This document shows, one piece after another, positions 1 through 64,000 of a DNA stretch of 64,000 nt. Position numbers and translations under genes: made by a program. Source of the stretch: Verrucomicrobiaceae bacterium (GTDB lineage: Bacteria; Verrucomicrobiota; Verrucomicrobiia; Verrucomicrobiales; Verrucomicrobiaceae); the NCBI GenBank assembly GCA_947458455.1, contig CANGYJ010000006.1, positions 310,001 to 374,000 on the forward strand. The letters are read 5' to 3'. Position 1 is the first letter of the stretch. Each line of letters opens with the position of its first letter. The notes beneath the pieces are model-generated. The model did no database searches. It saw nothing but the letters and a program-made list of their open reading frames with translations, and had not been told where the DNA came from.

Positions 1-1
1 T

Positions 2-2101
2 CTGATCGTGCATGTGGGTAGAAGCATTGATTCGCTGGAAGTGCTTTGTGCGAGTTCCACCGGCCTGAAAATGCAGCATGTGAACGGTTTCCAGTTCGTT
101 GCACTTCGACCGTCGAGTTCTGAGTTTGAATTCGGCGTCAGCATCGGAAAGCACATCAAAGATGGAGAAACCACTTCTCGGCCACACCTGGGGGCCAAGG
201 ATGCTTTGTGGCACCAGCCCCTCACCACCAAAGCCACGCTCTCCCAAAAGGCCGACGCCTACGCCATCGACGACATCCCACTGCCAGTGCCGAATCCTTG
301 GAAGCGGAATGTGAGGCTCGCGGACATCGCGTTTCTGAATGACCAAGGCGATGCGGCGGGTGTGACCTTTGATGGCGATGTGTGGCTCATCTCGGGCTTG
401 AAGGGCGATTTGGAGGCGGTGACGTGGAAGCGCTTCGCGAGCGGGCTGCATGAGCCGATGAGCATCGTGGCGAGGCCACGAACATCGAACGCAGAACATT
501 CAACATCGAACATTGAACAGCGAAAGTCGGAAGCGCAGGATTCAAAGTTCAATGTTCAGAGTTCAATGTTCAATGTTGATCTGCTCGTCTTCGACCGCAA
601 CGGCATCTGGCGTCTCGTCGATTCGAACCACGACGGCGAGTGCGACCGTTATGAGATGTTCTGCAATCTCTTCGCGCAGACGGCGGAGACGCGGGAGTTT
701 CCGAATTCGATGAAGTTGGGACCGAAGAGTGAGCTTTACATCTCCAAAGGCGGCCAGGAAGGCACCACTCGCGGAAAGCACAACGGCACGGTGATCAAAG
801 TGGCGGCGGATGGGAAGTCGTTTGAGGTGATCGGCTATGGATTGCGCCAGCCGTTCATCGGCGTGAATGCGCAGACGGGCCTGGTGACGGCGAGCGATCA
901 GCAGGGGCATTATGTGCCCTCCACGCCGCTGCATCTTATCCGCGATCACCACTTTTACGGCCATCTGCCGACCATCACGGAGAAGGAGAAGTATCCCGAG
1001 GCCATCACCGATCCGCTGACGTGGATTCCGCATCCGGTGAATCCGAGCGGTGTGACGCAGACGTGGCTGCTCGGCTCAAAGATGGGTCCGGTGGATAAGG
1101 AGTTGATCCACATCGGCTACAACCGACCGGAGTTGTTCCGAGTCGTAGGACGAGTTTTCAACTCGTCACCGGAGAACGGGTTGAAAACCCGTTCTACAAC
1201 CGCCGTGGTGAGCTTCTCGCGAGAGTTCGATTTCCCCACACTGAATGCCATCGTGAATCCAGCGGATGGTCAGCTTTATGTCACCGGTTTCCAGGTGTGG
1301 GGCACCGTGGTGAAGCGCCTCAGCGGCCTCGCTCGCGTGCGCTGGACGGGCAAGCCGCGTGTCTTGCTGCAAGAGGTGACACCGACGGACCAAGGCCTCG
1401 TGCTTCGCTTCAATGAAAAGCTCGATGCAAAACTGGCGACGAACCCCGAAAGCTACAGCGCAGAGCGCTGGAACTACAAGCGCACGCCGGAGTATGGCAG
1501 CCCGCATTTAAAGCTGGATGGCAGCAACGGGCAGGAATGGCTGAACGCGAGCAGCGCCTACCTGAGCACGGATGGTAAAAGCGTGCTCGTAGCCTTCCCG
1601 GAAATGAAGGCCGTGCATCAAATGCGCATCGGCTGGGGACTGCAAAGTGCCGATGGACTCAAGGCAGCGAACACCGCCTATTTCACGCCGTGGGAACTCG
1701 CGACCTTCGATGCGGCAAAGCTGGGCTTTGAGCCCGGTTTGAAGGTCGATCTCACGCCGCGGAAATCCGCCGTAGCGGCCGCCGTGAAGCCCACCGTCGA
1801 GGAAGGCGAGCGTTTGTATCAAATGTTTGGCTGCATGGCCTGCCATAGCACGGATGGCACACTCGTGGGCAAGGTAGGACCGAGCTGGAAAGGCCTCTTC
1901 GGCACCGAGCGGGACATCGCGAAAGGTTTCAAAGGCAAGGTGAAGGCCGATGAGGCCTACCTGCGCGAGTCCATCACGAATCCGAGCGCGAAAGTGGTGA
2001 AGGGCTTCGAGAAATTCGACACGGGCATGCCGATCTACGCCGGCATTTTGAACGAGTCGCAGATCGAAAGCCTGATCCTCTACATCAAGAGCTTGAAGTG
2101 A
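2..2101 (+). CDS. Large PVC-type secreted protein with C-terminal cytochrome c domain (5' partial)
   Basis: The frame is open to the left edge and its first in-window start-type codon (GTG, base 8) is not convincing, so the true start lies outside. The N-terminal two thirds look like a beta-propeller sensor or dehydrogenase region of the type common in Planctomycetes and Verrucomicrobia (DUF6797-like). Near the C-terminus is a CMACH haem motif (residues about 609-613 counted from base 8), with a GMP Met about 65 residues later as likely sixth ligand, so this is a class I c-type cytochrome module. By family it is probably an envelope-located redox protein; the substrate is unknown. Two palindromic repeats are inserted in frame (481-580 and 1145-1197), adding low-complexity stretches that should be surface loops. 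The domain call is firm, the function is not. Confidence 0.8.
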   Translation: MIVHVGRSIDSLEVLCASSTGLKMQHVNGFQFVALRPSSSEFEFGVSIGKHIKDGETTSRPHLGAKDALWHQPLTTKATLSQKADAYAIDDIPLPVPNPWKRNVRLADIAFLNDQGDAAGVTFDGDVWLISGLKGDLEAVTWKRFASGLHEPMSIVARPRTSNAEHSTSNIEQRKSEAQDSKFNVQSSMFNVDLLVFDRNGIWRLVDSNHDGECDRYEMFCNLFAQTAETREFPNSMKLGPKSELYISKGGQEGTTRGKHNGTVIKVAADGKSFEVIGYGLRQPFIGVNAQTGLVTASDQQGHYVPSTPLHLIRDHHFYGHLPTITEKEKYPEAITDPLTWIPHPVNPSGVTQTWLLGSKMGPVDKELIHIGYNRPELFRVVGRVFNSSPENGLKTRSTTAVVSFSREFDFPTLNAIVNPADGQLYVTGFQVWGTVVKRLSGLARVRWTGKPRVLLQEVTPTDQGLVLRFNEKLDAKLATNPESYSAERWNYKRTPEYGSPHLKLDGSNGQEWLNASSAYLSTDGKSVLVAFPEMKAVHQMRIGWGLQSADGLKAANTAYFTPWELATFDAAKLGFEPGLKVDLTPRKSAVAAAVKPTVEEGERLYQMFGCMACHSTDGTLVGKVGPSWKGLFGTERDIAKGFKGKVKADEAYLRESITNPSAKVVKGFEKFDTGMPIYAGILNESQIESLILYIKSLK
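481..580. repeat. Imperfect inverted repeat inside the cytochrome-type gene
   Basis: The left arm repeats an AACATTGAAC / CAACATCGAAC theme and the right arm its complement (GTTCAATGTTCAATGTTGAT, ending at 580). The stretch translates to Ser-Asn-Ile-Glu / Phe-Asn-Val repeats that do not resemble the flanking propeller sequence. The reading frame is kept, so this is an insertion tolerated by the protein. Peptides of the type TSNIE are, from memory, frequent in PVC genomes as translated intergenic repeats. Confidence 0.8.
1145..1197. repeat. REP-like hairpin doublet inside the cytochrome-type gene
   Basis: Two hairpins lie back to back: GACGAGTT-TTC-AACTCGTC and GAACGGGTT-GAA-AACCCGTTC. The whole element starts with GTAG and ends with CTAC. 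It is translated in frame as part of the protein (reads ...GRVFNSSPENGLKTRST...). The architecture matches REP doublets with GTAG ends. Confidence 0.85.
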
Positions 2102-2113
2102 GTGCTTTCGCCC

Positions 2114-2286
2114 GTAGGCCGGATGTGTTTGGCGGAAAAGACTCACGATGACTCTTCCGCATTCATCGCCAAACTATCCGGCGCTTGGGCGGTAGGTTTG
2201 CCGTGCGACCACTCCAGAGCCGGATAGTTCGGCGAAGGCAGTCATGATGTTTGAGATGGGTTTTCCGCCGCACACATCCGGCCTAC
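2114..2286. repeat. Long palindromic element, copy 1 (GTAGGCCGGATGTGTT family)
   Basis: The 173 bp element begins GTAGGCCGGATGTGTT and ends with ACACATCCGGCCTAC. Inside, AACTATCCGGC and GCCGGATAGTTCGGCG form a second inverted pair. Each half can also fold on itself, because GCCGGAT(GTG)TTTGGCG pairs with CGCCAAACTATCCGGC, giving four alternating copies of a roughly 16 nt unit. A second copy lies at 6334-6517. It fills the space after the cytochrome-type gene. Confidence 0.9.
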
Positions 2287-2298
2287 GATCCAGCAGGC

Positions 2299-2550
2299 TC
2301 ACTTCACCGCCGCTGCCTGCTCTTTGAAAAAGCGGGCGATGAGGGCGGGAGCCTCATCAGGAAACTTATGTATGCCGGGATGAACGTAAGCAATGAAGGG
2401 CGTGCCTGTAGCGGAAGGATACAGCGTGCAGTGCTCAGCCCACGGCGTGCCTTCGGCAGCGCAGCCGTTCGTCTTCTTCACGAGGTCGATCATGACCTGC
2501 TGCCATTCAAACTTCACCAGCGGATCGGCTCCCTTACACGGCCGGTCGTG
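2299..2550 (-). pseudogene. C-terminal remnant of a PHB-depolymerase/esterase-like alpha/beta hydrolase
   Basis: The minus frame reads a typical alpha/beta-hydrolase C-terminus: a Cys-containing segment (NGCAAEG), a HPGIHKFP motif carrying the likely catalytic His, and a final helix ending ARFFKEQ. The nucleophile half is missing. The frame continues upstream of the first start-like codon (GTG at 2517) into sequence that also reads as the next plus-strand fragment, so the gene was cut by rearrangement. The assignment to PHB-depolymerase-type esterases is from motif memory only. It is presumably not functional. Confidence 0.55.
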
Positions 2551-2559
2551 AGTTCTGCG

Positions 2560-3194
2560 GCGATCCCACGGGCGGCGCGGTGACGACGATCAGCGAACCC
2601 GTCAGCACCGCCGTGCTCGCCGCACCACTAAAGAGTGATAAGAATCACGCCCTTGGCATCCAGTCAGGCAATGTCACCCTAACCTGGAGCGGCGTGGAAG
2701 GCGGCACCTATCAAGTTCAGGCCTCCTCAGACCTTACGGTATGGTCCGCCCTGCCTCCCGCCATCCTGGCCAGCGGCGATGGTGCCGTTAGCGTGGTCGA
2801 AACAGCCACCGCGCGCACGAATCCACGCCTCTTTTATCGCGCCACGCGAGCGAGTTTAGCAACGTATGATCGCCATGGCATCGCAGGCACCTACTTCACT
2901 ATCACCACGCCTGTCGGCGGCGATGCAGACACCGTCACACCGGACAACGCCGCCCGTGGCAGCGCTATGAGTGTCGTCATTGAACTGCCAACACCTCCAC
3001 CGCCTGCGAACGTGGGCGTGGCGAGCATCGCCTGCACGGGCATGACCGTGAGCGGCATCGTCCGCTATAGCCAAACGCTGATCACTGCCACCTTCACCGT
3101 GACCGCGAATGCCACCACGGGCGCTCGAAACGTCGTCGTGACCTACAACGGAGGGATCACACGCACGCTCACGAATGGCTTCACGGTGAATTGA
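2560..3194 (+). pseudogene. C-terminal fragment of a secreted/surface protein
   Basis: The plus frame, with a GTG at 2580 as first possible start, has no signal peptide and begins in the middle of what looks like a longer protein. It contains a WSGVEGGTYQVQASSDL segment typical of beta-sandwich modules in verrucomicrobial secreted proteins, a PTPPPPA linker, and a final Thr/Val-rich beta domain (about residues 145-204) resembling bacterial Ig-like folds. It may be the tail of a YHYH-type surface protein, a low-certainty idea. It sits head to head with the truncated hydrolase at 2299-2550, and both appear to be debris of one rearrangement. Confidence 0.45.
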
Positions 3195-3285
3195 GCGGGT
3201 CTATCACCTCCAGAGAGGGAGGCTGGATTTCCCCTTGTGCAAAGGCTGGCCGCCCCTAGCTTCGGCCCCCTTTTACCCCTCCTGC

Positions 3286-4641
3286 ATGCGTTTTCGCAAT
3301 CTTACCCGTCGTCGTGAAATCGGCGCTAACTGCTACCTCCTCGAATCCGGGGACCAGCGTGTCGTTTTGGACTCCGGCATGCATCCCAAATTTGCCGGCT
3401 ATGCGGCGACGCCGGATTTTGGCCCGCTGCCGGATCATTCGGCGAACGCCATCTTCGTCACCCACGCTCACCACGATCACATCGGCTCCCTACCCGTGCT
3501 CCAGCGGCGGCAGGAGAAGACCCCCGTGCTCATGACGGAGGTCACCGGCGAGCTCAGCAGCGCCATGCTGCACAATTCCGTCAATGTGATGACGAAGCAG
3601 CGCGAAGAGGAAAACATCCCCGAATATCCGCTCTTCACTCACCGTGAGCTTGATGACATCCGCCGTGACTGGATCTACCGCGACATCGAACGCCCCTTTA
3701 ATGTCCCTGATACCGATTGGGAGGCGACGATGTTTGATGCCGGGCACATCCTCGGCTCGACGGGCGTTTTGATCCGCGAAGGCTCCAACACGCTGTTTTA
3801 TACGGGTGATGTCAATTTTGAAAACCAGACCATCTGCCGTGCGGCGGACTTCCCGACGAGTGGCATTGATGTTTTGATCATGGAGAGCACGCGAGGTGAT
3901 TTTGCCCGCCCGGAAGCCTACAGCCGCAAAGGTGAAAAAGAGCGCCTCGCCTCCGTCATTCGTGATACGCATGAGGCAGGAGGAGCCGTGCTGATCCCCG
4001 TCTTTGCCCTCGGCAAGACGCAGGAGGTCATGCTCATGGTTCACGAGCTGCTGCAGGAGGGCCTCATCCCCGCATGCCCGCTCTTCATGGGGGGCCTGAG
4101 CACGAAAATCACCGTGCTTTATGATCACTACGCCTCCCGCAGTCGCCGGAGCTACCCAGGCTTTCGCATCCTGGAGGACATCAAGATGCTCACCCCACGC
4201 AAACGCGGTCGCACGGAGCTTACCGCCAATGCCCGCTGCCTCTACGCCCTCTCCAGCGGCATGATGACAGAGCACACCGCCAGCAACCAGTTTGCCTGGA
4301 AGTTCCTCGATAACCCACGCAACGCCATCTGCTTTGTCGGCTACACGGACCCTGATTCCCCCGGCTACAAAATCCGTACGGCCAAGGAGGGTGATATGAT
4401 CAAGCTGGCTAAAGACCTGCCGCCCGTGCCGCTGCGCTGCCGGGTGGAAAGCTTTGACCTCAGCGCCCACGCCACCCGCGAACAGCTCGCTGATTACGCC
4501 GAGAAGGTGAAGCCGAAGAAGCTTCTGCTCGTTCACGGAGATGAGCCTGCCCAGATGTGGTTCATCAATCGCTTCCGCGAGACGATACCCGAGACAGAGG
4601 TCGTACGTCCTGACTTGCATCAGCCGCTGGAGCTTTGGTAA
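3286..4641 (+). CDS. Beta-CASP family metallo-beta-lactamase-fold RNase/hydrolase
   Basis: 451 residues from ATG 3286; an earlier GTG at 3235 would add an unlikely 17-residue lead. The zinc motif HAHHDH is at residues 60-65, followed by TGDV (later metal Asp), an ESTRGD segment and a C-terminal LLLVHGD. The insert between the metallo-beta-lactamase halves and the SAHATREQL segment place it in the beta-CASP/RNA-specificity group, whose members are RNA exo/endonucleases. It probably acts in the cytoplasm on RNA. folA starts 4 nt after its stop, so the two are likely co-transcribed. The family is firm; the RNA substrate is inferred. Confidence 0.85.
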   Translation: MRFRNLTRRREIGANCYLLESGDQRVVLDSGMHPKFAGYAATPDFGPLPDHSANAIFVTHAHHDHIGSLPVLQRRQEKTPVLMTEVTGELSSAMLHNSVNVMTKQREEENIPEYPLFTHRELDDIRRDWIYRDIERPFNVPDTDWEATMFDAGHILGSTGVLIREGSNTLFYTGDVNFENQTICRAADFPTSGIDVLIMESTRGDFARPEAYSRKGEKERLASVIRDTHEAGGAVLIPVFALGKTQEVMLMVHELLQEGLIPACPLFMGGLSTKITVLYDHYASRSRRSYPGFRILEDIKMLTPRKRGRTELTANARCLYALSSGMMTEHTASNQFAWKFLDNPRNAICFVGYTDPDSPGYKIRTAKEGDMIKLAKDLPPVPLRCRVESFDLSAHATREQLADYAEKVKPKKLLLVHGDEPAQMWFINRFRETIPETEVVRPDLHQPLELW

Positions 4642-4645
4642 GACA

Positions 4646-5128
4646 ATGAAACTCATCGCCATCGTCGCCATGTCTGCGAATCGTGTCATCGGACGCGAGG
4701 GGAAGCTGCCGTGGCATTACCCGGAGGATTTGAAGTTCTTCAAAAAGACGACGCTCGGCCATCCGGTGCTGATGGGTCGCGCGACCTTTGATTCCATCGT
4801 GACGGCGATCGGTAAGCCGCTACCGGGTCGGCAAAACATCGTGCTGAGCCGCACGATGGAGCCTCGCGAAGGCGCGACCATCCTACGTGATGTCAGCGAG
4901 CTGCCAAATGTGTGCGCACCGGATGCGACGGTGTTTGTGATCGGCGGGGCGCAGGTGTTTGCCGAGCTGCTGCCGCGTTGCGATGGTTTTTACCTCACGC
5001 ACATCGCAAAGGAGTTCGAGGGCGATGTGTTCCTGCCACCGTTCGAGCATTTGTTCCGGCTGAAGGAATTCGTCGGCACCTCGGAAGAGCTGGAGTTTCG
5101 CTACTACGAGGCCGTTTCGGCTGCATGA
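4646..5128 (+). CDS. folA: Dihydrofolate reductase
   Basis: 160 residues, normal length for DHFR. It reduces dihydrofolate to tetrahydrofolate with NADPH. Visible family marks are the N-terminal strand IAIVAMSANRVIG, LPWHYPEDLKFFK with the proton-donating acidic residue at about 28, MGRATFDSI, and the NADPH-binding FVIGGAQVF near residue 100. ATG 4646 gives the canonical N-terminus; the upstream extension of the frame belongs to the preceding gene. It follows the beta-CASP gene by 4 nt. Confidence 0.95.
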   Translation: MKLIAIVAMSANRVIGREGKLPWHYPEDLKFFKKTTLGHPVLMGRATFDSIVTAIGKPLPGRQNIVLSRTMEPREGATILRDVSELPNVCAPDATVFVIGGAQVFAELLPRCDGFYLTHIAKEFEGDVFLPPFEHLFRLKEFVGTSEELEFRYYEAVSAA

Positions 5129-5161
5129 CGACGCGAGCAGAGGCCGTTGATAGCGGCCACC

Positions 5162-6337
5162 ATGCTTCGCTCGCTTTCCTTCCTCGTCGTTTTCTCCCTC
5201 AGCCAGGCCCTGGCACTCGATGTCGCCAAGCTCGCTGCGATTCACCCAGCCATGGAGGAGGCCGTGAAGGCCAAACAAGCCGCTGGCATCGTCACGCTCG
5301 TGATGGAGAAGGGCAAAATCGTTCACCACGATGCGGCGGGCATGGCCGACATCGCCAAAGGCCGCGCCATGGAAAAAGATGCGCTGTTCTGGATCGCCTC
5401 GATGACGAAGTCGGTGAACGGCGCGGCCATTCTCTGCCTCGTGGACGATGGCAAGCTCTCGCTCGATGAACCCGCCTCCAAGTGGTTGCCGGAACTCGCT
5501 AAGGTGACTGTCGAAGGCGGCGCAAAACCGGAGAAGCCCATCACCCTGCGCATGCTGCTCTCGCACACGGCGGGCATCGCCTTCCCTTCTCGCAAGCCAA
5601 GCGACGGAGCCATCTCGCTGAAGTCCTATGTCTCCACGCTGATCAAGACGCCGCTCGCCTTCCAGCCGGGCAGTGCCTACGAATATGGTTTCGGCCCCAC
5701 CGTGGCTGGGCGCATCCTCGAAATCGTCAGCGGCATGAAGTATGAGGATTTCCTCCGCACACGCCTGTTTGAGCCACTGGGCATGAAGGACACCACCTTT
5801 CATCCCGATGATGTGCACCGCGCCCGCATCGCCCGCACTTACAAGATGGATGAGGACACGAACGAGCTCGTGCCAGGCTACAACCCCTTCGTCACCAGCG
5901 ATGCCAGCGTGCAGCACATGCCGGAGCCTGCGGGTGGTCTTTTCTCCACGGCGGCGGACATGGGGCGCTTTTACGCCATGGTCGCCAGCGGCGGCGAACT
6001 CGACGGCAAACGAATCCTCAGCCAAAAAACCGTCCAAGACATGCTCATGCCTGTCACCGCCGGTGGGAAGCAGCTCAACTACGCCTGCGGCTGGATGCAC
6101 AACACCGAAACACAACGCGTATGCGCCGCGATGCCCGTCGGCAGCCACGGCCACGGCGGTGCCTTTGCCACGAATGGCTGGATCGATCCCTCTTCCGGCC
6201 TCGTGACCGTCTTCATGGTGCAAAACGTCCTCGTTCCCGATGGCAGCAAGCCGCGTGATGCCTTTCAAAAGCTTGTGATGGAAGCCGCGGGCATTGTCGT
6301 GAAGCCGCCAGCGGCTGCGAAGAAGGGTAAGAGGTAG
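5162..6337 (+). CDS. Secreted serine hydrolase, beta-lactamase (class C) / esterase family
   Basis: 391 residues from ATG 5162. The N-terminus (MLRSLSFLVVFSLSQALA) is a signal peptide. SMTK at residues 80-83 is the SxxK nucleophile motif, a Tyr of the YxN-like motif lies at 173-175 (YEYGF), and HGHGGAF near residue 335 is the third motif. The family holds penicillin-binding-protein-like carboxylesterases and class C beta-lactamases. Its YxN motif is atypical, so an esterase or peptidase role is likelier than true beta-lactamase. The TAG stop (6335-6337) lies in the GTAGG end of the 6334-6517 repeat, so the C-terminal KKGKR tail may have been set by that insertion. Confidence 0.88.
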   Translation: MLRSLSFLVVFSLSQALALDVAKLAAIHPAMEEAVKAKQAAGIVTLVMEKGKIVHHDAAGMADIAKGRAMEKDALFWIASMTKSVNGAAILCLVDDGKLSLDEPASKWLPELAKVTVEGGAKPEKPITLRMLLSHTAGIAFPSRKPSDGAISLKSYVSTLIKTPLAFQPGSAYEYGFGPTVAGRILEIVSGMKYEDFLRTRLFEPLGMKDTTFHPDDVHRARIARTYKMDEDTNELVPGYNPFVTSDASVQHMPEPAGGLFSTAADMGRFYAMVASGGELDGKRILSQKTVQDMLMPVTAGGKQLNYACGWMHNTETQRVCAAMPVGSHGHGGAFATNGWIDPSSGLVTVFMVQNVLVPDGSKPRDAFQKLVMEAAGIVVKPPAAAKKGKR

Positions 6338-6517
6338 GCCGGATGTGTTGGGCGGAACAATCGCCGATTCGGAAAGGATGACTACCGCCCAACTATCCGG
6401 CTTCGGGAGGCGCTCGAAGTCGCTTCGACTAACGCACACGCCAAACCAGCCGGATAGTTCGGCGATGGAAGCACCTTGTGTTGGCTGTGCCAAACTTGCC
6501 AAACACATCCGGCCTAC
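6334..6517. repeat. Long palindromic element, copy 2 (GTAGGCCGGATGTGTT family)
   Basis: 184 bp, with the same ends as copy 1 at 2114-2286 (GTAGGCCGGATGTGTT ... ACACATCCGGCCTAC) and the same inner pair (AACTATCCGGC / GCCGGATAGTTCGGCG). The loop between halves is unrelated in the two copies, so the arms are what is conserved. It provides the stop codon of the gene on the left and ends 3 nt before the stop of the convergent gene on the right. It may also serve as a bidirectional terminator. Confidence 0.9.
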
Positions 6518-6520
6518 GGC

Positions 6521-7369
6521 TCACAGCAGTTCCATCTGCGATTCCACCGCACCAACGAACTGAAAAACAGCCCTCGGCCGCGTGCGGGCGACTTCGAGTG
6601 TCGGTGTGGGTTTGCGGCGTTCGGCGCAGACGACGCGGGCGTCTTTGGCTCCGGCGGCATCAAGGGCGCTGCGGATGCGTTTGGAGGCGAGGTCGGGATC
6701 GTTGCAGTCATCGCTCAGATGGCCGAGGACGACGTTGCTGAGCGCGGGATGGGCGATTTCGCTGATCAGCTCGGCGGCTTGATCATTGGAGAGATGGCCG
6801 TGCCGTGATGAAATGCGCTGTTTGGTGGACCAGGGGCGTTTGGTGTCCGCGTCGAGGAGCTGGGTGTCGTAGTTCGCCTCGACAAAAAGCGTGTCGGAGC
6901 CGCGCAGGCGGTCTTTGATCAGATTGGTGACGAAGCCCACGTCACTCAAAATGCCGAGCCGGGCGCTTTCGTTCGCCAGTATAAAACCCACGGGGTCCAC
7001 GGCGTCGTGCGGTACGGGAAAGCTTTCGATGCGTAGATCGCGGTAGTCGAAGGCGCTGCCAGTTTGCATCACGCGCCAGGAGGGCGGTGTGCGGAAGGTC
7101 AGATTGCCGAGCAGATGTTCTTGTGTGAGAGCGGTGCAGAAGAGCGACAATGCCCGGCCACGACTGAGCACCTCCAGGCCGCCCGTGTGGTCCTGATGCT
7201 CATGCGTGAGAAGGATGCCATCCAGATCATCCAGCGTGAGTCCGATGCTCTCCAGCCGCAGCACGATCTGTTTTGCGCTCAGGCCCGCATCCACCAGCAG
7301 CGTGGTGCTGCCCGTGGTGATCACGGCGCAGTTTCCCGAACTGCCGCTGCCTAAAACGGTGAGATGCAT
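6521..7369 (-). CDS. MBL-fold metallo-hydrolase, WalJ/YycJ-like
   Basis: 282 residues with N-terminus MHLTVLGSGSSGNCAVI, characteristic of the YycJ/WalJ group. The metal motif HEHQDH is at residues 56-61, LSDVGFV supplies a further Asp, and NVVLGHLSDD the C-terminal His. Family members are cytoplasmic 5'-to-3' DNA exonuclease-like enzymes linked to cell-wall signalling or mismatch repair. No walRK genes are nearby, so a specific role cannot be read from context. It faces the beta-lactamase-like gene tail to tail across a palindromic repeat. Confidence 0.85.
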   Translation of the reverse strand: MHLTVLGSGSSGNCAVITTGSTTLLVDAGLSAKQIVLRLESIGLTLDDLDGILLTHEHQDHTGGLEVLSRGRALSLFCTALTQEHLLGNLTFRTPPSWRVMQTGSAFDYRDLRIESFPVPHDAVDPVGFILANESARLGILSDVGFVTNLIKDRLRGSDTLFVEANYDTQLLDADTKRPWSTKQRISSRHGHLSNDQAAELISEIAHPALSNVVLGHLSDDCNDPDLASKRIRSALDAAGAKDARVVCAERRKPTPTLEVARTRPRAVFQFVGAVESQMELL

Positions 7370-7417
7370 GGCGTGGGATAAGATGAAGCGCCGACGAGGT
7401 CAAGCACCCTGCTCCGA

Positions 7418-8797
7418 TTATGCCAACAGCCGCTTCACCTCGTCCTCACGGTAGCCAAAACCATTCCCGCGCAGCGTGCTGAGATCGACGATGCCCTCAC
7501 GGCGGCGGTAGAGGCCGGGGTGGATGGCTTCTTCGGGGAGGGAGGCATCGGGGTAGAACTGCATCGCGTTGCACTCGACGCCCTGGATCGTGCCAGCGTG
7601 GGCGGCGAGGCGCACATGCGGGATCATCGCGAGCATCGGATTGGTGAGGTCCTGCACCATGAGCGGCATGCCGTGGGCTTTGGCCCAGCAAAAGCTCAAA
7701 AGGGCACCAGTCTGTGTTTTGCAGGTTTTGAGGGCCACGCCGCTCCAGCCGAGGCGACGACCAAGACGGACGAATTCCCAGTCATGGGCGCTTTCATCGA
7801 GAAAGAGCGGTTTGCGGGCGGAAACGCTGCGGACGTCGATCTGATTGGCTTCGAGGTCGTAGGGGAAGGGTTGCTCGACGTAGAGCGTGCGGGCGTAGAT
7901 CTCGGGTTCGTCGCGGAGGAGCTTGTCCATGATCGCGTTGACGTAGGCGGGCTCTTTGACGGTGCAGTTGAAGTCGGCGCTGAGCCAGCGGACGCCATTG
8001 GCGAAGCCGATGCGACCGATGCGGACCATGCGCTCGTAGTCCCACGCGGCATCGGTGCCACGGAGCTTTACTTTGAGGCATTTCAATCCGTCGCGCTGAA
8101 TCCAATCGGCGAGCAGCACGGGATGCGCGTCCTTGGGTTCACTGCCGGTCAAGTCGGCGGCTTCGAGCGCATCGACACCGCCGACGAGATGCCACACGGG
8201 CAGTTTTTTCGGCGCATCCAGGATGAGGAAGTCCTGCGGATACCTGCCTCGGAAATCGAGGCCGGTGCCTTCCTCCGGCGTGAGGTAGGCGGCGAGGTCG
8301 CGGCTCATGAAGTCGGCGTTGTAGCAGGTGTAGATATCGCGCTCATGCAGGCGGCCAAAGGCATCGTGGATGGCGATGTCAAAGGCGCTGAAGGCCACGA
8401 GCGAGCCGAGGTAAGGCATCGGATCGCCACCGGCGGCCGCGTTGGCCTCCTGCGTGGCCATGGCGAGTTCGCCATGGATGAAATCCTGGCCGACCTCCAT
8501 CGGATGGCCGCGCAGGCCACAGCCGGTGATTTTTTTCGCGAGCAGCTCGGAGAAACTCTTCATGCGCTCGGTGCGCACGGCCACGCTGAGCGTGCTGGGC
8601 CACACCCACGAGACGCTGAGCGGTGTCTCTCCCCAGCCGATGGCTTCGCGGCCTTTGTCATCCCGCACGGTGACTTTCACGCGGAGGCAGACGACATTGG
8701 TGACTGTCTCCGGCCCGAATTTGAGCGGCACCCGCATGGTAACAGGCAGAAAGTGAACTTCGGCGGCGGAGACTTGGATGTCGGTGGGCTTGCTCAT
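7418..8797 (-). CDS. Enolase-superfamily (mandelate racemase/muconate lactonizing) enzyme
   Basis: 459 residues. Candidate metal ligands are D275 (LSADFN), E308 (YVEQPFP) and D334/E335 (LFLDES). A KxK motif (K242/K244, LKVKLRG) at the end of the second strand would supply the general base, and K357 could be the base on the other face. This layout fits the MLE or dipeptide-epimerase subgroups, which abstract a proton alpha to a carboxylate. It is longer than typical members (about 370 residues), with extra sequence around 95-240. Its start overlaps the stop of the patatin gene by 4 nt, so it ends a minus-strand operon. Confidence 0.85.
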   Translation of the reverse strand: MSKPTDIQVSAAEVHFLPVTMRVPLKFGPETVTNVVCLRVKVTVRDDKGREAIGWGETPLSVSWVWPSTLSVAVRTERMKSFSELLAKKITGCGLRGHPMEVGQDFIHGELAMATQEANAAAGGDPMPYLGSLVAFSAFDIAIHDAFGRLHERDIYTCYNADFMSRDLAAYLTPEEGTGLDFRGRYPQDFLILDAPKKLPVWHLVGGVDALEAADLTGSEPKDAHPVLLADWIQRDGLKCLKVKLRGTDAAWDYERMVRIGRIGFANGVRWLSADFNCTVKEPAYVNAIMDKLLRDEPEIYARTLYVEQPFPYDLEANQIDVRSVSARKPLFLDESAHDWEFVRLGRRLGWSGVALKTCKTQTGALLSFCWAKAHGMPLMVQDLTNPMLAMIPHVRLAAHAGTIQGVECNAMQFYPDASLPEEAIHPGLYRRREGIVDLSTLRGNGFGYREDEVKRLLA

Positions 8798-9633
8798 GAG
8801 ATGGGGGGCTGGATAAACGCACGGGCAGCGGCTTCTCCTGCGGCGTAACAGGCCTCACGACTGGCGCGGCTGAAGATCGAGGGCGCGGCGACGGTGGATT
8901 CGAGGACGATGAGTTCCTTGCCGTGCAGGCGGGCGAGGGCGCGGCGGTCGGCTAGCCACTGGGTGTTTGTGCAGTGATGCGAGGCGGCGAGGGTGTGAAT
9001 CAAACGCAGCGGCAGGAACCACGGTGGCGGTCCGGCAGGCTGATGGACGCGGTGGATGACGATGGTGTCGATCTGCGGATCGTGAAACCAGGGATCGATG
9101 GGGGCCTCGTGGGCCACGCCGCCATCACAGACGCGGCGGCCCTGCCATTCGAGATCCGAAAAGATCAGCGGCACGAGCGAACTGGCGGCCATGGCACGGG
9201 CGAGCGGGCCGCTTTGGACGAAGAGCGCCTCGGAGGCTTTTAAATCGGTGAGCGCCACGAGCAGGCGTGGTGCGTGGAGTTCCTCGATCTGCCGCTGGCC
9301 GACGAGGGATTCAAAGTAGGTCACTGCGCCACGGGCATCGAAGAAGCCGGGCTGGCGACGCGAAACAATATCCCGCAACTGCTGCCAGAGCCATGGGGTG
9401 CGTTTGATGAAGGATAGAGGCAGGGCGGTGCCGGTAACGGCTTCACGGATGGTTTCGGTGGAAAGACCAGCGGCAAACAATCCGGCGGCGATGGCTCCGG
9501 CGGACGATCCACCGATGGCGACGGGTCGCAGGCCCTGTCGGGCAATCTCGGCGAGGAAGCCCGCATGCGTGGCATAGCCCATGAAAGAGGCCCCGAGCGA
9601 GATGGCGACGCGTTTTCCAGCCAAAGAGTTCAT
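8794..9633 (-). CDS. Patatin-like phospholipase
   Basis: 279 residues. The nucleophile elbow GGSSAG places the catalytic Ser at residue 44, and the DGG of the catalytic dyad has Asp at about 170 (VCDGGVAHEAPID). Such enzymes hydrolyse acyl chains from lipids. There is no clear signal peptide, so it is probably cytoplasmic or membrane-associated. It overlaps both neighbours by 4 nt (ATGA type), indicating translational coupling with the YbhN-like membrane protein before it and the enolase-family gene after it. Confidence 0.88.
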   Translation of the reverse strand: MNSLAGKRVAISLGASFMGYATHAGFLAEIARQGLRPVAIGGSSAGAIAAGLFAAGLSTETIREAVTGTALPLSFIKRTPWLWQQLRDIVSRRQPGFFDARGAVTYFESLVGQRQIEELHAPRLLVALTDLKASEALFVQSGPLARAMAASSLVPLIFSDLEWQGRRVCDGGVAHEAPIDPWFHDPQIDTIVIHRVHQPAGPPPWFLPLRLIHTLAASHHCTNTQWLADRRALARLHGKELIVLESTVAAPSIFSRASREACYAAGEAAARAFIQPPIS

Positions 9634-10619
9634 GATTTGACCTCACGATCTCCTTTGAGAAACAACACGCCTCCCACGAGTCCCCAAAACACGGAAAACA
9701 GCCAGCCGATGAAGGCGGCGGAGATGCACGCGGCCTCTGGCACACCGGCGAAGCTGGAGAGCAGCGCCTCAAAGGTGCGCTCACGCACGCCGAGGCCAGA
9801 GATGGAGATGGGCAGCGAGGCCATGGCATCGACGACGGGCATGGCGGTGATCACATCAAGCAGCGGCGCATTTGCCCCGACGGCCCGCAGGGCACAGTAA
9901 AAGGTAAAAAACAGGCTGGCATACACGCCGGTGGAAACGAGGACGCTCACCAAGGCCCGCCGCCAAAGGGCGAGGATGACATCATGGGCCGTGATGAGCT
10001 TTTCGGAGAGTCGGTCAAAGAAGACATTCCCGAGCAATCGCGGAAAGGTGCGCTTTCCCCAGGCGAGCACCTTGGGCTTGAAGGTGATCCACGAGAGGAT
10101 CATACCAGCGAGCGAGACGCCCATGAAGCCGCTGAAGCCACCGAGCAGCAATTGGGCATCATGCCCAAGCGCCTCCCAGCGTGGCCAGATAGCGGCGAAG
10201 CAGCCAAAAAACAACAACCCCACGGCGATGAAGCCGGTGGCATGATCGAGCATCAGCGAGACCCCCACCTGGGCCGCCTGGCCGCTCAGACGGCGGGTGA
10301 TGGACATGATCTTGTAAGCATCCCCACCGAGCACGCCGATGGAGGAGATATTGAAAAAGGCCGCCGTTATCTCTGTGCGCACCATGACCCACAACGGCAT
10401 GTGCGGAGCATATCCACGGAGGATGACGAACCAGCGCAGCGCACAAAAGACCAGCCCCATCAAGGAGGCGGCTAGCCCGGCGAGCACCCAGGGCCAGTTT
10501 TGCAGCAGCGCCCCCAGCCGTGTCACGATCTCGGAGATAAAACCATGCTCACGAAACAGCAACACCAGCAGCACCACGCTGATGACGAGCCGGAAGACGA
10601 TGGAGAGCCTGCGTTTCAC
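9630..10619 (-). CDS. YbhN/AglD-like membrane protein (LPG synthase transmembrane domain family)
   Basis: 329 residues, almost wholly hydrophobic, with six to eight predicted membrane helices starting at residue 8. Family marks include the FFNISSIGVLGGDAYKI segment (about residues 90-105) and the C-terminal SISGLGVRERTFEALL block, where the Gly-x-Arg motif is typical. Relatives are membrane domains related to lysylphosphatidylglycerol synthase or flippase; the soluble aminoacyl-transfer domain is absent. Sitting between an acyl carrier protein and a patatin, it probably handles a lipid or lipid-linked substrate. The exact function is unknown. Confidence 0.8.
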   Translation of the reverse strand: MKRRLSIVFRLVISVVLLVLLFREHGFISEIVTRLGALLQNWPWVLAGLAASLMGLVFCALRWFVILRGYAPHMPLWVMVRTEITAAFFNISSIGVLGGDAYKIMSITRRLSGQAAQVGVSLMLDHATGFIAVGLLFFGCFAAIWPRWEALGHDAQLLLGGFSGFMGVSLAGMILSWITFKPKVLAWGKRTFPRLLGNVFFDRLSEKLITAHDVILALWRRALVSVLVSTGVYASLFFTFYCALRAVGANAPLLDVITAMPVVDAMASLPISISGLGVRERTFEALLSSFAGVPEAACISAAFIGWLFSVFWGLVGGVLFLKGDREVKS

Positions 10620-10622
10620 GGC

Positions 10623-10880
10623 TCAAGCCACCGCTTTGGCCCCTTCGACAGCCTGCACGATGGAATCGACGGATTGCAGCACCTGCCTGGCCTGCTCCTG
10701 ATCCGCCATTTTGAAGCCGTAATGCTTTTCGAGCATCACGACGAGCTGAAGAGCATCCACGGAATCAAGACCGACGCCGGCTGGGCCGAAAAGGGGTGTG
10801 TCATCGCCGATATCGGTGGCTTTGAGATCGAGCATGAGCTCGGCGATGAGGAGTTCTTTGAGGCGCTGGCGTGTGAGCAT
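10623..10880 (-). CDS. Stand-alone acyl carrier protein
   Basis: 85 residues. The 4'-phosphopantetheine attachment site is the Ser in LDSVDALQL (residue 40), followed by the helix LVVMLEKHYGF. The length is normal for ACP. No ketosynthase or malonyl transferase accompanies it, so it is probably a specialised carrier rather than the housekeeping AcpP. It lies 3 nt before the YbhN-like gene and 31 nt after the SDR reductase on the same strand, suggesting an acyl chain built or reduced on it is passed to a membrane step. Confidence 0.9.
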   Translation of the reverse strand: MLTRQRLKELLIAELMLDLKATDIGDDTPLFGPAGVGLDSVDALQLVVMLEKHYGFKMADQEQARQVLQSVDSIVQAVEGAKAVA

Positions 10881-10911
10881 GTGACGATCGGAAAGGAAAG
10901 CGCGGCAGGAT

Positions 10912-11628
10912 TCAAATCATGCCGCCGTCGATGGGAAGAGCGGTGCCAGTGATATAGCTGGCCTCCGGGCTGGCAAGGAAGAAAACCGCCGCCGCCACCT
11001 CGGCAGGCCGGGCAAAGCGGCGCATCGGAAGCTGCATCTTGAGCGCTTTGAGGTGTTCTTCGCTCCATTCAGGCGGCAGGCCGCCCTCGATGTAGCCGGG
11101 CAGCACGGCATTCACCGTGATGCCCATGCGGGCGGCTTCTTTGGCGAGGCTCTTGGTGAGGCCCACGACGCCCGCCTTGGCGGCGGCGTAGTTCGTCTGA
11201 CCTGCGGGCGGGTGGATGGCGCTGAGGGAGGCGATGTTCACGATGCGCCCGCCGCGCTGCCGCATCATCACCGCCAGCGCCGCTTGGCAGCCATGGAAGA
11301 CGGAGCCGAGATTACCTTCGAGAACGCGGGACCATTGATCCGCCTTCATATTCGCCAGAAGCACATCGTCATGAAAACCGGCGTTGTTCACTAGGACATC
11401 AAGACTGCCGATCTGCTCGATAGCGGCCTTCCACGCGTCGGGATCGGTGATTTCGAGGGTGACGAGCTTGGCACGGCCTTCGGAGCGCTCCACGAGGGAT
11501 GCAGCACGCTCACGCCGCTCACGCACGCCGAGGTGGACGATGGCGTCAGGCTCGTAGGAGAGGAAAAACTCGGCGATGGCGAGGCCAAGGGTTCCGTTGG
11601 CTCCGGTGATGAGGATATTTCGAGGCAT
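10912..11628 (-). CDS. SDR-family 3-oxoacyl-ACP reductase-like protein
   Basis: 238 residues of classical SDR architecture: cofactor loop GANGTLG (residues 9-15), NNAG at 81-84, catalytic S134, Y147 and K151 (YAAAK). The C-terminal FFLASPEASYITG block is usual for FabG-like enzymes. Upstream of an acyl carrier protein, reduction of a 3-oxoacyl-ACP is the natural reading, though other alcohol/ketone substrates cannot be excluded. It is the first gene of a five-gene minus-strand run (SDR, ACP, YbhN-like, patatin, enolase-family). Confidence 0.85.
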   Translation of the reverse strand: MPRNILITGANGTLGLAIAEFFLSYEPDAIVHLGVRERRERAASLVERSEGRAKLVTLEITDPDAWKAAIEQIGSLDVLVNNAGFHDDVLLANMKADQWSRVLEGNLGSVFHGCQAALAVMMRQRGGRIVNIASLSAIHPPAGQTNYAAAKAGVVGLTKSLAKEAARMGITVNAVLPGYIEGGLPPEWSEEHLKALKMQLPMRRFARPAEVAAAVFFLASPEASYITGTALPIDGGMI

Positions 11629-11744
11629 GGAAAGGTGGTGTTTAAGCCTTCAGCAGGCTGTGGCAAGCCGTGGTTGCTTCCAGACGGCTCCTCCTTTACG
11701 CTCGGCGCAAGGCGGCAGATGCCGCGTGATCTTTTCCAGCACCT

Positions 11745-11973
11745 CGCACCACCGAATTTCCTGCAGTGTTCGTTATTGAGCTTTGTGGCCCGGCCCGTTT
11801 CAAACCTATCGGGAGCTGCGCATTTGGGATGTCATGTCAGGCCTTCACTGGAAGACAGCATCCCGATCCTGCGAGCACCCACCTGGACTCATGGGATACG
11901 TGAGCCCGCTGTCTCGGACGGCACAGGTGGGTCTGAAAGCGCTCCAGCTCCGCCTGGGGCGCTTTCTCTTTTT
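11745..11973 (+). ncRNA. Probable structured non-coding RNA ending in an intrinsic terminator
   Basis: The 360 bp gap between divergent-side SDR and truB holds no plausible ORF but several stable helices: GGGATG...GCATCCC (about 11827-11873), a perfect 9 bp stem ACCCACCTG/CAGGTGGGT (about 11877-11933), then a strong intrinsic terminator on the plus strand. No plus-strand protein gene precedes that terminator, so something transcribed rightward must end there. Size (roughly 180-230 nt) and a TGTTCGT near the 5' side would be compatible with 6S RNA, but I could not build its central bubble. The 5' end is a guess. Confidence 0.45.
11935..11973 (+). terminator. Rho-independent terminator
   Basis: The stem GAAAGCGCTCCAG pairs with CTGGGGCGCTTTC (11935-11947 with 11954-11966), with one G-T pair, and is followed by TCTTTTT. 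The T-tract is on the plus strand only, so it ends a rightward transcript. Confidence 0.85.
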
Positions 11974-11988
11974 AGAGGGACCGTTCTC

Positions 11989-12720
11989 TTATGCTCCACG
12001 CATCTTCGAGACGTCGTAGAGGGAAAGCATGGAGGAGAGGCAGGCATCCCGCTGGCCGCCTTTGAGCATGTCGAAGGTGACGTGCTTGCCTGGCTCCAGC
12101 GTAAAATGACCGCTGCGCGTGCGCCGCAGGGCGCTCAGGTGGGCACCGCAGCCGAGCTTTTGACCGATGTCATGCGCGTAGGTGCGCACATAGAAGCCTT
12201 TGCTGCACACGACGCGGAAATCGACCTGTGGCATCTCGACGCGGTTGATTTCGTAGTTATAGACGCGAACGAAGCGTGGCTCACGCACGACCTCCTTGCC
12301 CTGACGGGCGAGTTTGTAGAGCGGGACGCCGTCGATCTTCACGGCGCTGACCATGGGAGGCGTCTGGTAAAAATCGCCTCGGAACTGGTCGAAGGCTTCG
12401 ACGATCTGCTCCTTGGAAAAATCCGGCACGGGCTTCTGTTCGAGAATTTCGCCCTCGGCATCCTGCGTGTTCGTGGTGGCCCCAAAGGTCATGGTGCCGG
12501 TGTATTCTTTGTCCTCACTCATGAGGAGGTCCTGGATACGAGTGGCGGTGCCGACGACGAGGATGAGCATGCCGGTGGCCATCGGATCGAGGGTGCCACA
12601 ATGGCCGATCTTTTTGGTGTTGAGGCAGCGGCGAGCCACGGCCACCACGTCATGAGAGGTCATGTCCTGGCCTTTATCGACCAGGAGCACGCCGTTAATC
12701 GAGTCGTCGGACTTCATCAT
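11989..12720 (-). CDS. truB: tRNA pseudouridine(55) synthase
   Basis: 243 residues from ATG 12720; an adjacent ATG at 12717 is equally possible, and an upstream one would run deep into nrnA. The catalytic motif HCGTLDPMATG puts the nucleophilic Asp at residue 45. Further TruB marks are INGVLLVDKG at the N-terminus, the KEYTGTMTFG strand and RTYAHDIG. It makes pseudouridine at position 55 of tRNA in the cytoplasm. It overlaps the 3' end of nrnA by about 25 nt, the truB/nrnA pairing common in bacteria. Confidence 0.93.
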   Translation of the reverse strand: MMKSDDSINGVLLVDKGQDMTSHDVVAVARRCLNTKKIGHCGTLDPMATGMLILVVGTATRIQDLLMSEDKEYTGTMTFGATTNTQDAEGEILEQKPVPDFSKEQIVEAFDQFRGDFYQTPPMVSAVKIDGVPLYKLARQGKEVVREPRFVRVYNYEINRVEMPQVDFRVVCSKGFYVRTYAHDIGQKLGCGAHLSALRRTRSGHFTLEPGKHVTFDMLKGGQRDACLSSMLSLYDVSKMRGA

Positions 12721-13699
12721 CGAGAGCAGAGAGGAATTTGGCGGCGGCTTCTTCAATGGGGCCGCCTAAGCGTGCTCCGGCGGCCATGGGATGCCCACCG
12801 CCGCCGAAGAGCACACACACGTTGGAAACATTGACGCGGGAATCCTTGGAGCGTGAGCTGACGCGGATTTTGCCGTTTTCGATCTCCTCAAAAATGACGC
12901 AGGCTACGAGGCCTTCGATGCCACGCATGGTATCAATGAGGCCTTCCGTATCGCCAGGCTCCATCTGGACCTCGTCCATGAGCTTTTGCGTGAGGTTCCA
13001 GCTCGCGATGCGATCGCCGGAGCGAAAGACCATCTCGCTGAGCATGGCGCGTTGCAAGTCGATGCGACGGCGCGGGGAGGACTGGTAACAGAGCGTGGCG
13101 AGGCGGGCGGCATCCAGCCCCGCCTCCAGCATCTCCGCCGCAATGCGGTGCGTGCGTGCGTTGGTGCCGGAGAACTGGAAGGAGCCGGTATCCGTCGAGA
13201 TGGCGACGAAGAGATTCTGCCGCACGGCATCGTCGATGGGGAAATTCCCCGCTTGGAGGAGGTCATACACGATCTGGCCTGCGGCTGGCGAGGTGGTGTC
13301 GATGTGCGCGAGATCACCATAACCCGGATTGGTGCCGTGGTGGTCGATGTTAACGAGCTTGGGCGCGGCGGAGAAGGCCTTCACGACACCTTCGCCGATG
13401 CGCACATGAGTAGCGGTATCGACTGCGATGGCGAGATCGATGTCCAAAACACGGCCATCGGGCTGGATGACGGTTTCAGTGCCGGGAAGAAAGGTGAGAT
13501 TCGAGGGAACGACGTCCTCCAGGATGGCCGTGACGTGCTTTCCAAGGCTGCGCAGGCTCAGAACAAGCCCGAGGAGCGAGCCCACGGCATCACCATCCGG
13601 CCGCACATGGGCGGTGACGGCGATGCGTGATGCCGCGCGGATGGCGGCGGCGATTTCCGTGAGCGAAACGGTCATGGGCAGAATTGGAGGGGCGGTCAT
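12695..13699 (-). CDS. nrnA: DHH-family phosphoesterase, NrnA-like oligoribonuclease/pAp phosphatase
   Basis: 334 residues. The metal site is read from HVRPDGD (residues 31-37) and the NIDHHGTN motif (DHH at 119-121). The C-terminal DHHA1 domain ends with the substrate loop GGGGHPMAAG near residue 300. NrnA degrades nanoRNAs and dephosphorylates 3'-phosphoadenosine 5'-phosphate. The pAp activity is of interest because a PAPS-using sulfotransferase is encoded 5 kb away and would produce pAp. It is upstream of and overlapping truB. Confidence 0.9.
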   Translation of the reverse strand: MTAPPILPMTVSLTEIAAAIRAASRIAVTAHVRPDGDAVGSLLGLVLSLRSLGKHVTAILEDVVPSNLTFLPGTETVIQPDGRVLDIDLAIAVDTATHVRIGEGVVKAFSAAPKLVNIDHHGTNPGYGDLAHIDTTSPAAGQIVYDLLQAGNFPIDDAVRQNLFVAISTDTGSFQFSGTNARTHRIAAEMLEAGLDAARLATLCYQSSPRRRIDLQRAMLSEMVFRSGDRIASWNLTQKLMDEVQMEPGDTEGLIDTMRGIEGLVACVIFEEIENGKIRVSSRSKDSRVNVSNVCVLFGGGGHPMAAGARLGGPIEEAAAKFLSALDDEVRRLD

Positions 13700-13782
13700 T
13701 TAGGCGGTTTGGGACGCTTGTCGATGATTTCTATGACCGCACAGCTTGTGAAGCACTGGCGACTTTGATAGCCTGCGACCTC

Positions 13783-14709
13783 ATGCGACTGCTTTTGTGT
13801 CTTCTTCTCTTCTCCAGCACTGTCTTTTCCCAATCGCCGGGCGTGCCGGTGTATCCCGAAGGATGTGGCAGCGGCTCCCAGGCGGCGCTATTGAAAAAAG
13901 CGCATCAACTGCGTGAGGCCGGCAAGCTGCTGCCAATGGCGAAAGCCGCAGAACAACTCACCCGCACCTCGTGCGAATTGACGCTCCCCGCTGCGGACAC
14001 GAAGCCGCTAGGCGGCCGAGAACGCTGGCAGCGTGCAAGGCAGGCGCACATCCGTGTGGGGCACCTCTATCTCTGCGAAGAATGCGATAAATGGCATCTC
14101 GATCTCTCCGGCGGCTATGCCATCACCGCCGATGGAGCGGTGGCGACCTGCTGCCATGTGCTGCCAGCACCGCCGAAGATGCGTGAGGGCTTTCTCCTCG
14201 CTGCCACGGATGACAATGAGGTGCTGCCGGTGACGGAAATCTTAGCCGTGAGCAGCGGCACAGACTGCGCCATCCTGCGTGTGCATTCTGAAAAGCCACT
14301 CACTCCCCTTCCCCTCGGCCTGGATGTGGTGCCGGGTGATGCGCTGTGGTGCTTCAGCGATCCCTCTGGCAAGCGTGGCTATTACAGCGAGGGCATCGTG
14401 AGCCGCTTCGTGCAGCGCCCTTTCCTGCGTAAAAAAGAGGCGGCAAGCCTGCCCAAGGGAGCGGAGCTGCCACGCCCCGTGTGGCTGGAAACGACGCTGG
14501 ACTGGGCACCCGGCTCCAGTGGTTCCGCCGTAATCGATGCGAATGGAAACAGCGTAGGCCATGTATCGGAGATCCAGCCCGTGCTGGAAGATCCACCTCC
14601 AAACACGGACAAAAAACGTGCCGCAACCTTCACACCAGGCACCTACATCGTTTTCCATCAGGCCATCGCAGCCAACGAGCTGCTGAAGCTGGTGAAGAAG
14701 AAGCCTTGA
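13783..14709 (+). CDS. Secreted trypsin-like serine protease
   Basis: 308 residues from ATG 13783, chosen because a clean signal peptide follows (MRLLLCLLLFSSTVFS). The catalytic triad is visible: H125 (TCCHVLP), D161 (GTDCAIL) and S246 (PGSSGSAV), the standard order for the chymotrypsin fold (trypsin_2 type). The region 20-110 before the protease domain contains Cys pairs (CEECDKWH), possibly a small metal or disulfide knob. No PDZ domain follows, so it is not a DegP-type protease. It faces the SET-domain gene tail to tail with no gap. Confidence 0.82.
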   Translation: MRLLLCLLLFSSTVFSQSPGVPVYPEGCGSGSQAALLKKAHQLREAGKLLPMAKAAEQLTRTSCELTLPAADTKPLGGRERWQRARQAHIRVGHLYLCEECDKWHLDLSGGYAITADGAVATCCHVLPAPPKMREGFLLAATDDNEVLPVTEILAVSSGTDCAILRVHSEKPLTPLPLGLDVVPGDALWCFSDPSGKRGYYSEGIVSRFVQRPFLRKKEAASLPKGAELPRPVWLETTLDWAPGSSGSAVIDANGNSVGHVSEIQPVLEDPPPNTDKKRAATFTPGTYIVFHQAIAANELLKLVKKKP

Positions 14710-15267
14710 TCAGGCTGCCTTGCGCTTCTTCACGGCCTTGGTGGCATCTTTGAGCTTCTTGGCTTTGGCCTTGGCTTCGATCTTTTGCAGGATGCGCAGC
14801 AGTTTCGGCCACTGTTTCTCCTCGACGATGTAACCGATGCAGCGCTTCGCCCCGCAGCGGCAGGGATGATCATCCCAAGTGTCCGCATCGAATCCGTAGT
14901 TGTAGGTGAGCTCCTCGCCGGCCTTGATCTCGCGGATGGAGTAGATCCAGATGCGACCACGCATGATGTAGGCATCGCAGTTCGGAGCGCAGGAATGATT
15001 GATGTAGCGGGCGGGATTGAGGCCCTTGCCACCATCAATGTCATACCTCTTGTTGAGGGTGAAGACATACACCGCGGCGCAGCCAGTCTTCTTGGACTTC
15101 TCCATGAGAGCATCCCCGCGGCGGCGTGACTCCGCCTTGGTGATCTTTTCACCCACATACTCGATGATGGGCGTGTCGTTCGGAATGTCAGCTTTGGCAA
15201 AGATGCCGCGATTGTGGATGGAGGAACGCTTGACCTTCCAGAGACGCTTCGTTGGGGTTTGGGGCAT
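14710..15267 (-). CDS. SET-domain protein lysine methyltransferase
   Basis: 185 residues from ATG 15267. The SET signatures are complete: RGIFAKADIP (20-29), IEYVGE (35-40), RYINHSCAPNC (87-97), GEELTYNYGF (117-126), and a post-SET-like CRCGAKRC (C136, C138, C143) that would bind zinc with the NHSC cysteine. SET enzymes transfer methyl from SAM to lysine of proteins. The C-terminal 20 residues are Lys/Ala-rich, like histone or HU-type tails, so it could bind DNA or be its own substrate. No target gene is adjacent. Bacterial SET proteins are known but rarely characterised. Confidence 0.9.
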   Translation of the reverse strand: MPQTPTKRLWKVKRSSIHNRGIFAKADIPNDTPIIEYVGEKITKAESRRRGDALMEKSKKTGCAAVYVFTLNKRYDIDGGKGLNPARYINHSCAPNCDAYIMRGRIWIYSIREIKAGEELTYNYGFDADTWDDHPCRCGAKRCIGYIVEEKQWPKLLRILQKIEAKAKAKKLKDATKAVKKRKAA

Positions 15268-15324
15268 GATTATAAGGGGCGCATGAAGTGTGCCGGAGCG
15301 CGGCAAAGTCAAGCCGCCGGTCGA

Positions 15325-17253
15325 TCAAGCCACGGTAACAGCCTCATTCTCACCGCCAAACTGCAAACTGTGCAGGCGGCGATACAGATCGCAGGTTTGC
15401 AGCAGCTCCTCATTTGAACCGATGGCCTCCACACGACCATCCTGCATAACGATGATCTTATGCGCGGCGAGCACAGTGGAGAGACGATGGGCGATGGCGA
15501 TCACCGTCCTGCCCTCCGCCAGATCGTGGAGAGATTCCTGAATGAAGCGCTCGCTCTCGGTGTCGAGGGCGGAAGTGGCCTCGTCGAGCAGTAGAATAGG
15601 AGCATTTTTGAGGATGGTGCGGGCAATGGAGATGCGCTGCTTCTGGCCACCGGAGACCTTTGATCCACCGTCTCCCACGATGGACTGATAGCCATCCTGA
15701 AATTCGCTCACAAAGGAGTCCACATGCGCTTTGCGGGCAGCCTCGCGGATTTCGGCATCCGTGGCATCGAGACGTCCGTAGCGGATATTTTCCCAGATGG
15801 TGTCGTGGAAGAGAAACACGTCCTGGCTGACGATGCCGATGTTTTCGCGCAAAGACTTCTGCGTGATGTCCCGCAGATCACGGCCATCCATGGAGATGGA
15901 GCCAGTATCGACATCGTAATAACGCATCAGCAGGGAGAAAATGGTGCTCTTCCCCGAGCCGCTGGGGCCCACGAGGGCATAAAATTGACCCGGTTCAAAG
16001 TCACACGAGACGCCCGTGAGGGCGGGCTTGTCCAGCTTCGCGCCATCAGCCCCCGAGTAGGTAAAGCTCACATCTCGCAGCGAGACTGCGCCTTTGGATC
16101 TTGTGATTTCCTGGGCTTCAGGCCGGTCCTGCACCTCCGGCAGCTTGTCGAGCAGCTCAAACACGACCTCACAGGCCGCCAGAGTGCGCTGCGTGGTGAT
16201 GCCAATACGGCTGAGATCTTTGATAGGCGGATACATGCCGATGAGGGCCACGACGAGGAACATGAAATCCGCAGCGGACTTGTCCTGATACCACCAATAA
16301 ATCAGTCCGGCGGCAATGCCGAGGGACGCCACAGACTCGACGACGGCACCACTCAAGTCCGCCAGCTTGTTGAACTTCACCGCATCCACCGAGCTGGCAC
16401 GGTTCCCCTTTTCAAAACGACGGAGTTCATATTCCTCGCGCGAATTGCCCTTCACAAGCCGAATGCCGCCGAAGGCCTCATGCATGCTCACGAGCATATC
16501 CGTGGAGGCAGTCATCTCCAGCACGCCGCTGCGCTTTACAGCCTTGGAGATCATGCGCACAGGAATGATGCAAAGCGGGAAGACAAACAGGGAGACGAAA
16601 GAGAAGAGCGGATCGATGGCAAAGATGACCGACAGTGTGGAAAGGATCATCGCCGGATGACGCGTGAGCGCCTGCACAAGGGCGAGGGCATTGGATTGAA
16701 GGGCGGCGGACTGGGTGGAGACGATCTGGATGAGCTCACCCGCCCTAGACTTGTTGAAGAAGGCCATCGACTGCCGCAGGATGGCAGCATAGAGATCATT
16801 GCGGATGCGAAAGAGAATGTGGCTCGATGCCTTGATGTAAGATCTCGTGGCCAGATAGCCCAGAAAACCACGGCAAAACATCATGCAGGGAATGAGCATG
16901 CTGGCCACGACGACAGAAAACACCGAAGCACGTTCGCCACTGGCAGGGAGATCGAATACATCCCTCAAGGCCACCAAGCCCATGAAAGGAACAGGAATGG
17001 GCCGGTCGAGCACGGGAGAATCTCCTTTCAATACGATGGAGAAAATCACATTGAACGAGAGGAGCATGAACGCATTGAACACGCCTGATCCGATACTCAA
17101 GATCACGCCGGCGCCGAAGCGCCGCCATTGAGGCCGGGCATAAGCCAAGAGCTTCTTGAGAGCGCCAAGATCAGCGGGCGACCGGCCCTTGAGGAGCTTA
17201 ACCAGCACTGGCCGGAGCAGCCATTGTAAACCACGCGTGAGAAATTCTGCCAT
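15325..17253 (-). CDS. ABC transporter, fused permease-ATPase (MsbA-like exporter)
   Basis: 642 residues. The N-terminal half has about six membrane helices (first near residue 45). The ATPase half has Walker A GPSGSGKST (429-437), Q-loop (about 477), signature VSGGQ (533-537), Walker B LLLDEAT (554-560) and an AHRLS switch His. Half-transporters of this type dimerise and export lipids, lipid-linked sugars or peptides. Standing at the edge of the glycan locus and on the same strand as a FkbM methyltransferase 18 nt upstream, a lipid-linked glycan is a reasonable but unproven cargo. Confidence 0.9.
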   Translation of the reverse strand: MAEFLTRGLQWLLRPVLVKLLKGRSPADLGALKKLLAYARPQWRRFGAGVILSIGSGVFNAFMLLSFNVIFSIVLKGDSPVLDRPIPVPFMGLVALRDVFDLPASGERASVFSVVVASMLIPCMMFCRGFLGYLATRSYIKASSHILFRIRNDLYAAILRQSMAFFNKSRAGELIQIVSTQSAALQSNALALVQALTRHPAMILSTLSVIFAIDPLFSFVSLFVFPLCIIPVRMISKAVKRSGVLEMTASTDMLVSMHEAFGGIRLVKGNSREEYELRRFEKGNRASSVDAVKFNKLADLSGAVVESVASLGIAAGLIYWWYQDKSAADFMFLVVALIGMYPPIKDLSRIGITTQRTLAACEVVFELLDKLPEVQDRPEAQEITRSKGAVSLRDVSFTYSGADGAKLDKPALTGVSCDFEPGQFYALVGPSGSGKSTIFSLLMRYYDVDTGSISMDGRDLRDITQKSLRENIGIVSQDVFLFHDTIWENIRYGRLDATDAEIREAARKAHVDSFVSEFQDGYQSIVGDGGSKVSGGQKQRISIARTILKNAPILLLDEATSALDTESERFIQESLHDLAEGRTVIAIAHRLSTVLAAHKIIVMQDGRVEAIGSNEELLQTCDLYRRLHSLQFGGENEAVTVA

Positions 17254-17271
17254 GTGTCGAATATCGAAAGT

Positions 17272-18039
17272 TTATGGGGAGACTGCTTTCATGCGTTTCA
17301 CATAGAGCCCGTTGGTCCACATGGTTTCACCCGTCCCAGAGGAGGCGGTCTCATAGCACCCGACGAGCGAATAATCGAGGCCCGTAAGATAGGTGTGAAG
17401 TTCAAGAAAGCCCCCTTGGCCATGGTACAACTCGTCGAAGTTGATCTCGACAAAGATGAGATGAATCTTGCCATCAGCCAGGAGCTGACCACCGCCTTTG
17501 AGGATTTCGAGATCAAAGCCCTCGGCGTTGATTTTGAGCACATGCACATCACTCCAGCCGCAGGAGGAGACAAAACTATCCAAACACCGCACTTCGACGT
17601 CGATCGATTCCTCGGGAGCCCCCCCCTTCTCATCTGATTTGAGCTGGAGAAACGAGTTCGACTCATGGTGCGCACGAAGATAAAACTTCGCCGTGCCATC
17701 CTCACGTCCAAACGCGAGCGGATGAATCCTGACGTTAGGGAAGACGGAGAGCTTGCTCTGGAGCACCTCACGACTCGCCGGCGTGGGTTCAAAACAATGA
17801 ACTTCCGCACCAGGAGCAGCCCTCGCCAGCCTTTTGCTGGTCTGCCCCCTGTTCGCGCCGATGTCCATCACGATGCGGGCGACTACGCCGCGCACATGAA
17901 GAATTTCCAGAGCGTCATCAATCCAGTCATTTCCATAGACTAGGCGGTACTTGCTCTTTTTGCACAGCTGCACCCCGGTAGGTCGCAGTAGAGAGTTTAT
18001 AAAACGTATGAGTGTCACGAGGCGAATGTTTCCGAACAA
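17272..18039 (-). CDS. FkbM-family SAM methyltransferase
   Basis: 255 residues if TTG 18039 is used; a GTG seven codons downstream is an alternative. The SAM site is IVMDIGANRGQTSK (about residues 55-68), followed by VHCFEPTP and the FkbM marks LKINAEGFDLEILKGG. Such enzymes O-methylate sugars or secondary metabolites. The coding strand contains a run of eight G (17619-17626), a slippage-prone tract. It precedes the ABC exporter gene by 18 nt and is divergent from cysC. Confidence 0.85.
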   Translation of the reverse strand: MFGNIRLVTLIRFINSLLRPTGVQLCKKSKYRLVYGNDWIDDALEILHVRGVVARIVMDIGANRGQTSKRLARAAPGAEVHCFEPTPASREVLQSKLSVFPNVRIHPLAFGREDGTAKFYLRAHHESNSFLQLKSDEKGGAPEESIDVEVRCLDSFVSSCGWSDVHVLKINAEGFDLEILKGGGQLLADGKIHLIFVEINFDELYHGQGGFLELHTYLTGLDYSLVGCYETASSGTGETMWTNGLYVKRMKAVSP

Positions 18040-18096
18040 CCGATTTGATTTATTCGAACTCGGAGCATAGACAGCCGGTTTCTGGCCTCAAGCACA

Positions 18097-18747
18097 ATGC
18101 AAAACGTTCCCGAGCATATTTACACCCCGCAAGGCGCAGAGGCAGATCAATCCCCCATCGTCGTCGCCTCCGAATCCATGCTCAGCAGGGAGGACCGCTG
18201 GAGCCAAATGGGGCAGAAGGGAGGCGTGGTTTGGCTCACGGGATTATCAGCTTCAGGAAAGTCCACCATCAGCCGTAACCTAGAATGGCAACTGCATCAG
18301 GAAGGCCGGAAGGTCTTCGCTCTCGATGGTGACAACCTCAGACTAGGTTTGTGCGATGATCTCGGCTTTTCGGAAAAAGACCGGAACGAAAACCTGCGCC
18401 GTGCCGGCCATGTGGCTTTATTGATGGCGGAGGCAGGCCTCATTGTGCTATGCGCATTTATCTCCCCCTACAATTTGCAGCGGAGCGAACTGCGCACCCT
18501 TTGCGGCCAACGCGGCATCCCATTTTTCGAAGTGTATGTAAACACTTCTATTGAGGTCTGTGAAAAACGCGATCCAAAGGGACTCTACAAACGAGCGCGT
18601 GACGGAAAAATCTTGGGGATGACCGGCTATGATTCGCCTTACGAGCCACCTTCCAACCCGGATCTGACCCTGCTAACAAACGAGACGAGCATCACTGATG
18701 CCGTGGCACGACTGCGCAAGGCCCTAGAGACCGCTGGTTGGCTATAA
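18097..18747 (+). CDS. cysC: Adenylyl-sulfate (APS) kinase
   Basis: 216 residues. The P-loop GLSASGKST is at 49-57 after a 45-residue N-terminal extension. It is followed by the APS-binding signature FALDGDNLRLGLC, the lid DLGFSEKDRNENLRR, a FISPY segment and the FEVYVNTSIEVCEKRDPKGLY block. It phosphorylates APS to PAPS in the cytoplasm. No ATP sulfurylase or PAPS reductase gene is nearby, but a sulfotransferase lies convergently 13 nt away, so PAPS is probably made here as sulfate donor for glycan decoration rather than for cysteine synthesis. Confidence 0.93.
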   Translation: MQNVPEHIYTPQGAEADQSPIVVASESMLSREDRWSQMGQKGGVVWLTGLSASGKSTISRNLEWQLHQEGRKVFALDGDNLRLGLCDDLGFSEKDRNENLRRAGHVALLMAEAGLIVLCAFISPYNLQRSELRTLCGQRGIPFFEVYVNTSIEVCEKRDPKGLYKRARDGKILGMTGYDSPYEPPSNPDLTLLTNETSITDAVARLRKALETAGWL

Positions 18748-18760
18748 CCGCCCACCACCT

Positions 18761-19426
18761 CTACTCAAACTGATACCCCCAAAGGCGGATGTCATCCGCG
18801 TGACGTCGGGCAACAATGGCGGCCGTGCGGTCATCATAATAGGCACGATAGTCCTTCGCCCGCTCGGAGGCGTTGAAACGTCCTGAGACGGGCTTCAGTA
18901 GAAGGTCGAGTTTGGCGGCCATCCCACGCAGTTCCTCCTCTAGATTCTCCTGCCGCAGCACATGCTGCACCACGAGTTCCCCCTGCTCGTTCACAAGGTA
19001 ATCCCGCATCTGCTTGTGCATGTAGCGCTGGGGGCTGGAGGGTGCTTCCGGGTCTTCAAGCCAGCCAAGGTAATCGGCAAAAGAGAACTTCTGGAAAAGC
19101 TCCGCCTCGACCGGCATGCCGGAGGCCTTACCGCCCACGTCTTTTTTGATGTAGTGAAACCACGAGGCGTGCCAATCCCAAGGGTTTCTGATCACCGTGA
19201 ACCAGGTTTGGGGGCGAACGACACCGGCAGCGGCGAAGAGGCGATCATACTCCAGAAAGGTGAGGTGGCCTTTTGAACCCGGGAGCACCCGCGTCTCACA
19301 TTTTTGGATCCATGGCGTGAAGGACGCCTCGACATAGGTGCCTCCACATTTGGGAATATGCAAGAAATGCAGACGGGTTTTCTTGTGGAAAAAGAAAAGA
19401 GTCTTTTGGTTTGTCGGGACGAGCAT
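18761..19426 (-). CDS. Sulfotransferase (sulfotransferase family 2-like)
   Basis: 221 residues. The 5'-phosphosulfate loop FLHIPKCGGTYVE is at about 21-33, the arrangement of carbohydrate sulfotransferases, and the 3'-phosphate region is TVIRNPWDWHASWFHY, with the Arg and later Ser typical of that motif. It moves sulfate from PAPS to a hydroxyl, here most likely on the glycan made by the surrounding locus. It is convergent with cysC, which would supply the donor. Confidence 0.88.
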   Translation of the reverse strand: MLVPTNQKTLFFFHKKTRLHFLHIPKCGGTYVEASFTPWIQKCETRVLPGSKGHLTFLEYDRLFAAAGVVRPQTWFTVIRNPWDWHASWFHYIKKDVGGKASGMPVEAELFQKFSFADYLGWLEDPEAPSSPQRYMHKQMRDYLVNEQGELVVQHVLRQENLEEELRGMAAKLDLLLKPVSGRFNASERAKDYRAYYDDRTAAIVARRHADDIRLWGYQFE

Positions 19427-19611
19427 GCGCTCGGGAGATGATGCGCGAACGCCTTAGCCGCAACTATTTTCACCGGGCCGGGCGGCGTGATAAAAACACG
19501 CTTGCAATATGCCGGGGCGACATGCTTTCTGGACCATGAACAAGAACGAAACAGTGCAGCCCGGCGAAGCCGGTCGATGATCCTCCGCACCAGAGCCCTC
19601 GCTTTGCCGTG

Positions 19612-20412
19612 ATGACTAGCCCCACCCCTCCATGCAGCGTGCTGGTGAGCTCCTGCGATGCCTACCGCGATATCTGGCCGGTTTTTTTTCGCCTCTATTT
19701 TAAGCACGCGGTAGGCCTGAAAATGCCTGTGAGGCTGGTGACGGACCAATGCAGCTACGCGGATGAACGTGTGGAAATGCTTCACACGGGAGAGGACCCT
19801 TCCTGGACGACGAGCCTTGCCAGAGCCCTCGAAAGAGTGCCGGAACCCTATGTTCTTTTCCTTCAGGAGGATTTCTTGCTCTCGAAACCGATCAACATCC
19901 CTCTCTTCGAGGAGATCTTGAGCCAGTTTCACGCCATTCAGGCATTGACGCTGGAGATCGATATCCGCGACGTCAACGGCCCCGCCATTGAGGACACTTG
20001 GTTTCGCGAATCCAATGCCGAAAACCTCCGCTCCGGCCTCAATGCCACGCTTTGGAGGCGGGAGTTTCTCCAGGAGATTGTAAGCCCCCCAGGGCTGAAC
20101 ATTTGGCAGGCCGAGACACGCGTACGGGACTGCCTGCGAGCGGGCCGCCGTGGCATGCTTTTTTTGACCCCTGAGGCGCCGCCGGTCATTTCGTATGTGG
20201 AATCGGTGAAGGGAGGCTTTTGGAAGCCGGACGCGGTCCGCTTTCTACGTGAATCAGGCTTGGAGCCGGATCTGCGCACTCGCCCTTGTCCGCCGCAAGG
20301 CAACGGTTTTTTTGCCAAGCTAACCCGCAGCCTGCTGAAAAGATGGATGCGCCGGCGGAAGGCACCCGGCACACCGGCATCCATGGTTCAACCGATGGCA
20401 GAAGCGTCATGA
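19612..20412 (+). CDS. Glycosyltransferase-like protein, family not identified
   Basis: 266 residues from ATG 19612 (a GTG immediately before is possible). The N-terminus PCSVLVSSCDAYRDIWPVFFRL and the later VPEPYVLFLQEDFLL resemble the nucleotide-sugar domain of GT-A enzymes, with the ED pair near residue 90 in the position of a metal-binding DxD. The basic C-terminus (KRWMRRRK) could contact the membrane. Its stop overlaps the start of the GT61 gene by 4 nt (ATGA), the first of a tightly coupled plus-strand run of glycosyltransferases. The exact GT family is unknown. Confidence 0.6.
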   Translation: MTSPTPPCSVLVSSCDAYRDIWPVFFRLYFKHAVGLKMPVRLVTDQCSYADERVEMLHTGEDPSWTTSLARALERVPEPYVLFLQEDFLLSKPINIPLFEEILSQFHAIQALTLEIDIRDVNGPAIEDTWFRESNAENLRSGLNATLWRREFLQEIVSPPGLNIWQAETRVRDCLRAGRRGMLFLTPEAPPVISYVESVKGGFWKPDAVRFLRESGLEPDLRTRPCPPQGNGFFAKLTRSLLKRWMRRRKAPGTPASMVQPMAEAS

Positions 20413-21584
20413 AAGCGGGCGGCGCACAAAGCTGGCTTCCAAGAGCGGGCCGCAAGACGACGCGTCTGGTGCATGATGCCTACGCTTCGGTGATGGCGTG
20501 GCTCAGCCCGCCAAGAATGATCGAAGATCCAGCCTTGATCCCGCCTCCTGGCAAAGCGGTAAAAATTGATCCGGCAGATGGCATCACCGTGGAAAATGGC
20601 TTTGAAAGTGGTTTTCACGGTATCGACATCGCTGCGGGGTTCACCTGGCCAGATTTGTGGCTGGTGGAATTGCAGGAGGCTTTCGTGGCGGGAGATCAGG
20701 GGCAGGTCTTTCTCGAAGACGGCACCTTCCTCTCGATCTGCCCTAGTCTGAAACGTCTGCCCATCCGGAAGCTGAGACGGCCGCTCAGCCTTCTTAGCCG
20801 AAGAATCGAAGGCGTTTGTTTTCACCTTACCGGCGTGGACCACGAGAACCACGGTCATTTTCTCTTCCAGCACCTGCCACGCCTCCTAGCGGCTCGCGAG
20901 CAACTGCGGGAGCATGGTGATACCTTCAAAGTGTTGGTGGCACCGGGTCACAAAAAATGGCAGACACGCTATCTGACTTATTTCGGGATCAGCGGGGATC
21001 GCATCGTCGAACTCTCCGCTGGCACCACCCGCGTGGAGAGGCTGATTTATGTACCCCTGCCGTATGGCAGTAGCTACATCTGCAACCCGCGTCTCTACCG
21101 CGAGATGCGGGATGGGTTCTGCGGCGGAAAAGCCGCCGCCAGCGGGGATGGCGAAGTCCTCTTTATCTCTAGAAAGGACGCTCCGGATAGGCGGCTGACG
21201 AACGAGGCCGAGATCATCGGCATCTGCGAAGAGGCCTTTGGCAAAGTGGCGGTGGTGATGCTCGGAAAACTGCCCCTGGACGAGCAGATCCGGCGCAGTT
21301 CGCAGGCCCGCCTCGTCATCGGCCCGCAGGGCCAGGGCTTGAGCGTGGTGTTATTCATGAGGCAGGGGGCACTGGTGGTGATGGAGCACGGAGACAGATT
21401 CCGCCCACTCGGCTGGTGCCGGGCTTTTTGTGACACAGGTATCATGCTAGGGGTCTCCTCCCTGCGTCTGGTCAGCGGGACCGGAGCCGATGAGCAGCGA
21501 TGCTGGAGCTATCCGCCGGAAAGGTTCCGTGAGGAGATGCTGCGCCTGCGTGATCTTCTTCCCCCGCCCTCCACCGCGCCGTGA
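20409..21584 (+). CDS. Glycosyltransferase family 61-like protein
   Basis: 391 residues from ATG 20409, which overlaps the previous stop; the frame extends further upstream but only within the preceding gene. GT61 (DUF563) marks are the DHENHGHFLFQHLPR block (about 139-153), VLFISRKDAPDRRLTNE (about 256-272) and LVIGPQGQGLSVVLFM (about 303-318). The substrate is not predictable. The next gene starts at a GTGA overlap, so the run is translationally coupled. Confidence 0.82.
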   Translation: MKAGGAQSWLPRAGRKTTRLVHDAYASVMAWLSPPRMIEDPALIPPPGKAVKIDPADGITVENGFESGFHGIDIAAGFTWPDLWLVELQEAFVAGDQGQVFLEDGTFLSICPSLKRLPIRKLRRPLSLLSRRIEGVCFHLTGVDHENHGHFLFQHLPRLLAAREQLREHGDTFKVLVAPGHKKWQTRYLTYFGISGDRIVELSAGTTRVERLIYVPLPYGSSYICNPRLYREMRDGFCGGKAAASGDGEVLFISRKDAPDRRLTNEAEIIGICEEAFGKVAVVMLGKLPLDEQIRRSSQARLVIGPQGQGLSVVLFMRQGALVVMEHGDRFRPLGWCRAFCDTGIMLGVSSLRLVSGTGADEQRCWSYPPERFREEMLRLRDLLPPPSTAP

Positions 21585-22609
21585 AAGTCCTTTTCATCAA
21601 GCTCAAGAACATCGGTGACGCGATGCTGCTCACGCCGACGATCACGGCGGTGAAGCAACGCTACCCCGAGGCCGAGACATGGGTGTGGGTGCGCTCCGGG
21701 ACGGAAGGCATCCTCCATGGCTGCCAAGAGATCGATCATCTGCTGCTCTCCTCCCCGCCGGGAGCCAAGCACCGTGGGCTGGGCAGTGTTTTCAAAGACA
21801 TATCGAACCTTGCCACACTCCGGCAGGAGAAACTCGATTTTGTCTTCGACCTCAGTGAAAGCTCTCGCGGGCGCAGCTTGGCGCTGGCCTCCGGCGCCCG
21901 CTTCCGTGCCTGTGCCTCCACGGATTTGATCCCCGCACCTTGGCCAGCTTTGTTTGATCTGTGCCGCCCGCGTCACATGTGCGCGTCACACCGCGTTTTG
22001 CATGATTACAATCTCGCAAGGGAGGTGCTCGATCTTCCCGAGCAGGCTCCACCGCTTCAATTTGCTCGTGAGCGGGCGAATTTTAAGTTCGTCGATCAAC
22101 ACGGGCTCGGCGGCTGTGTCGTGATCCACCCTGCCACCCGCTGGAAGAGGAAGATGTGGCCGGTGGACCGCTGGGCAGTGATCTGCCGCCGCCTAGCCGA
22201 AAGCGGCTGCCGACTCGTTTTAAGCGCTGGCCCAGTTCCCGAGGAACTGGCCATGTGCCGAGAAATCCAGCAGGCCGCTGGAGTGCCGATGCTGCTGACG
22301 GACGGATGCCTAGACTGGTCCGGCATGGCGGGGCTGATGATGGCTGCACGTCAGTTTGTGGGAGTGGATACGGCGGCGATGCACCTAGCGGCAGCATGCC
22401 AGACGCCCCTGGTGGCACTCTTCGGCCCCTCGGTGGAGATCGCCTGGAGGCCGTGGCAATGCCGGCATGAACTCGTGCTGCCGCAAATGGAGGAAAAGGA
22501 GTTCACAAGGCCTGATGGCAGGCTGGATGTGCGGCTACGCAAGACGGACCGCATCGAGGTATCTGATGTGTGGGATGCCTGTCAGCGTCTTTTGGGAGGA
22601 CATGTTTGA
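21581..22609 (+). CDS. Glycosyltransferase family 9 (heptosyltransferase-like)
   Basis: 342 residues starting at a GTG that overlaps the previous stop. The N-terminus KVLFIKLKNIGDAMLLTPTI is the hallmark of ADP-heptose:LPS heptosyltransferases, and the second Rossmann domain carries VVIHPATRWKRKMWP and FVGVDTAAMHLAAACQTPLVALFGPS (about 260-285). GT9 enzymes add heptose or related sugars to lipid A core. A role in core or in an O-chain is likely; the sugar is not known. The gene ends with an RBS-like GGGAGGA that serves the next gene. Confidence 0.9.
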   Translation: MKVLFIKLKNIGDAMLLTPTITAVKQRYPEAETWVWVRSGTEGILHGCQEIDHLLLSSPPGAKHRGLGSVFKDISNLATLRQEKLDFVFDLSESSRGRSLALASGARFRACASTDLIPAPWPALFDLCRPRHMCASHRVLHDYNLAREVLDLPEQAPPLQFARERANFKFVDQHGLGGCVVIHPATRWKRKMWPVDRWAVICRRLAESGCRLVLSAGPVPEELAMCREIQQAAGVPMLLTDGCLDWSGMAGLMMAARQFVGVDTAAMHLAAACQTPLVALFGPSVEIAWRPWQCRHELVLPQMEEKEFTRPDGRLDVRLRKTDRIEVSDVWDACQRLLGGHV

Positions 22610-23778
22610 TGAAAATCCATTTTGTCATCAACCAAGCCCTTTTTGATGGCTCCGCCCATGCCTTGTATTGCTACCGAAACTGCTGGTGGCTTGCCACGAC
22701 GGCACCTGCGGGTCACCACGTGGAGTTGATCTTCCCAGGCGAGAGTCGCTGGACCCACCGTGACGAAACTAGGCACGCGGAGGAGCATTTTCGCCTGGGT
22801 AAATCCTCATTGAAAGTGACTGCATTGCCAGCTTGGCGGCGCAAAAAACATGCTCGCGGGCTGACTTTGAACTTTTGGTTCACCTCCCACGCCCGGCGGC
22901 ATTTACGCACCTCCGCCAAGGAGGGGGATGTGTTCATCACGGCGAGCTTTCCCAAGCTGCTCAAGGCATTCGCCTCAACCAAGCGGCTGCGAACGCAGTT
23001 GCGCTGGATCTATGAAGTCCATCAACTCGCCAAGCTGGATTTTGGTGCTGGCAGTGCTCGTGACCAAAGAGAGGCTGAGGCGCTGGCGCTGGCGCAGGGC
23101 TTTGTGACGACCACAGGTTCCCTGGCTGACATGCTGGAGGAGGGATTTCCCGCCATTCGCCGGGTCAATCTCGGCCTGGCATGCGGCCGACCACCTGCGA
23201 ACATCCCAACGCCGCCTTCCGCCAATGAGACATTCACTCTCGGCTACCTGGGCTCGCTTTATGGTGGTCAGGGCGTGGAGTGGCTGGTCGAGAACTGGGC
23301 CACCATTCGTCAACGGCTGGGCGTTCCTGCCAGACTGGTGATCGGAGGCGGCAGCGAGATTCAAATCGAAAAAATGCGCATTATCGCGGAATCCTCGGGA
23401 GCGAATGGAATTGAATTTGCCGGCCATATCCCTCCGAGCGGGATATCCTCGTTTCTGGCGAGCATCCACGCCCTGATCATCCCCTCTGCGGCGACCGGGC
23501 GGATGCCCTTTGTGGCCATCACCAAGGCCTATGACTATCTGGCTTACCAGCGGCCCGTGATCGCATCCAGTCTCCCATCAATCACCGAGATCATGCGGCC
23601 GGATCTAGAGGCCCTCGTTTTCGAACCGATGGATCTAGATGGCCTCATCCGCTGCGCTGAAAGGCTCTTGAATTCTCCAGCGGAAGGTAACCGCCTCATC
23701 AGCGCTTCCTTGGAGAGATCTGGCAGCTTTACCTGGGAGGAGCGAGCAAGGAAGTACTGGCGCTGGCTGATGGAGTGA
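22609..23778 (+). CDS. Glycosyltransferase family 4-like protein
   Basis: 389 residues from ATG 22609, which shares one base with the preceding stop (TGATG) and has GGGAGGA about 10 nt upstream. The C-terminal half holds the GT4 donor site: FTLGYLGSLYGGQGVEWLVENW (about 205-226), VIGGGSEIQ, a FAGHIPPSGISSFLASIHALIIPS block, and the late Glu-containing PFVAITKAYDYLAYQRPVIA. The N-terminal acceptor domain is divergent. It is cytoplasmic or peripheral-membrane and uses an unknown nucleotide sugar. Confidence 0.85.
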   Translation: MKIHFVINQALFDGSAHALYCYRNCWWLATTAPAGHHVELIFPGESRWTHRDETRHAEEHFRLGKSSLKVTALPAWRRKKHARGLTLNFWFTSHARRHLRTSAKEGDVFITASFPKLLKAFASTKRLRTQLRWIYEVHQLAKLDFGAGSARDQREAEALALAQGFVTTTGSLADMLEEGFPAIRRVNLGLACGRPPANIPTPPSANETFTLGYLGSLYGGQGVEWLVENWATIRQRLGVPARLVIGGGSEIQIEKMRIIAESSGANGIEFAGHIPPSGISSFLASIHALIIPSAATGRMPFVAITKAYDYLAYQRPVIASSLPSITEIMRPDLEALVFEPMDLDGLIRCAERLLNSPAEGNRLISASLERSGSFTWEERARKYWRWLME

Positions 23779-23793
23779 CCAATGTAAAAAGGC

Positions 23794-24444
23794 ATGATTG
23801 AAGCATTCAAAGACTGGCTGGGGCGCAAAAGGTTCCGCCGCGCTATCCGGCGCTGGTTCTCCCTTGAGGGAGACGAGACACTGCGTCTCGACTACCCGTT
23901 GGACTCATCTTCCGTGGTGTTTGACGTGGGCGGTTACGAGGGAGATTTTGCTGCCGCCATCCACGAGCGTTACGGCTGCACGGTGCATGTATTCGAGCCG
24001 GTGGAGGCCTTCTTTGAGATCCTTCGCAAACGCTTTGTGGGGAACGACCGAGTCATCATTCATCCATTCGGCCTCGGTGGCCGCACGGAGACGGTTACAA
24101 TGAATCTGGAGGCCAATAGCTCCTCTCATGTGAAGGATGGCGATACCTCGGATGGCACAACCAAGGCTGAAATCGTCTCCTTCTCTGATTTCATCCAGCG
24201 GGAAGTCATCCAAAAAGTGGACCTGATGAAGGTGAACATCGAGGGAGCCGAATTCGATCTGCTCGATCACATGCTCGAAAAGGGATGCATGCCCATGATC
24301 GGGAACCTTCAGGTGCAGTTTCACCGCTTTGTGCCGGATGCGCCGAGCCGCCGCCGCACTCTACGCAGCAGCCTGAAGCTCACCCACGAGCTGACATACG
24401 AGTTTTACTTCGTCTGGGAAAACTGGCGGCTGATCAAGGCTTGA
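23794..24444 (+). CDS. FkbM-family SAM methyltransferase
   Basis: 216 residues. The SAM site is VVFDVGGYEGDFAA (about 40-53), then VHVFEPVEAFFEIL, and the FkbM mark LMKVNIEGAEFDLLDHML (about 148-165). It starts 15 nt after the GT4 gene and is the last gene of the plus-strand run. Its end overlaps the convergent TylF-like gene by 11 nt. Confidence 0.85.
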   Translation: MIEAFKDWLGRKRFRRAIRRWFSLEGDETLRLDYPLDSSSVVFDVGGYEGDFAAAIHERYGCTVHVFEPVEAFFEILRKRFVGNDRVIIHPFGLGGRTETVTMNLEANSSSHVKDGDTSDGTTKAEIVSFSDFIQREVIQKVDLMKVNIEGAEFDLLDHMLEKGCMPMIGNLQVQFHRFVPDAPSRRRTLRSSLKLTHELTYEFYFVWENWRLIKA

Positions 24445-25237
24445 TGATCAAACCCTGGCCGGTAGGGAGCGTCAGTGCTTTGACGTTCCGAGGGGCCAGA
24501 AACTCGTCAATAGCCTCCTTCTGAAGGTAATGGCCAATCCAGCCATAATCATCGAGCACGATCAAAGCACCGGGAACGAGCTTGTCCCAGAAGAACTCCA
24601 TGGCCGCGATCTCGGGGTACACGATATTCATATCGATGCAAAGGTAGGCCACCTTCTCGATCTTCACCTCAGTGAGGGTTTCAGGCACTTTACCACGGAC
24701 CAGATGAGCACGTGGATAGGCGCTGAAGTTCTTCTTCGCGGTCTCGAAGCAATCACCGTAGTGCTTGGCGTTCTGCTTGCCACGGCCGGATTCGATTTCG
24801 GCCTTGTTCATCTGTTCCTCAGGAATGCCTAGATAGGTGTCGAAAAGATAAAAGTCCCGACCCGTGCTGTTGAAATCGATGTAGTCACAGATCGCGCGAG
24901 ACATGATGCCGGTGTTCACCCCGCATTCCACCAAGTCTCCTTCGAGATGCAGCGCATGAGAGGCCGCCCAGCAGCAGGTATGCACCCGCCATTCGAGATG
25001 AATGTCGTGCCCCGTCATGGTCGATCCGCTGAAACGGTGGCCGGTATCCATGCCCAGGTCATAGGCTTTCTTGAACCGCGGTTCATTCATCCACGCCATG
25101 TTCTTGTTCCAACTGCACAGCGCATCCCCCACATAGCTCGGAGCGCCTAGATGAAGGGGAAGCACTTTGGCATGCGCCGGCATGAACGACTCACGAAGCT
25201 TTTTGAAGGAACGGCGGATGGCTGATTTCAGGTGCAT
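24434..25237 (-). CDS. TylF/MycF-family O-methyltransferase
   Basis: 267 residues. It contains LVECGVNTGIMSRAICDYI (SAM site, about 102-120), FYLFDTYLGIPEEQ, LCIDMNIVYPEIAAMEFFWDKLVPGALIVLDDYG, the run typical of macrocin O-methyltransferases, including the metal-binding D and DDYG. Such enzymes methylate sugar hydroxyls in a Mg-dependent way. It is the 3'-most gene of the long minus-strand glycan operon. Confidence 0.85.
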   Translation of the reverse strand: MHLKSAIRRSFKKLRESFMPAHAKVLPLHLGAPSYVGDALCSWNKNMAWMNEPRFKKAYDLGMDTGHRFSGSTMTGHDIHLEWRVHTCCWAASHALHLEGDLVECGVNTGIMSRAICDYIDFNSTGRDFYLFDTYLGIPEEQMNKAEIESGRGKQNAKHYGDCFETAKKNFSAYPRAHLVRGKVPETLTEVKIEKVAYLCIDMNIVYPEIAAMEFFWDKLVPGALIVLDDYGWIGHYLQKEAIDEFLAPRNVKALTLPTGQGLIIKP

Positions 25238-25306
25238 GGCGGCTTGAGGGAGTTTTCACCCTTTGCTTACCGACAGGACCTTGAGGCGCAAAGCGTTTTT
25301 CCGATC

Positions 25307-26263
25307 TCAGAACCACTTCCGGCAGGCCCGCGTCCATCTCTTATTCAGCCATCCAGGCTGTGGCTCCGGCTTGAGAGTGCGTTTTTCTTTCGCCAGCGGA
25401 GCTGTCGCATCGGCTGCCGCCAAGCGGGTGATCAGATTAAACAGATTGTACTCATGCAGGACGAGTCGCCGAGCCTCAACCAAGGCTGGCATTCGCCGGT
25501 CATACTCCATCGGGGCATCGACGAGGAGGTTTTTCACGGTCTGGATGGCGGCGGGCACGTCGTGAATGTCCAGCTTGAGGTAGGCGTCAGGGGAAAAGTA
25601 GTCCTGGATGTTCGGGCAGCCGTGATAAACCGGAACGGTCCCCGCCAGCACACAATCGGCAAACTTCTCGGTCCAGTAATGCTCATGCCGACTGTTCTCG
25701 ATGGCGATGGAGAAGCGGAAAGGAGCCAGTCCCTCCCATTTGTCTTCGAGTGAACGGAATCCACGGCCAAAAACCTCCACGGGTACCTGCCGGGCTAGCT
25801 CACGCACAAAGGCCAGCCGCTGGCGGTGGCCGCGTGTGGTGGTCTTGGTGCTGGAGATGACGGAAATATCCCCGGTCTTCTGCACAGATGGGAAAGGCAG
25901 CAGTTCATCAAAGCTGCGGCGCAACAGCCAAGGCAGCCCGGTCTGCGTGTGTGTCACCACAGGATGGCGAAGATCATGCTGACTGGTGATGACGCGGTCA
26001 AAACCTCGCAGCCAGCCCCTGTGGTAACGCTTGAAGCTCGAGGGCTCCGCCGTGAGGAAGGTGACGCTACCTGCCGGGCAGATGGTGGAGTCCTCCGTGA
26101 TTAGTCCCTCATAGACGAACCAAGCGTCACATTCAGCCACAGGCTGATTGATGAAAAACTCGGCATTTTCCCAGATCCCACCGCTTGGCAACTGCTGCTC
26201 GACGGGCCATTCAGGAAAGCTGGTGCTGAGCTTGATGCGCAGCCGACGGCCGGTGGAACTCAT
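25307..26263 (-). CDS. Glycosyltransferase family 10 (alpha-1,3-fucosyltransferase-like)
   Basis: 318 residues. The diagnostic GT10 region is FRFSIAIENSRHEHYWTEKF followed by ADCVLAGTVPVYHGCPNIQDYF (about residues 180-220), the GDP-fucose-binding core of alpha-1,3/4-fucosyltransferases. The N-terminal acceptor half is short, as in bacterial enzymes. The donor would be GDP-fucose or, given the ColD-like gene, possibly GDP-colitose, both derivable from the fcl-type gene in the same locus. 12 nt separate it from the upstream FkbM gene. Confidence 0.88.
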   Translation of the reverse strand: MSSTGRRLRIKLSTSFPEWPVEQQLPSGGIWENAEFFINQPVAECDAWFVYEGLITEDSTICPAGSVTFLTAEPSSFKRYHRGWLRGFDRVITSQHDLRHPVVTHTQTGLPWLLRRSFDELLPFPSVQKTGDISVISSTKTTTRGHRQRLAFVRELARQVPVEVFGRGFRSLEDKWEGLAPFRFSIAIENSRHEHYWTEKFADCVLAGTVPVYHGCPNIQDYFSPDAYLKLDIHDVPAAIQTVKNLLVDAPMEYDRRMPALVEARRLVLHEYNLFNLITRLAAADATAPLAKEKRTLKPEPQPGWLNKRWTRACRKWF

Positions 26264-26275
26264 GGGACTCGGTAT

Positions 26276-27043
26276 TTACTGCCGCTCCCAAAGCGCGGAC
26301 CCAATCGGGAGATCGAGTGCGGGACGGCTGTCGTTCTTGAGATAAGCGGGGGGATAAGCCGCCACCAATCGGAAGCCTAGGCGGGAGCAGATGGCATCTA
26401 GGTCACGACCTTTCATGTGCGGCTCATGCCATTCGACGAGCAGGTAACGGGATGTCTGGAGCCACTCAGGCCAATGCTCAAAGAGCAACTTTTCAGCTCC
26501 CTCAATGTCGGCTTTCACCAGATCAGGAGGGCCACCAAGCTTCTCATGCAAAGAGGCAAGGTCCACGACGGGCACCTGCCTGCTTTTCTCTTTGCTCTTG
26601 AGCTCGAAGACAGAGGATTTGTAGGTCGATTTGGACTCGAAGAAACCCATCGTGCCTGTTTTCACGCCCACCAGCCCTTCGACGACATGAAACTGGCTTC
26701 CGAGGTCGTTTCTGGCAATGGAGTCACGCGTGGAGGCAAGTGCTAGGCGGTTTGCATCGACGAGGCAGGCACGGCGCTCGTCCTTCCAGCCGTGCTGGCG
26801 TGCCCAATCCTCTAGGTAGAGGGAGAAGAGGCCGCAGTTGCATCCCAAATCCACCCAGCGTCTCACCGGGGCGATGTCGCGGAGAAAAGGGGCGTAGCTC
26901 TGCTCCATGAAGATCTCCTGAAGGATGGGGAAATCCCCTCTGTTTCTCAGGCATAAGCGCAGGCCGGAGGCGAGCTTGAAATTGAAATTCGTCCAAGGAA
27001 AAACTTTCCAAGCGATGGAGGTCTTCAAGCGTGCGAGTGACAT
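26276..27043 (-). CDS. FkbM-family SAM methyltransferase
   Basis: 255 residues. SAM-binding segment RWVDLGCNCGLFSLYLEDW (about 63-81), then ACLVDANRLA, and the FkbM mark LVKADIEGAEKLLFEHWPEW (about 187-206). It is the third FkbM-type enzyme in this locus. It lies between the GT10 gene (12 nt downstream) and a GT2 gene (20 nt upstream). Confidence 0.85.
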   Translation of the reverse strand: MSLARLKTSIAWKVFPWTNFNFKLASGLRLCLRNRGDFPILQEIFMEQSYAPFLRDIAPVRRWVDLGCNCGLFSLYLEDWARQHGWKDERRACLVDANRLALASTRDSIARNDLGSQFHVVEGLVGVKTGTMGFFESKSTYKSSVFELKSKEKSRQVPVVDLASLHEKLGGPPDLVKADIEGAEKLLFEHWPEWLQTSRYLLVEWHEPHMKGRDLDAICSRLGFRLVAAYPPAYLKNDSRPALDLPIGSALWERQ

Positions 27044-27063
27044 CGGAAAAGGGGATAGAGGAG

Positions 27064-28275
27064 TTATTCTGCGGCTGATAGGGTTGTCGTGTTTGCCTGC
27101 GCCTCTTGCTCATCGGCCCAGATCACATAGTCGAGCGGGCTTTTGAAAGGCCAGGAACGCGCTGATTTGCGACCAAAAAGTCTTTTAATGGCACCCTCTG
27201 CCCTGTCGATGCCCAGGCGACGTCGCAGGCGCCTCCCGAGGCTAGCACTTCCCATCTTCGCTGCCCCTCCGGCCTTTTTAATCTCGGTGGCCACCTCCTG
27301 GCGCACCGCCTCGGGTTGCTTCGCGAGCTCGTCATTCCACTGCCGGACGTAGTCCGCGGTGTCGATGCCGGTGTCTTTCATGCGCCAGAAGTGGGCATAG
27401 TTGCGCACGAAATAGGTGACCATATCGATGGGAGGAAGCACCTCCTCACCGAGCAGAGAGCGGACGCGGCAGTACTCGTTGAAGGTCTGGTTCACCACGG
27501 AGACGAGCTTCAACGGCACGAAATTGTAGTAGATGGACTCACCACCGCCGTTGTCCTTCGTGAAGGTGTGATAGTTCCCTGTCTTGGCCTCGAAGTTTTT
27601 GCCCGTGCTGAGCTGGTTGTTTCCATGCACGAAGAGAGACTCGTCGAATAAATGCACCGCTTCGGCGCCAGCAAGGATCTGCACGGCAGCGCTGAAGGCG
27701 GGATCTACCCCCAGACAAAGCCTGCCAGCTTTGCCGGCCATGATGCGCTCCACCAACTCACGACGGATGCAGCCATAATTGGGCGAAGGTCGGTAGCCAC
27801 TACGGCAGAGACCGGCGACAAAAAGCTCGATCAGTTCACGAGAATCATGCCGGATGACCTCGCCGGTGGTCTTCGATTTCGCTATTCTTGGCGGCGTTTC
27901 GTTATCGATGATGCAGTCGATGCGCCAGCCGAGGAAATCCGGATTATGAGCCTGGATCACCGCACGGGCCTTTTCCAAGGCTCGCTGGCGTAGGAGAGTC
28001 TTATCCTCCTGAACGAGGATGTAACTGCCGCGGGCATGGGGGATACCGTGCTGCCAGTTATCCACCATGCTGAAACCGCCGGTTTTCAGGCGGCGCAGAC
28101 GCGGATCGTCAAACTTTTCAAAAGCGTCCTTCGTCTCATCGGTGTCGTCATTGTCCACGAGGATCAGCTCCCAATCCGTAAAGGTCTGTCGCAGCAGCGC
28201 CTGGATGGACTCCTCAATGATGTGCCCGCGATTCTTCGTCGGGATGATGATGCTGAAAAAAGGGCCTTGGCTCAT
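27064..28275 (-). CDS. Glycosyltransferase family 2
   Basis: 403 residues. The GT-A start FFSIIIPTKNRGHIIEESI (about 6-24) and the ELILVDNDDTDETKDAF block are typical GT2; the metal-binding acidic region is around QEDKTLL (about 92). The C-terminal extension of about 150 residues is charged and helical and is not recognised. Its start overlaps the stop of the upstream methyltransferase gene by 4 nt. Confidence 0.85.
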   Translation of the reverse strand: MSQGPFFSIIIPTKNRGHIIEESIQALLRQTFTDWELILVDNDDTDETKDAFEKFDDPRLRRLKTGGFSMVDNWQHGIPHARGSYILVQEDKTLLRQRALEKARAVIQAHNPDFLGWRIDCIIDNETPPRIAKSKTTGEVIRHDSRELIELFVAGLCRSGYRPSPNYGCIRRELVERIMAGKAGRLCLGVDPAFSAAVQILAGAEAVHLFDESLFVHGNNQLSTGKNFEAKTGNYHTFTKDNGGGESIYYNFVPLKLVSVVNQTFNEYCRVRSLLGEEVLPPIDMVTYFVRNYAHFWRMKDTGIDTADYVRQWNDELAKQPEAVRQEVATEIKKAGGAAKMGSASLGRRLRRRLGIDRAEGAIKRLFGRKSARSWPFKSPLDYVIWADEQEAQANTTTLSAAE

Positions 28276-29465
28276 GTGGTGGGAAGGGCCTTAGCGTTCA
28301 TCAGCGCATCCAGCATCTGCGGGCGGAGGCCCATCTGCATGCATTGCTCGAAAATCTCGTCCATGTAGCTTGGGTTCATCACCACGATGGCCGGGCTGTC
28401 TCCAGCGCGGGAAGCGATCTCCTGCGGTGCAATGACCTCGTGCCCACTGCCCGCCACATAACTGCCGTGCCTGCGAGCATTAATGTCCGTGGCGAAATCG
28501 ATCAAAACGGCATCCGGGTCCACATTCGTGATATAGTTCACCCCCTTTGTGGCAGCACCCCAGACGATGATTTTTCGGCCAGATGCTTTGAGATTCCTCA
28601 TTTCCCCTCGGATGGCTTCGATGCTCTCTTTTTCGCGCCGGGCGAATTCGGTGAGATCCGCCCCTATGTGTGCGACGGCTGCCTCCTCCGTGCGAGAGAC
28701 GCGAGATCCCAGCTTGGCCCCCATCCAGAGGTATTGACCTTCGAGACCACGCCCCTGGCAGACGATCTCAAAACCTGCCGCACCGAGGAGATGCGAAAGA
28801 GATTCCTCGGTGAAGTAGCAATGGTTCTCGTAACAGAGGTCCCAGAAAGCCCCGGCGGCCAGCATGCCACGAAAATCACGCACTTCGATGAAGAGCTGGC
28901 AGCCAGGATTGCTCTCCGCGAGAGCAGCCACCTGTCGAACAAAGGCCAGTGGATCGGTCATCTGATCCATCACGTGACGGCAGATCACGAGGGCCGCTCC
29001 AGAGGGCACCTTTTCAGACTTAAAGTAGTCTGGAATCAGATGAAGCCGCCCCTCCTGCCTTTCAGCCGGACAGCTCGGATCCATACCGAGTCCGCGCAAT
29101 GATGGTGCCGCCGCCAGCAGCATCTCAAGGAACTCCCCTTTGCCGCAGCCAGCCTCGATCACGAGGGAATCCGCAGGCAAGGTAAACTCACGCAGGAGGA
29201 AGCTAGCAAGCTCACGGCAGTAGACTTCACTGGCCGCAGAGGGCACGGTGCTGTCGTAAGTGGCGTCATACTCCACCAAGGACGGGTCGAATGTCGCGTT
29301 GAAGATCAGACCTGAATCTGGGCAGACTCGCAGTTCGAGCTTTCCCCACGGGATTGAGCGAGCCGCTTGGCCGCTATCATGGAGGCGGTTGTGCATGGCC
29401 ACCACGCGGTCACGGGTGAGCAAGCTCTCTTGGACATGTTTTCCGGTGACAGGGCTGGCTTGCAT
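28272..29465 (-). CDS. Class I SAM methyltransferase with C-terminal C-methyltransferase-like domain
   Basis: 397 residues. The SAM site is LVIEAGCGKGEFLEMLL (about 100-116). A CRHVMDQMTDPLAFVRQVA segment and a YENHCYFTEESLSHLL block follow, then a separate C-terminal domain with IIVWGAATKGVNYITNV (about 300-316) and a hypothetical NDP-sugar pocket. This two-domain layout is that of sugar C-methyltransferases (TylCIII group), but the N-terminal zinc-ribbon of the group (seen in the 32029-33258 gene) is absent. It could act on a sugar nucleotide or a linked sugar. Confidence 0.75.
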   Translation of the reverse strand: MQASPVTGKHVQESLLTRDRVVAMHNRLHDSGQAARSIPWGKLELRVCPDSGLIFNATFDPSLVEYDATYDSTVPSAASEVYCRELASFLLREFTLPADSLVIEAGCGKGEFLEMLLAAAPSLRGLGMDPSCPAERQEGRLHLIPDYFKSEKVPSGAALVICRHVMDQMTDPLAFVRQVAALAESNPGCQLFIEVRDFRGMLAAGAFWDLCYENHCYFTEESLSHLLGAAGFEIVCQGRGLEGQYLWMGAKLGSRVSRTEEAAVAHIGADLTEFARREKESIEAIRGEMRNLKASGRKIIVWGAATKGVNYITNVDPDAVLIDFATDINARRHGSYVAGSGHEVIAPQEIASRAGDSPAIVVMNPSYMDEIFEQCMQMGLRPQMLDALMNAKALPTT

Positions 29466-29474
29466 GGGAAAGGA

Positions 29475-30254
29475 TCAGCGGACGCGAAGAAGATAGCCGT
29501 CCGGGAAATAGGTGACCGGGCGGGCCACCACGCCTTCGTTGAAGAGGAAGGGCGGATACTGGATGACGAAATCCGGATTCTCAGCGGCGAACTCCTTCGC
29601 TGCCGTGATGGGATTGTTCCAAGACCAGTCTGGCTGGGTGCGAGGACCTCCGCAGACCTCTTCCATGATTCCATCACACGAGACGATGTAGGAGCCGACC
29701 GGCACCAGATCGTGGTAAGCACGCATTTCACCCAGCACATGATCCCGGGAATGATTCGAATCGAGGATCAAAAGAACCTTCTCACCAGGCTTCACGAGCG
29801 ATTTGACCTTTGCCACGGTCTCCGGGGCGATGGAACTACCTTCCACCAAGGTGATGTGGGGGAACATCTCATGCTCCTCGAGAGCCTTCCGGTTGTGTGG
29901 GCGAATTTCCACGTCCACACCGATGACGCGGCCGCGCCCCATCGCCTGCAGCAGCGAGGCGTGAAACACCAATGAACCGCCGTGGGCGATGCCGCACTCC
30001 AAAACGACATCTGGCTTGGTCATGTAAATGAGCTCCTGCAGGCGAACGACGTCCTCAGGGAGCTGAATAATCGGGCGACCCATCCAGGTGAATGAATGTA
30101 CATGCTTCACATCCCAGCCGCAGCGCATCCAGGCATGAGAGGCCATTTCAAAGGCGCGGGGATGGCCCATCGGGAGCGACTCAGTCACTCCATCATGGGT
30201 CCAACTCACCATGCCGTGCTCGATATCGATGGTCAGATTAGTCAGCGGTGTCAT
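29475..30254 (-). CDS. CmcI-family methyltransferase/hydroxylase-like protein
   Basis: 259 residues. It matches the CmcI pattern: VVLECGIAHGGSLVFHAS (SAM site, about 85-102), VIGVDVEIRPHNRKAL, VLLILDSNHSRDHVLGEM with a metal-type Asp/His, and SYIVSCDGIMEEV. Family members annotated as cephalosporin hydroxylases are in practice SAM-dependent O-methyltransferases frequently found in polysaccharide clusters. It overlaps the upstream DegT aminotransferase gene by 4 nt. Confidence 0.82.
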   Translation of the reverse strand: MTPLTNLTIDIEHGMVSWTHDGVTESLPMGHPRAFEMASHAWMRCGWDVKHVHSFTWMGRPIIQLPEDVVRLQELIYMTKPDVVLECGIAHGGSLVFHASLLQAMGRGRVIGVDVEIRPHNRKALEEHEMFPHITLVEGSSIAPETVAKVKSLVKPGEKVLLILDSNHSRDHVLGEMRAYHDLVPVGSYIVSCDGIMEEVCGGPRTQPDWSWNNPITAAKEFAAENPDFVIQYPPFLFNEGVVARPVTYFPDGYLLRVR

Positions 30255-31390
30255 TTGAGGGAGGGAAGACGGAAAAAGGATCGGATGGAGGCAGCCACGG
30301 TATGGATGACTTCTTCCGTCATGTAGGACCAGAGAGGCAGGGTAAGGATTTCATCGCCCACGCGATCCGTCACAGGCAGATCATTGGCACCGCGGCAGTC
30401 TTTCAACCAGGTGAACCGATTGCCGGGCATCCAGTGGATGCCTGTGTCCACGCCTTTTTCCTTCATGTGAGCCTGCAAAAGCGGGCGATTGCCACCCGGC
30501 ACACGCAGGCAGTAATGGAAGATGCTAGCTCCGTCGAAACGATCCGCCGGTGTCACCACGCCGGGCACATTTTTGAGGAGCTCGTTATACAGGCGGCAGT
30601 ATTTGCGGCGGTTGGACGTGAACTCACCCAAGCTAGCAAGCTGGGAAAGGCCGATTGCGGCATGCAGATTGGCCAGATGATAGCGGAAGCCCTGCTTGAA
30701 TACATCGAACTGATATGCACGGCTGTTTCCGTAGAGGCGCTCGTTGGGTTGGGTCATGCCCAACAAACGCGCTGGGTAGAGCTGCTCAGCTTCCTCGGCG
30801 TTTGGAACGACCACCGCTCCGCCGTCGATGCAGGTGAGCGTTTTGATCGCATCAAAACTAAAACAGGCCATGTCCCCATAGCTTCCGATGGGGCGACCAT
30901 CCACGCGGGTGCCGGTGGCATGGGCGGCATCCTCAATGACACGCAAACCGTGCTTGCCGGCGATGTCGAGGATCTGGTGGACCCGTGCGGCGGTGCCCGT
31001 GTAGTGCAGCACGATGATGGCCTTCGTTTTTGGACTGATGAGCGGCTCCACCAACTCAGGATTGATGGAGAGATCATCCTCGTTGATGTCCACAAACACT
31101 GGCCGTGCTCCGCACATGCCGATCGCTTGAAAATCGCCGATGTTGTTGAGGGCGGGTGTGATGACCTCATCCCCAGGCCCCACGCCTGCGTTCAGCAGCG
31201 CCAGATGAAGAGCCGAGGTGCAGGTATTGACCGCTACCAATCGGCGCTCCGGTGGCAGTTCAAAGGCCACCGCCAGCTTTTCCTCAAAATCCCTCACGTA
31301 GCTGCCCATGCCGAGCCAGCCGAGGTGCAACGCGTCAACAGCCGCTTTCATGGTGTCGGCGTCAATGTGAGGTTTGAAAACGGGAATCAT
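30251..31390 (-). CDS. DegT/DnrJ/EryC1/StrS sugar aminotransferase
   Basis: 379 residues. The PLP-binding Lys is K183 in ACFSFDAIKTLTCIDGG, preceded by the VIEDAAHATG Asp that contacts the pyridine nitrogen. The length and the start MIPVFKPHI are normal for the family, which transaminates keto sugars of nucleotide sugars. A keto substrate could come from either the CDP or the GDP branch in this locus. Unlike its neighbour at 37966-39240, it retains the catalytic Lys and should be a true aminotransferase. Confidence 0.9.
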   Translation of the reverse strand: MIPVFKPHIDADTMKAAVDALHLGWLGMGSYVRDFEEKLAVAFELPPERRLVAVNTCTSALHLALLNAGVGPGDEVITPALNNIGDFQAIGMCGARPVFVDINEDDLSINPELVEPLISPKTKAIIVLHYTGTAARVHQILDIAGKHGLRVIEDAAHATGTRVDGRPIGSYGDMACFSFDAIKTLTCIDGGAVVVPNAEEAEQLYPARLLGMTQPNERLYGNSRAYQFDVFKQGFRYHLANLHAAIGLSQLASLGEFTSNRRKYCRLYNELLKNVPGVVTPADRFDGASIFHYCLRVPGGNRPLLQAHMKEKGVDTGIHWMPGNRFTWLKDCRGANDLPVTDRVGDEILTLPLWSYMTEEVIHTVAASIRSFFRLPSLK

Positions 31391-31489
31391 TGGAGGACGA
31401 GGGCAGTCGGAAAAACCTGGAAAACGCCCCCGGCTTGGTCAGGAGCGACGGAAAGGCGGCCTCCCTATGACGCGAGGAACAGGCGGACA

Positions 31490-32032
31490 TCAAGCCCCGG
31501 AAGGAACAAAATGAGGGTAGCTGGCATCCCGTTCATTGAGCCTCGCCTCCGATGCCAACGGCCACTGGATCGAAAATCTGGGATCATCCCATCGTGCGCC
31601 ACGGAGAGACTCCGCGTGGTAGGGTGTCGTAATGGAATAAAACACCTCCGTGGCATCCTCCAGCGTCTGAAAGCCGTGGGCGCAGCCTTCTGGGATAAAA
31701 AACCCGACCCCATTCTCCTCGGTGAGCTCGATGCCTTCCCATTTTCCAAAGGTGGGAGACCCAGGACGCAGATCGAGCGCCACATCAAAGAGCGAACCAC
31801 GCGTACAACGCACCAGCTTGGCCTCCTGATACGGCGCCTCCTGATAGTGCATGCCGCGCAGGGTGCCACGGTGTTTGTTGAATGAGGCATTGCACTGCGA
31901 AAAGCGAGTCGGAAGGCCGTGGGCAGCAAATTCCTCCTCACACCAAGTGCGTGCAAACCACCCGCGATCATCCTCATGACGCTCAGGCTGGATGATCCAG
32001 ACCCCGGAGATGCTGGTGGATATAAACTTCAT
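31490..32032 (-). CDS. RmlC/RfbC-like nucleotide-sugar 3,5-epimerase
   Basis: 180 residues from ATG 32032, which overlaps the upstream stop by 4 nt; the frame runs further upstream only through that gene. Cupin marks are QPERHEDDRGWFARTW, FNKHRGTLRGMHYQ with the catalytic His, and FIPEGCAHGFQTLED with a further His and Tyr nearby. RmlC family enzymes epimerise C3 and/or C5 of 4-keto-6-deoxy sugars. In company of rfbF, rfbG and a C-methyltransferase, the CDP-4-keto-6-deoxyglucose branch is the likely substrate rather than dTDP-sugar. Confidence 0.88.
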   Translation of the reverse strand: MKFISTSISGVWIIQPERHEDDRGWFARTWCEEEFAAHGLPTRFSQCNASFNKHRGTLRGMHYQEAPYQEAKLVRCTRGSLFDVALDLRPGSPTFGKWEGIELTEENGVGFFIPEGCAHGFQTLEDATEVFYSITTPYHAESLRGARWDDPRFSIQWPLASEARLNERDASYPHFVPSGA

Positions 32033-33258
32033 GCCACCGTCAGCTTGGGCAGTGGGATGACGAAACGGCCCCCCTTGGCCCGGAAGTCCTGTTGCTGGGC
32101 CATCACCTCCTCGGCGAAATTCCATACCAGCAGCACCGCATAGTCAGGCGCACGAGCGGCAAGCTCATCGGCAGGCACCACGGGAATGTGTAGCCCTGGA
32201 CTCAGGCGGCCTTGCTTGTAGGTGCTGCGATCCGCGATGAACTCGAGAGATCCGGCCGCTTCACCGATGTAATTGAGAAGCGTGCTACCCTTCGCGGAGG
32301 CTCCATAGGCCGCGACACGTTTTCCGGCCGCTTTTTGCTCCGCGAGGAAGGTGATCATATCCGCCTTCACCTTCGCCGCCTGCTCGCTGAAGCGTTCATA
32401 GTAGGCTGCACCGGTCACACCGAGCCGGGCTTCGGCATCGAGCGTCTCCGTCACTGTCGCACGAATCGGCTCAGCTCCCTTTTTGCAGGCGTAAAGCCTC
32501 AATGAGCCGCCATGAATCGGCAGACGCTCCACATGGAAGACATCCATGCCATGCCGGGCAAAGAGCGAAACAAGCGGCGTGAGCGTGAAGAAATAAACGT
32601 GTTCGTGGTAGATCGTATCAAACTCCACCTTCGCGATCATCTCCACGCCGTAGGGGAACTCGAACACCACCCAGCCGTCCGGCTTGAGCAGTTCCGCCAC
32701 GCCGGCGACGAAGTCGTTCGTATCTGGAGCATGCGCGAAGACGTTGTTGCCCAGGATGAGATCAGCCCGCCCTTTTTGGTCTCGCAGCGCGGAAGCCGTC
32801 TTCTGACCAAAAAACTCGCAGTGGGTCTCCACGCCGTTTTTTTGTGCCACTTCAGCGATATTGGCAGCAGGCTCGAATCCGAGGCAGGGCACGCCGGCAT
32901 CGACGAAGTTCTTCAGCAGGTAACCATCATTGCTGGCGATCTCGATGACAAAGCTGTCCTTACCGAGCTTCTTTTCCGCGATGTGTTTTTGCACAGCGGC
33001 TTTTGCATGCCGCAGCATGGCATCGGAGAAGGAGGAGAAGTAAATGTAGTCGCTGAATAGATCGACCGGCGGCACGGTATCCGTGATCTGCATCAGCCAG
33101 CAATCGGAGCAGACAAACACCGCGAGGGGGAAACGTGGCTCCGGCTTGCCGATGTCTTCGGGACGCAGCAGATTGTTCGCCAGTGGCTGGAGGCCGAGGT
33201 CGATGACGGGCAGGGAGTGGGTGGAGCCACAGGAGCGGCAGCAATGAGCTTCGGGCAT
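32029..33258 (-). CDS. Sugar-nucleotide C-methyltransferase (TylCIII-like, three domains)
   Basis: 409 residues from ATG 33258; a GTG at 33279 would start inside the rfbG stop region. The N-terminal zinc ribbon CRSCGSTHSLPVIDLGLQPLANNLL (C-x2-C, second Cys pair FVCSDC) is followed by a SAM domain (VIEIASNDGYLLKNF) and the C-terminal domain with VAAYGASAKGSTLLNYIG. This is the full architecture of NDP-4-keto-sugar C3-methyltransferases that make branched sugars. It overlaps the epimerase gene by 4 nt and follows rfbG by 8 nt, so a 3-C-methyl CDP-6-deoxyhexose is predicted. Confidence 0.88.
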   Translation of the reverse strand: MPEAHCCRSCGSTHSLPVIDLGLQPLANNLLRPEDIGKPEPRFPLAVFVCSDCWLMQITDTVPPVDLFSDYIYFSSFSDAMLRHAKAAVQKHIAEKKLGKDSFVIEIASNDGYLLKNFVDAGVPCLGFEPAANIAEVAQKNGVETHCEFFGQKTASALRDQKGRADLILGNNVFAHAPDTNDFVAGVAELLKPDGWVVFEFPYGVEMIAKVEFDTIYHEHVYFFTLTPLVSLFARHGMDVFHVERLPIHGGSLRLYACKKGAEPIRATVTETLDAEARLGVTGAAYYERFSEQAAKVKADMITFLAEQKAAGKRVAAYGASAKGSTLLNYIGEAAGSLEFIADRSTYKQGRLSPGLHIPVVPADELAARAPDYAVLLVWNFAEEVMAQQQDFRAKGGRFVIPLPKLTVA

Positions 33259-33266
33259 GGTTTGAG

Positions 33267-34361
33267 TTAGTTGGTCCACGGCAGCCCGGCGGCACGGGCC
33301 TCTGAGGCATATTCCATGATCTGATGGCGGGTGAAAGCCAGCATGTCAGCGTCTTTTTGCGTGTGGCAGAGGCGATACCACTCGGCCGTGGCCTGCGTGG
33401 CCTTTTGGAAATCCCACACGGGATGCCAGCCGAGCAATTTCGTGGCCTTTTGATGGCTCAAGGTCAACCGCGTGGCCTCAGGGACAGCATTCGGATCAGG
33501 TCGCGCCTCCCACAGGCCAGGCCAGGCTTCAAAGAAGGCCTTCACGACCTCACCCACGCTGCGCTCGGATTCGGGATCAGGGCCAAAATTCAGATTCAGC
33601 AGTTCTGTTGAGGCCGGTTCAGCAAACAAGAGCTGTCCCACATTCAGATAACCGCTCAAACATTCCAAAACATGCTGCCAAGGCCGCGTCGCCGCTGGAT
33701 TCCGTAGGATCACTGGCTCGCCCGCCACCTGGGCACGCACACAATCCGGCAGGATGCGATCCGCCGCATAGTCACCGCCGCCGATGACATTCCCCGCCCG
33801 CACAGAGGCAAGGCGTCCCCTGCCCTGTTCACGCGAAAAGAATGAGGCATGCCACGCCGCCACCACCATTTCAGTGGCTGCTTTGCTCATCGAATATACA
33901 TCATGCCCGCCGAGCGGATCTTCCTCGGAAAACGGGCGTCCGAGATTTTGGTTGAGGTAGCATTTATCGCTCGTGACGACGATCACCGGCGCGGCGCAGC
34001 CCGTCGCACGCACCGTCTCCAGCAGCACGGCCGTGCCCCAAGCGTTCACGGAGAAGGTCTCCAGAGGCTCCACATAAGAAAGACGCACAAGCGGCTGGGC
34101 CGCGAGATGCATGATGAGGTCCGGTTTCGAGGTCTGGATGGCTTCGCGGAGCTTTTCTCGGTCCCGCAGATCGGCGATCCATTCGTGCTCCATGACCTCC
34201 CTCGGGATGAAATGCTTCAAATCCTCCGCGTGCAACGGAGCGAGGGCATAACCGCTCACTTTTGCTCCGAGTGAATGCAGCCATAGAGTGAGCCACGAGC
34301 CTTTGAAACCGGTATGACCGGTCAGCAGCACGCGTTTGCCTTGATAGATGGAATCAAACAT
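33267..34361 (-). CDS. rfbG: CDP-glucose 4,6-dehydratase
   Basis: 364 residues. Extended-SDR marks are the NAD site LLTGHTGFKGSWLTLWL (12-28), LAAQPLVRLSYVEPLETF, VTSDKCY (catalytic region), and the YSMSKAATE Tyr-x3-Lys pair. The GHTGFKGSWL start and AQPLV block separate CDP-glucose dehydratases from the dTDP and GDP types. It converts CDP-glucose to CDP-4-keto-6-deoxyglucose. rfbF, which makes CDP-glucose, lies one gene upstream. Confidence 0.93.
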   Translation of the reverse strand: MFDSIYQGKRVLLTGHTGFKGSWLTLWLHSLGAKVSGYALAPLHAEDLKHFIPREVMEHEWIADLRDREKLREAIQTSKPDLIMHLAAQPLVRLSYVEPLETFSVNAWGTAVLLETVRATGCAAPVIVVTSDKCYLNQNLGRPFSEEDPLGGHDVYSMSKAATEMVVAAWHASFFSREQGRGRLASVRAGNVIGGGDYAADRILPDCVRAQVAGEPVILRNPAATRPWQHVLECLSGYLNVGQLLFAEPASTELLNLNFGPDPESERSVGEVVKAFFEAWPGLWEARPDPNAVPEATRLTLSHQKATKLLGWHPVWDFQKATQATAEWYRLCHTQKDADMLAFTRHQIMEYASEARAAGLPWTN

Positions 34362-34366
34362 TCTAG

Positions 34367-35158
34367 TTAATTACTCCAGTTGGGAGGGGCAAGACGCACC
34401 TGTCGCCAGCCAAGGCGCATTCTGCGCATCAGCAGCCGGAACGGATTGATGAGAAGCCGTATGGGCGAAATGGGGATGCGGAAATTCGGGCAGGCAGCCG
34501 AGATTGCCCGTGCGGCCATCGGAAGGGCCAGAGGGCTCAAATGAATGCCGTCGGAAAAGTACTCTCTGCGGGTGCGTCCGTCGCGGGCTACGAGCTTGTT
34601 GTAGAGGCTGATGCACGGCACGCCGAGAGGGATGCAGGCGGTCGCGAGCTGATCGTTGAACATACGGGTGACGCGTTTGCGCTCCTCGTAGGTGCCATGG
34701 CAGAGATAGGCCGATTTATTGGTGCCTTCTTGGAGGGTGGGTGGCGGGGGAGCCCAGAGTGCGGTTTGATAGCCGGCCTCCCGCAGCGCAAGCACGGCCT
34801 GCATGTAGTTGCCGACGGTGTTAGCGACGAGTTCCGTCAAGGGGCGAGCGGTCTTCTCGTGCTGCGGCAGCAGATGCATCCGACAGTCGATCTCGCCAAA
34901 CGACAGTAGGATCAGTTTTTCGGGCATGGGAGAAATCGTGTCAAGAACCTCCCATAGACGCGTCCATGAAGAAGTGGAGCTTTCGGGTTTTCTTAAATTA
35001 TGCGCCGTTGCGGCCCCGAGCCGGTAGTTGAAGACGCCCGGCAACTCACAAGCCGCAGGCTCCGGCCAGATCGCCTGGATTTCCCAAGTCCCGGAGAAGA
35101 AACTGGCGTGACTTTCTCCCACACAGTGAATGGTGCGAGGCCTGTCGGTAGATTTCAT
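34367..35158 (-). CDS. SGNH/GDSL-like hydrolase
   Basis: 263 residues. The N-terminus HCVGESHASFF replaces GDSL by GESH, with the Ser as candidate nucleophile; LLSFGEIDCRMHL supplies the block II/III Gly and Asp, and YFSDGIHLSPLALPMA the Asp/His pair. SGNH proteins in glycan loci are usually O-acetylesterases or acetyl-handling enzymes. It sits between rfbF and rfbG on the same strand. The C-terminal 40 residues are basic and hydrophobic, perhaps membrane-contacting. Confidence 0.78.
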   Translation of the reverse strand: MKSTDRPRTIHCVGESHASFFSGTWEIQAIWPEPAACELPGVFNYRLGAATAHNLRKPESSTSSWTRLWEVLDTISPMPEKLILLSFGEIDCRMHLLPQHEKTARPLTELVANTVGNYMQAVLALREAGYQTALWAPPPPTLQEGTNKSAYLCHGTYEERKRVTRMFNDQLATACIPLGVPCISLYNKLVARDGRTRREYFSDGIHLSPLALPMAARAISAACPNFRIPISPIRLLINPFRLLMRRMRLGWRQVRLAPPNWSN

Positions 35159-35268
35159 GCGGCAATTGTTTCAAACGCAGGCTCAAGCATGCGTCAAGCG
35201 TGATGTTCCTGAGTCTAGGTCCGGCATTTTGCCTGAGTTTCAGTTAAAACGACTTCAGTGGCCGAACA

Positions 35269-36042
35269 TCACCAGACCTTCCAGGGAGCGCTGCCGCTGT
35301 CCCACATTTTGTTGAGCATTTCAAACTCGCGGTAGGTATCCATGCACTGCCAGAAGCCGTCGTGGCAGAAAGCCTTCAGGCGACCGGTCTCAGCCAGTTT
35401 CTGGAGAGGATCGCGTTCAAAAATGCAATCGTCACCGGCGAGGAAGTCTCGCACGGATTTGTCGAGCACCATGTAGCCACCATTGATGTAGCCGGCCTCC
35501 TGCTCGGGCTTTTCGTTGAAGGAGGAGATGGAAGACTCATTGATGCCCAACTCCCCGAAACGCCCGGCTGGCCGCACCGCTGTGAGGGTCACGAGGGCCT
35601 TTTGGGCATAGTGAAAGCGCACCGATTCAGCGATGTTCGCATCCGTCACGCCGTCTCCATAGGTCAGAAGCACGTCTTCATCTCCGATATGCCGCATGGC
35701 GCGGGCAAGACGCCCGCCGGTCATAGAATGCATCCCTGTTTCGAGCAAGGTAACGGTCCAGTCCTCCTCATCGTGGGCGTTGTGGTAGGTGATCTGCGGG
35801 TTACGTCCCAGTTTCAGGGTCACATCACTGCGGTTCCAGAGATAGTTACGGAAGTAATCCTTGATGATCTCCCCCTTGTATCCCAGGCAGATGACAAAGT
35901 CTCTGAACCCGTGGTGGGCATAGGTCTTCATGATGTGCCAAAGGATCGGCTGGCTGCCGACGGGCACCATGGGCTTGGGGCGGTATTCGGTTTCTTCCCG
36001 GAGACGAGTTCCCATCCCTCCGCATAGCAGGATCACTTTCAT
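35269..36042 (-). CDS. rfbF: Glucose-1-phosphate cytidylyltransferase
   Basis: 257 residues, the exact family size. The nucleotide loop LLCGGMGTRLREETEYRPKP and the PMVPVGSQPILWHIMKTYAHHG block are diagnostic, with TYGDGVTD carrying the metal Asp (about 128). It couples CTP and glucose-1-phosphate to CDP-glucose in the cytoplasm. Gaps on both sides (110 bp downstream to the SGNH gene, 47 bp upstream) are larger than between the other genes, so an internal promoter is possible. Confidence 0.95.
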   Translation of the reverse strand: MKVILLCGGMGTRLREETEYRPKPMVPVGSQPILWHIMKTYAHHGFRDFVICLGYKGEIIKDYFRNYLWNRSDVTLKLGRNPQITYHNAHDEEDWTVTLLETGMHSMTGGRLARAMRHIGDEDVLLTYGDGVTDANIAESVRFHYAQKALVTLTAVRPAGRFGELGINESSISSFNEKPEQEAGYINGGYMVLDKSVRDFLAGDDCIFERDPLQKLAETGRLKAFCHDGFWQCMDTYREFEMLNKMWDSGSAPWKVW

Positions 36043-36089
36043 CAGTTCATGTTAGTTGTGGGCTGTCATTATGCATACCTACGCGGCTG

Positions 36090-37058
36090 TCACAAGATGC
36101 CCTTCGTCAGGGCATACCATCGGCTGAGTTTTTTGGTCTTTGATCTCACGTCTCCGGGATCGCCTCCGGCACTCTTGAAACGGGCCGCACTGTGGTAGAA
36201 ACGTCTGGCGAGATCCCTGCCAGGATCACCGGAAGAACCTGGAAAGTCGCGCATAACCTCTCGGAGTCGATTGAGGTAGCCTGTCCAGTCTTCCCATTCC
36301 TCCTGCGTGGGGCGGTATTCCGGCATCCACCGGTCCTGGTAGTCGAAAACCGGAGCCACGGTGCATCCCGTGAGCTTCAGCCTGAATGTCTGGCGGATGC
36401 GGGAGCGAACCGTCTCCGTGGCCGCCCAGTGTACCTTGCTCGTTTGATTGGGATGGACGCGGTAATCGAGGATGACCTCGGCCAGATTGGCCAGGCGAGT
36501 CTGGAAAAACAGTCTCGTCCATAATTCCAAATCCTCCTCCAGCGGTCCGAGACTCTCGTCATAGCCGCCAAAATCCAGAATCGCCTGCCGGCGGTAGGCC
36601 ACCGTGGGATGGTTCAGCGCGTTGGACCAATTCAGTCGGTAACCGATGTCAGGATGAGTCAGCGGCACGCGAGGAGACTTGCCCTGCCCATCCATGTTTT
36701 GCACCTGCCCGCCCAGCACCGTGATCTCGGGATGCGCGGTGAGATACTGGCATTGCAAAGCCAGCCTGCCCGGGTGGGCGATGTCGTCACTGTCCATGCG
36801 GATGACGATTTCCGTCTGCAACTCTCGCAAACCTTTGTTCAACGACCGGGACACTCCGATGGAGGTCTCGTGATGGATCACCCGCACGCGGCTATCCTGA
36901 ATGTTCTCGAGATATTCCCGCACCACGGGCTCAGAGCCATCGTTGATGATGAGAAAATCGAAGTCACGATGCGTCTGGCTCAGAATGCTCTGCACCGCCA
37001 ACTGCACATGTGGCAGATGGCCGCGGCATGGCATCAATATTCCAGCCGTTTTGCTCAT
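36090..37058 (-). CDS. Glycosyltransferase family 2
   Basis: 322 residues. The GT-A signature is clear: ILMPCRGHLPHVQLAVQSIL, FDFLIINDGSEPVVREYL, and the metal-binding VIRMDSDDIAHPGRL (DxD at about 94). Toward the C-terminus GPLEEDLELWTRLF is the usual catalytic-base ED motif. The sugar specificity cannot be read. It overlaps the GT11 gene by 4 nt. Confidence 0.88.
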   Translation of the reverse strand: MSKTAGILMPCRGHLPHVQLAVQSILSQTHRDFDFLIINDGSEPVVREYLENIQDSRVRVIHHETSIGVSRSLNKGLRELQTEIVIRMDSDDIAHPGRLALQCQYLTAHPEITVLGGQVQNMDGQGKSPRVPLTHPDIGYRLNWSNALNHPTVAYRRQAILDFGGYDESLGPLEEDLELWTRLFFQTRLANLAEVILDYRVHPNQTSKVHWAATETVRSRIRQTFRLKLTGCTVAPVFDYQDRWMPEYRPTQEEWEDWTGYLNRLREVMRDFPGSSGDPGRDLARRFYHSAARFKSAGGDPGDVRSKTKKLSRWYALTKGIL

Positions 37059-37969
37059 GCGACTCCCTCAGGTGAGATTTTGATCCACGGCGGAGGCAGG
37101 ATGCCCTCGGCGGATGGCCCCTTCGCACTGTCATTCATCCATCGTGACGGAGCGATCGTGATGCCATCTGGCCGCCCCAACCACGCCCCCCACCAGCTAA
37201 AGCTGCTGTTGGCGATGATGTGATGCCTGCACAGGCTCATCAGACGAAGGTCATCGTAGTTATTGAGCGCCGAATTCAGATCCACGAACACAGGCTTTCC
37301 TGGCAGGTTCAGGTGTTGCCTGGCCCATTCGATCTCGTCTGAGAAGACAAAGAAGCACACATCTCCCTCCAGCTCGCAAACGCGTCGCACCGCCGCTTCA
37401 TAATAGGCCGTCGAACAGCCGCCGTGGATGCTCTGGGTCTTGGCATTGGCCGTGTAATCCCCACGGCGCACATGCAGAGAGACGGCATTCGTGGAAAGGA
37501 TGCGTTCCGCCATCTCCTTATTGCCGGGACCGGGCTCGGTCTTCACGCGAAAGTCTTTCCGTATCTCCTCGGCGATAGGCTCAAAGTAACGCGGACTCTG
37601 CCAGTAACCATCCAGGTAGAGGGAGCCACGCATACCGAGCACCTTCTCATCATACTCAAAGCCGCTTTCCACCACCTTTTGAAGGCTGGAAAGCGGTGTC
37701 TGGATCACGGGGCCATGCCAATCGCCAAGCCGCGCTAAAAGACTGCGCACACCACCTTCTCCGCGAATGCGCCGCATCTCCCAGTCTCTCGCCTCGGGAG
37801 CCTCCAGTTCGAAATGTTGGAGACTGAAACGGTGCAGCTTGTAGGAGCGAAAGGCAGAAGTATCCAAAACGAGCGCCGCGCCATTCAAAAGGGCCATCCG
37901 CTTGCCTGCGGCATATTGGAACATCTGATTGCCCAGGCCGCCGATGAGTCTGACAAGTATCGTGTTCAA
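37055..37969 (-). CDS. Glycosyltransferase family 11 (alpha-1,2-fucosyltransferase-like)
   Basis: 304 residues starting at TTG, which overlaps the preceding stop (TTGA). The GT11 motifs are complete: RLIGGLGNQMFQYAAGKRMA at the N-terminus, VSLHVRRGDYTANAKT (about 162-177, the HxRRxD fucosyltransferase motif) and NSSFSWWGAWLG (about 256-267). It transfers a GDP-linked deoxyhexose, by family GDP-L-fucose, onto a sugar. It follows the Fcl- and ColD-like genes that would prepare its donor. Confidence 0.92.
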   Translation of the reverse strand: MNTILVRLIGGLGNQMFQYAAGKRMALLNGAALVLDTSAFRSYKLHRFSLQHFELEAPEARDWEMRRIRGEGGVRSLLARLGDWHGPVIQTPLSSLQKVVESGFEYDEKVLGMRGSLYLDGYWQSPRYFEPIAEEIRKDFRVKTEPGPGNKEMAERILSTNAVSLHVRRGDYTANAKTQSIHGGCSTAYYEAAVRRVCELEGDVCFFVFSDEIEWARQHLNLPGKPVFVDLNSALNNYDDLRLMSLCRHHIIANSSFSWWGAWLGRPDGITIAPSRWMNDSAKGPSAEGILPPPWIKISPEGVA

Positions 37970-39240
37970 GAGGGAGATAAAAACGCGGTGAAGACAGAAA
38001 TCAGGCGGCTGATCTCCGCCTCGGTGTAGAGCGGCGAAAGCCCGATGTAGAAGCCGCGCTCGTGAATCTCATCGGCTCCGGGGAAGGCACGTTCCTTGAA
38101 GGCCGGAAACACTTCGGAAACCGGGTGACGGGCGATGTTACCTGCCACCACCGGGCGAGTCTCCACGCCAGCGAGCTCCAGGTGACGCGTGATGTCCGAT
38201 CGAGTGAAGGGTGCCTCCTTCGCCACCATGAGCGGCAGGGCAAACCAGCACGGGGCGGCATCGGGATGCACCTCCGGGCGTGACAGCCACTTCTGCGTGT
38301 CGATGAATTCGAAGAACTGGCCAGCCAGCTTGTTCCGCTGCTGGTTGAAGGCCTCGATCTTTTCGAGCTGGCAGAGGCCAAAGCCGGCCTGCACATCCGT
38401 GGGGCGCACATTGAAACCCCAGTTGTAAAACGCGTAGCGAGGATCAATGCCGCGCTGAGCCAGCTCCTCCTTACCTTCCTGACCATCCACATTGCGCACC
38501 CAGCCATGGGCGCGGAGGATTTTTAGATCGCGGGCGTGCTGCTCGGTCTGGCAGACGATCATCCCGCCCTCCATCGTCACGAGATGATGAGCAAAAAAGA
38601 AGCTGAAAGTGCCGGCCACGCCAAAGTTTCCGACCTTCACCCCTTTGAACTCTGCCCCGAGTGCCTCGCAGCAATCTTCAATGATCACGAGGTTGTGCTT
38701 TTGGGCCAAGGCGGTGATGGCACCCATGTCACACGGATTGCCCATGAGATGCACGAGGAAGATCGCCTTCGTGGCTGGCGTGATGGCCCGCTCCAGCTCT
38801 TCCACATCCACATTCAGCGTGCGGGGAGAGACATCCACCAGCCGCACCTTCAGCCCGGCCATCATGGCGGACCAAATCTGCGTGGGCCATGTCACCACGG
38901 GCACCAGGATTTCATCGCCCGGCTGGAGAATGGGAGCCACAGGGTTTGCCAGCAGGTGGCAGGCGAGGAGATCGGCGGAGGAGCCGCTATTCACCATGAC
39001 CGAATGACTGCAGCCTTGATAGGCCGAGTAGCGACGCTCGAATTCCAGCGTCTTCTCCCACATCGTGGTGCGAAAGCTGCACAGCGAATCCAGCGCCTGG
39101 AGGATCTCCTGCACGTCATAGGTGGCGATGCTCAGCGGATACCAGTAGCGAGTGTCCTTGGCTTGATTGGTGCGGCTGTGGTTCTCCAAAAAGATTTCGA
39201 GAACACCCGCGAGCTTGTCGATATTGGGAATGTTGCGCAT
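37966..39240 (-). CDS. PMP-dependent nucleotide-sugar 3-dehydratase, ColD-like (DegT fold, His in place of Lys)
   Basis: 424 residues of the DegT aminotransferase fold, but the PLP Lys position reads FSFFFAHHLVTMEGG with His 218/219, as in ColD (GDP-4-keto-6-deoxymannose 3-dehydratase) and RfbH/E1. ILRAHGWVRN and FNVRPTDVQAGFG are shared with both. The cysteine cluster that holds the [2Fe-2S] centre of RfbH/E1 is missing between residues 240 and 285. By this logic it is ColD-type, working without a separate reductase. It directly follows the Fcl/ColC-like gene (3 nt gap), supporting GDP-colitose rather than a CDP-3,6-dideoxyhexose. gmd is not in the window. Confidence 0.8.
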   Translation of the reverse strand: MRNIPNIDKLAGVLEIFLENHSRTNQAKDTRYWYPLSIATYDVQEILQALDSLCSFRTTMWEKTLEFERRYSAYQGCSHSVMVNSGSSADLLACHLLANPVAPILQPGDEILVPVVTWPTQIWSAMMAGLKVRLVDVSPRTLNVDVEELERAITPATKAIFLVHLMGNPCDMGAITALAQKHNLVIIEDCCEALGAEFKGVKVGNFGVAGTFSFFFAHHLVTMEGGMIVCQTEQHARDLKILRAHGWVRNVDGQEGKEELAQRGIDPRYAFYNWGFNVRPTDVQAGFGLCQLEKIEAFNQQRNKLAGQFFEFIDTQKWLSRPEVHPDAAPCWFALPLMVAKEAPFTRSDITRHLELAGVETRPVVAGNIARHPVSEVFPAFKERAFPGADEIHERGFYIGLSPLYTEAEISRLISVFTAFLSPS

Positions 39241-39243
39241 GAA

Positions 39244-40188
39244 TTAGCCTTGGGGCTGGGATTGCTTGACCTGGCAGTATTCTTCCATGGTTAGGCGGAT
39301 TCCTTCATCCAGGGAAATTTGCGGCTCAAAGCCGATGGCTTTGATCTTGCTCACATCGAGGCACTTTCTCGGCATGCCGTCAGGCTTCGAGCTATCCCAC
39401 TCCAGCCGCCCTTGATAGCCCGCTGCCGCCGCCACCTTCTCCGCTAGCTCGCGGATGCTGATGTCCTCCCCGCAGCCCACATTAAAAATCTCCGGCGAAT
39501 CGACCTTTTGCATCATCAGCAGCACGGCGCGTGCGAGGTCATCCACGTGGAGAAATTCACGCTTCGCCGATCCGGTTCCCCACATCACCACTTTTTCCGC
39601 ACCAGCCTCCGCGGCATCCACAAAACGCCTGACCAAAGCGGAGAGCACATGCGAACGCTGCGGATCAAAGCTATCTCCGGTGCCGTAGAGATTGCAGGGC
39701 ATTGGGCAGAGCCCCTGCATGCCGTACTGCTTGTGATAATACTGCGTCATGCGCAGTCCGGCGATCTTCGCCAGCGCATAGCCCTCATTGGTCGGCTCCA
39801 GCGGACCGGAAAGCAGGTGCTCCTCCTTCATCGGCTGCGGGCATTCACGGGGGTAAATGCACGAACTGCCCAGAAACACCATCCGCTTCACCCCGGCCAG
39901 CATGCTGCCGTGGATGATGTGGTTCTGAATCGCCAGATTCTCATACAGAAACTGCGCTGGCTCAGCCCGATTGGCTTCAATGCCACCCACGCGTGCGGCG
40001 GCGAGAATCACCGTGTGCGGTTTCGCCTGCTTCAGATACTCAAAGACAGCCTCTTGATCGAGCAGATCCAGTTCCTGCCTGGACTGCGTCAGGATGTCCT
40101 TCAAACCCTGGCTGCGTAGGTGGCGTTCGATAGCCCTGCCCACCATGCCTCGGTGGCCTGCGAGAAAGATGCTCTGGTTGTTGGTCAT
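39244..40188 (-). CDS. fcl: GDP-L-fucose synthase / ColC-type epimerase-reductase
   Basis: 314 residues from ATG 40188; the longer frame adds an implausible Arg-rich lead. Extended SDR: FLAGHRGMVGRAIERHL (8-24), LAAARVGGIEANRAEP, catalytic S108 in GSSCIYP, Y137 and K141 in YALAKIAG, agreeing with the known GFS triad. It epimerises C3/C5 and reduces C4 of GDP-4-keto-6-deoxymannose. ColC of the colitose pathway is a close homologue, and the adjacent ColD-like gene leaves both products possible. It is the first gene of the minus-strand operon. Confidence 0.88.
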   Translation of the reverse strand: MTNNQSIFLAGHRGMVGRAIERHLRSQGLKDILTQSRQELDLLDQEAVFEYLKQAKPHTVILAAARVGGIEANRAEPAQFLYENLAIQNHIIHGSMLAGVKRMVFLGSSCIYPRECPQPMKEEHLLSGPLEPTNEGYALAKIAGLRMTQYYHKQYGMQGLCPMPCNLYGTGDSFDPQRSHVLSALVRRFVDAAEAGAEKVVMWGTGSAKREFLHVDDLARAVLLMMQKVDSPEIFNVGCGEDISIRELAEKVAAAAGYQGRLEWDSSKPDGMPRKCLDVSKIKAIGFEPQISLDEGIRLTMEEYCQVKQSQPQG

Positions 40189-40301
40189 GGGGCGGTCGGA
40201 AAATTTTTCTAAACAGCAAAACAAAGACATCCGCAACCCGCCAGTTGATAATGCCCTTTTCCGGGCCAACCACAGCTCACCAGCCCCGCTCACTCGCCCC
40301 C

Positions 40302-40805
40302 ATGCCTCCCTCCTCCGAGCCAGTCCCCAACCCGCAGAAGCTCTTCCGCCTCTGGGATGCCGGGCAGATCTCACGGGAGGATTTTCAGCGGCTCATGGCC
40401 GTGCATGCCCGCGAACTCATTGAGGAGATGGAGCAGGCGCGGAAAAATCCTCTCATGGCCTGGATGCACCAGCTCTTTAACCGCCGTGAGGCCGCTCGCT
40501 GGGCGGGTGGGCATGGGGAGGCCCTGGTGCGGGAGATTTTGTTCGCTCTCGCCGATGAGGAGAGCTTTCCACCAGCACGTTCGCTGTGGAATGCCACGCA
40601 TCCGCATGTGCCGCTCCACGTCTTTTTCCGTGCCCGTGAAATGCCGCGCTTCCGCTTTTTGAAGCTCCGCGCCACCTCCCAGGCCGTCACCGTCGAAATC
40701 GAGCACGGTGGCAGTGATACCGCCCCGCCCGTGCGGGAGGAATTTTACCTCCGCCGCTATCGCAACATGCAGTTGATGGTGGAACGCCGCGACATGCTGG
40801 GCTAG
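40302..40805 (+). CDS. Conserved-looking hypothetical protein
   Basis: 167 residues from ATG 40302. No signal peptide or membrane segment. Residues 10-60 are amphipathic and acidic (KLFRLWDAGQISREDFQRLMAVHARELIEEME), reading like a short helical-hairpin or EF-like segment. The C-terminal half is beta-rich with many Arg (FLKLRATSQAVTVEIEHGG, FYLRRYRNMQLMVERR). I do not recognise the family. It starts a plus-strand pair with the membrane protein gene 11 nt downstream and could be its partner. Confidence 0.55.
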   Translation: MPPSSEPVPNPQKLFRLWDAGQISREDFQRLMAVHARELIEEMEQARKNPLMAWMHQLFNRREAARWAGGHGEALVREILFALADEESFPPARSLWNATHPHVPLHVFFRAREMPRFRFLKLRATSQAVTVEIEHGGSDTAPPVREEFYLRRYRNMQLMVERRDMLG

Positions 40806-40816
40806 CCCCCCCTCTC

Positions 40817-42415
40817 ATGCATTCGACCAAGGCTCCCGCCCTCTCCATGACCGCCTTCATCCTCCTCGCGATCATTGCGATGGCGGCGGCGGCGTTTTAC
40901 CGGCTGCCGCTGCTCGATGAGCGCCCGATGCACACCGATGAAGCCATCCTGGCCTATAAAACGACTCAGTTTCAATCCACCGGTCATTTCGAATACGACC
41001 CGAAGGACTACCACGGCCCCGGCCTGCACTACGCCGCCATCCTTTGGTCCAAATTTGCCTTCTGGGGCGCTCCAGATACTTGGCGTGGTGATCAACTCCG
41101 CACCGTCACCGCTCTCTGCGGCCTGCTGCTCATCCTCTCCACGCTGCTGCTCACGGACGTGCTTGGGCGTAACGGCGTGATCGCCGCCATGCTGCTCGCC
41201 GCTGTCTCGCCGATGCAGGTGTATTACTCACGCTACTACATCATGGAGACACCACTCGTGCTGCTCGTCATGATCGCCCTCGTCAGCTTCTGGCGCTACT
41301 CGCAGGGGGGCGGCAGGCTCTGGCTGCTCCTCGGCGGCATCGCCACCGGCTTGATGCATGCCACCAAGGAAACCTTCATCCTTAATGTCGTCGCCGGTTT
41401 TGTGGCTTGGATCGTGGCCAAGCAGCTCTTCGGCCCCTTCGAGCCGCGCCGCAGCGGCTTCTCGCTGGGTCCATCCAAGCAACGCCCCGGCAAACCGATC
41501 CTCTGGGTGCTTGTGCCCGCCGCCCTCGTCAGCGTCGCCATGTATTCCGGCGGCTTCCATGACTGGGACGCCGTCAAAAACAGCTTCACCACCTACTCGC
41601 ATTACCTCGAACGCTCCGGCGGCGCTGGCCACGAGAAGCCCTGGCACTATTACCTCACGCTCCTCACCTGGCGCAGCGATGGCGGCCTCAACTGGTCCGA
41701 AGGGCTCATCGTCGGCCTCGCCCTCATCGGCATGGGACACGGCCTCGTCGGCAATCATCAGAAAAACGGCCCGCGACAGGCCGTCCTCGTCTTTTTGAGC
41801 CTCTACGCCCTCCTGCTCCTTGGCGGCTACTCCGTGCTCGCCTACAAGACCCCATGGTCCATCCTCAGCGCCCAGCATGCGCTCATCCTGCTCGCCGGTT
41901 ACGGCAGCCGCGTGCTCGCCAGCGTCATTGCCAAAGGCATCCTGCGCATCGGCTACCGCATCGCCTTCGGCCTCGGCCTGTATCATCTGTGCTACCAGAC
42001 GAATCTCGCCATCCATCGCTACTCCGCCGATGCCCGCAATCCATGGGTCTATTCCCACACCGTGCAGGCCTTCCCACGTCTCCTGCATCAGATCAGTGAG
42101 ATTCAGCGCATCGAGCCATCCCCGTTGAACCTCCTCGTCATCAACAAAGACGCTGGTTGGCCCATGCGCTGGCACTGGCGCACGAACGCCAATGCCCGCT
42201 ACGAGCGCAGCGTGCCCGAAACCGATCTCACCGCCTCCGTCATCCTCTGCGACATGGAACTCGTCCCCGCCGTGCAGGCCAAGCTCGGCACCCGCCCCTA
42301 TCACAACCAAGGTTTCTATGGCCTGCGGCCCAATGAGAACCTCGTCATGCTCGTCGAACAGTCCCTCTGGACCCGCTACGAGAACGCACAAAAAGACGCG
42401 GCGGTGACGCCTTGA
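40817..42415 (+). CDS. Multi-spanning membrane protein, Agl23/TIGR03663-like (GT39/ArnT-related)
   Basis: 532 residues. About ten to twelve membrane helices; the first is residues 10-30. The segment LLDERPMHTDEAILAYKT contains the DE pair of the GT-C fold (aspartate used by ArnT/PMT-type enzymes), followed by YHGPGLHYAAILW, typical of the TIGR03663 group, named flippase-associated protein Agl23 in haloarchaea. GT-C enzymes use a lipid-linked sugar at the outer membrane face. It is close to, but outside, the glycan operon and may act in the same pathway. Confidence 0.78.
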   Translation: MHSTKAPALSMTAFILLAIIAMAAAAFYRLPLLDERPMHTDEAILAYKTTQFQSTGHFEYDPKDYHGPGLHYAAILWSKFAFWGAPDTWRGDQLRTVTALCGLLLILSTLLLTDVLGRNGVIAAMLLAAVSPMQVYYSRYYIMETPLVLLVMIALVSFWRYSQGGGRLWLLLGGIATGLMHATKETFILNVVAGFVAWIVAKQLFGPFEPRRSGFSLGPSKQRPGKPILWVLVPAALVSVAMYSGGFHDWDAVKNSFTTYSHYLERSGGAGHEKPWHYYLTLLTWRSDGGLNWSEGLIVGLALIGMGHGLVGNHQKNGPRQAVLVFLSLYALLLLGGYSVLAYKTPWSILSAQHALILLAGYGSRVLASVIAKGILRIGYRIAFGLGLYHLCYQTNLAIHRYSADARNPWVYSHTVQAFPRLLHQISEIQRIEPSPLNLLVINKDAGWPMRWHWRTNANARYERSVPETDLTASVILCDMELVPAVQAKLGTRPYHNQGFYGLRPNENLVMLVEQSLWTRYENAQKDAAVTP

Positions 42416-42425
42416 GCCAACCAGC

Positions 42426-44291
42426 TCACTCCACGCCGCTCACGCGAACGTCATCGAGATCAAAACTCGACTGCGTCCCCGCAGCGCTGGGCACGACGAC
42501 GAGCTTGCCGATGTTTTGAATCGTCTCGCGCCAGGAGAAGCCGTTCGCGGCCCGCTTCCAGCCCGCCGCACGAGCTTCGTCATCGCTCCAGTCGTAGCGC
42601 AGCTCGGCCGTGGCCTCCTGCCAGCCGGTGGTGAAGGTGCTTTTCGTCTCAAACTGCCACGCGCCCACATCGCTGGCGAAGATCTCGATCATCACACGGC
42701 CTCCCGGCTTCGCACTGCGCACGCGACACGAGATGCGAGCACCGCGACCCCCCATGATTTTTGACCAATCGCCGATCACAGCAGATTCACCCGCCTTCAC
42801 CGATGAAGACGCAATGGGTAGATTCCGCCCGCTTCGCGAGACGGTGAGAAAGCCGTCGTGAGCCATCACCGCGTCCACGCCTTTCCAGAACTGCGCATCC
42901 GTCGCGAAGTCGAAGCCATGCGACTTCACCGGCATCGGTTTCCAATCAGCGCTTTTCAGCGGATTGATCTCCACGGGCAAATTTCGATCCACCAGCGCCA
43001 CGCCTTCCAGGCCGTAGATTTTCCCACGAGGCATCGAAAGGCGAAAACGGAGTGTTTTGCCCGCCCACGAGCCTTTTTCGACCTTTTGACCGGCTTCATC
43101 CATCGCCGTGACTTCGACCGCATCACCATCCGCGATCACGCGAAACGGCTCCGAGGTCACGCGAAGCCTTCGCGTGGTCAAAACGGCCGTTTCGCCCTCT
43201 TTCGATGGCTCGTAACCCGCAAAGCCATCCTCGCGCAAAGTCGCCAAACAAGGCAGGCAATGCCGTTTCCAGCCCGTGTGCGGAAAATCATCGCCGCCGT
43301 AAAAGAGGAGGTGCTTTCCATCCCGAATCACCGGCGGCCCGGCCATCGCGTAGATGCATTCGCTGTCGTAGCTGCCCTTGGGCCCGCGTGGGATCAACGG
43401 CACGCCGGGTGCCACTCGCTGCCACTTCAGGCCATCCGGGCTCCACACCAGTTCGCAATCCACCGTGCGGCCATGGCTCACGTTGTACATCATCAAATAG
43501 CCGAGGTAGAGGCCCGCATGGCGGAAGACCGGCATGCAGTAAGTCTGGCTGCCGCGCCCTTCGCTCACGCGGCTGCGCAGCATGAGGCCGTTGTTCCGCC
43601 AATGTAGGAAGTCATCGCTCTCCAGCCGCGCCACGAGCCGCTCGCCGAGGTAGAGCTTCGTGAACCACACATACTTGCCGCTGCCGTCGTCCCAGAAGGC
43701 GTTGTTATGAGTGTCACCATTCTGAGCACCGAAGCCTTCCGCCTTGATCGCCTCGCCCCAATGAATGCCATCCACGGAGAAGCGCACCTGCGGCTTCCCG
43801 AGGCCCACATCGCCCACCATCTTGTAGCGACGCATCGGATCGACCTCATGCAGGTCTTTGAAAACGCCCACGTTTGGGCAATCACGCGCCACGATGTTCG
43901 TGGCCTTCGTGCCGCCAAAGGCATGCAAGCCCAGCGCAGGCTTGTCCCAGGTGAGGCCGTCCTTCGAGGTCGCATAGAGCAGATACCATCCCACATCGTG
44001 AACCGTGCTTGGCCCGTCCATCTGCGCGATGGCCTCCTTGTCCGCCAGCACGCATTTATACCACATTTTGAAGACCGCATGCTCCTCGTCCCAGATGACA
44101 TTCGGATACAGATTGTTCAGCGAGTTCTCCCACGGCTTGTCCGCTTGGAAAAGCGGATTGCCCGCATGCTTCGTGACCGTTCCCGGCATCAACCGGGCGT
44201 TTTCCGCACTCTCGATCACCCGCGAGTCGAGCACGAGCAGCTTGTCCGCGAGCAGCGGCGTGGTGAGCAGGAGGAAAAGGAGAGGGCGCAT
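42426..44291 (-). CDS. Secreted glycoside-hydrolase-like beta-propeller protein
   Basis: 621 residues from ATG 44291. A signal peptide ([15 protein letters not shown]) leads into a region rich in [31 protein letters not shown], and [24 protein letters not shown], which reads like the five-bladed propeller of the GH32/GH43/GH130 superfamily. The last 180 residues look like a carbohydrate-binding beta-sandwich. Catalytic residues cannot be assigned with certainty. It is next to a sulfatase gene on the same strand, so both may attack a sulfated polysaccharide outside the cytoplasm. Confidence 0.7.
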
Positions 44292-44351
44292 GTGCGGAGT
44301 TACGCATTGCCAAAGCGATTCATGCAATCTCCGCGAAACGTCGTGCCTTTT

Positions 44352-44414
44352 GTAGCTTCGACTGGCAGTCGAAGCCGAACGTCCCCTGATGCTTCGATTG
44401 CCAATCGAAGCTAC
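44352..44414. repeat. REP-like hairpin doublet overlapping the sulfatase stop codon
   Basis: Two perfect hairpins, GCTTCGACT-GGC-AGTCGAAGC and GCTTCGATT-GCC-AATCGAAGC, with GTAG at the left end and CTAC at the right. The minus-strand stop codon of the sulfatase (TAG, 44411-44413) is part of the right CTAC end. Same architecture as the 1145-1197 element but a different sequence family. Confidence 0.88.
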
Positions 44415-45850
44415 TTCGGAGCCCGATAAGACTCCTGCATGAGCTTCTCCAGCTCCGCGACGATCTCCGGCTTCTCCGCCGCGAGGTTGGTTTCCTCACC
44501 GAGGTCCGTTTCGAGATTGTAGAGGAGCTTTTCGAGCGGTTTAGCCTTTTTCTTGGCTTTCGGGCCGGGCTGCGTGGCTCCCGTGTTCAGGTGGATGAGT
44601 TTCCATGGCCACTTCAGCACGGCACGTTTGCCGCCCTGCTCGTTGAAGTCCCAATACAGATGCGAGTGCTCTTTTTGACCTTCTTTGCCGAGGAGTGTGG
44701 GCACGAGCGAGATGCCATCGGTCTCCGTGTGGAGCTTCACGCCGCTGAGTTCCGCCACGGTGGGCAGTAGATCTTGAAAACCGCTCACCTGCTCGCTCAC
44801 GGTGCCCGCTTTGATCGTGCCGGGCCACCAGGCGATGAAGGGCACGCGAATGCCGCCATCGGTCATGTCGCGCTTCGTGCCTTTGAAGTCGCCGTTGCTG
44901 TTGAAGAAATCACTGTCGTGGCCGCCTTCGTGGTGCGGGCCGTTGTCGCTGGAGAACATGACGAGCGTGTTTTCATCCATGCCCAGCCGTTTCAGCTCCG
45001 CCATGATGCGGCCCACTTCGTCGTCGAGGAAGCGCATCAACTGCGCAAAGCCCTTCTCCGCGTCCGGCCAGTCCCTGTTCGCGAACTCGCCGTAGTCCGG
45101 GCACTCCATGCCATGACCGAGTGGCGAGTCCTTGCCCGCCTCGTTGTTCGTGTGCGGGATGTTCATCGCGTAGTAGAGGAAGAAGGGCTTCCCCTTGTCC
45201 CGCGAGCGCTCGACGAGATGGCGACGCACCTCGTTGGAGCAAAGCTGCGGCACCCAATGCTGCCGCCCGTCCAACGGCGCCACGCCAGTGCCCGTGAACT
45301 CCGCATCCACATAGTCCGCGGCGTTTTTGAACGAACCTTCGATGACCGTATTGGGCAGCGGACTCACGCGACCATTGATGATGAGGGCCTTCGTGTAGAA
45401 ATTGTGCGCGTGGCTGGTGCCCACATAGCCATAGAACTCGTCGAAGCCCTTCTTCTCCGGGTCATTCAGCGGCAGCGGCTTGCCCAGGCCGTATTTGCCG
45501 ATGCAGGCGGTGTGATAACCGGCCGTTTTGAGGAAGTTCGGCACCGTCACATCGCTGTCCGGGATGATCCACGGGTCATTGCCACGCACGCGGCAGTGCC
45601 CGGTGTGCAAGCCCGTCATCAGCACACAACGCGAGGGCGCACACACCGTGCTGCCAGAGTAGTGCCGAGTGAACTTCATCCCCTCCGCCGCCATGCGATC
45701 GAGGTTCGGCGTCTTGAGCCTCTTCTGCCCGTAGCAGCCCAGATCGCCATAGCCGAGATCATCCACGAGGATGTAGATGATGTTCGGCGGCGTAGCCGCA
45801 GCGGCAAACGAGGCGAACAAAAGCAGGGCGAGCGAGCAGAGGAACTTCAT
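44411..45850 (-). CDS. Secreted sulfatase (formylglycine-dependent)
   Basis: 479 residues from ATG 45850; the longer frame has an Arg-rich lead unlike a signal peptide. After the signal peptide ([19 protein letters not shown]) comes the metal block [19 protein letters not shown], then the formylglycine motif CAPSR at 70-74 with LMTGLHTGH following. [12 protein letters not shown] supplies further metal ligands. Cys-type S1 sulfatases hydrolyse sulfate esters and need an FGE enzyme, not seen here. It lies upstream of the propeller protein, so degradation of sulfated glycans is likely. Confidence 0.92.
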
Positions 45851-46003
45851 GGGCAACAGCAAACGCAGGACGCGACGGCTTGCTTCAGGGATTTTCAGCC
45901 TTCGCCGTCGCCGCGAGGTCACCCATGAGGCACACAAGCAGCGGCACGAGTGCCTCGGTGCAGACATCGGCGAGAGCTATTGACTTGTGAACGCCGATTT
46001 CAG

Positions 46004-46189
46004 ATGATTCGCCACATGAATGCCCTCCTCGCCCTTGGCCCTCTCGGCACGCCGGAACTCATCATCATTGCCATCTTGCTGATGCTCCTGATCATCCCGT
46101 CAGCAGTCGTCATTGGAGTGGTAATCGTGGTCAAAGGCCGCAAAAAGCCACCCTCCCAGCCTCCGCCCATTGTACCGCCCGAAAAGTGA
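46004..46189 (+). CDS. Small single-pass membrane protein
   Basis: 61 residues from ATG 46004, or 57 from ATG 46016. A membrane helix (ELIIIAILLMLLIIPSAVVIGVVIVV) is followed by a short basic, proline-rich cytoplasmic tail (KGRKKPPSQPPP). No function is known. It starts 150 bp from the divergent sulfatase. Short proteins of this type are often annotated in Verrucomicrobia, which makes a real gene plausible. Confidence 0.5.
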   Translation: MIRHMNALLALGPLGTPELIIIAILLMLLIIPSAVVIGVVIVVKGRKKPPSQPPPIVPPEK

Positions 46190-46206
46190 GGCAGGCACTC
46201 CTGCCT
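46189..46206 (+). terminator. Hairpin after the small membrane protein gene
   Basis: AGGCAGG-CACT-CCTGCCT is a perfect stem that begins on the last base of the small gene's stop codon. No T-tract follows, so it may be a terminator of weak type or a further short palindromic repeat. Confidence 0.4.
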
Positions 46207-46214
46207 GCCACCCG

Positions 46215-46379
46215 ACAGGATTGATGATTGTCGATCAACCGAATGTTGATTTTCGATTTCAGGCTCGCTCTCGAACGTGACTCACTTTAACAGCCGAGCG
46301 AGACAGACAGCCGCAGGCTGCCCGAAGGGAAGCGAAGCGCATCAGTCAGCAATCGTTATTCATCAATCGTCAATCCTGT
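46215..46379. repeat. 165 bp element with 16 bp terminal inverted repeats
   Basis: ACAGGATTGATGATTG (46215-46230) and CAATCGTCAATCCTGT (46364-46379) match at 15 of 16 inverted positions. The interior has further short palindromes and no ORF. It is MITE-like in size. It stands directly before the truncated MBL fragment and supplies its TTG start-like codon, so it marks the break of that gene. Confidence 0.7.
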
Positions 46380-46784
46380 TTGATCCGCCGCTACACCGGC
46401 TGGGGCCGCGTCGTCGGCATCTCCGAATGGATCGGACGCCGCCTGCTCCGCATGCCTTCCTTTCGCCCCGACCAGCTCCTTCACAATGGCGAGGAACTGC
46501 CGATCTGGGGCGGCCTCCGCGTCGTGGCCCTTCCCGGCCACACCCACGGCCACTGCGGCTTTTACTCCGCCCACCACCAGCTCCTCTTCAGCGGCGATCT
46601 CTTCGCCACCGCCCCCTACGGCCCTCACATCGCTCCAAAGATACTCAACCAAGACAACGCCGCCGCCCACCGCAGCATCCACCGCGCCCTCGAACTGCCG
46701 CTGAAAGGCGTTTTGCCCTGCCACGCTGATGAATCGTCGCCGGAGAGGCAGTTGGAGCGTTTGAGATCACTCGCCGAGCCATGA
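46380..46784 (+). pseudogene. Truncated MBL-fold hydrolase (C-terminal half)
   Basis: The frame encodes the second half of a glyoxalase II-like metallo-hydrolase: LPGHTHGHCGFYS (third metal His), LLFSGDLFA (bridging Asp) and GVLPCHADES (last His). The N-terminal HxHxDH half is absent and replaced by the 46215-46379 element, so the enzyme cannot be active. Its TGA overlaps the ATG of the ATPase gene, indicating that the intact gene was once translationally coupled to it. Confidence 0.75.
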
Positions 46785-47524
46785 CACGTCATTTTCTTCA
46801 TTCCATCAGCCTGCTGCGTGATTCCGTGCCGGATTGGGGCGAGCACCCGTTTTCGGTCCCGGCGATCCAAAAGCTCGAAACACTCGAACTGCATCCCAAA
46901 GTCACGTTTTTCGTCGGCGAGAATGGTTCCGGCAAATCGACGTTGCTGGAGGCCATCGCGGAGAAGCTCGGTTTCAACATCGAAGGCGGCACCAAGAACA
47001 CGAACATGGCCGTCGGTGAGTACACCTCGCCGCTCACAAGCTGCCTGCGAGTCAGCCGCACCATCAACCGCCCGCTGGACGGCTTCTTTTTGAGGGCGGA
47101 GAGCTTCTACAACTTCGCCACACTGCTAGACGAAAAATACGGCACCTTTAGCTACGGCGGCAAAAGCCTCCATGAGCAGTCGCATGGCGAATCCTTCCTG
47201 GCGACCATGACCCATCGCATGGGCGGCCATGGCGTTTATCTCTTCGACGAGCCGGAGGCCGCGCTCTCGCCTCAAAGGCAGCTTTCCATGCTCGTGCGGC
47301 TGCATGACCTCGTGGAGGAATTTTCGCAGTTCATCATCGCCGCCCATTCACCGCTCCTTCTGGCCTACCCGGACGCCTGGATCGATGCATTCGGCCCGGA
47401 ATGCATCCAGCGCATCGCCTACGAGGACACCGAGCATTTTCAGATCACGCGAACCTTCATGCACGATCACCATCGCATGCTGAAACGGCTTAACTCGATC
47501 TCCGGCCCTGATGCTGTTTGGTGA
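46781..47524 (+). CDS. Small ABC-type/AAA ATPase
   Basis: 247 residues. Walker A GENGSGKST near residue 46, a signature-like SHGESFLATM, Walker B GVYLFDEPEAALSP (about 150-163), and the switch His in IIAAHSPLLL (about 189). No membrane or DNA-binding domain is seen. This matches the predicted-ATPase group COG3910, whose role is unclear. It begins inside the stop of the truncated MBL gene and ends convergent with the Fic gene. Confidence 0.82.
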   Translation: MTRHFLHSISLLRDSVPDWGEHPFSVPAIQKLETLELHPKVTFFVGENGSGKSTLLEAIAEKLGFNIEGGTKNTNMAVGEYTSPLTSCLRVSRTINRPLDGFFLRAESFYNFATLLDEKYGTFSYGGKSLHEQSHGESFLATMTHRMGGHGVYLFDEPEAALSPQRQLSMLVRLHDLVEEFSQFIIAAHSPLLLAYPDAWIDAFGPECIQRIAYEDTEHFQITRTFMHDHHRMLKRLNSISGPDAVW

Positions 47525-47555
47525 CATGTGTTAAGGGCGCGAACCGAACTTGGGG

Positions 47556-48605
47556 TCAGCGTTTGCGGTAAGCGGCGCTGCGACCCTTGCCCTCCAGCAT
47601 CAAGAATCCTTTGGCGACGAGGCCTGCCAGGCGCTTGCGCAGGGTGTTGCGGTTTTCCTGCGTCAGGGCCACCGCCTCGGCCACGGTGATCCGGCCTGTG
47701 CCGGCGACGTGCTCCAGCAGACGACGCTCTGCCGCTCCGAGCTGGCTCATGCTGGATTGCAGCGCATCCACCTTGGCACCCAATGCCTGGGTCTGTTTCA
47801 CGAGCAGCAGCAAAAAATACTCCAGCCAAGGCAGCCAGTTTGCAGTAGGACCGTTCAAAGTCGTCTGCGTGGCGCGCAGGGCACGGTAGTAGCCCTCCTT
47901 GTTTTGCTCCACGATGGCCTCCAGCGAGGCATACGGCACATAAGCATAGCCCGCACGCAGCAGAAGCAACGTGGTGAGTATGCGGGAGAGCCGCCCATTG
48001 CCGTCCTGGAAAGGGTGAATCTTCAAAAACACGACGCCATAGATGCCGATGACCAGCAGCGGGTGCAGATCACGCTGTCTCTCGCGGAGCATCAGCCAAG
48101 CGGTGAGAGCCTGCATTTCCTGCGGCGTATCAAAGGGGCTGGTGGTCTGGAAGACAATGCCTAGCTCACGCCCGTCCGCGTCAAAAGCGGCCACATGGTT
48201 TGGCAGGGTTTTGTAGCCACCGCGGTGACGCTCATCCTTGGTGCTGTGTTGCAAAAGGGTGGCATGTAGCTGGAGCAGGTGGTTTTCGGTGAGAGGCAGG
48301 ATGTCGGCCGCATCGAAGACCATCTCCATCGCCCGGGCATACCCGGCCACCTCCTCCTCATCCCGGCTGCGGAAGGAAGTCGTCTCCAGCCGCGCCAGCA
48401 AAGCCTCCACCTGCTGATTGCTGAGCTGGGAACCCTCGATGCGGGTGGAGGAACCCACGCTCTCAATCGTGGCGGTGCGGCGCAATCGCTGCAGCACCTC
48501 CGGGGAGAGCCAAGTCAGGGCCTTCCACCGGCCTTTGAACTCGTCGATCTGGGCGAGCAGGGCAGCCAAAGAGGCCGGCAGGTGAAGTTCAGAAGGCTCG
48601 ATCAT
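47556..48605 (-). CDS. Fic-family AMP-transferase (class II, self-inhibited)
   Basis: 349 residues. The active site HPFQDGNGRLSR is at 197-208, complete. An N-terminal inhibitory helix motif SSTRIEGSQ matches (S/T)xxxE(G/N) with E57, so it is an intramolecularly inhibited class II Fic. A winged-helix domain at about 285-349 (RITVAEAVALTQENRNTLRKRL) suggests DNA binding or self-regulation. Fic enzymes transfer AMP or other nucleotides to hydroxyls of target proteins. No separate antitoxin is next to it, which agrees with internal inhibition. Confidence 0.92.
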   Translation of the reverse strand: MIEPSELHLPASLAALLAQIDEFKGRWKALTWLSPEVLQRLRRTATIESVGSSTRIEGSQLSNQQVEALLARLETTSFRSRDEEEVAGYARAMEMVFDAADILPLTENHLLQLHATLLQHSTKDERHRGGYKTLPNHVAAFDADGRELGIVFQTTSPFDTPQEMQALTAWLMLRERQRDLHPLLVIGIYGVVFLKIHPFQDGNGRLSRILTTLLLLRAGYAYVPYASLEAIVEQNKEGYYRALRATQTTLNGPTANWLPWLEYFLLLLVKQTQALGAKVDALQSSMSQLGAAERRLLEHVAGTGRITVAEAVALTQENRNTLRKRLAGLVAKGFLMLEGKGRSAAYRKR

Positions 48606-48716
48606 AGGGCAATATCCATTCTTTTATCCATTTTTATCCATTTCACATCCATGGAATGGGACGGAATTTCTCGGTCCAGGGCAGGAAGAGGCGGAGGCGG
48701 AGGAAGAGCAGGATTG

Positions 48717-50126
48717 TCACGCCAGCACCGCCTTCACCACCTCCCCGCTCACATCGGTGAGCCGGAAGTCGCGACCTTGGAAGCGGTAGGTGAGTTGTTC
48801 GTGATCGAAGCCGAGCAGGTGGAGCATCGTGGCGTGGAGATCGGGGACGGAGACGCGGTTCTCGACGGCGGCGTAGCCGAACTCATCGGTGGAGCCATAC
48901 ATTTGGCCGCCTTTCACGCCAGCGCCGGCCATCCACATGGTAAAGCCTTTGGGATGATGATCGCGACCCTTGCCGTTTTCGGCGACGGGTGAGCGGCCGA
49001 ACTCGCCGCCCCACACGACGAGGGTGGTATCGAGCAGGCCGGTGATTTTGAGATCGTCGAGCAGCGCGGCGATGGGGCCATCGGTCTCAGCGCAGTGGAG
49101 GTCGTGGTTCTTTTTGAGGTCGTCGTGGGCGTCCCAGGCCTTCGGACCTTCATTGCCGCCGCTGTAGAGCTGCACGAAGCGCACGCCCCGTTCGACGAGG
49201 CGACGCGCCAGCAGGCAGTTTTTGCCAAAGTGGGCCGTCACCGCGTTGTCGAGGCCATACATCTTCCGCACGCTCTCCGGTTCGCGACTGAGATCGGTGC
49301 ACTCGCTGGCGCTCATCTGCATGCGGAAGGCCAGTTCGTAGGTGTTGATGCGGGCAGCAAGCTGGGACTCGGCGGGATTCGCGACGGCGAATTCGGTGTT
49401 CCATTGCTTGAGCAGATCGAGCCGTGCTCGCTGCTGCGACCGCGAGACGTTTTTCGGTGGCGTGAGGTAGGCGATGGGCTCGCCGCTACTGCGGAAGGGC
49501 ACACCCTGATACGCGGCGGGCATGAAGCCATTCGACCAATTGAGAGCGCCATTCACGGGTGCGCCCTGATGATCGAGCAGCACGACAAAGGAGGGCAAAT
49601 TTTCGCTTTCACTGCCGAGGCCGTAGGTGGCCCATGAGCCCATGCACGGACGGCCCGGCAGGATGAAGCCGGTGTTCATCTGGAAGATGGCGGGGCCGTG
49701 GTTGTTGCTCTCCGCGTGCATGCTGCGGATCACGCAGAGGTCATCGGCATGCCGGGCGAGATTGGGAAAGGTCTCCGCCATGTCGATGCCGGCCTGGCCG
49801 TGCTTCGCAAAGCGGTAGTAGCTCTTCATGGCGACGTTTTTCGTCTTCCCACCCATGAAGGCGTCATCCTTCTTCCACACCGGGATGGCCTTGCCATGCC
49901 ACTTCTCCAGCTCGGGCTTCGGATCAAAGAGATCAATGTGCGACGGCCCGCCATACATGAAGAGGAAGATGACCGACTTCGCCTTCGGCGCGAAATGCGG
50001 CGCTTTCGGAGCGAGTGGGTTCGTCGAGGACAGCGCGCCTTCCGCGCCGAGCAGCGATTGCAAAGCGACCGAGCCGAAGCCGGCTCCGGCTTGTTGCAAA
50101 ATCTGGCGGCGGGTGAGGGCGTGCAT
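48717..50126 (-). CDS. DUF1501 protein with twin-arginine leader
   Basis: 469 residues from ATG 50126; a start at 50135 adds three residues. The leader HALTRRQILQQAGAGFGSVALQSLLG holds the RR pair of Tat export. SVIFLFMYGGPSHIDLFDPKPEL, MHAESNNHGPA, VVWGGEFGRSP and the DHHPKGFTMWMAG metal site place it in the alkaline-phosphatase/sulfatase-like DUF1501 group, widespread in Planctomycetes and Verrucomicrobia and often next to cytochrome-type DUF1553 proteins. The substrate is unknown. No DUF1553 partner is adjacent here. Confidence 0.9.
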   Translation of the reverse strand: MHALTRRQILQQAGAGFGSVALQSLLGAEGALSSTNPLAPKAPHFAPKAKSVIFLFMYGGPSHIDLFDPKPELEKWHGKAIPVWKKDDAFMGGKTKNVAMKSYYRFAKHGQAGIDMAETFPNLARHADDLCVIRSMHAESNNHGPAIFQMNTGFILPGRPCMGSWATYGLGSESENLPSFVVLLDHQGAPVNGALNWSNGFMPAAYQGVPFRSSGEPIAYLTPPKNVSRSQQRARLDLLKQWNTEFAVANPAESQLAARINTYELAFRMQMSASECTDLSREPESVRKMYGLDNAVTAHFGKNCLLARRLVERGVRFVQLYSGGNEGPKAWDAHDDLKKNHDLHCAETDGPIAALLDDLKITGLLDTTLVVWGGEFGRSPVAENGKGRDHHPKGFTMWMAGAGVKGGQMYGSTDEFGYAAVENRVSVPDLHATMLHLLGFDHEQLTYRFQGRDFRLTDVSGEVVKAVLA

Positions 50127-50169
50127 GTGTGGCATTGAAGAACGCCGAAAGCTGGGCTCCCTTGCCAGC

Positions 50170-50971
50170 ATGACGCCAACACTTTGCATCCTCGGCGGCT
50201 GCAACGGCGCGGGAAAGACCACGCTCGCCCGCGAACTGCTGCCGCGCCTCGGCCTGATGCGGTTTCTGAACGCGGATGCGCCGAAAGCCTTGGGAAGGCT
50301 TGAGACTGACTGATCGAAGATCAGCCCGAAGGGGGCCGGACTGGGATGTCCGGCATCCAATCGCCCGAGGCCTCTCGCCGCTCGATCCCACGCTCAGCGC
50401 CTTCAAAGCGGGCCGCCTGCTGCTGGAGGAGGCGCGGTCACTGATGGCATCCAAGGCCAGCTTTGCCATCGAATCGACTCTGAGCGGCAAAACCTACGTC
50501 GCGCTGATCCGCGAGGCCAAGGCACTCGGCTATCGCTTCCTGCTGCACTACATCGTGATCGGCTCCGGGGCGCAGGCGGTGGGCCGTGTGGCGCTGCGGG
50601 TAAGGCTGGGCGGTCATCATGTGCCGGAGGAGGATGTGCTGCGCCGTTTTGATCGCAGCCGCAGGCACTTCATTGAGGATTACCTGCCCCTTGCCGATGA
50701 ATGGGGGCTGTGGGACAATGCCTCACCGCCGCCGACGAAAATCGCTGACAACACCACGCACACCCTCGATCAACTCCAAGCCATGCTCGCCTCCGACACC
50801 CTTCAAGAAGCTCCGACGCGTGAAATGTCGGAGATGTCGAAAATCGTGCTCGAAGCCGGCCGCGTAGCCACGGAGAAGATGCTCGATTACTACAAGCGCA
50901 TGGGCATCAAGGTGACTCCCGAGATGACGCTGGCACCGGAGAGGAAAAAGAGGGCGAAGAAGGCGGCGTGA
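50170..50971 (+). pseudogene. Zeta-toxin-like P-loop kinase, disrupted by an 82 bp insertion
   Basis: From ATG 50170 the protein reads LCILGGCNGAGKTTLARELLPRLGLMRFLNAD, a zeta-toxin/COG4185 P-loop start, then stops 16 codons later. The continuation IARGLSPLDPTLSAFKAGRLLLEEARSL resumes at 50360 in another frame and runs to 50971 with FAIESTLSGKTY. The intervening 50278-50359 has three small hairpins and is foreign to the family. Net +79 bases shifts the frame. Before insertion it would phosphorylate UDP-sugars or a related substrate; now the P-loop is cut from the rest. Confidence 0.8.
50278..50359. repeat. 82 bp palindromic insert in the zeta-toxin-like gene
   Basis: Three hairpins: GCCTT-GGG-AAGGC, CTGATC-GAA-GATCAG and GCCGGAC-TGGGAT-GTCCGGC. 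It separates FLNAD from IARGLSP of the host protein. I saw no second copy in this window. Confidence 0.65.
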
Positions 50972-50975
50972 TGGT

Positions 50976-51365
50976 TCAAGGCGTGTGCCGCTTTGCTTTC
51001 GAGCGGCCGCCTTTCCAGAGGTCGTATTTGGGATCGGCGTGGCGGGTGAAGAAGGTGTCGAGTTGCTTGGCGAGACCGGCTTGGATGTCGGCGGTGGCAG
51101 GTTAGGCGTATGGGTTGAAGCGTTCCTAAGGGTCGGCCTGCATGTCGTAGATTTCAAAAGGGCCGGAAGGATGGCGGGAGACATATTTCCAGCACTCGCT
51201 GCGGATGGCGCGGGTGGTTTCCATCTCGAAAAAGACGGTGGTGTCCCAGTTTTCGAGCTTTTGACCTCGCAGCGCAGCGGAGAAATCGTGACCGGGGGAT
51301 TTCGGAGCCTGTGGCATGGGTTGGCCGAGGTAGCTGAGGATGGCCTCAGATGCCTCCGATTGCAT
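50976..51365 (-). pseudogene. C-terminal sulfatase remnant with two in-frame stops
   Basis: On the minus strand 51365-51126 reads a sulfatase tail (DFSAALRGQKLENWDTTVFF... KYVSRHPSGPFEIYDMQADP). The frame then continues after TAG as ERFNPYA, then TAA, then PATADIQAGLAKQLDTFFTRHADPKYDLWKGGRSK to a TGA at 50976. The reading on both sides of the stops matches S1 sulfatase C-termini. The catalytic N-terminal part is absent. It is a decayed gene. Confidence 0.8.
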
Positions 51366-51366
51366 C

Positions 51367-51588
51367 GCGCCATATGTGGATGCGTTTCTTGAGCTCTACC
51401 CTCATGCCTTCGCGTGGCTGTGTGAATCCGCCGAACGCGTGGAGATCCATTTCCTCGGTCCGCTCAGCTTTAGTTCCAATACCGAGGTGCTGCTGCCCGT
51501 GGAGTTCACCACGCAAAATCTCGCCATGCCTGCCACCGAACCCAACAACATCGCCGCCTGGCGTGGCCAGCAAGCAGCAGCGGAGTAA
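51367..51588 (+). pseudogene. C-terminal fragment of an unidentified protein
   Basis: The plus frame reads a plausible protein end (AFLELYPHAFAWLCESAERVEIHFLGPLSF, then a beta-rich run to ATEPNNIAAWRGQQAAAE). It has no start or signal and begins at the edge of the sulfatase remnant, so it looks like a truncated gene of another origin. Family unknown. Confidence 0.35.
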
Positions 51589-51656
51589 GGCAGACGGTCT
51601 TTCGCAGCCCATGCCATGAGGCTTGGCAAAGCGGCAGATGAGGCCAAGGTGCATGC

Positions 51657-53096
51657 ATGTTCGCACTCGTCATTCACTGGGGCTGGTTGGTGGCCGCGTT
51701 TTCGATCCTCGGCGGCATCGCCGCGCTCTCGCATATCCTGCTGCGGCATCGGGACTATCGCTCCGCCGCGTTTTGGGCCGCACTCGTCGTCCTCTCACCG
51801 GTTCTCGCCCCGCTACTTTATCTCTTCTTTGGCATCAATATCCTCCGCCGGCGTGGTCGGCAATATCGCCGCGAGCACCACGAGCCCTGGCATGATCCCG
51901 TGCCCGCCAATCCCCTGCCCTTTCCACCGGATAGCGATGACGCCCGCGATCATCAGCAGCTCGCCGTCACGCTCGATAAGATCTCCCGCTTCTGCTTCAC
52001 CAATGGAAACAGCGTCACGCCACTCATCAACGGTGAGGAGGCCATGCTGCGCATGCTGGAGGCCATCCGAGGCGCCAAGGAGAGCATCTCGCTCGCCAGC
52101 TACATCTTTGAGGCACTCGGCATCGGCACGCAGTTCACCACCGAACTCACCGCTGCGGTGAAACGCGGCGTGGAGGTGCGTGTGATGGTGGATGATGCCG
52201 GCACCCGCTACTCCTGGCCGCCCGTGATCGAAGCCCTCCAGCAGATGGGCGTCAAAGCGCGGCGCTTCATGCCGAATCATTTCCTTCTGCGCCTCATCAC
52301 CATGAACCTGCGCAATCACCGCAAAATCATGGTCGTGGATGGCGCCACCGCCTTCACCGGTGGCATGAACATCCGGCAGGGAAACATGCTCCTGCAAAAC
52401 CCTGAGCATCCCGTGCAGGATCTCCACTTCGAGATCACCGGCCCCATCGTGGCGCAGATCCAGCGCGTCTTTGCGGAGGACTGGGCCTTCTGTGCTGGCG
52501 AGACATTGGAAGGCGCGAAATGGTTTCCTCACCTCGATGAAAATGGCACCGCCAGCGCCCTCGGCATCGTGGATGGCCCTGACGAGGACATGGAGGTCAT
52601 GCCCGCCGCCTTCTTTGCCGCCATCAATGCCGCCAAGCACGAAATCCTCATCGCCACGCCCTATTTTCTGCCCACGCAGGTGCTCACCGCCGCGCTGCGC
52701 CTCGCCTCCATCCGTGGCGTGAAGGTGCGCATCATAACCCCCGCTCATAACAACATCCCCTTCGTCTCCTGGGCCTCTCAGACGCTCTACCCAGAGCTCC
52801 TGCAAACTGGCTGTCGCATCTTCGAATCGCCCCCACCCTTTGATCACACCAAGATCTTCCTCATCGACGGCGTGTGGAGCTTTATCGGCTCCACGAACTG
52901 GGACCCGCGCAGCCTGCGCCTCAATTTCGAGTTCAACGTGGGCATTTACGAGCGCATCCTCACCACCCGCCTCCGCGAACTTTTCCAGCACAAGCGCTCT
53001 CAAAGCCGCGAGGTCACCCGCGAAGACCTCGAAGCCGCTCCCATGCTGCAAAAGCTCCGCAACGGCTTCGCCCGGCTCTTCATCCCGATGCTTTGA
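51657..53096 (+). CDS. cls: Cardiolipin synthase
   Basis: 479 residues. Two N-terminal membrane helices (5-27 and 37-60, the PLDN region), then two phospholipase D motifs: H221-x-K223-x4-D228 (NHRKIMVVDGATAFTGG) and H397-x-K399-x4-D404 (DHTKIFLIDGVWSFIGS). It condenses two phosphatidylglycerols (or PG with PE) into cardiolipin at the inner membrane. The length and architecture match bacterial ClsA. Upstream is gene debris, so it probably has its own promoter. Confidence 0.92.
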   Translation: MFALVIHWGWLVAAFSILGGIAALSHILLRHRDYRSAAFWAALVVLSPVLAPLLYLFFGINILRRRGRQYRREHHEPWHDPVPANPLPFPPDSDDARDHQQLAVTLDKISRFCFTNGNSVTPLINGEEAMLRMLEAIRGAKESISLASYIFEALGIGTQFTTELTAAVKRGVEVRVMVDDAGTRYSWPPVIEALQQMGVKARRFMPNHFLLRLITMNLRNHRKIMVVDGATAFTGGMNIRQGNMLLQNPEHPVQDLHFEITGPIVAQIQRVFAEDWAFCAGETLEGAKWFPHLDENGTASALGIVDGPDEDMEVMPAAFFAAINAAKHEILIATPYFLPTQVLTAALRLASIRGVKVRIITPAHNNIPFVSWASQTLYPELLQTGCRIFESPPPFDHTKIFLIDGVWSFIGSTNWDPRSLRLNFEFNVGIYERILTTRLRELFQHKRSQSREVTREDLEAAPMLQKLRNGFARLFIPML

Positions 53097-53163
53097 TCAC
53101 CGCCAAAGACTCTCATCTCGATTTTGCCAAGCCATCTGCGGGTAAGAAAGTCGCGGCGCAGGC

Positions 53164-54081
53164 TTACTTCTTCACCACCGGCGTGCTCGGCAGCGAAGAA
53201 ACATTCAGCGTGAAGGGCTTCGCGGGCTGTTTGCCGAGCAGGTGGAGATCAAACCACTCCACCATGCGCTCGGTGTCCTGCGGCATCTCCTGCCAGCCGC
53301 CGTGGCCGGCTCCTCGACGGATGACGAGTTCGCACACGGTGCCGACTTCGTGGCAGCGCTTCAAAAAGCGCTCGGATTGCGTGATGGAGACCTGCGGGTC
53401 GGCATCGCCATGCACGATGAAGATCGGCGGTTGCTCTTTGTGAACCCAGTAGATCGACGACAGCTCGCGTCCGAGTGCCTCGCGACCTTCCGACGTGGCG
53501 GCTTTGAGGCCAAAAGCAGCCGCGTAGGCTTCCAGCTTGCCGATACCGACGGCATTGTCGCCGGGTTCGAACCAGTTTAGGTAATCGGTGGGCGGGTAAA
53601 AGCATGCCACGGCATTCACCGCGCTGCTTTCGCGATCAATCGCGTCCGCCGCCTTCGCATCGCCCGGCCCGCCACGAGTCGCCAGCATCAGGCTGAGATG
53701 GCCGCCCGCGCTGCTACCCGTGACGCCGAGCTTCTGCGGGTCCACGCCATAAGCCGCAGCATTCGCACGCACAAACCGCACCGCACGATTCAGATCGGCC
53801 ACGATCTCCTCGACCTGAAACCTTGGCTGCGTGCCATGCACGACAACGAAAGTCGTGTAACCCGCCTTCGGCCAGCCACCGTCGCTGATGCCTTTGTGGT
53901 TCGATTTCCACCCACCACTGACGATCTTGATGATACCCGCGCCGTTCGGCTGTGCCGGTTTGAAGACATCCATCGTCAGCGCCACGCCGTCGTGCTTGGT
54001 GTAGATGATGTCCCGGATGCGCTCCGGCTCCTGCGAGAGAAGTGGCGTGGTGATGAGAGCAAGGAAGAGAAGGTGTTTCAT
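53164..54081 (-). CDS. Secreted alpha/beta hydrolase (BD-FAE/esterase-like)
   Basis: 305 residues. Signal peptide MKHLLFLALITTPLLS. Nucleophile elbow GSSAGG with S124, acid in FIVHGDADPQ (about 236) and catalytic His in RRGAGHGGW (about 268). An N-terminal YTKHDGVALTMDVFKP segment is usual for exported carboxylesterases of the BD-FAE type that act on sugar acetates or feruloyl esters. The gene is followed upstream on the same strand, at 20 nt, by the isomerase-like gene. Confidence 0.85.
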   Translation of the reverse strand: MKHLLFLALITTPLLSQEPERIRDIIYTKHDGVALTMDVFKPAQPNGAGIIKIVSGGWKSNHKGISDGGWPKAGYTTFVVVHGTQPRFQVEEIVADLNRAVRFVRANAAAYGVDPQKLGVTGSSAGGHLSLMLATRGGPGDAKAADAIDRESSAVNAVACFYPPTDYLNWFEPGDNAVGIGKLEAYAAAFGLKAATSEGREALGRELSSIYWVHKEQPPIFIVHGDADPQVSITQSERFLKRCHEVGTVCELVIRRGAGHGGWQEMPQDTERMVEWFDLHLLGKQPAKPFTLNVSSLPSTPVVKK

Positions 54082-54100
54082 GAGATGCAGAGAGTTGAAA

Positions 54101-54988
54101 CTAGACGCCCCAGTGCTGCGCGATCTTCCGCTTCAAGAACTCGACACTTCTCGCGAGCTGCTCCATGCCATCGACGCCGTCTTCGATGCTGATCCAACCG
54201 TCGAAGCCCTTGCTCTTCAGTTCGGTGAAGATGGCGTCGTAGTCGTTGAGGCCTTTGCCGATCTCGCCGTGGCGGAGGCGTTTGGCGTAGCCTTGCGCAC
54301 CGCCTTCTTCGTTGCGGAGGTCTTCGATCGTGCCCTCAGCAAGGTAACGATCGCTGGCGTGCATGGTGACCACGCGATGCGAGACACGCTTCAGCAGCTC
54401 GATGGGGTCCTCACCGGCCAGGTAGGTGTTCGACGGGTCGTAGTTCACACCGAAGTTCGGATGATTCACGGCATCGACGAGCTTGCAGAAGACATCCATC
54501 TTCTGCGCGAACTCGGGGTAGTCCCAGAAGTCGTCCTTGTAGTGGTTTTCGATGATCAGCGTGATGCCACGCTCCTGCGCATACGGCAGGCAGGCATAAA
54601 TGGAGTCCGCCGCGAGCTTCACGCCTTCATCCAGCGTCAATTCAGGTCGGCGCTGGCCGCTGAGCACGCGGCAGTAGCTGCCGCCGAGCGTATGCGTCAT
54701 GTCGATCCAGCGCTTCTGCTTGGCGATCTCCTTGTCGCGGAACGCCGCATTAGGATGCGTGAAATCCGGCGAGCAGCACATCATCGGGATCACCTTGCCG
54801 GTGTCCTCCACCTCCTGGCGAAAGCGCGGCCAGTTTTTCTCCTCGGCCATTTCGAGAAAGCCCGCATACCATTCGAGGCCCTGCACATCGAGCTGGGAGG
54901 CGAGCTGGATCCATTCGGAGACGGTCCTCGTCCCTTCTTTGCAAAGGGCGACCATGAAGGCTTTCGGGAAGGCGGCGAGTTGGGGCAT
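54101..54988 (-). CDS. Sugar isomerase/epimerase (xylose-isomerase-like TIM barrel)
   Basis: 295 residues. AP-endonuclease 2/xylose isomerase-like TIM barrel with metal ligands visible: IENHYKDDFWDYPE (Glu about 150), FGVNYDPSNTYLAGEDP (Asp), VVTMHASD (His) and GWISIEDGVDGMEQ (Glu). Related enzymes are hexose/keto-sugar epimerases and myo-inosose dehydratases. There is no signal peptide, so it is cytoplasmic. It lies with two SDRs and an FAD oxidoreductase in a probable sugar-oxidation island. Confidence 0.85.
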   Translation of the reverse strand: MPQLAAFPKAFMVALCKEGTRTVSEWIQLASQLDVQGLEWYAGFLEMAEEKNWPRFRQEVEDTGKVIPMMCCSPDFTHPNAAFRDKEIAKQKRWIDMTHTLGGSYCRVLSGQRRPELTLDEGVKLAADSIYACLPYAQERGITLIIENHYKDDFWDYPEFAQKMDVFCKLVDAVNHPNFGVNYDPSNTYLAGEDPIELLKRVSHRVVTMHASDRYLAEGTIEDLRNEEGGAQGYAKRLRHGEIGKGLNDYDAIFTELKSKGFDGWISIEDGVDGMEQLARSVEFLKRKIAQHWGV

Positions 54989-55035
54989 AAGGATGAAATG
55001 ACGAATTCAGAATGAGGAATGACGAATGCGAAGAC

Positions 55036-55836
55036 TCACTTCGTCGGAATCGTGCTCGCATCCTTCGGTGGATTGCGACCGATGAACGGGTGCTGCTCCA
55101 AATCGAAGACCTGGCCGCTGATCGGGCCGCATTCGTCGGCGAGGAGCCAGGCGGCGCAGGCGGCGATCTCGTCGGGCCAGAGGATGCGTCCGGCAGGGGC
55201 ATAGACCTTGGGCAGATCGGCATACCAGTCGTCTTTGAGACCGTGGGAGCGCTTTCTTTTCGCCTCGTTCTCGGTGAGCACCCAGCCGGGGTTGATTTGA
55301 TTCACTCGCACACCGTCCTCGCGCATGAGCGTGTCGCCCAGATTGCGCGTGAGGGTCATGAGTGCGCCTTTGGAGACGCTGTAGGGCATCAAATTCGGCT
55401 CGCCACTCCAGGCGTTGACGCTGCCGATGTTGATGACGCTGCCGTGTGTTTCACGCAGATGGGGCAAAGCGGCGCGGATGAGGAGATAAGGCACCACACA
55501 GTTGATTTCGAGCATGCGGCGGAACCATTTCGCATCGGTGTCGTGGATGTTGCCGAGACCGACCTGCGCGGCGTTGTTCACCACGGCGTCGAGCTTCCCA
55601 AACGCGGCCACAGCCTTCTCGACGAGCAGTTGCGGCGCATCCTCTTCCGCGAGGTCTTTGAGCACGAGCACCGCCTTGTCTGCGCCGAGTTCGGCGAGCG
55701 TTTCCTGGCCCAAATCGGCCTCCAGGCCGTGGATGAGCACGCGTGCTCCCTCGGCGACACAACGCTTTGCGATGGCTTTGCCGATGCCGGTGACGCTACC
55801 GGTGATGAGGATGACTTTGTTTTCGAGACGGTTCAT
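55036..55836 (-). CDS. SDR-family oxidoreductase
   Basis: 266 residues from ATG 55836. Cofactor loop TGSVTGIGKAIAKR (10-23), NNAAQVG (about 83), catalytic Ser in INIGSVNAWSG and Tyr-x3-Lys in PYSVSKGAL. It is a classical NAD(P)-dependent dehydrogenase of unknown substrate; the C-terminal ECGPISGQVFDLEQHPF is unlike the usual SDR ending. It carries the 24/25-matching promoter-like block at 55847-55898, shared with the FAD oxidoreductase gene. Confidence 0.85.
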   Translation of the reverse strand: MNRLENKVILITGSVTGIGKAIAKRCVAEGARVLIHGLEADLGQETLAELGADKAVLVLKDLAEEDAPQLLVEKAVAAFGKLDAVVNNAAQVGLGNIHDTDAKWFRRMLEINCVVPYLLIRAALPHLRETHGSVINIGSVNAWSGEPNLMPYSVSKGALMTLTRNLGDTLMREDGVRVNQINPGWVLTENEAKRKRSHGLKDDWYADLPKVYAPAGRILWPDEIAACAAWLLADECGPISGQVFDLEQHPFIGRNPPKDASTIPTK

Positions 55837-55846
55837 GGGTGCAGCG

Positions 55847-55898
55847 AGCATAACAAGCCTCGCGCTCATTTCACCACGACAAAGTGTGTGTGAAATGC
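55847..55898 (-). promoter_or_regulatory. Shared upstream block, copy 1 (before the SDR gene)
   Basis: On the minus strand GCATTTCACACAC-A-CTTTGTCGTGG (55898-55874) is followed 21 nt later by TATGCT (55852-55847), which ends 10 nt before the ATG. The same block with one base changed and identical 21 nt spacing precedes the FAD gene. TTTCAC and GTGAAA form an inverted pair around it. It could be a promoter with its operator. Confidence 0.55.
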
Positions 55899-55919
55899 GG
55901 CAGGGAAAGTGGATCCTGT

Positions 55920-55978
55920 AAAGTGGCTGCGGCTTTAGCCGCATGCAGTGAAGATCCGGCTAAAGCCGAAACAACTTT
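55920..55978. repeat. Palindromic doublet (GGCTTTAGCC type)
   Basis: AAAGTGGCTGCGGCTTTAGCC on the left and the complement CGGCTAAAGCCGAAACAACTTT on the right form an inverted doublet, each half with a GGCTTTAGCC core hairpin. It ends 1 nt before the stop codon (TCA on plus, 55980-55982) of the downstream minus gene. Confidence 0.7.
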
Positions 55979-55979
55979 C

Positions 55980-58100
55980 TCAGCGCCACACCTCGTCCTT
56001 CGCAGGATCACCCAGGACATCGAGAATCTGCACTTTGTTGATGCTGGTGAAGCGGGCGTGGTCGGTGAACTGGCGGACGATGCGTTTTTGCTCGTCGAGC
56101 TCGAAGAACTGGGCGGTGGTGGCGATGTAGCCGTGGCCGAGCCAGTTGATGACGAGGGTGTGGCCGTCGGGGAGTCGCTGGAAGCCGCTGATGAGGCGCA
56201 GTGGGTTGTTCGGCACGTCCTGGGTGCCGAGCTTCCACACGGTTTTGCCGTCGCGGTCCAGTTCGAGCATGGCCTCTCCTTCGCCGCAGGCAATGAGGAG
56301 GTGGCCGTTGGGCAGTTCGCGGACTTCGTGCGGATCGCCGGGCGTTTTGATCGTGCGAAGAAGTTTGCCCTCGGGACTGAGTTCAAGGATGGCGCGGTCG
56401 CCTTTGGCGCTGATGAGATAGCGACCGTCTTTCGTGCGACGGCAGCCGCGCATTTGATCGTGCGTGTTTTTGGTTTTCACTGGCACGGCGATCTCGCGAA
56501 CGATCTGGCCATCGCGACTGACTTCGATGAGCCGCTTCGTGCCACCCTCGACGACCATGACGTTGCCATCGGGCAAGGGCTGGCAGCCATGAACTTCGGT
56601 CTTTTCCGGGGCGCGATAACTCCAGACGACTTTGTGATCGAGCGTGACCTCGCGAGCGCCGCGCAGGTGGCTGAAGAGGACGTTGCCATTCGCGAGCATC
56701 CACACGTCCTGCGGTTTCTCGGCGGGATGCTCCCATTCCACGCGGCCATCGGCGGCGATGATGGCGACTTTGTTGCCGCCGTAGTCGCTGACGAGCAAAC
56801 GACGACCAAAAGGTGCGACATGCGACACGGTGACTGGCACGGGATCGCTCAGCAGGTTGCGATTGTTCCGCTTCAGCGGCGGCTCGGGGATTTCCCAACC
56901 GCGCGGGGCACCGAGATGGACCACATGCTGCCCTTTGATGTCGTCGATGCGCAAGTTGTCCATGACGAAGCCGTTACGCGAGCAACGCCAGCAGTGGATG
57001 GCGCTGCCGCCACTCTTGATGACGTTGCCGATGACCTCGTAGCCATCGAGGTTGAAGTTCGGCTCGATGCTCGTAACGCCGGTCTCCATGTAGTTGTAGT
57101 TGCACTTCACATTGCGCAGATGACCGCGGAATGAGGGGTGTCCGAGCAAATAGCCGGAGCCGTTCGAATTGATGGTGCGGGTGCGCTGGATGGTGATGTC
57201 CTCGGCGTCAAAGGACTCGCCGGGGCCGGTTTTGCCACCGGCGAGAAACTTGCCGGTGTGCTCGCCGTAGCACATCACGGAGCGGTTTGTGTCCACCATG
57301 GTGATGCCTTCCACCAGCACGCCGCGCACGCGACCATGAATCAGCACGCAGGCGTTGATGTCCTTCACGAGGAAGCCGGGTTGCACGTTGTGCGTGGCAT
57401 TCATGTCGATAATCCCCTTCCCGGTGATGCGCACGTTTTCGATGGTTTCCGGCTGCCGTCCATGGCCGACACGAATGCCATACGCAACGGGGCCATCGTA
57501 GGTGCTAAACCAGGTGCTGCCTTTGTTGTGCCCGGTCTTGCTGCCAAAGCGAATCTGCACGCCGTGGGCGAGCGTTTGCCAGTCACCCGTGATCGCAACC
57601 CGCTGATGCGGTGTCTCGGCAAACTTGCTGGCGGATGGCGGTAGCTTCGCGGTGCCTTGTGGGTTGTCGGCGCTCTCGAACACGCCCCAGGCAAAGGTGT
57701 CCGCGCTGCCATCGCTGCCTTCGGAGTCGATCCGGATGGTGAAGATGCACGGCTTGATGAGGTCAAAGCGTCCGCCCATTTCCAAATCATCGAGTTTCTT
57801 GCCCGCGTCCTGATCGGTGGTGATCTCCGGCTCGGCCTCGAGCTTCGTCGTCTCGTCCGCGAGCCTCAACGTGGCTCCTTCGCTCAGCTCAATGTGGATC
57901 GTTTTGTCCACGTAGAGGATGGAGCGATGCTCCGTGAGGCCGTGCTGATGCACACCGGGCAGAAAGACCAGTCTGTCGCCCGCCGCCGCGCGATCCATCA
58001 CCGCTTGCGGGTTGTCGCCGGGTTTGATCGAATACTCCGCAGCATGCAGCAGCGGAACGAGGGCGAGGAGGATGAATGGGGTGAGGGTGTTTCTTTTCAT
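55980..58100 (-). CDS. Secreted right-handed beta-helix protein fused to a beta-propeller
   Basis: 706 residues. Signal peptide MKRNTLTPFILLALVPLLHA, then SIKPGDNPQAVMDRAAAGDRLVFLPG, the usual start of pectate-lyase-type beta-helices, continuing to about residue 410 (GKGIIDMNATHN, GVLVEGITMVDTNRS). From about 425 the sequence changes to short repeats such as LLVSDYGGNKVAIIAADGRVEWEH, an NHL/PQQ-like propeller, to the end. The frame is unbroken. This is a polysaccharide-binding or lyase protein with a sensor-like propeller, probably extracellular. The fusion is unusual. Confidence 0.82.
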   Translation of the reverse strand: MKRNTLTPFILLALVPLLHAAEYSIKPGDNPQAVMDRAAAGDRLVFLPGVHQHGLTEHRSILYVDKTIHIELSEGATLRLADETTKLEAEPEITTDQDAGKKLDDLEMGGRFDLIKPCIFTIRIDSEGSDGSADTFAWGVFESADNPQGTAKLPPSASKFAETPHQRVAITGDWQTLAHGVQIRFGSKTGHNKGSTWFSTYDGPVAYGIRVGHGRQPETIENVRITGKGIIDMNATHNVQPGFLVKDINACVLIHGRVRGVLVEGITMVDTNRSVMCYGEHTGKFLAGGKTGPGESFDAEDITIQRTRTINSNGSGYLLGHPSFRGHLRNVKCNYNYMETGVTSIEPNFNLDGYEVIGNVIKSGGSAIHCWRCSRNGFVMDNLRIDDIKGQHVVHLGAPRGWEIPEPPLKRNNRNLLSDPVPVTVSHVAPFGRRLLVSDYGGNKVAIIAADGRVEWEHPAEKPQDVWMLANGNVLFSHLRGAREVTLDHKVVWSYRAPEKTEVHGCQPLPDGNVMVVEGGTKRLIEVSRDGQIVREIAVPVKTKNTHDQMRGCRRTKDGRYLISAKGDRAILELSPEGKLLRTIKTPGDPHEVRELPNGHLLIACGEGEAMLELDRDGKTVWKLGTQDVPNNPLRLISGFQRLPDGHTLVINWLGHGYIATTAQFFELDEQKRIVRQFTDHARFTSINKVQILDVLGDPAKDEVWR

Positions 58101-58149
58101 GGTAGAGTCATGAGTTGCGCAAGACGCGGCGGGCGGTTAGTTAGGGCGT

Positions 58150-58317
58150 ATGTCAGCGAACGACAGCCTTCCCCAACTCCCGCCTCCCGGCGTGCAGCTT
58201 CGCCTTCCGCCCCAGACGGGACGAAAGCTGAGCTATGAGGAAGCCTACGCCCAGGTGCGTCGTCATCTAAAGGATGATGGCGCTCAGGCGGCGATGTCGG
58301 TTCAAATGAAATCTTAG
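58150..58317 (+). CDS. Small ORF, possible truncated gene
   Basis: 55 residues (MSANDSLPQLPPPGVQLRLPP...), with SYEEAYAQVRRHLKDDG resembling a helical segment. No RBS is obvious. It is not clearly part of any family, ends 35 bp before the 58352-58413 palindrome, and may be the truncated start of a gene lost by rearrangement. Confidence 0.3.
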   Translation: MSANDSLPQLPPPGVQLRLPPQTGRKLSYEEAYAQVRRHLKDDGAQAAMSVQMKS

Positions 58318-58351
58318 TTGGTCCCTCAAGCGTCAAAGCGGAGCCTTTTTT

Positions 58352-58413
58352 CGACAGGAGAATGGGGACAATAGAATCCAAACATCTATTCTTCTGTCCC
58401 CATTCTTCTGTCG
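58352..58413. repeat. 62 bp near-perfect palindrome (GAATGGGGACAGAAGAAT type)
   Basis: Arms 58352-58377 and 58388-58413 match at 23 of 26 positions when inverted (CGACAG outermost, AGAATGGGGACA core). It is a long hairpin without ORF in the 418 bp gap between the beta-helix gene and the SDR gene. The rest of that gap holds the small ORF at 58150 and nothing else that I recognise. Confidence 0.85.
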
Positions 58414-58518
58414 ATTCGTTCCTGTTCTGGTGCGGGTAGAAACCCATTTCATCAAAGCGGCGGCTGACGGGTTGATCTACCCCATCGGCCTGATCGTCTG
58501 GCATTGGCCGCAGTGAGA

Positions 58519-59247
58519 TCATAGTTGAGCCATCGGCTGCACCATCGGCCAGAGCTTGATCTCCTCGGTCACGAGGTGTGCGGGCAGTTGGGCAATTTGA
58601 ACGAGCAGCTCGCCCATGTCGGCAGGCGAGATGCATTGGGCGAGCACGGCGGGATCACGCGGCGGCAGGTTTGCGGCGTCGGTGAACTCGGTCTGTCCCC
58701 ACGACGGCAAAACGGAGGTCACGCGCACGCCGTGAGGCCGCAGCTCGGCGAGCAGGCAGCGCGTGAACATGAGCAGACCCGCCTTCGCGGCGGAATACAC
58801 GCTCCAACCCGGCCAGGCGTGCGTGGAGCAGGCGCTACCGATGTTCACGATGAGGCCGCTGCCCTGCTTTTGCATGATCGCCGCGGCCCGACGGCAGCCT
58901 AGCATGGCGCCCGTGAGATTGCTGGCGAGGCTTTGAGCGATGGCTGCGTCCGTCTGCTCACTCGCTGGGCCTATTCTAACGCCTTCGCCGGCATTGTTGA
59001 TCAAGACATCGAGACGCCCCGTTTGTTCCAGCACCTCGGCCATCAGCCGGTCCCAAGCCTCACCAGCCGCCACATCGGCGACGAAGGGCGTGGCTCCGAT
59101 GCGCCGGGCCGTTTCGGTGAGCCTGGCGGCATCGCGTCCGGTGATCCAGACCCGTGCTCCCGCCTTCACCAAGGCCTCCGCGATGCCCGCGCCGTAGCCG
59201 CGCGAGCCGCCGGTGACGATGATCGTGGATTCAGTGAGGTTTGTCAT
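58519..59247 (-). CDS. SDR-family oxidoreductase
   Basis: 242 residues from ATG 59247; the upstream ATG would start inside the region read by the IclR promoter. Cofactor loop TGGSRGYGAGIAEAL, NNAGEGV, catalytic Ser in NIGSACSTHAWPGW, Tyr-x3-Lys in YSAAKAGL. The substrate is not known. It is divergent from the IclR regulator, the usual arrangement for a regulated enzyme. Confidence 0.85.
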   Translation of the reverse strand: MTNLTESTIIVTGGSRGYGAGIAEALVKAGARVWITGRDAARLTETARRIGATPFVADVAAGEAWDRLMAEVLEQTGRLDVLINNAGEGVRIGPASEQTDAAIAQSLASNLTGAMLGCRRAAAIMQKQGSGLIVNIGSACSTHAWPGWSVYSAAKAGLLMFTRCLLAELRPHGVRVTSVLPSWGQTEFTDAANLPPRDPAVLAQCISPADMGELLVQIAQLPAHLVTEEIKLWPMVQPMAQL

Positions 59248-59316
59248 TTGGTCGCAGTGTTGAAATAGAGAACTGGATTCAAGGCTACCCAATACGCGTT
59301 TGCAATCCCAAATCTT

Positions 59317-59332
59317 GTTTTGTATATCAAAC
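59317..59332. promoter_or_regulatory. Possible IclR operator
   Basis: GTTTTGTATATCAAAC is an imperfect palindrome overlapping the region just before the IclR ATG. IclR proteins commonly bind AT-rich palindromes with GTATAC-like centres and repress their own gene. Function inferred only. Confidence 0.35.
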
Positions 59333-59333
59333 C

Positions 59334-60161
59334 ATGCCCAAAACCCGAAAAGCCACCGCCAATCCTCTCAGCCGCTACAAGGTGCCCATCCTCGACCGCA
59401 CGCTGGATCTGCTGGAGCTGCTCTCGCGTCATCCCGAAGGTATGACCCTCACCGCGATGACCGAGGCACTCAAAATGCCGAAGAACTCCGTTTTCCGCAT
59501 CGCCACCACGCTCACGCTTCGCGGCTATGCCGAGCGCGACGAGGCCACGAAGATCTACCGAGCCAGCCGCAAGCTCCTCAGCCTCGGCCATGCCGCCGTG
59601 GGCGGCGAGCGCCTCATCCAGGCCGCCGCGCCCATCCTCACCGCCTTGCGCGATGCCACGGGCGAAACCGCGCTGCTCGGCACCCTGGCCGGCAATCACG
59701 GCGTGGTGCTTGATCAGGTGCCGTCCTCACATCCAGTGAAGGTCGTGGTCGAAATCGGCCACGCCTTCACGCTGCACACCGCCGCGCCCGCGAAGGCCAT
59801 ACTGGCCCACTGGAGCCCCGAGACGCAAAAAGCCTTCGTGCAGCAGATGAAGTTCACCAAACACACGCGTCACACCATCACCAGCGCGACGGCCTTCCTC
59901 GCCGAACTCAAAAAAGTCCAGTCGCAAGGCTATGCATTCGACCGCGGCGAAGAAAGCGAGACCTTCGCCTGTGTCGCCGCGCCTGTTTTTGATCATCGCA
60001 GCCATCCCGTCGCCTCCATCTGGATCAGCGGCCCCTCGGATCGCGTCACGCCCGGCAGCTTGGAAAAATTAGGCCACAAAGTGAAGCAGTTCGCCGATCA
60101 GCTTTCGCGACAGCTTGGGTATCATGCGACTGAATCAGGCTCGCAGCCGAAGAAGGGATAA
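59334..60161 (+). CDS. IclR-family transcriptional regulator
   Basis: 275 residues from ATG 59334. N-terminal winged helix (about 12-75: ILDRTLDLLELLSRHPEGMTLTAMTEALKMPKNSVFRIATTL) and C-terminal effector domain (about 85-255) with AAPAKAILAHWSPETQKAF and YAFDRGEESETFACVAAPVFD. IclR proteins sense small sugar acids or aromatic intermediates. It is divergent from the SDR gene at 58519-59247, and its target may include the genes carrying the shared 25 bp block. Confidence 0.9.
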   Translation: MPKTRKATANPLSRYKVPILDRTLDLLELLSRHPEGMTLTAMTEALKMPKNSVFRIATTLTLRGYAERDEATKIYRASRKLLSLGHAAVGGERLIQAAAPILTALRDATGETALLGTLAGNHGVVLDQVPSSHPVKVVVEIGHAFTLHTAAPAKAILAHWSPETQKAFVQQMKFTKHTRHTITSATAFLAELKKVQSQGYAFDRGEESETFACVAAPVFDHRSHPVASIWISGPSDRVTPGSLEKLGHKVKQFADQLSRQLGYHATESGSQPKKG

Positions 60162-60313
60162 TCATTCTCCGGGACAAAGGTGGCTTCGATTTGAGCGCAA
60201 GATTCCGGCTTGGCTTGAACGATGACCGGCGCGGCCACGGCGGCAGCGACGGTGCCTTTGAGGGCATGGAGAAGCGCTTCGCGGCGGGTGAGGGTGTAGG
60301 GTTCGGTGTTCAT
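60122..60313 (-). CDS. Small Tat-leader protein, possibly truncated
   Basis: 63 residues. The start MNTEPYTLTRREALLHALKGTVAAAVAAPVI has the twin-arginine RR and hydrophobic core of a Tat signal. Only about 25 residues follow, ending on the opposite strand within the IclR 3' end. It could be a short exported protein or the leader of a lost enzyme. An Ala-rich core is consistent with export. Confidence 0.45.
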   Translation of the reverse strand: MNTEPYTLTRREALLHALKGTVAAAVAAPVIVQAKPESCAQIEATFVPENDYPFFGCEPDSVA

Positions 60314-60324
60314 GGGATTGGAAA

Positions 60325-60373
60325 GTGGTTCAGCCCTCTGGGCTGATCAGATGAGTCCAGAGGACTCAACCAC
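60325..60373. repeat. REP-like hairpin doublet with GTGG/CCAC ends
   Basis: Two hairpins, CAGCCC-TCT-GGGCTG and GAGTCC-AGA-GGACTC, enclosed by GTGGTT and AACCAC. Same layout as the GTAG doublets, with the GTGG variant. It lies between the Tat-leader gene and the FAD gene. Confidence 0.85.
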
Positions 60374-60380
60374 ATTGGAA

Positions 60381-61676
60381 TCAGGCTTCGCTAAAGGGTC
60401 CGCCGTTTTGCTGCGCGAGGGTTTCACGCACTTTCACGCCGTCGAAGGTGCCGACTTCGCTTTTGGCCTTCATCGCGAGGGCGGCGGCGGTTCCGGCGGC
60501 CTCGCCGAGGGCCATCGCGGTGGCGGTGACGCGGCTGGAGGCGCTGGCTTCGCTACTGGCGCTGTGGCAGCGGCCGGCGACGAGAAGGTTGCTGACCTTT
60601 TGCGGCACGAGCGTGCGATAACTGATGTCGTAAGGTTTCGGTTGGAAGCCTGAGCCGGTGAAGGGTTTATCGAGCGTGGTCTCCGGAGGATGGATGTCGA
60701 GGAACCAGCAGCCCGTGGCGATGGCGTCGTCGTGACGCGTGGTCTTTTGCAGGTCTTCGAGCGTGAGCACGTTCAGGCCCACGATACGCCGTGTGTCTCG
60801 CACGCCGATGTAGGGGCCGCTCATGATGTAGTAGCTGTTTTCAAAGCCGGGCACCTTGGCCTTCCATTCGTTGAAGATGGTCCAGGCATCTTTGCGGCCC
60901 TGAATCTCCGCACGGGTGAAATCGGCGGCGTCCGTGGCATCGGCTGGCACACGCGTGGCGTGGACGTAGCACTCGTCTTTCGCGAAGGCGAAGATGAGGC
61001 CCGGACCGTAGAAGTTCGGCAGGCGGCCTTCTTTGTGCGCTTCGATGAGCACCTTCTTCGCCACGTCCTTCGTCTCCTTCACGGGCACGACGTTTCCAAT
61101 GCGGAAATGCATCGTCAGCGGCATCAGCGGCTTCGACGAAATCGTCGGGCAACCGGCCCAGTGCGCGATGTCACCATCGCCGGTGCAGTCGATGACCTGC
61201 CGCGCCTCCACACGCGTGAGACCATCCTTGTTCGCGATGATCACCGCTGCCACGCGGCCTTCCTTCACCTCCACATCGCAGGCGACGCTGTGGTAGAGCA
61301 CTTTGAGCTTCTCCGAGTGCTGGAGGATCAGCTCATCGGTAAGCACCTTGAAGTGCTCCACATTCGGAATCCACATGCTGCCCCAATACTTCGTCACCAG
61401 CTCCGGCGGCAGGTCGTCGATCGACTTCGCTCCTGACTTCGCAATGCCCAGGCGCTGCAACAACTCCAGCGCGATGCCTTTCACGACAAAGCGCCCGCTC
61501 GGTTTGTCGATCAAGCCATCGAAATACGGCAGGCCCACCGTGGTGATGATGCCGCCGGAGAAGCCAGCACGTTCAATGAGCAGTGTTTGCGCTCCGTTTC
61601 GAGCTGAGGAAAGCGCCGCCGCGATGCCCGCGCAGCCGCCGCCGCAGACAAGAACGTCAGTTTGGATGGTTTTCAT
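60381..61676 (-). CDS. FAD-dependent oxidoreductase
   Basis: 431 residues. FAD-binding Rossmann start VLVCGGGCAGIAAALSSARNG (9-29) and IERAGFSGGIITTVGLPYFDGL, the FAD_oxidored pattern common in PVC genomes. A second FAD block is RQVIDCTGDGDIAHWAGCP (about 160-178), and the C-terminus has the NLLVAGRCHSASSEASASSRV segment. There is no signal peptide. Substrate unknown, perhaps a sugar or polyol. The promoter-like block 61685-61736 lies immediately upstream. Confidence 0.85.
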   Translation of the reverse strand: MKTIQTDVLVCGGGCAGIAAALSSARNGAQTLLIERAGFSGGIITTVGLPYFDGLIDKPSGRFVVKGIALELLQRLGIAKSGAKSIDDLPPELVTKYWGSMWIPNVEHFKVLTDELILQHSEKLKVLYHSVACDVEVKEGRVAAVIIANKDGLTRVEARQVIDCTGDGDIAHWAGCPTISSKPLMPLTMHFRIGNVVPVKETKDVAKKVLIEAHKEGRLPNFYGPGLIFAFAKDECYVHATRVPADATDAADFTRAEIQGRKDAWTIFNEWKAKVPGFENSYYIMSGPYIGVRDTRRIVGLNVLTLEDLQKTTRHDDAIATGCWFLDIHPPETTLDKPFTGSGFQPKPYDISYRTLVPQKVSNLLVAGRCHSASSEASASSRVTATAMALGEAAGTAAALAMKAKSEVGTFDGVKVRETLAQQNGGPFSEA

Positions 61677-61684
61677 GGTGGCCT

Positions 61685-61736
61685 AGCATAGCGAACAGGC
61701 CCCGATTCACGCCACGACAAAGAGTGTGTGAAATGC
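61685..61736 (-). promoter_or_regulatory. Shared upstream block, copy 2 (before the FAD oxidoreductase gene)
   Basis: On the minus strand GCATTTCACACAC-T-CTTTGTCGTGG (61736-61712) precedes TATGCT (61690-61685) by 21 nt, and the ATG follows 8 nt later. It matches copy 1 (55847-55898) at 24 of 25 positions with the same spacing. Upstream, from 61737 to 61964, I see no gene, only a run of ten G at about 61833. Confidence 0.55.
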
Positions 61737-61964
61737 GACTCCTCAGGGCTTCTGCGCGGGGTGAACGCCCACCTGATCTTGGACCAGCTCGGTGAGCCAC
61801 CGATGCAGGATGCCTTGGTGGACAGGCGCTCAGGGGGGGGGGCGATTACGGGGCGAAAATGCGGCGCATGAGGCAGGCAAAACGGCCCGGCATGGCGAAT
61901 GCAATCAAGGAACCTCGTTTCCCTGATTGAAGAGCCGGTCATCCACGCTCCAATGCACGGCGTC

Positions 61965-63143
61965 ATGAAATGCTCCCTTCTCCTTCTCGCTGTCTTTGCC
62001 TCTTCTCTCTCCGCTGCTGACTGGCCGGTGTGGCGCGGGCCGAACAAAACGGGCGTCTCGTCAGAAAAACTGGCCGGCACGCAGGTGAAGGAGCTTTGGA
62101 AGGCGCAAATCGGCCTCGGCTTTGCGTCGTTCACGGTGGCGGATGCTCGCGTTTTCACCTCGGGGCATGCGGACGGGCAGGATACGGTGTTTTGCTTTGA
62201 TGCGGCGAGCGGCAAGCCGGTGTGGAAACACAGCTACAAGGCCGAGTTAGGCGACAAATACTACGAAGGCGGCACTTCGGCCGGGCCGGTGATCGAGGGG
62301 GACAAGGCGTGGCATGTGAGCCGCTGGGGTGATTTGATCTGCTTTGAGGCGGCGACGGGCAAGGTGGTGTGGCAGAAGAACTTTCTCGAAGAAACGGGCG
62401 CGGAGATTCCCGAGTGGGGCTTCTCCGGCTCGGTGCTGATTCACGGCGCGAATTTGATCCTGAACATCGGCCAGAACGGCGCGGCGTTTGAAAAAGCCAC
62501 CGGCAAACTCGTGTGGAAGTCGGAGGCGGACACAGCGGGCTATTCGACGCCGCATTTGATCACCGTGAACGGCAAGGAGCAGGTGGTGCTGAGCACACGC
62601 CGAGCCTACAAAGGTGTCGATCCATCCAACGGCAGCGTGTTGTGGGAGCACACTTGGAACACGAGCTACGGCGTGAACGCAGCCGATCCGGTCCTCAGTG
62701 GCACGAAACTCTTCATCTCATCCGGCTACAACAAAGGCTGCGCCGTGCTCGATCTGGCCTCCGCGGAGCCTTCGGAGGTCTGGCGCAGTCGCGTGATGAA
62801 GAATCAATTCAACTCCAGCGTGCTCATCGACGGTCATCTCTACGGCAGCGATGGCGACGAGGGCAAAACCGCCTCGCTGAAGTGCATCGACTTCGCCACG
62901 GGCACGGAAAAGTGGAATGCGGCGGACGTGGGCTTCTGCTCGCTGATGGCCGCAGACGGCAAATTGATCGTTTTGAGTGCCAAAGGCGAGCTAATCATCG
63001 CGAAGGCCGATCCGGCGAAGTTCGAGCCGATCTCACGCACTCGCCTTTTGAGTGGTCGCTACTGGTCGGCGCCGGTTCTGGCGAATAGTCGGATTTACGC
63101 ACGAAATGCGGCGGGGGACATGGTTTGCGTGAGCGTGAAGTGA
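61965..63143 (+). CDS. Secreted PQQ-like beta-propeller protein
   Basis: 392 residues from ATG 61965. Signal peptide MKCSLLLLAVFASSLSA, then DWPVWRGPNKTGVSSE, the usual start of PVC outer-space PQQ-like repeat proteins. Several propeller blades with AASGKPVWKH, AATGKVVWQK, KATGKLVWKS, SNGSVLWEH, ATGTEKWN repeat spacing. PQQ-binding residues are not clear, so it may be structural. It follows a 288 bp gap and is divergent from the FAD gene. Confidence 0.85.
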   Translation: MKCSLLLLAVFASSLSAADWPVWRGPNKTGVSSEKLAGTQVKELWKAQIGLGFASFTVADARVFTSGHADGQDTVFCFDAASGKPVWKHSYKAELGDKYYEGGTSAGPVIEGDKAWHVSRWGDLICFEAATGKVVWQKNFLEETGAEIPEWGFSGSVLIHGANLILNIGQNGAAFEKATGKLVWKSEADTAGYSTPHLITVNGKEQVVLSTRRAYKGVDPSNGSVLWEHTWNTSYGVNAADPVLSGTKLFISSGYNKGCAVLDLASAEPSEVWRSRVMKNQFNSSVLIDGHLYGSDGDEGKTASLKCIDFATGTEKWNAADVGFCSLMAADGKLIVLSAKGELIIAKADPAKFEPISRTRLLSGRYWSAPVLANSRIYARNAAGDMVCVSVK

Positions 63144-63172
63144 TGGCCATTTTCTCATCTGAGAGAATGCCA
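63144..63172 (+). terminator. Possible terminator hairpin after the PQQ-like gene
   Basis: TGGC(C)ATT(T)TCTCA and TGAGA(G)AATGCCA make a stem of about 12 pairs with two bulges and a TC loop, starting directly after the stop codon. No T-run follows. Confidence 0.4.
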
Positions 63173-63230
63173 CGCATACCAAAAACTTACTTTCTTGTGA
63201 CTTCATGGCGGTCATAAATGCCATCACGTC

Positions 63231-64000
63231 GTGGAAGCCTCCGAATCGCCATCTTTACCATCGCCAGCAGACGCTGAGGGCCTGCCCTTGGCGGCTGCTT
63301 CATCGCTGCCAAATCCCTTCGCGGAGGATGTGTGCCCTGGCCCGTATGCCGTTGAGGAGACACGCTCGGTGCCGGGCATGAATGTGGATGTGCTGCGGCA
63401 GCTCACGAGCTCGATTGATGAGCGTCTCGGCGGATCGAGGGGCGGACAGCCTTTGCTGCTACTCACCGCACCGCGTGCTGGCTATGGCAAAACGCATCTG
63501 CTAGGCCGTCTGGCCTCGGCGGCGGGTGGACAGATCGTTCTCGTGCCGCTGGCGTTTCGCATGGAGGACGCGATCAGCGTGGTCTCGGTGGCGAAACGCG
63601 GTCTCGAATCCATGGCGAGAGCGGAAACAGGACGCCCCGGATGGACACGGCTGCGTGAGGCCTGCGCCGGCGTGTGTACAAATCTCGTGCGCCAGTTGAT
63701 CGGCTCCGGCCAGCTTCCGTGTGCGAATCCGGATCAAGCACAGCGGGTGCTCGCAAGCAATCCGGTGGAGATTTTCGATCCGGCCGGCTCGGCACGATTG
63801 ATCGGCGAGTGGCTGCGCAGGCATTGCTCCGCCCTGATGAAACCTTTGACGCAGCAGGCGGCGCTCAAGGTGGCGGCATCCCCGGCGGTGCTGGAGATGT
63901 GGATGAATGCGATGCTGCATCATGCGCAGGAAGGCAGCGCCGCATCGAGCGTGCCGCTGATGGCACTGGCGGCCGATGAGGATCAAGATGGCGCGGTGAC
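63231..64000 (+). CDS. P-loop ATPase-like protein (3' partial)
   Basis: The frame starts at GTG 63231, the first start codon after the in-frame stop at 63198-63200, and stays open to the right edge (at least 256 residues). After a flexible acidic N-terminus (about 1-45), MNVDVLRQLTSSIDERL precedes a Walker A-type LLLLTAPRAGYGKTHLLGRL (about 80-99). ADEDQDG near the window end might be part of a metal site. It resembles AAA or KAP-type NTPases, not identified further. Confidence 0.6.
   Translation, partial: MEASESPSLPSPADAEGLPLAAASSLPNPFAEDVCPGPYAVEETRSVPGMNVDVLRQLTSSIDERLGGSRGGQPLLLLTAPRAGYGKTHLLGRLASAAGGQIVLVPLAFRMEDAISVVSVAKRGLESMARAETGRPGWTRLREACAGVCTNLVRQLIGSGQLPCANPDQAQRVLASNPVEIFDPAGSARLIGEWLRRHCSALMKPLTQQAALKVAASPAVLEMWMNAMLHHAQEGSAASSVPLMALAADEDQDGAV

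What the first reader, a model, noticed from the sequence alone, without database searches (positions are those of the whole stretch)
50278..50359. Zeta-toxin-like gene inactivated by an 82 bp triple-hairpin insert
Host protein reads FLNAD then resumes at IARGLSP; the insert changes frame by net +79. It is a clean example of palindrome-driven gene death and would leave a P-loop-less C-terminal product if ATG 50276 is used.
Basis: partly seen in the sequence, partly recalled or inferred. Interest (0 to 1): 0.6.

Follow-up and report, generated by a model that had tools for sequence, protein, structure and literature searches.

The report
Mobile hairpin element inside toxin-like gene
A 79-base hairpin-rich mobile DNA element, one of an apparently new family whose copies carry a built-in guide matching their insertion site, has jumped into a toxin-like gene and split it, and close copies sit in the same gene of three other bacteria.

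Summary
Bases 50278-50280 are the host's own codon 37 (GAG/GAA in 30 of 31 copies uninterrupted there; GCG here). Net +79 puts the P-loop part and the rest of a zeta-toxin/AAA_33-like gene in different frames; both parts are otherwise open.

The insert belongs to an apparently undescribed family of about 52-87 bp elements in Verrucomicrobiaceae, 22 copies in this genome by covariance model. The family shows the recognition logic of IS200/IS605 (Y1/HUH) transposition: insertion 3' of a short host site (GAG/CAG/GAA/CAA), a TCAA or GCAA 3' end, and an internal guide, AGA-Y-AG-M-C, in which Y covaries with the last host base and M with the first base of the 3' end. I conclude it is a non-autonomous, REP-like element probably moved in trans by a Y1 or REP-associated transposase; the enzyme is not identified.

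Some copies sit in frame in other genes (thiC, mnmG, a methylase). The zeta subtype is 79 bp in all four copies found, all in this gene family, at two sites; the three placed on a gene tree fall apart. That gene preference is unexplained.

The parts
50170..50277 (+). Codons 1-36 of the zeta/AAA_33-like gene (P-loop GGCNGAGKT ... FLNAD); this frame continues into the insert and stops at 50311-50313
   Evidence: Pfam hits of this piece alone are below the curated cut-offs
50278..50280 (+). Host codon 37 (GCG; GAG or GAA in 30 of 31 copies uninterrupted there), the left target site (SAR) of the element
50281..50359 (+). The 79-bp mobile hairpin element (family covariance model hit 50288-50359, 50.1 bits)
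50285..50301 (+). Hairpin 1, AAGCCTT-GGG-AAGGCTT
50302..50310 (+). Guide region GAGACTGAC; Y = C at 50306 (partner of the last base of the left site), M = A at 50309 (partner of the first base of the 3' end)
50310..50324 (+). Hairpin 2, CTGATC-GAA-GATCAG
50325..50333 (+). Small hairpin CCC-GAA-GGG
50335..50354 (+). Hairpin 3, GCCGGAC-TGGGAT-GTCCGGC; one base pair is swapped relative to the other copies
50356..50359 (+). Right end TCCA; TCAA in the three other copies of this subtype
50360..50971 (+). Remainder of the zeta/AAA_33-like gene (203 codons plus stop), open and conserved
50276..50971 (+). ORF of 231 aa that would start at the junction (ATG 50276) and lacks the P-loop; expression unknown
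46294..46345 (+). Second copy of the element family in the window (49.6 bits)

Best explanation
The insert is a non-autonomous mobile element (family range about 52-87 bp) that works like the fused ends of an IS200/IS605-type (Y1/HUH) transposon. As single-stranded DNA it would fold into three or four hairpins. A guide (AGA-Y-AG-M-C) between hairpins 1 and 2 matches, through Y, the last base of a host site SAR (GAG, CAG, GAA, CAA) at the left junction and, through M, the first base of the element's own 3' end (TCAA or GCAA). A Y1 transposase supplied in trans would cut 3' of both sites and insert the element without duplicating target DNA. Here it inserted behind codon 37 of a zeta-toxin/AAA_33-like gene. 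At 79 bp it breaks the reading frame, leaving a 47-aa P-loop peptide and, at most, a P-loop-less downstream product. Both sites of this copy now depart from consensus (left GCG, right TCCA), so it is probably stuck. Shown: family, boundaries, pairing rule, frame break, other copies. Inferred: the enzyme, single-strand movement, immobility, loss of protein function.
For: 31 pattern hits in 18 of 68 genomes, 0 in the reversed control; covariance model hits in 17 of 21 genomes that I chose, 22 in this one. Guide/site covariation in 97 parsed copies: last host base with Y, G-C 68, A-T 20, others 9 (Fisher on the A/G rows, p 2e-15); first 3'-end base with M, T-A 83, G-C 9, others 5 (p 2e-10). One copy per 36 sequence clusters: p 1.6e-4 and 7e-4; in 33 usable clusters mutual information is highest at exactly those two guide bases. 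Stem pairs covary: 101 double-changed cells against 37.5 in shuffles (alignment fitted to the model). TCAA is also the right cleavage site of IS608, whose guides lie 5' of the hairpins. Compared with copies uninterrupted there, insertion adds 79 bp and no host base is missing. PF01797 Y1 transposases: 12 in this genome, 67 of 68 genomes of the family. A protein matching REP-associated tyrosine transposase (NF047646, 80.9 bits, cut-off 80; PF01797 22.8, just under its cut-off of 23) in G059 has element copies on both sides, one weak (15.8 bits, E 0.015).
Against: No Y1 gene carrying this element as its own ends was found. I scanned only part of the Y1/RAYT loci (30, 47, 30, 14 more, partly overlapping); three loci (G059, G058, G009) have a family match at E <= 0.01, and the G059 copies lie among other repeats (by eye). 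A three-base target does not explain why all four copies found of this subtype are in one gene family. In one search some automatic left boundaries are wrong, those of the zeta copies among them; one search corrects some and spoils others and flags 17 of 96 copies as misfits: by eye 13 are boundary or guide parsing errors, 2 are true and G.T (G033 zeta copy; L187), 2 unresolved (L182:578, L097). Folding energy is ordinary. All sequence is from assemblies; no reads were seen.
Confidence: 0.82

Rival explanations
1. The element is tolerated: the gene stays functional because the insert is skipped, by ribosomal bypassing or frameshifting or by removal from the RNA.
For: Halves of the gene in the window, G068 and G012 are open and conserved, and their mean pN/pS (0.243, 0.206, 0.245) lies within the range of 25 intact genes (0.205-0.299; blind to recent change). 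hsdR in G009 and G068 carries several inserts and is still conserved (476 codons, dN 0.12, dS 0.99).
Against: Four inserts in otherwise complete-looking ORFs are in frame and read as protein: ThiC of G029, a methylase of G010, a DUF1549 protein of G029, MnmG of this genome; skipping would not require that. These cases were picked because their frames were open, not by a survey. In G068 the upstream frame stops before the downstream frame opens, so one frameshift cannot join them. G033's copy of the gene has decayed further. In hsdR the inserts are antisense.
Confidence: 0.08
2. Reversible switch: the element leaves precisely, as IS608 does, so the gene is turned off and on within populations, and the zeta-like gene is a preferred or selected site.
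For: IS608-type excision seals the donor precisely. The same gene family is hit at two sites, and on the tree the three placed copies need three changes of state; halves otherwise open in three of four copies.
Against: The window copy departs from consensus at both cleavage sites. No read data. Element identity (86-92%) exceeds host identity at fourfold sites (33-52% in all comparisons but window-G033, 70%), which points to late gains rather than one old switch.
Confidence: 0.1
3. One old insertion at codon 37, inherited vertically and lost precisely many times.
For: Three of four copies share the site. The tree tool notes that three changes could be one gain and two losses. Window and G033 are the closest pair in the upstream part.
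Against: Supported branches force at least 2 changes, 3 in all bootstraps. Elements are 86-92% identical where host fourfold sites are mostly saturated. The G012 copy is at another site.
Confidence: 0.08
4. Assembly artefact or chance palindrome.
For: Draft assemblies; the fold energy of the region is ordinary.
Against: A 79-bp insert of the same subtype occurs in four assemblies, and stems of the family covary.
Confidence: 0.02

Closest known systems
IS200/IS605 family ends (IS608) and non-autonomous derivatives
   Same: Hairpins, insertion 3' of a short host site kept in the left flank, right end TCAA, guide bases matching the left and right cleavage sites, no target duplication seen
   Different: No gene inside; about 52-87 bp; left site is SAR rather than TTAC; both guide parts lie in one short linker; the guide varies naturally together with the host site
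REP / BIME / REPIN elements with REP-associated tyrosine transposases (RAYT, TnpA_REP)
   Same: Short palindromic repeats, tens of copies in some genomes, genomes rich in Y1 transposases, one RAYT-type gene flanked by copies in G059
   Different: No GTAG or CGTC tag at the hairpin foot in the consensus; several hairpins; a defined junction, also inside genes
Rickettsia palindromic elements (RPE) and intragenic REPs of Opitutus terrae
   Same: Palindromic elements inside protein genes, read in frame (PMC3733652 section 15; here)
   Different: Different sequence (no alignment to RPEs was made; recalled); here a guide/site rule accounts for the junction; the window copy is out of frame

Membership tests
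IS200/IS605-type (Y1/HUH) element | Insertion 3' of a short host sequence, kept in the flank, no target duplication | tested here: met
   Net +79 with no host base missing or doubled; host codon 37 GAG/GAA in 30 of 31 copies uninterrupted there
IS200/IS605-type (Y1/HUH) element | Guide bases 5' of a hairpin that pair with left and right cleavage sites | tested here: met
   Covariation of Y with the last host base and of M with the first 3'-end base; misfits listed there. Pairing itself is inferred
IS200/IS605-type (Y1/HUH) element | Subterminal hairpins conserved by covariation | tested here: met
   hairpins 2 and CCC-GAA-GGG strong; the modelled pairs of hairpin 3 only 36-38% paired because its length varies
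IS200/IS605-type (Y1/HUH) element | Encodes its own Y1 transposase | tested here: not met
   Copies are about 52-87 bp; at most a non-autonomous relative
IS200/IS605-type (Y1/HUH) element | Moved by a Y1 enzyme | not testable with these tools
   Needs biochemistry
REP (RAYT-associated) | GTAG/CGTC-type tetranucleotide tag at the hairpin foot | tested here: not met
   The conserved linker is AGAYAGMC
REP (RAYT-associated) | Copies flank a RAYT gene | tested here: inconclusive
   G059 on both sides (15.8 bits, E 0.015, and 49.9 bits); one match each at a G058 and a G009 locus; none at E <= 0.01 in the other loci scanned
Rickettsia palindromic element-like | In-frame insertion in protein genes | tested here: not met
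   Met by some relatives, not by the window copy (79 bp)
Zeta toxin / AAA_33 | Family profile match of the intact protein | tested here: met
   G053 orthologue: AAA_33 42.7 bits (cut-off 27), Zeta_toxin 31.6 (cut-off 22.3); no PDB sequence match at E <= 0.01. Window pieces alone do not reach the cut-offs
Zeta toxin / AAA_33 | Toxic kinase activity and cognate antitoxin | not tested
   Neither searched for nor assayed

The most novel reading that the evidence does not exclude
A DNA-guided mobile element whose guide has co-evolved in nature with its insertion site, and one lineage of which repeatedly and reversibly switches off one toxin-like gene across genera and families: a transposon-built off-switch rather than random damage.
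Probability: 0.1. Interest if true: 0.85.

Novelty: new variant of a known kind. Interest (0 to 1): 0.55.

Why it matters
For IS608 the guide/target pairing and its re-programming are laboratory results (PMC5934647, passages). This family offers a natural series in which guide base and host site change together over many copies and genera, in elements as short as about 57 bp. Because the SAR site can double as a Glu or Gln codon, insertion can add an in-frame peptide, so one family both decorates conserved proteins such as MnmG and ThiC and splits dispensable toxin-like or defence genes. The recurrent hit on one toxin-like gene makes it testable whether such elements choose, or are selected for, particular genes.

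Tried and rejected
Copies of the subtype elsewhere: plasmids gave only two partial matches of 21 and 24 bases (E limit 1); phages none (E limit 0.1); viral contigs none for two exact patterns; the window none beyond chance. Metagenome contigs were not searched. Rfam: with E-value thresholds, no hit on the element; the one hit over its gathering score in those stretches was a TPP riboswitch in L037.

Programmed frameshift: rejected as a shared mechanism, because in G068 the upstream frame stops before the downstream frame opens. Bypassing or RNA removal: disfavoured because four inserts in complete-looking ORFs are in frame. I raised this rival from 0.06 to 0.08 on checking: G009's hsdM frame ends 54 codons after its second insert, and the two 84-bp ThiC cases are partial ThiC ORFs, so these are not clean examples.

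Homing with co-transferred flanks: at the hsdR site shared by G009 and G068 the 64-bp elements are identical while the flanks differ and gene dS is about 1 over all segments, 0.37 to 2.35 by segment. At the zeta site flank identity is not raised next to the element. Left open.

RAYT loci: of those scanned most lack the element. Automatic boundaries produced false misfits in the pairing test; both passes are given. Branch-wise tests of selection were not done.

Full report
Observation. The gene starts at 50170 and reads MTPTLCILGGCNGAGKTTLARELLPRLGLMRFLNAD, then enters the insert and stops at 50311-50313; the rest of the protein is in the next frame, 50360-50971. Most intact orthologues printed read NADEIARGLSP or NADEMARGLSP. 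Of 32 copies examined, 30 have GAG (28) or GAA (2) at codon 37 (whose pattern accepts only GAR; they include G012, interrupted elsewhere, and the paralogue in this genome); G046 has Leu and G068 is interrupted there. So 50278-50280 is host codon 37 and the insert is 50281-50359, 79 bp. The fold energy of the region is not exceptional (z -0.97).

Other copies of this subtype. One pattern scan of genome contigs (84,980 species genomes by the tool's description) found two records, G033's and one new, L110, whose genome received the handle G068. A search of 386 genomes of the order at E <= 1e-4 found four genomes; the G472 hit matches G068 in contig number and position, so I take it as the same genome; G472 belongs to another family of the order. 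All four copies are in the same zeta-like gene family: the window, G033 and G068 behind codon 37, G012 at FAFE^STLSG. All are 79 bp. In G033 the gene has decayed further.

Separate gains. On a tree of the downstream part, the window, G068 and G012 genes fall in three places (3 changes in all bootstraps; well supported branches force at least 2; the tool notes that three changes could be one gain and two losses). G033 was not on this tree. The elements are 86-92% identical, while fourfold sites in the downstream part agree at 34/66, 29/69 and 27/66 for the three pairs; in the upstream part the range is 7/21 to 16/23, highest for window-G033, so window and G033 may share one insertion. Elements thus look younger than most of the gene splits. 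Mean pN/pS of the three interrupted genes (0.206-0.245) lies within that of the 25 intact genes compared (0.205-0.299; five distant rows left out). This measure is blind to recent relaxation.

The family. Weak BLAST hits shared a core. The pattern AGACNGACTGN{2,18}GCCCGAAGGG gave 31 hits in 18 of 68 genomes and none in the reversed-pattern control. In 387 genomes drawn across the phylum it hit 2, this genome and G012; the pattern is exact and demands Y = C, so copies like G068's escape it and the narrow range is only indicative. A covariance model from 23 copies matched in 17 of 21 chosen genomes at E <= 0.001: 22 copies in this genome, 43 in G046, 30 in G059. On 77 aligned matches (70 distinct) the stems covary: 101 cells changed on both sides against a shuffled mean of 37.5, and 0 of 500 shuffles reach the covariation score; a weaker measure, further pair types, is reached by 44 of 500. 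That alignment was fitted to the model, which leans towards its structure, and the hairpin-3 pairs of the model are poorly paired (36-38% of cells) because that hairpin varies in length. Many loops are C-GNA-G; that d(GCGNAGC)-type mini-hairpins are very stable as DNA is recalled, from no call.

Mechanism. In 97 parsed copies (6 more dropped for unparsed ends) the host base left of the element and guide base Y go together: G with C 68, A with T 20, G with T 4, T with C 3, A with C 1, C with C 1. The first base of the 3' end and guide base M: T with A 83, G with C 9, T with C 3, G with T 1, T with G 1. Some automatic left boundaries in that call are wrong, those of the zeta copies among them. 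A second automatic pass kept 96 copies (one more without a guide match); with one copy per 36 clusters it gave p 1.6e-4 and 7e-4, and over the 33 clusters usable for it mutual information peaks at those two bases (0.35 and 0.37 bits). It flags 17 copies as misfits; by eye 13 are boundary or guide parsing errors, 2 are true and would be G.T (G033: GAG with T; L187: GCAA with T), 2 are unresolved (L182:578, L097). IS608 has right cleavage site TCAA, guides 5' of the hairpins, insertion 3' of TTAC and precise sealing of the donor (PMC5934647, passages). TnpA_REP enzymes are argued to use the GTAG tag in a similar way (PMC8266576, passages; PMC6006769, passages). I infer a Y1 enzyme acting in trans. 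Y1_Tnp genes occur in 67 of 68 genomes. One RAYT-type gene (NF047646, 80.9 bits against a cut-off of 80; PF01797 22.8 against 23) in G059 lies between two copies in opposite orientation, 49.9 and 15.8 bits, but these copies sit among other repeats (by eye), and most RAYT loci scanned have none. The enzyme is therefore not identified.

Copies in other genes. In cases that I picked because their frames were open, the element follows a Glu or Gln codon in frame in a full-length-looking ThiC of G029 (63 bp), a DNA N6-methylase of G010 (63), a DUF1549 protein of G029 (57) and MnmG of this very genome (57). HsdM of G009 has 60- and 63-bp in-frame copies, but its frame ends 54 codons after the second. 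A partial ThiC ORF in G029 and a 199-aa ThiC ORF in G017 carry 84-bp in-frame copies at the same site. The inserted peptide is PSGARQTAxGSPKG-like in most of these. By contrast hsdR in G009 and G068 carries several copies, at least one of 64 bp and out of frame, while its segments stay conserved. The in-frame cases suggest that the element is kept in the message and translated. Intragenic REPs and RPEs are known (PMC3733652, section 15 read whole, other passages seen).

State of the window copy. Its left site is GCG rather than GAG/GAA and its right end TCCA rather than TCAA. Hairpin 3 keeps pairing through a swapped base pair. So this copy is probably immobile and the gene permanently split. 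Whether the 231-aa downstream ORF is made is unknown.

What remains open. A three-base site cannot explain why the subtype was found only in this gene. Selection for loss of a costly gene, exchange of the gene between species with later element movement, or a longer pairing with the target are possible; none was shown.

Literature. Searches (capped listings of 20, 15, 10 and 10 papers) showed no paper on this family; that is not proof that none exists.

Noticed in passing
window 46294-46345 (+): A second copy of the element family (49.6 bits), ending CATCAG, in a short repeat-like stretch upstream of what reads as part of a metallo-hydrolase gene (by eye).
   Followed up: partly
L176 1514-1570 and 2828-2887 (G000:C4): mnmG/gidA of the window's own genome carries one in-frame copy, and its reading frame ends inside a second copy.
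   Followed up: partly
L214 about 10677-12146 (G009:C1) and L211 about 4561-5527 (G068:C510): hsdR genes with several antisense copies each; by my reading two sites are shared between the genomes, one with identical 64-bp elements; gene otherwise conserved (dN 0.12, dS 0.99).
   Followed up: partly
L198 1064-1147 (G029) and L074 313-396 (G017): The same site in partial ThiC ORFs carries an 84-bp in-frame copy in two genomes; hairpin 3 differs by what looks like paired changes.
   Followed up: partly
L172 and L173 (G009:C7 and C26): Two loci in one genome carry two of the same elements in near-identical flanks.
   Followed up: no
L191, L193 (G000:C6): Copies in this genome share further flanking sequence (TCTGC.GTTTCG ... 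GGAACCGGGAATGTCGAT), as if part of a larger composite repeat.
   Followed up: no
L136 and L125 (G065, G067): Y1 transposase loci with another hairpin repeat that has a CCCGAAGGG hairpin and, in L136, a GCGAGTCAA stretch; possibly a distant relative of this family.
   Followed up: partly
window about 51000-51370 (-): ORF pieces that read like the C-terminal part of a sulfatase, apparently a fragment (by eye).
   Followed up: no
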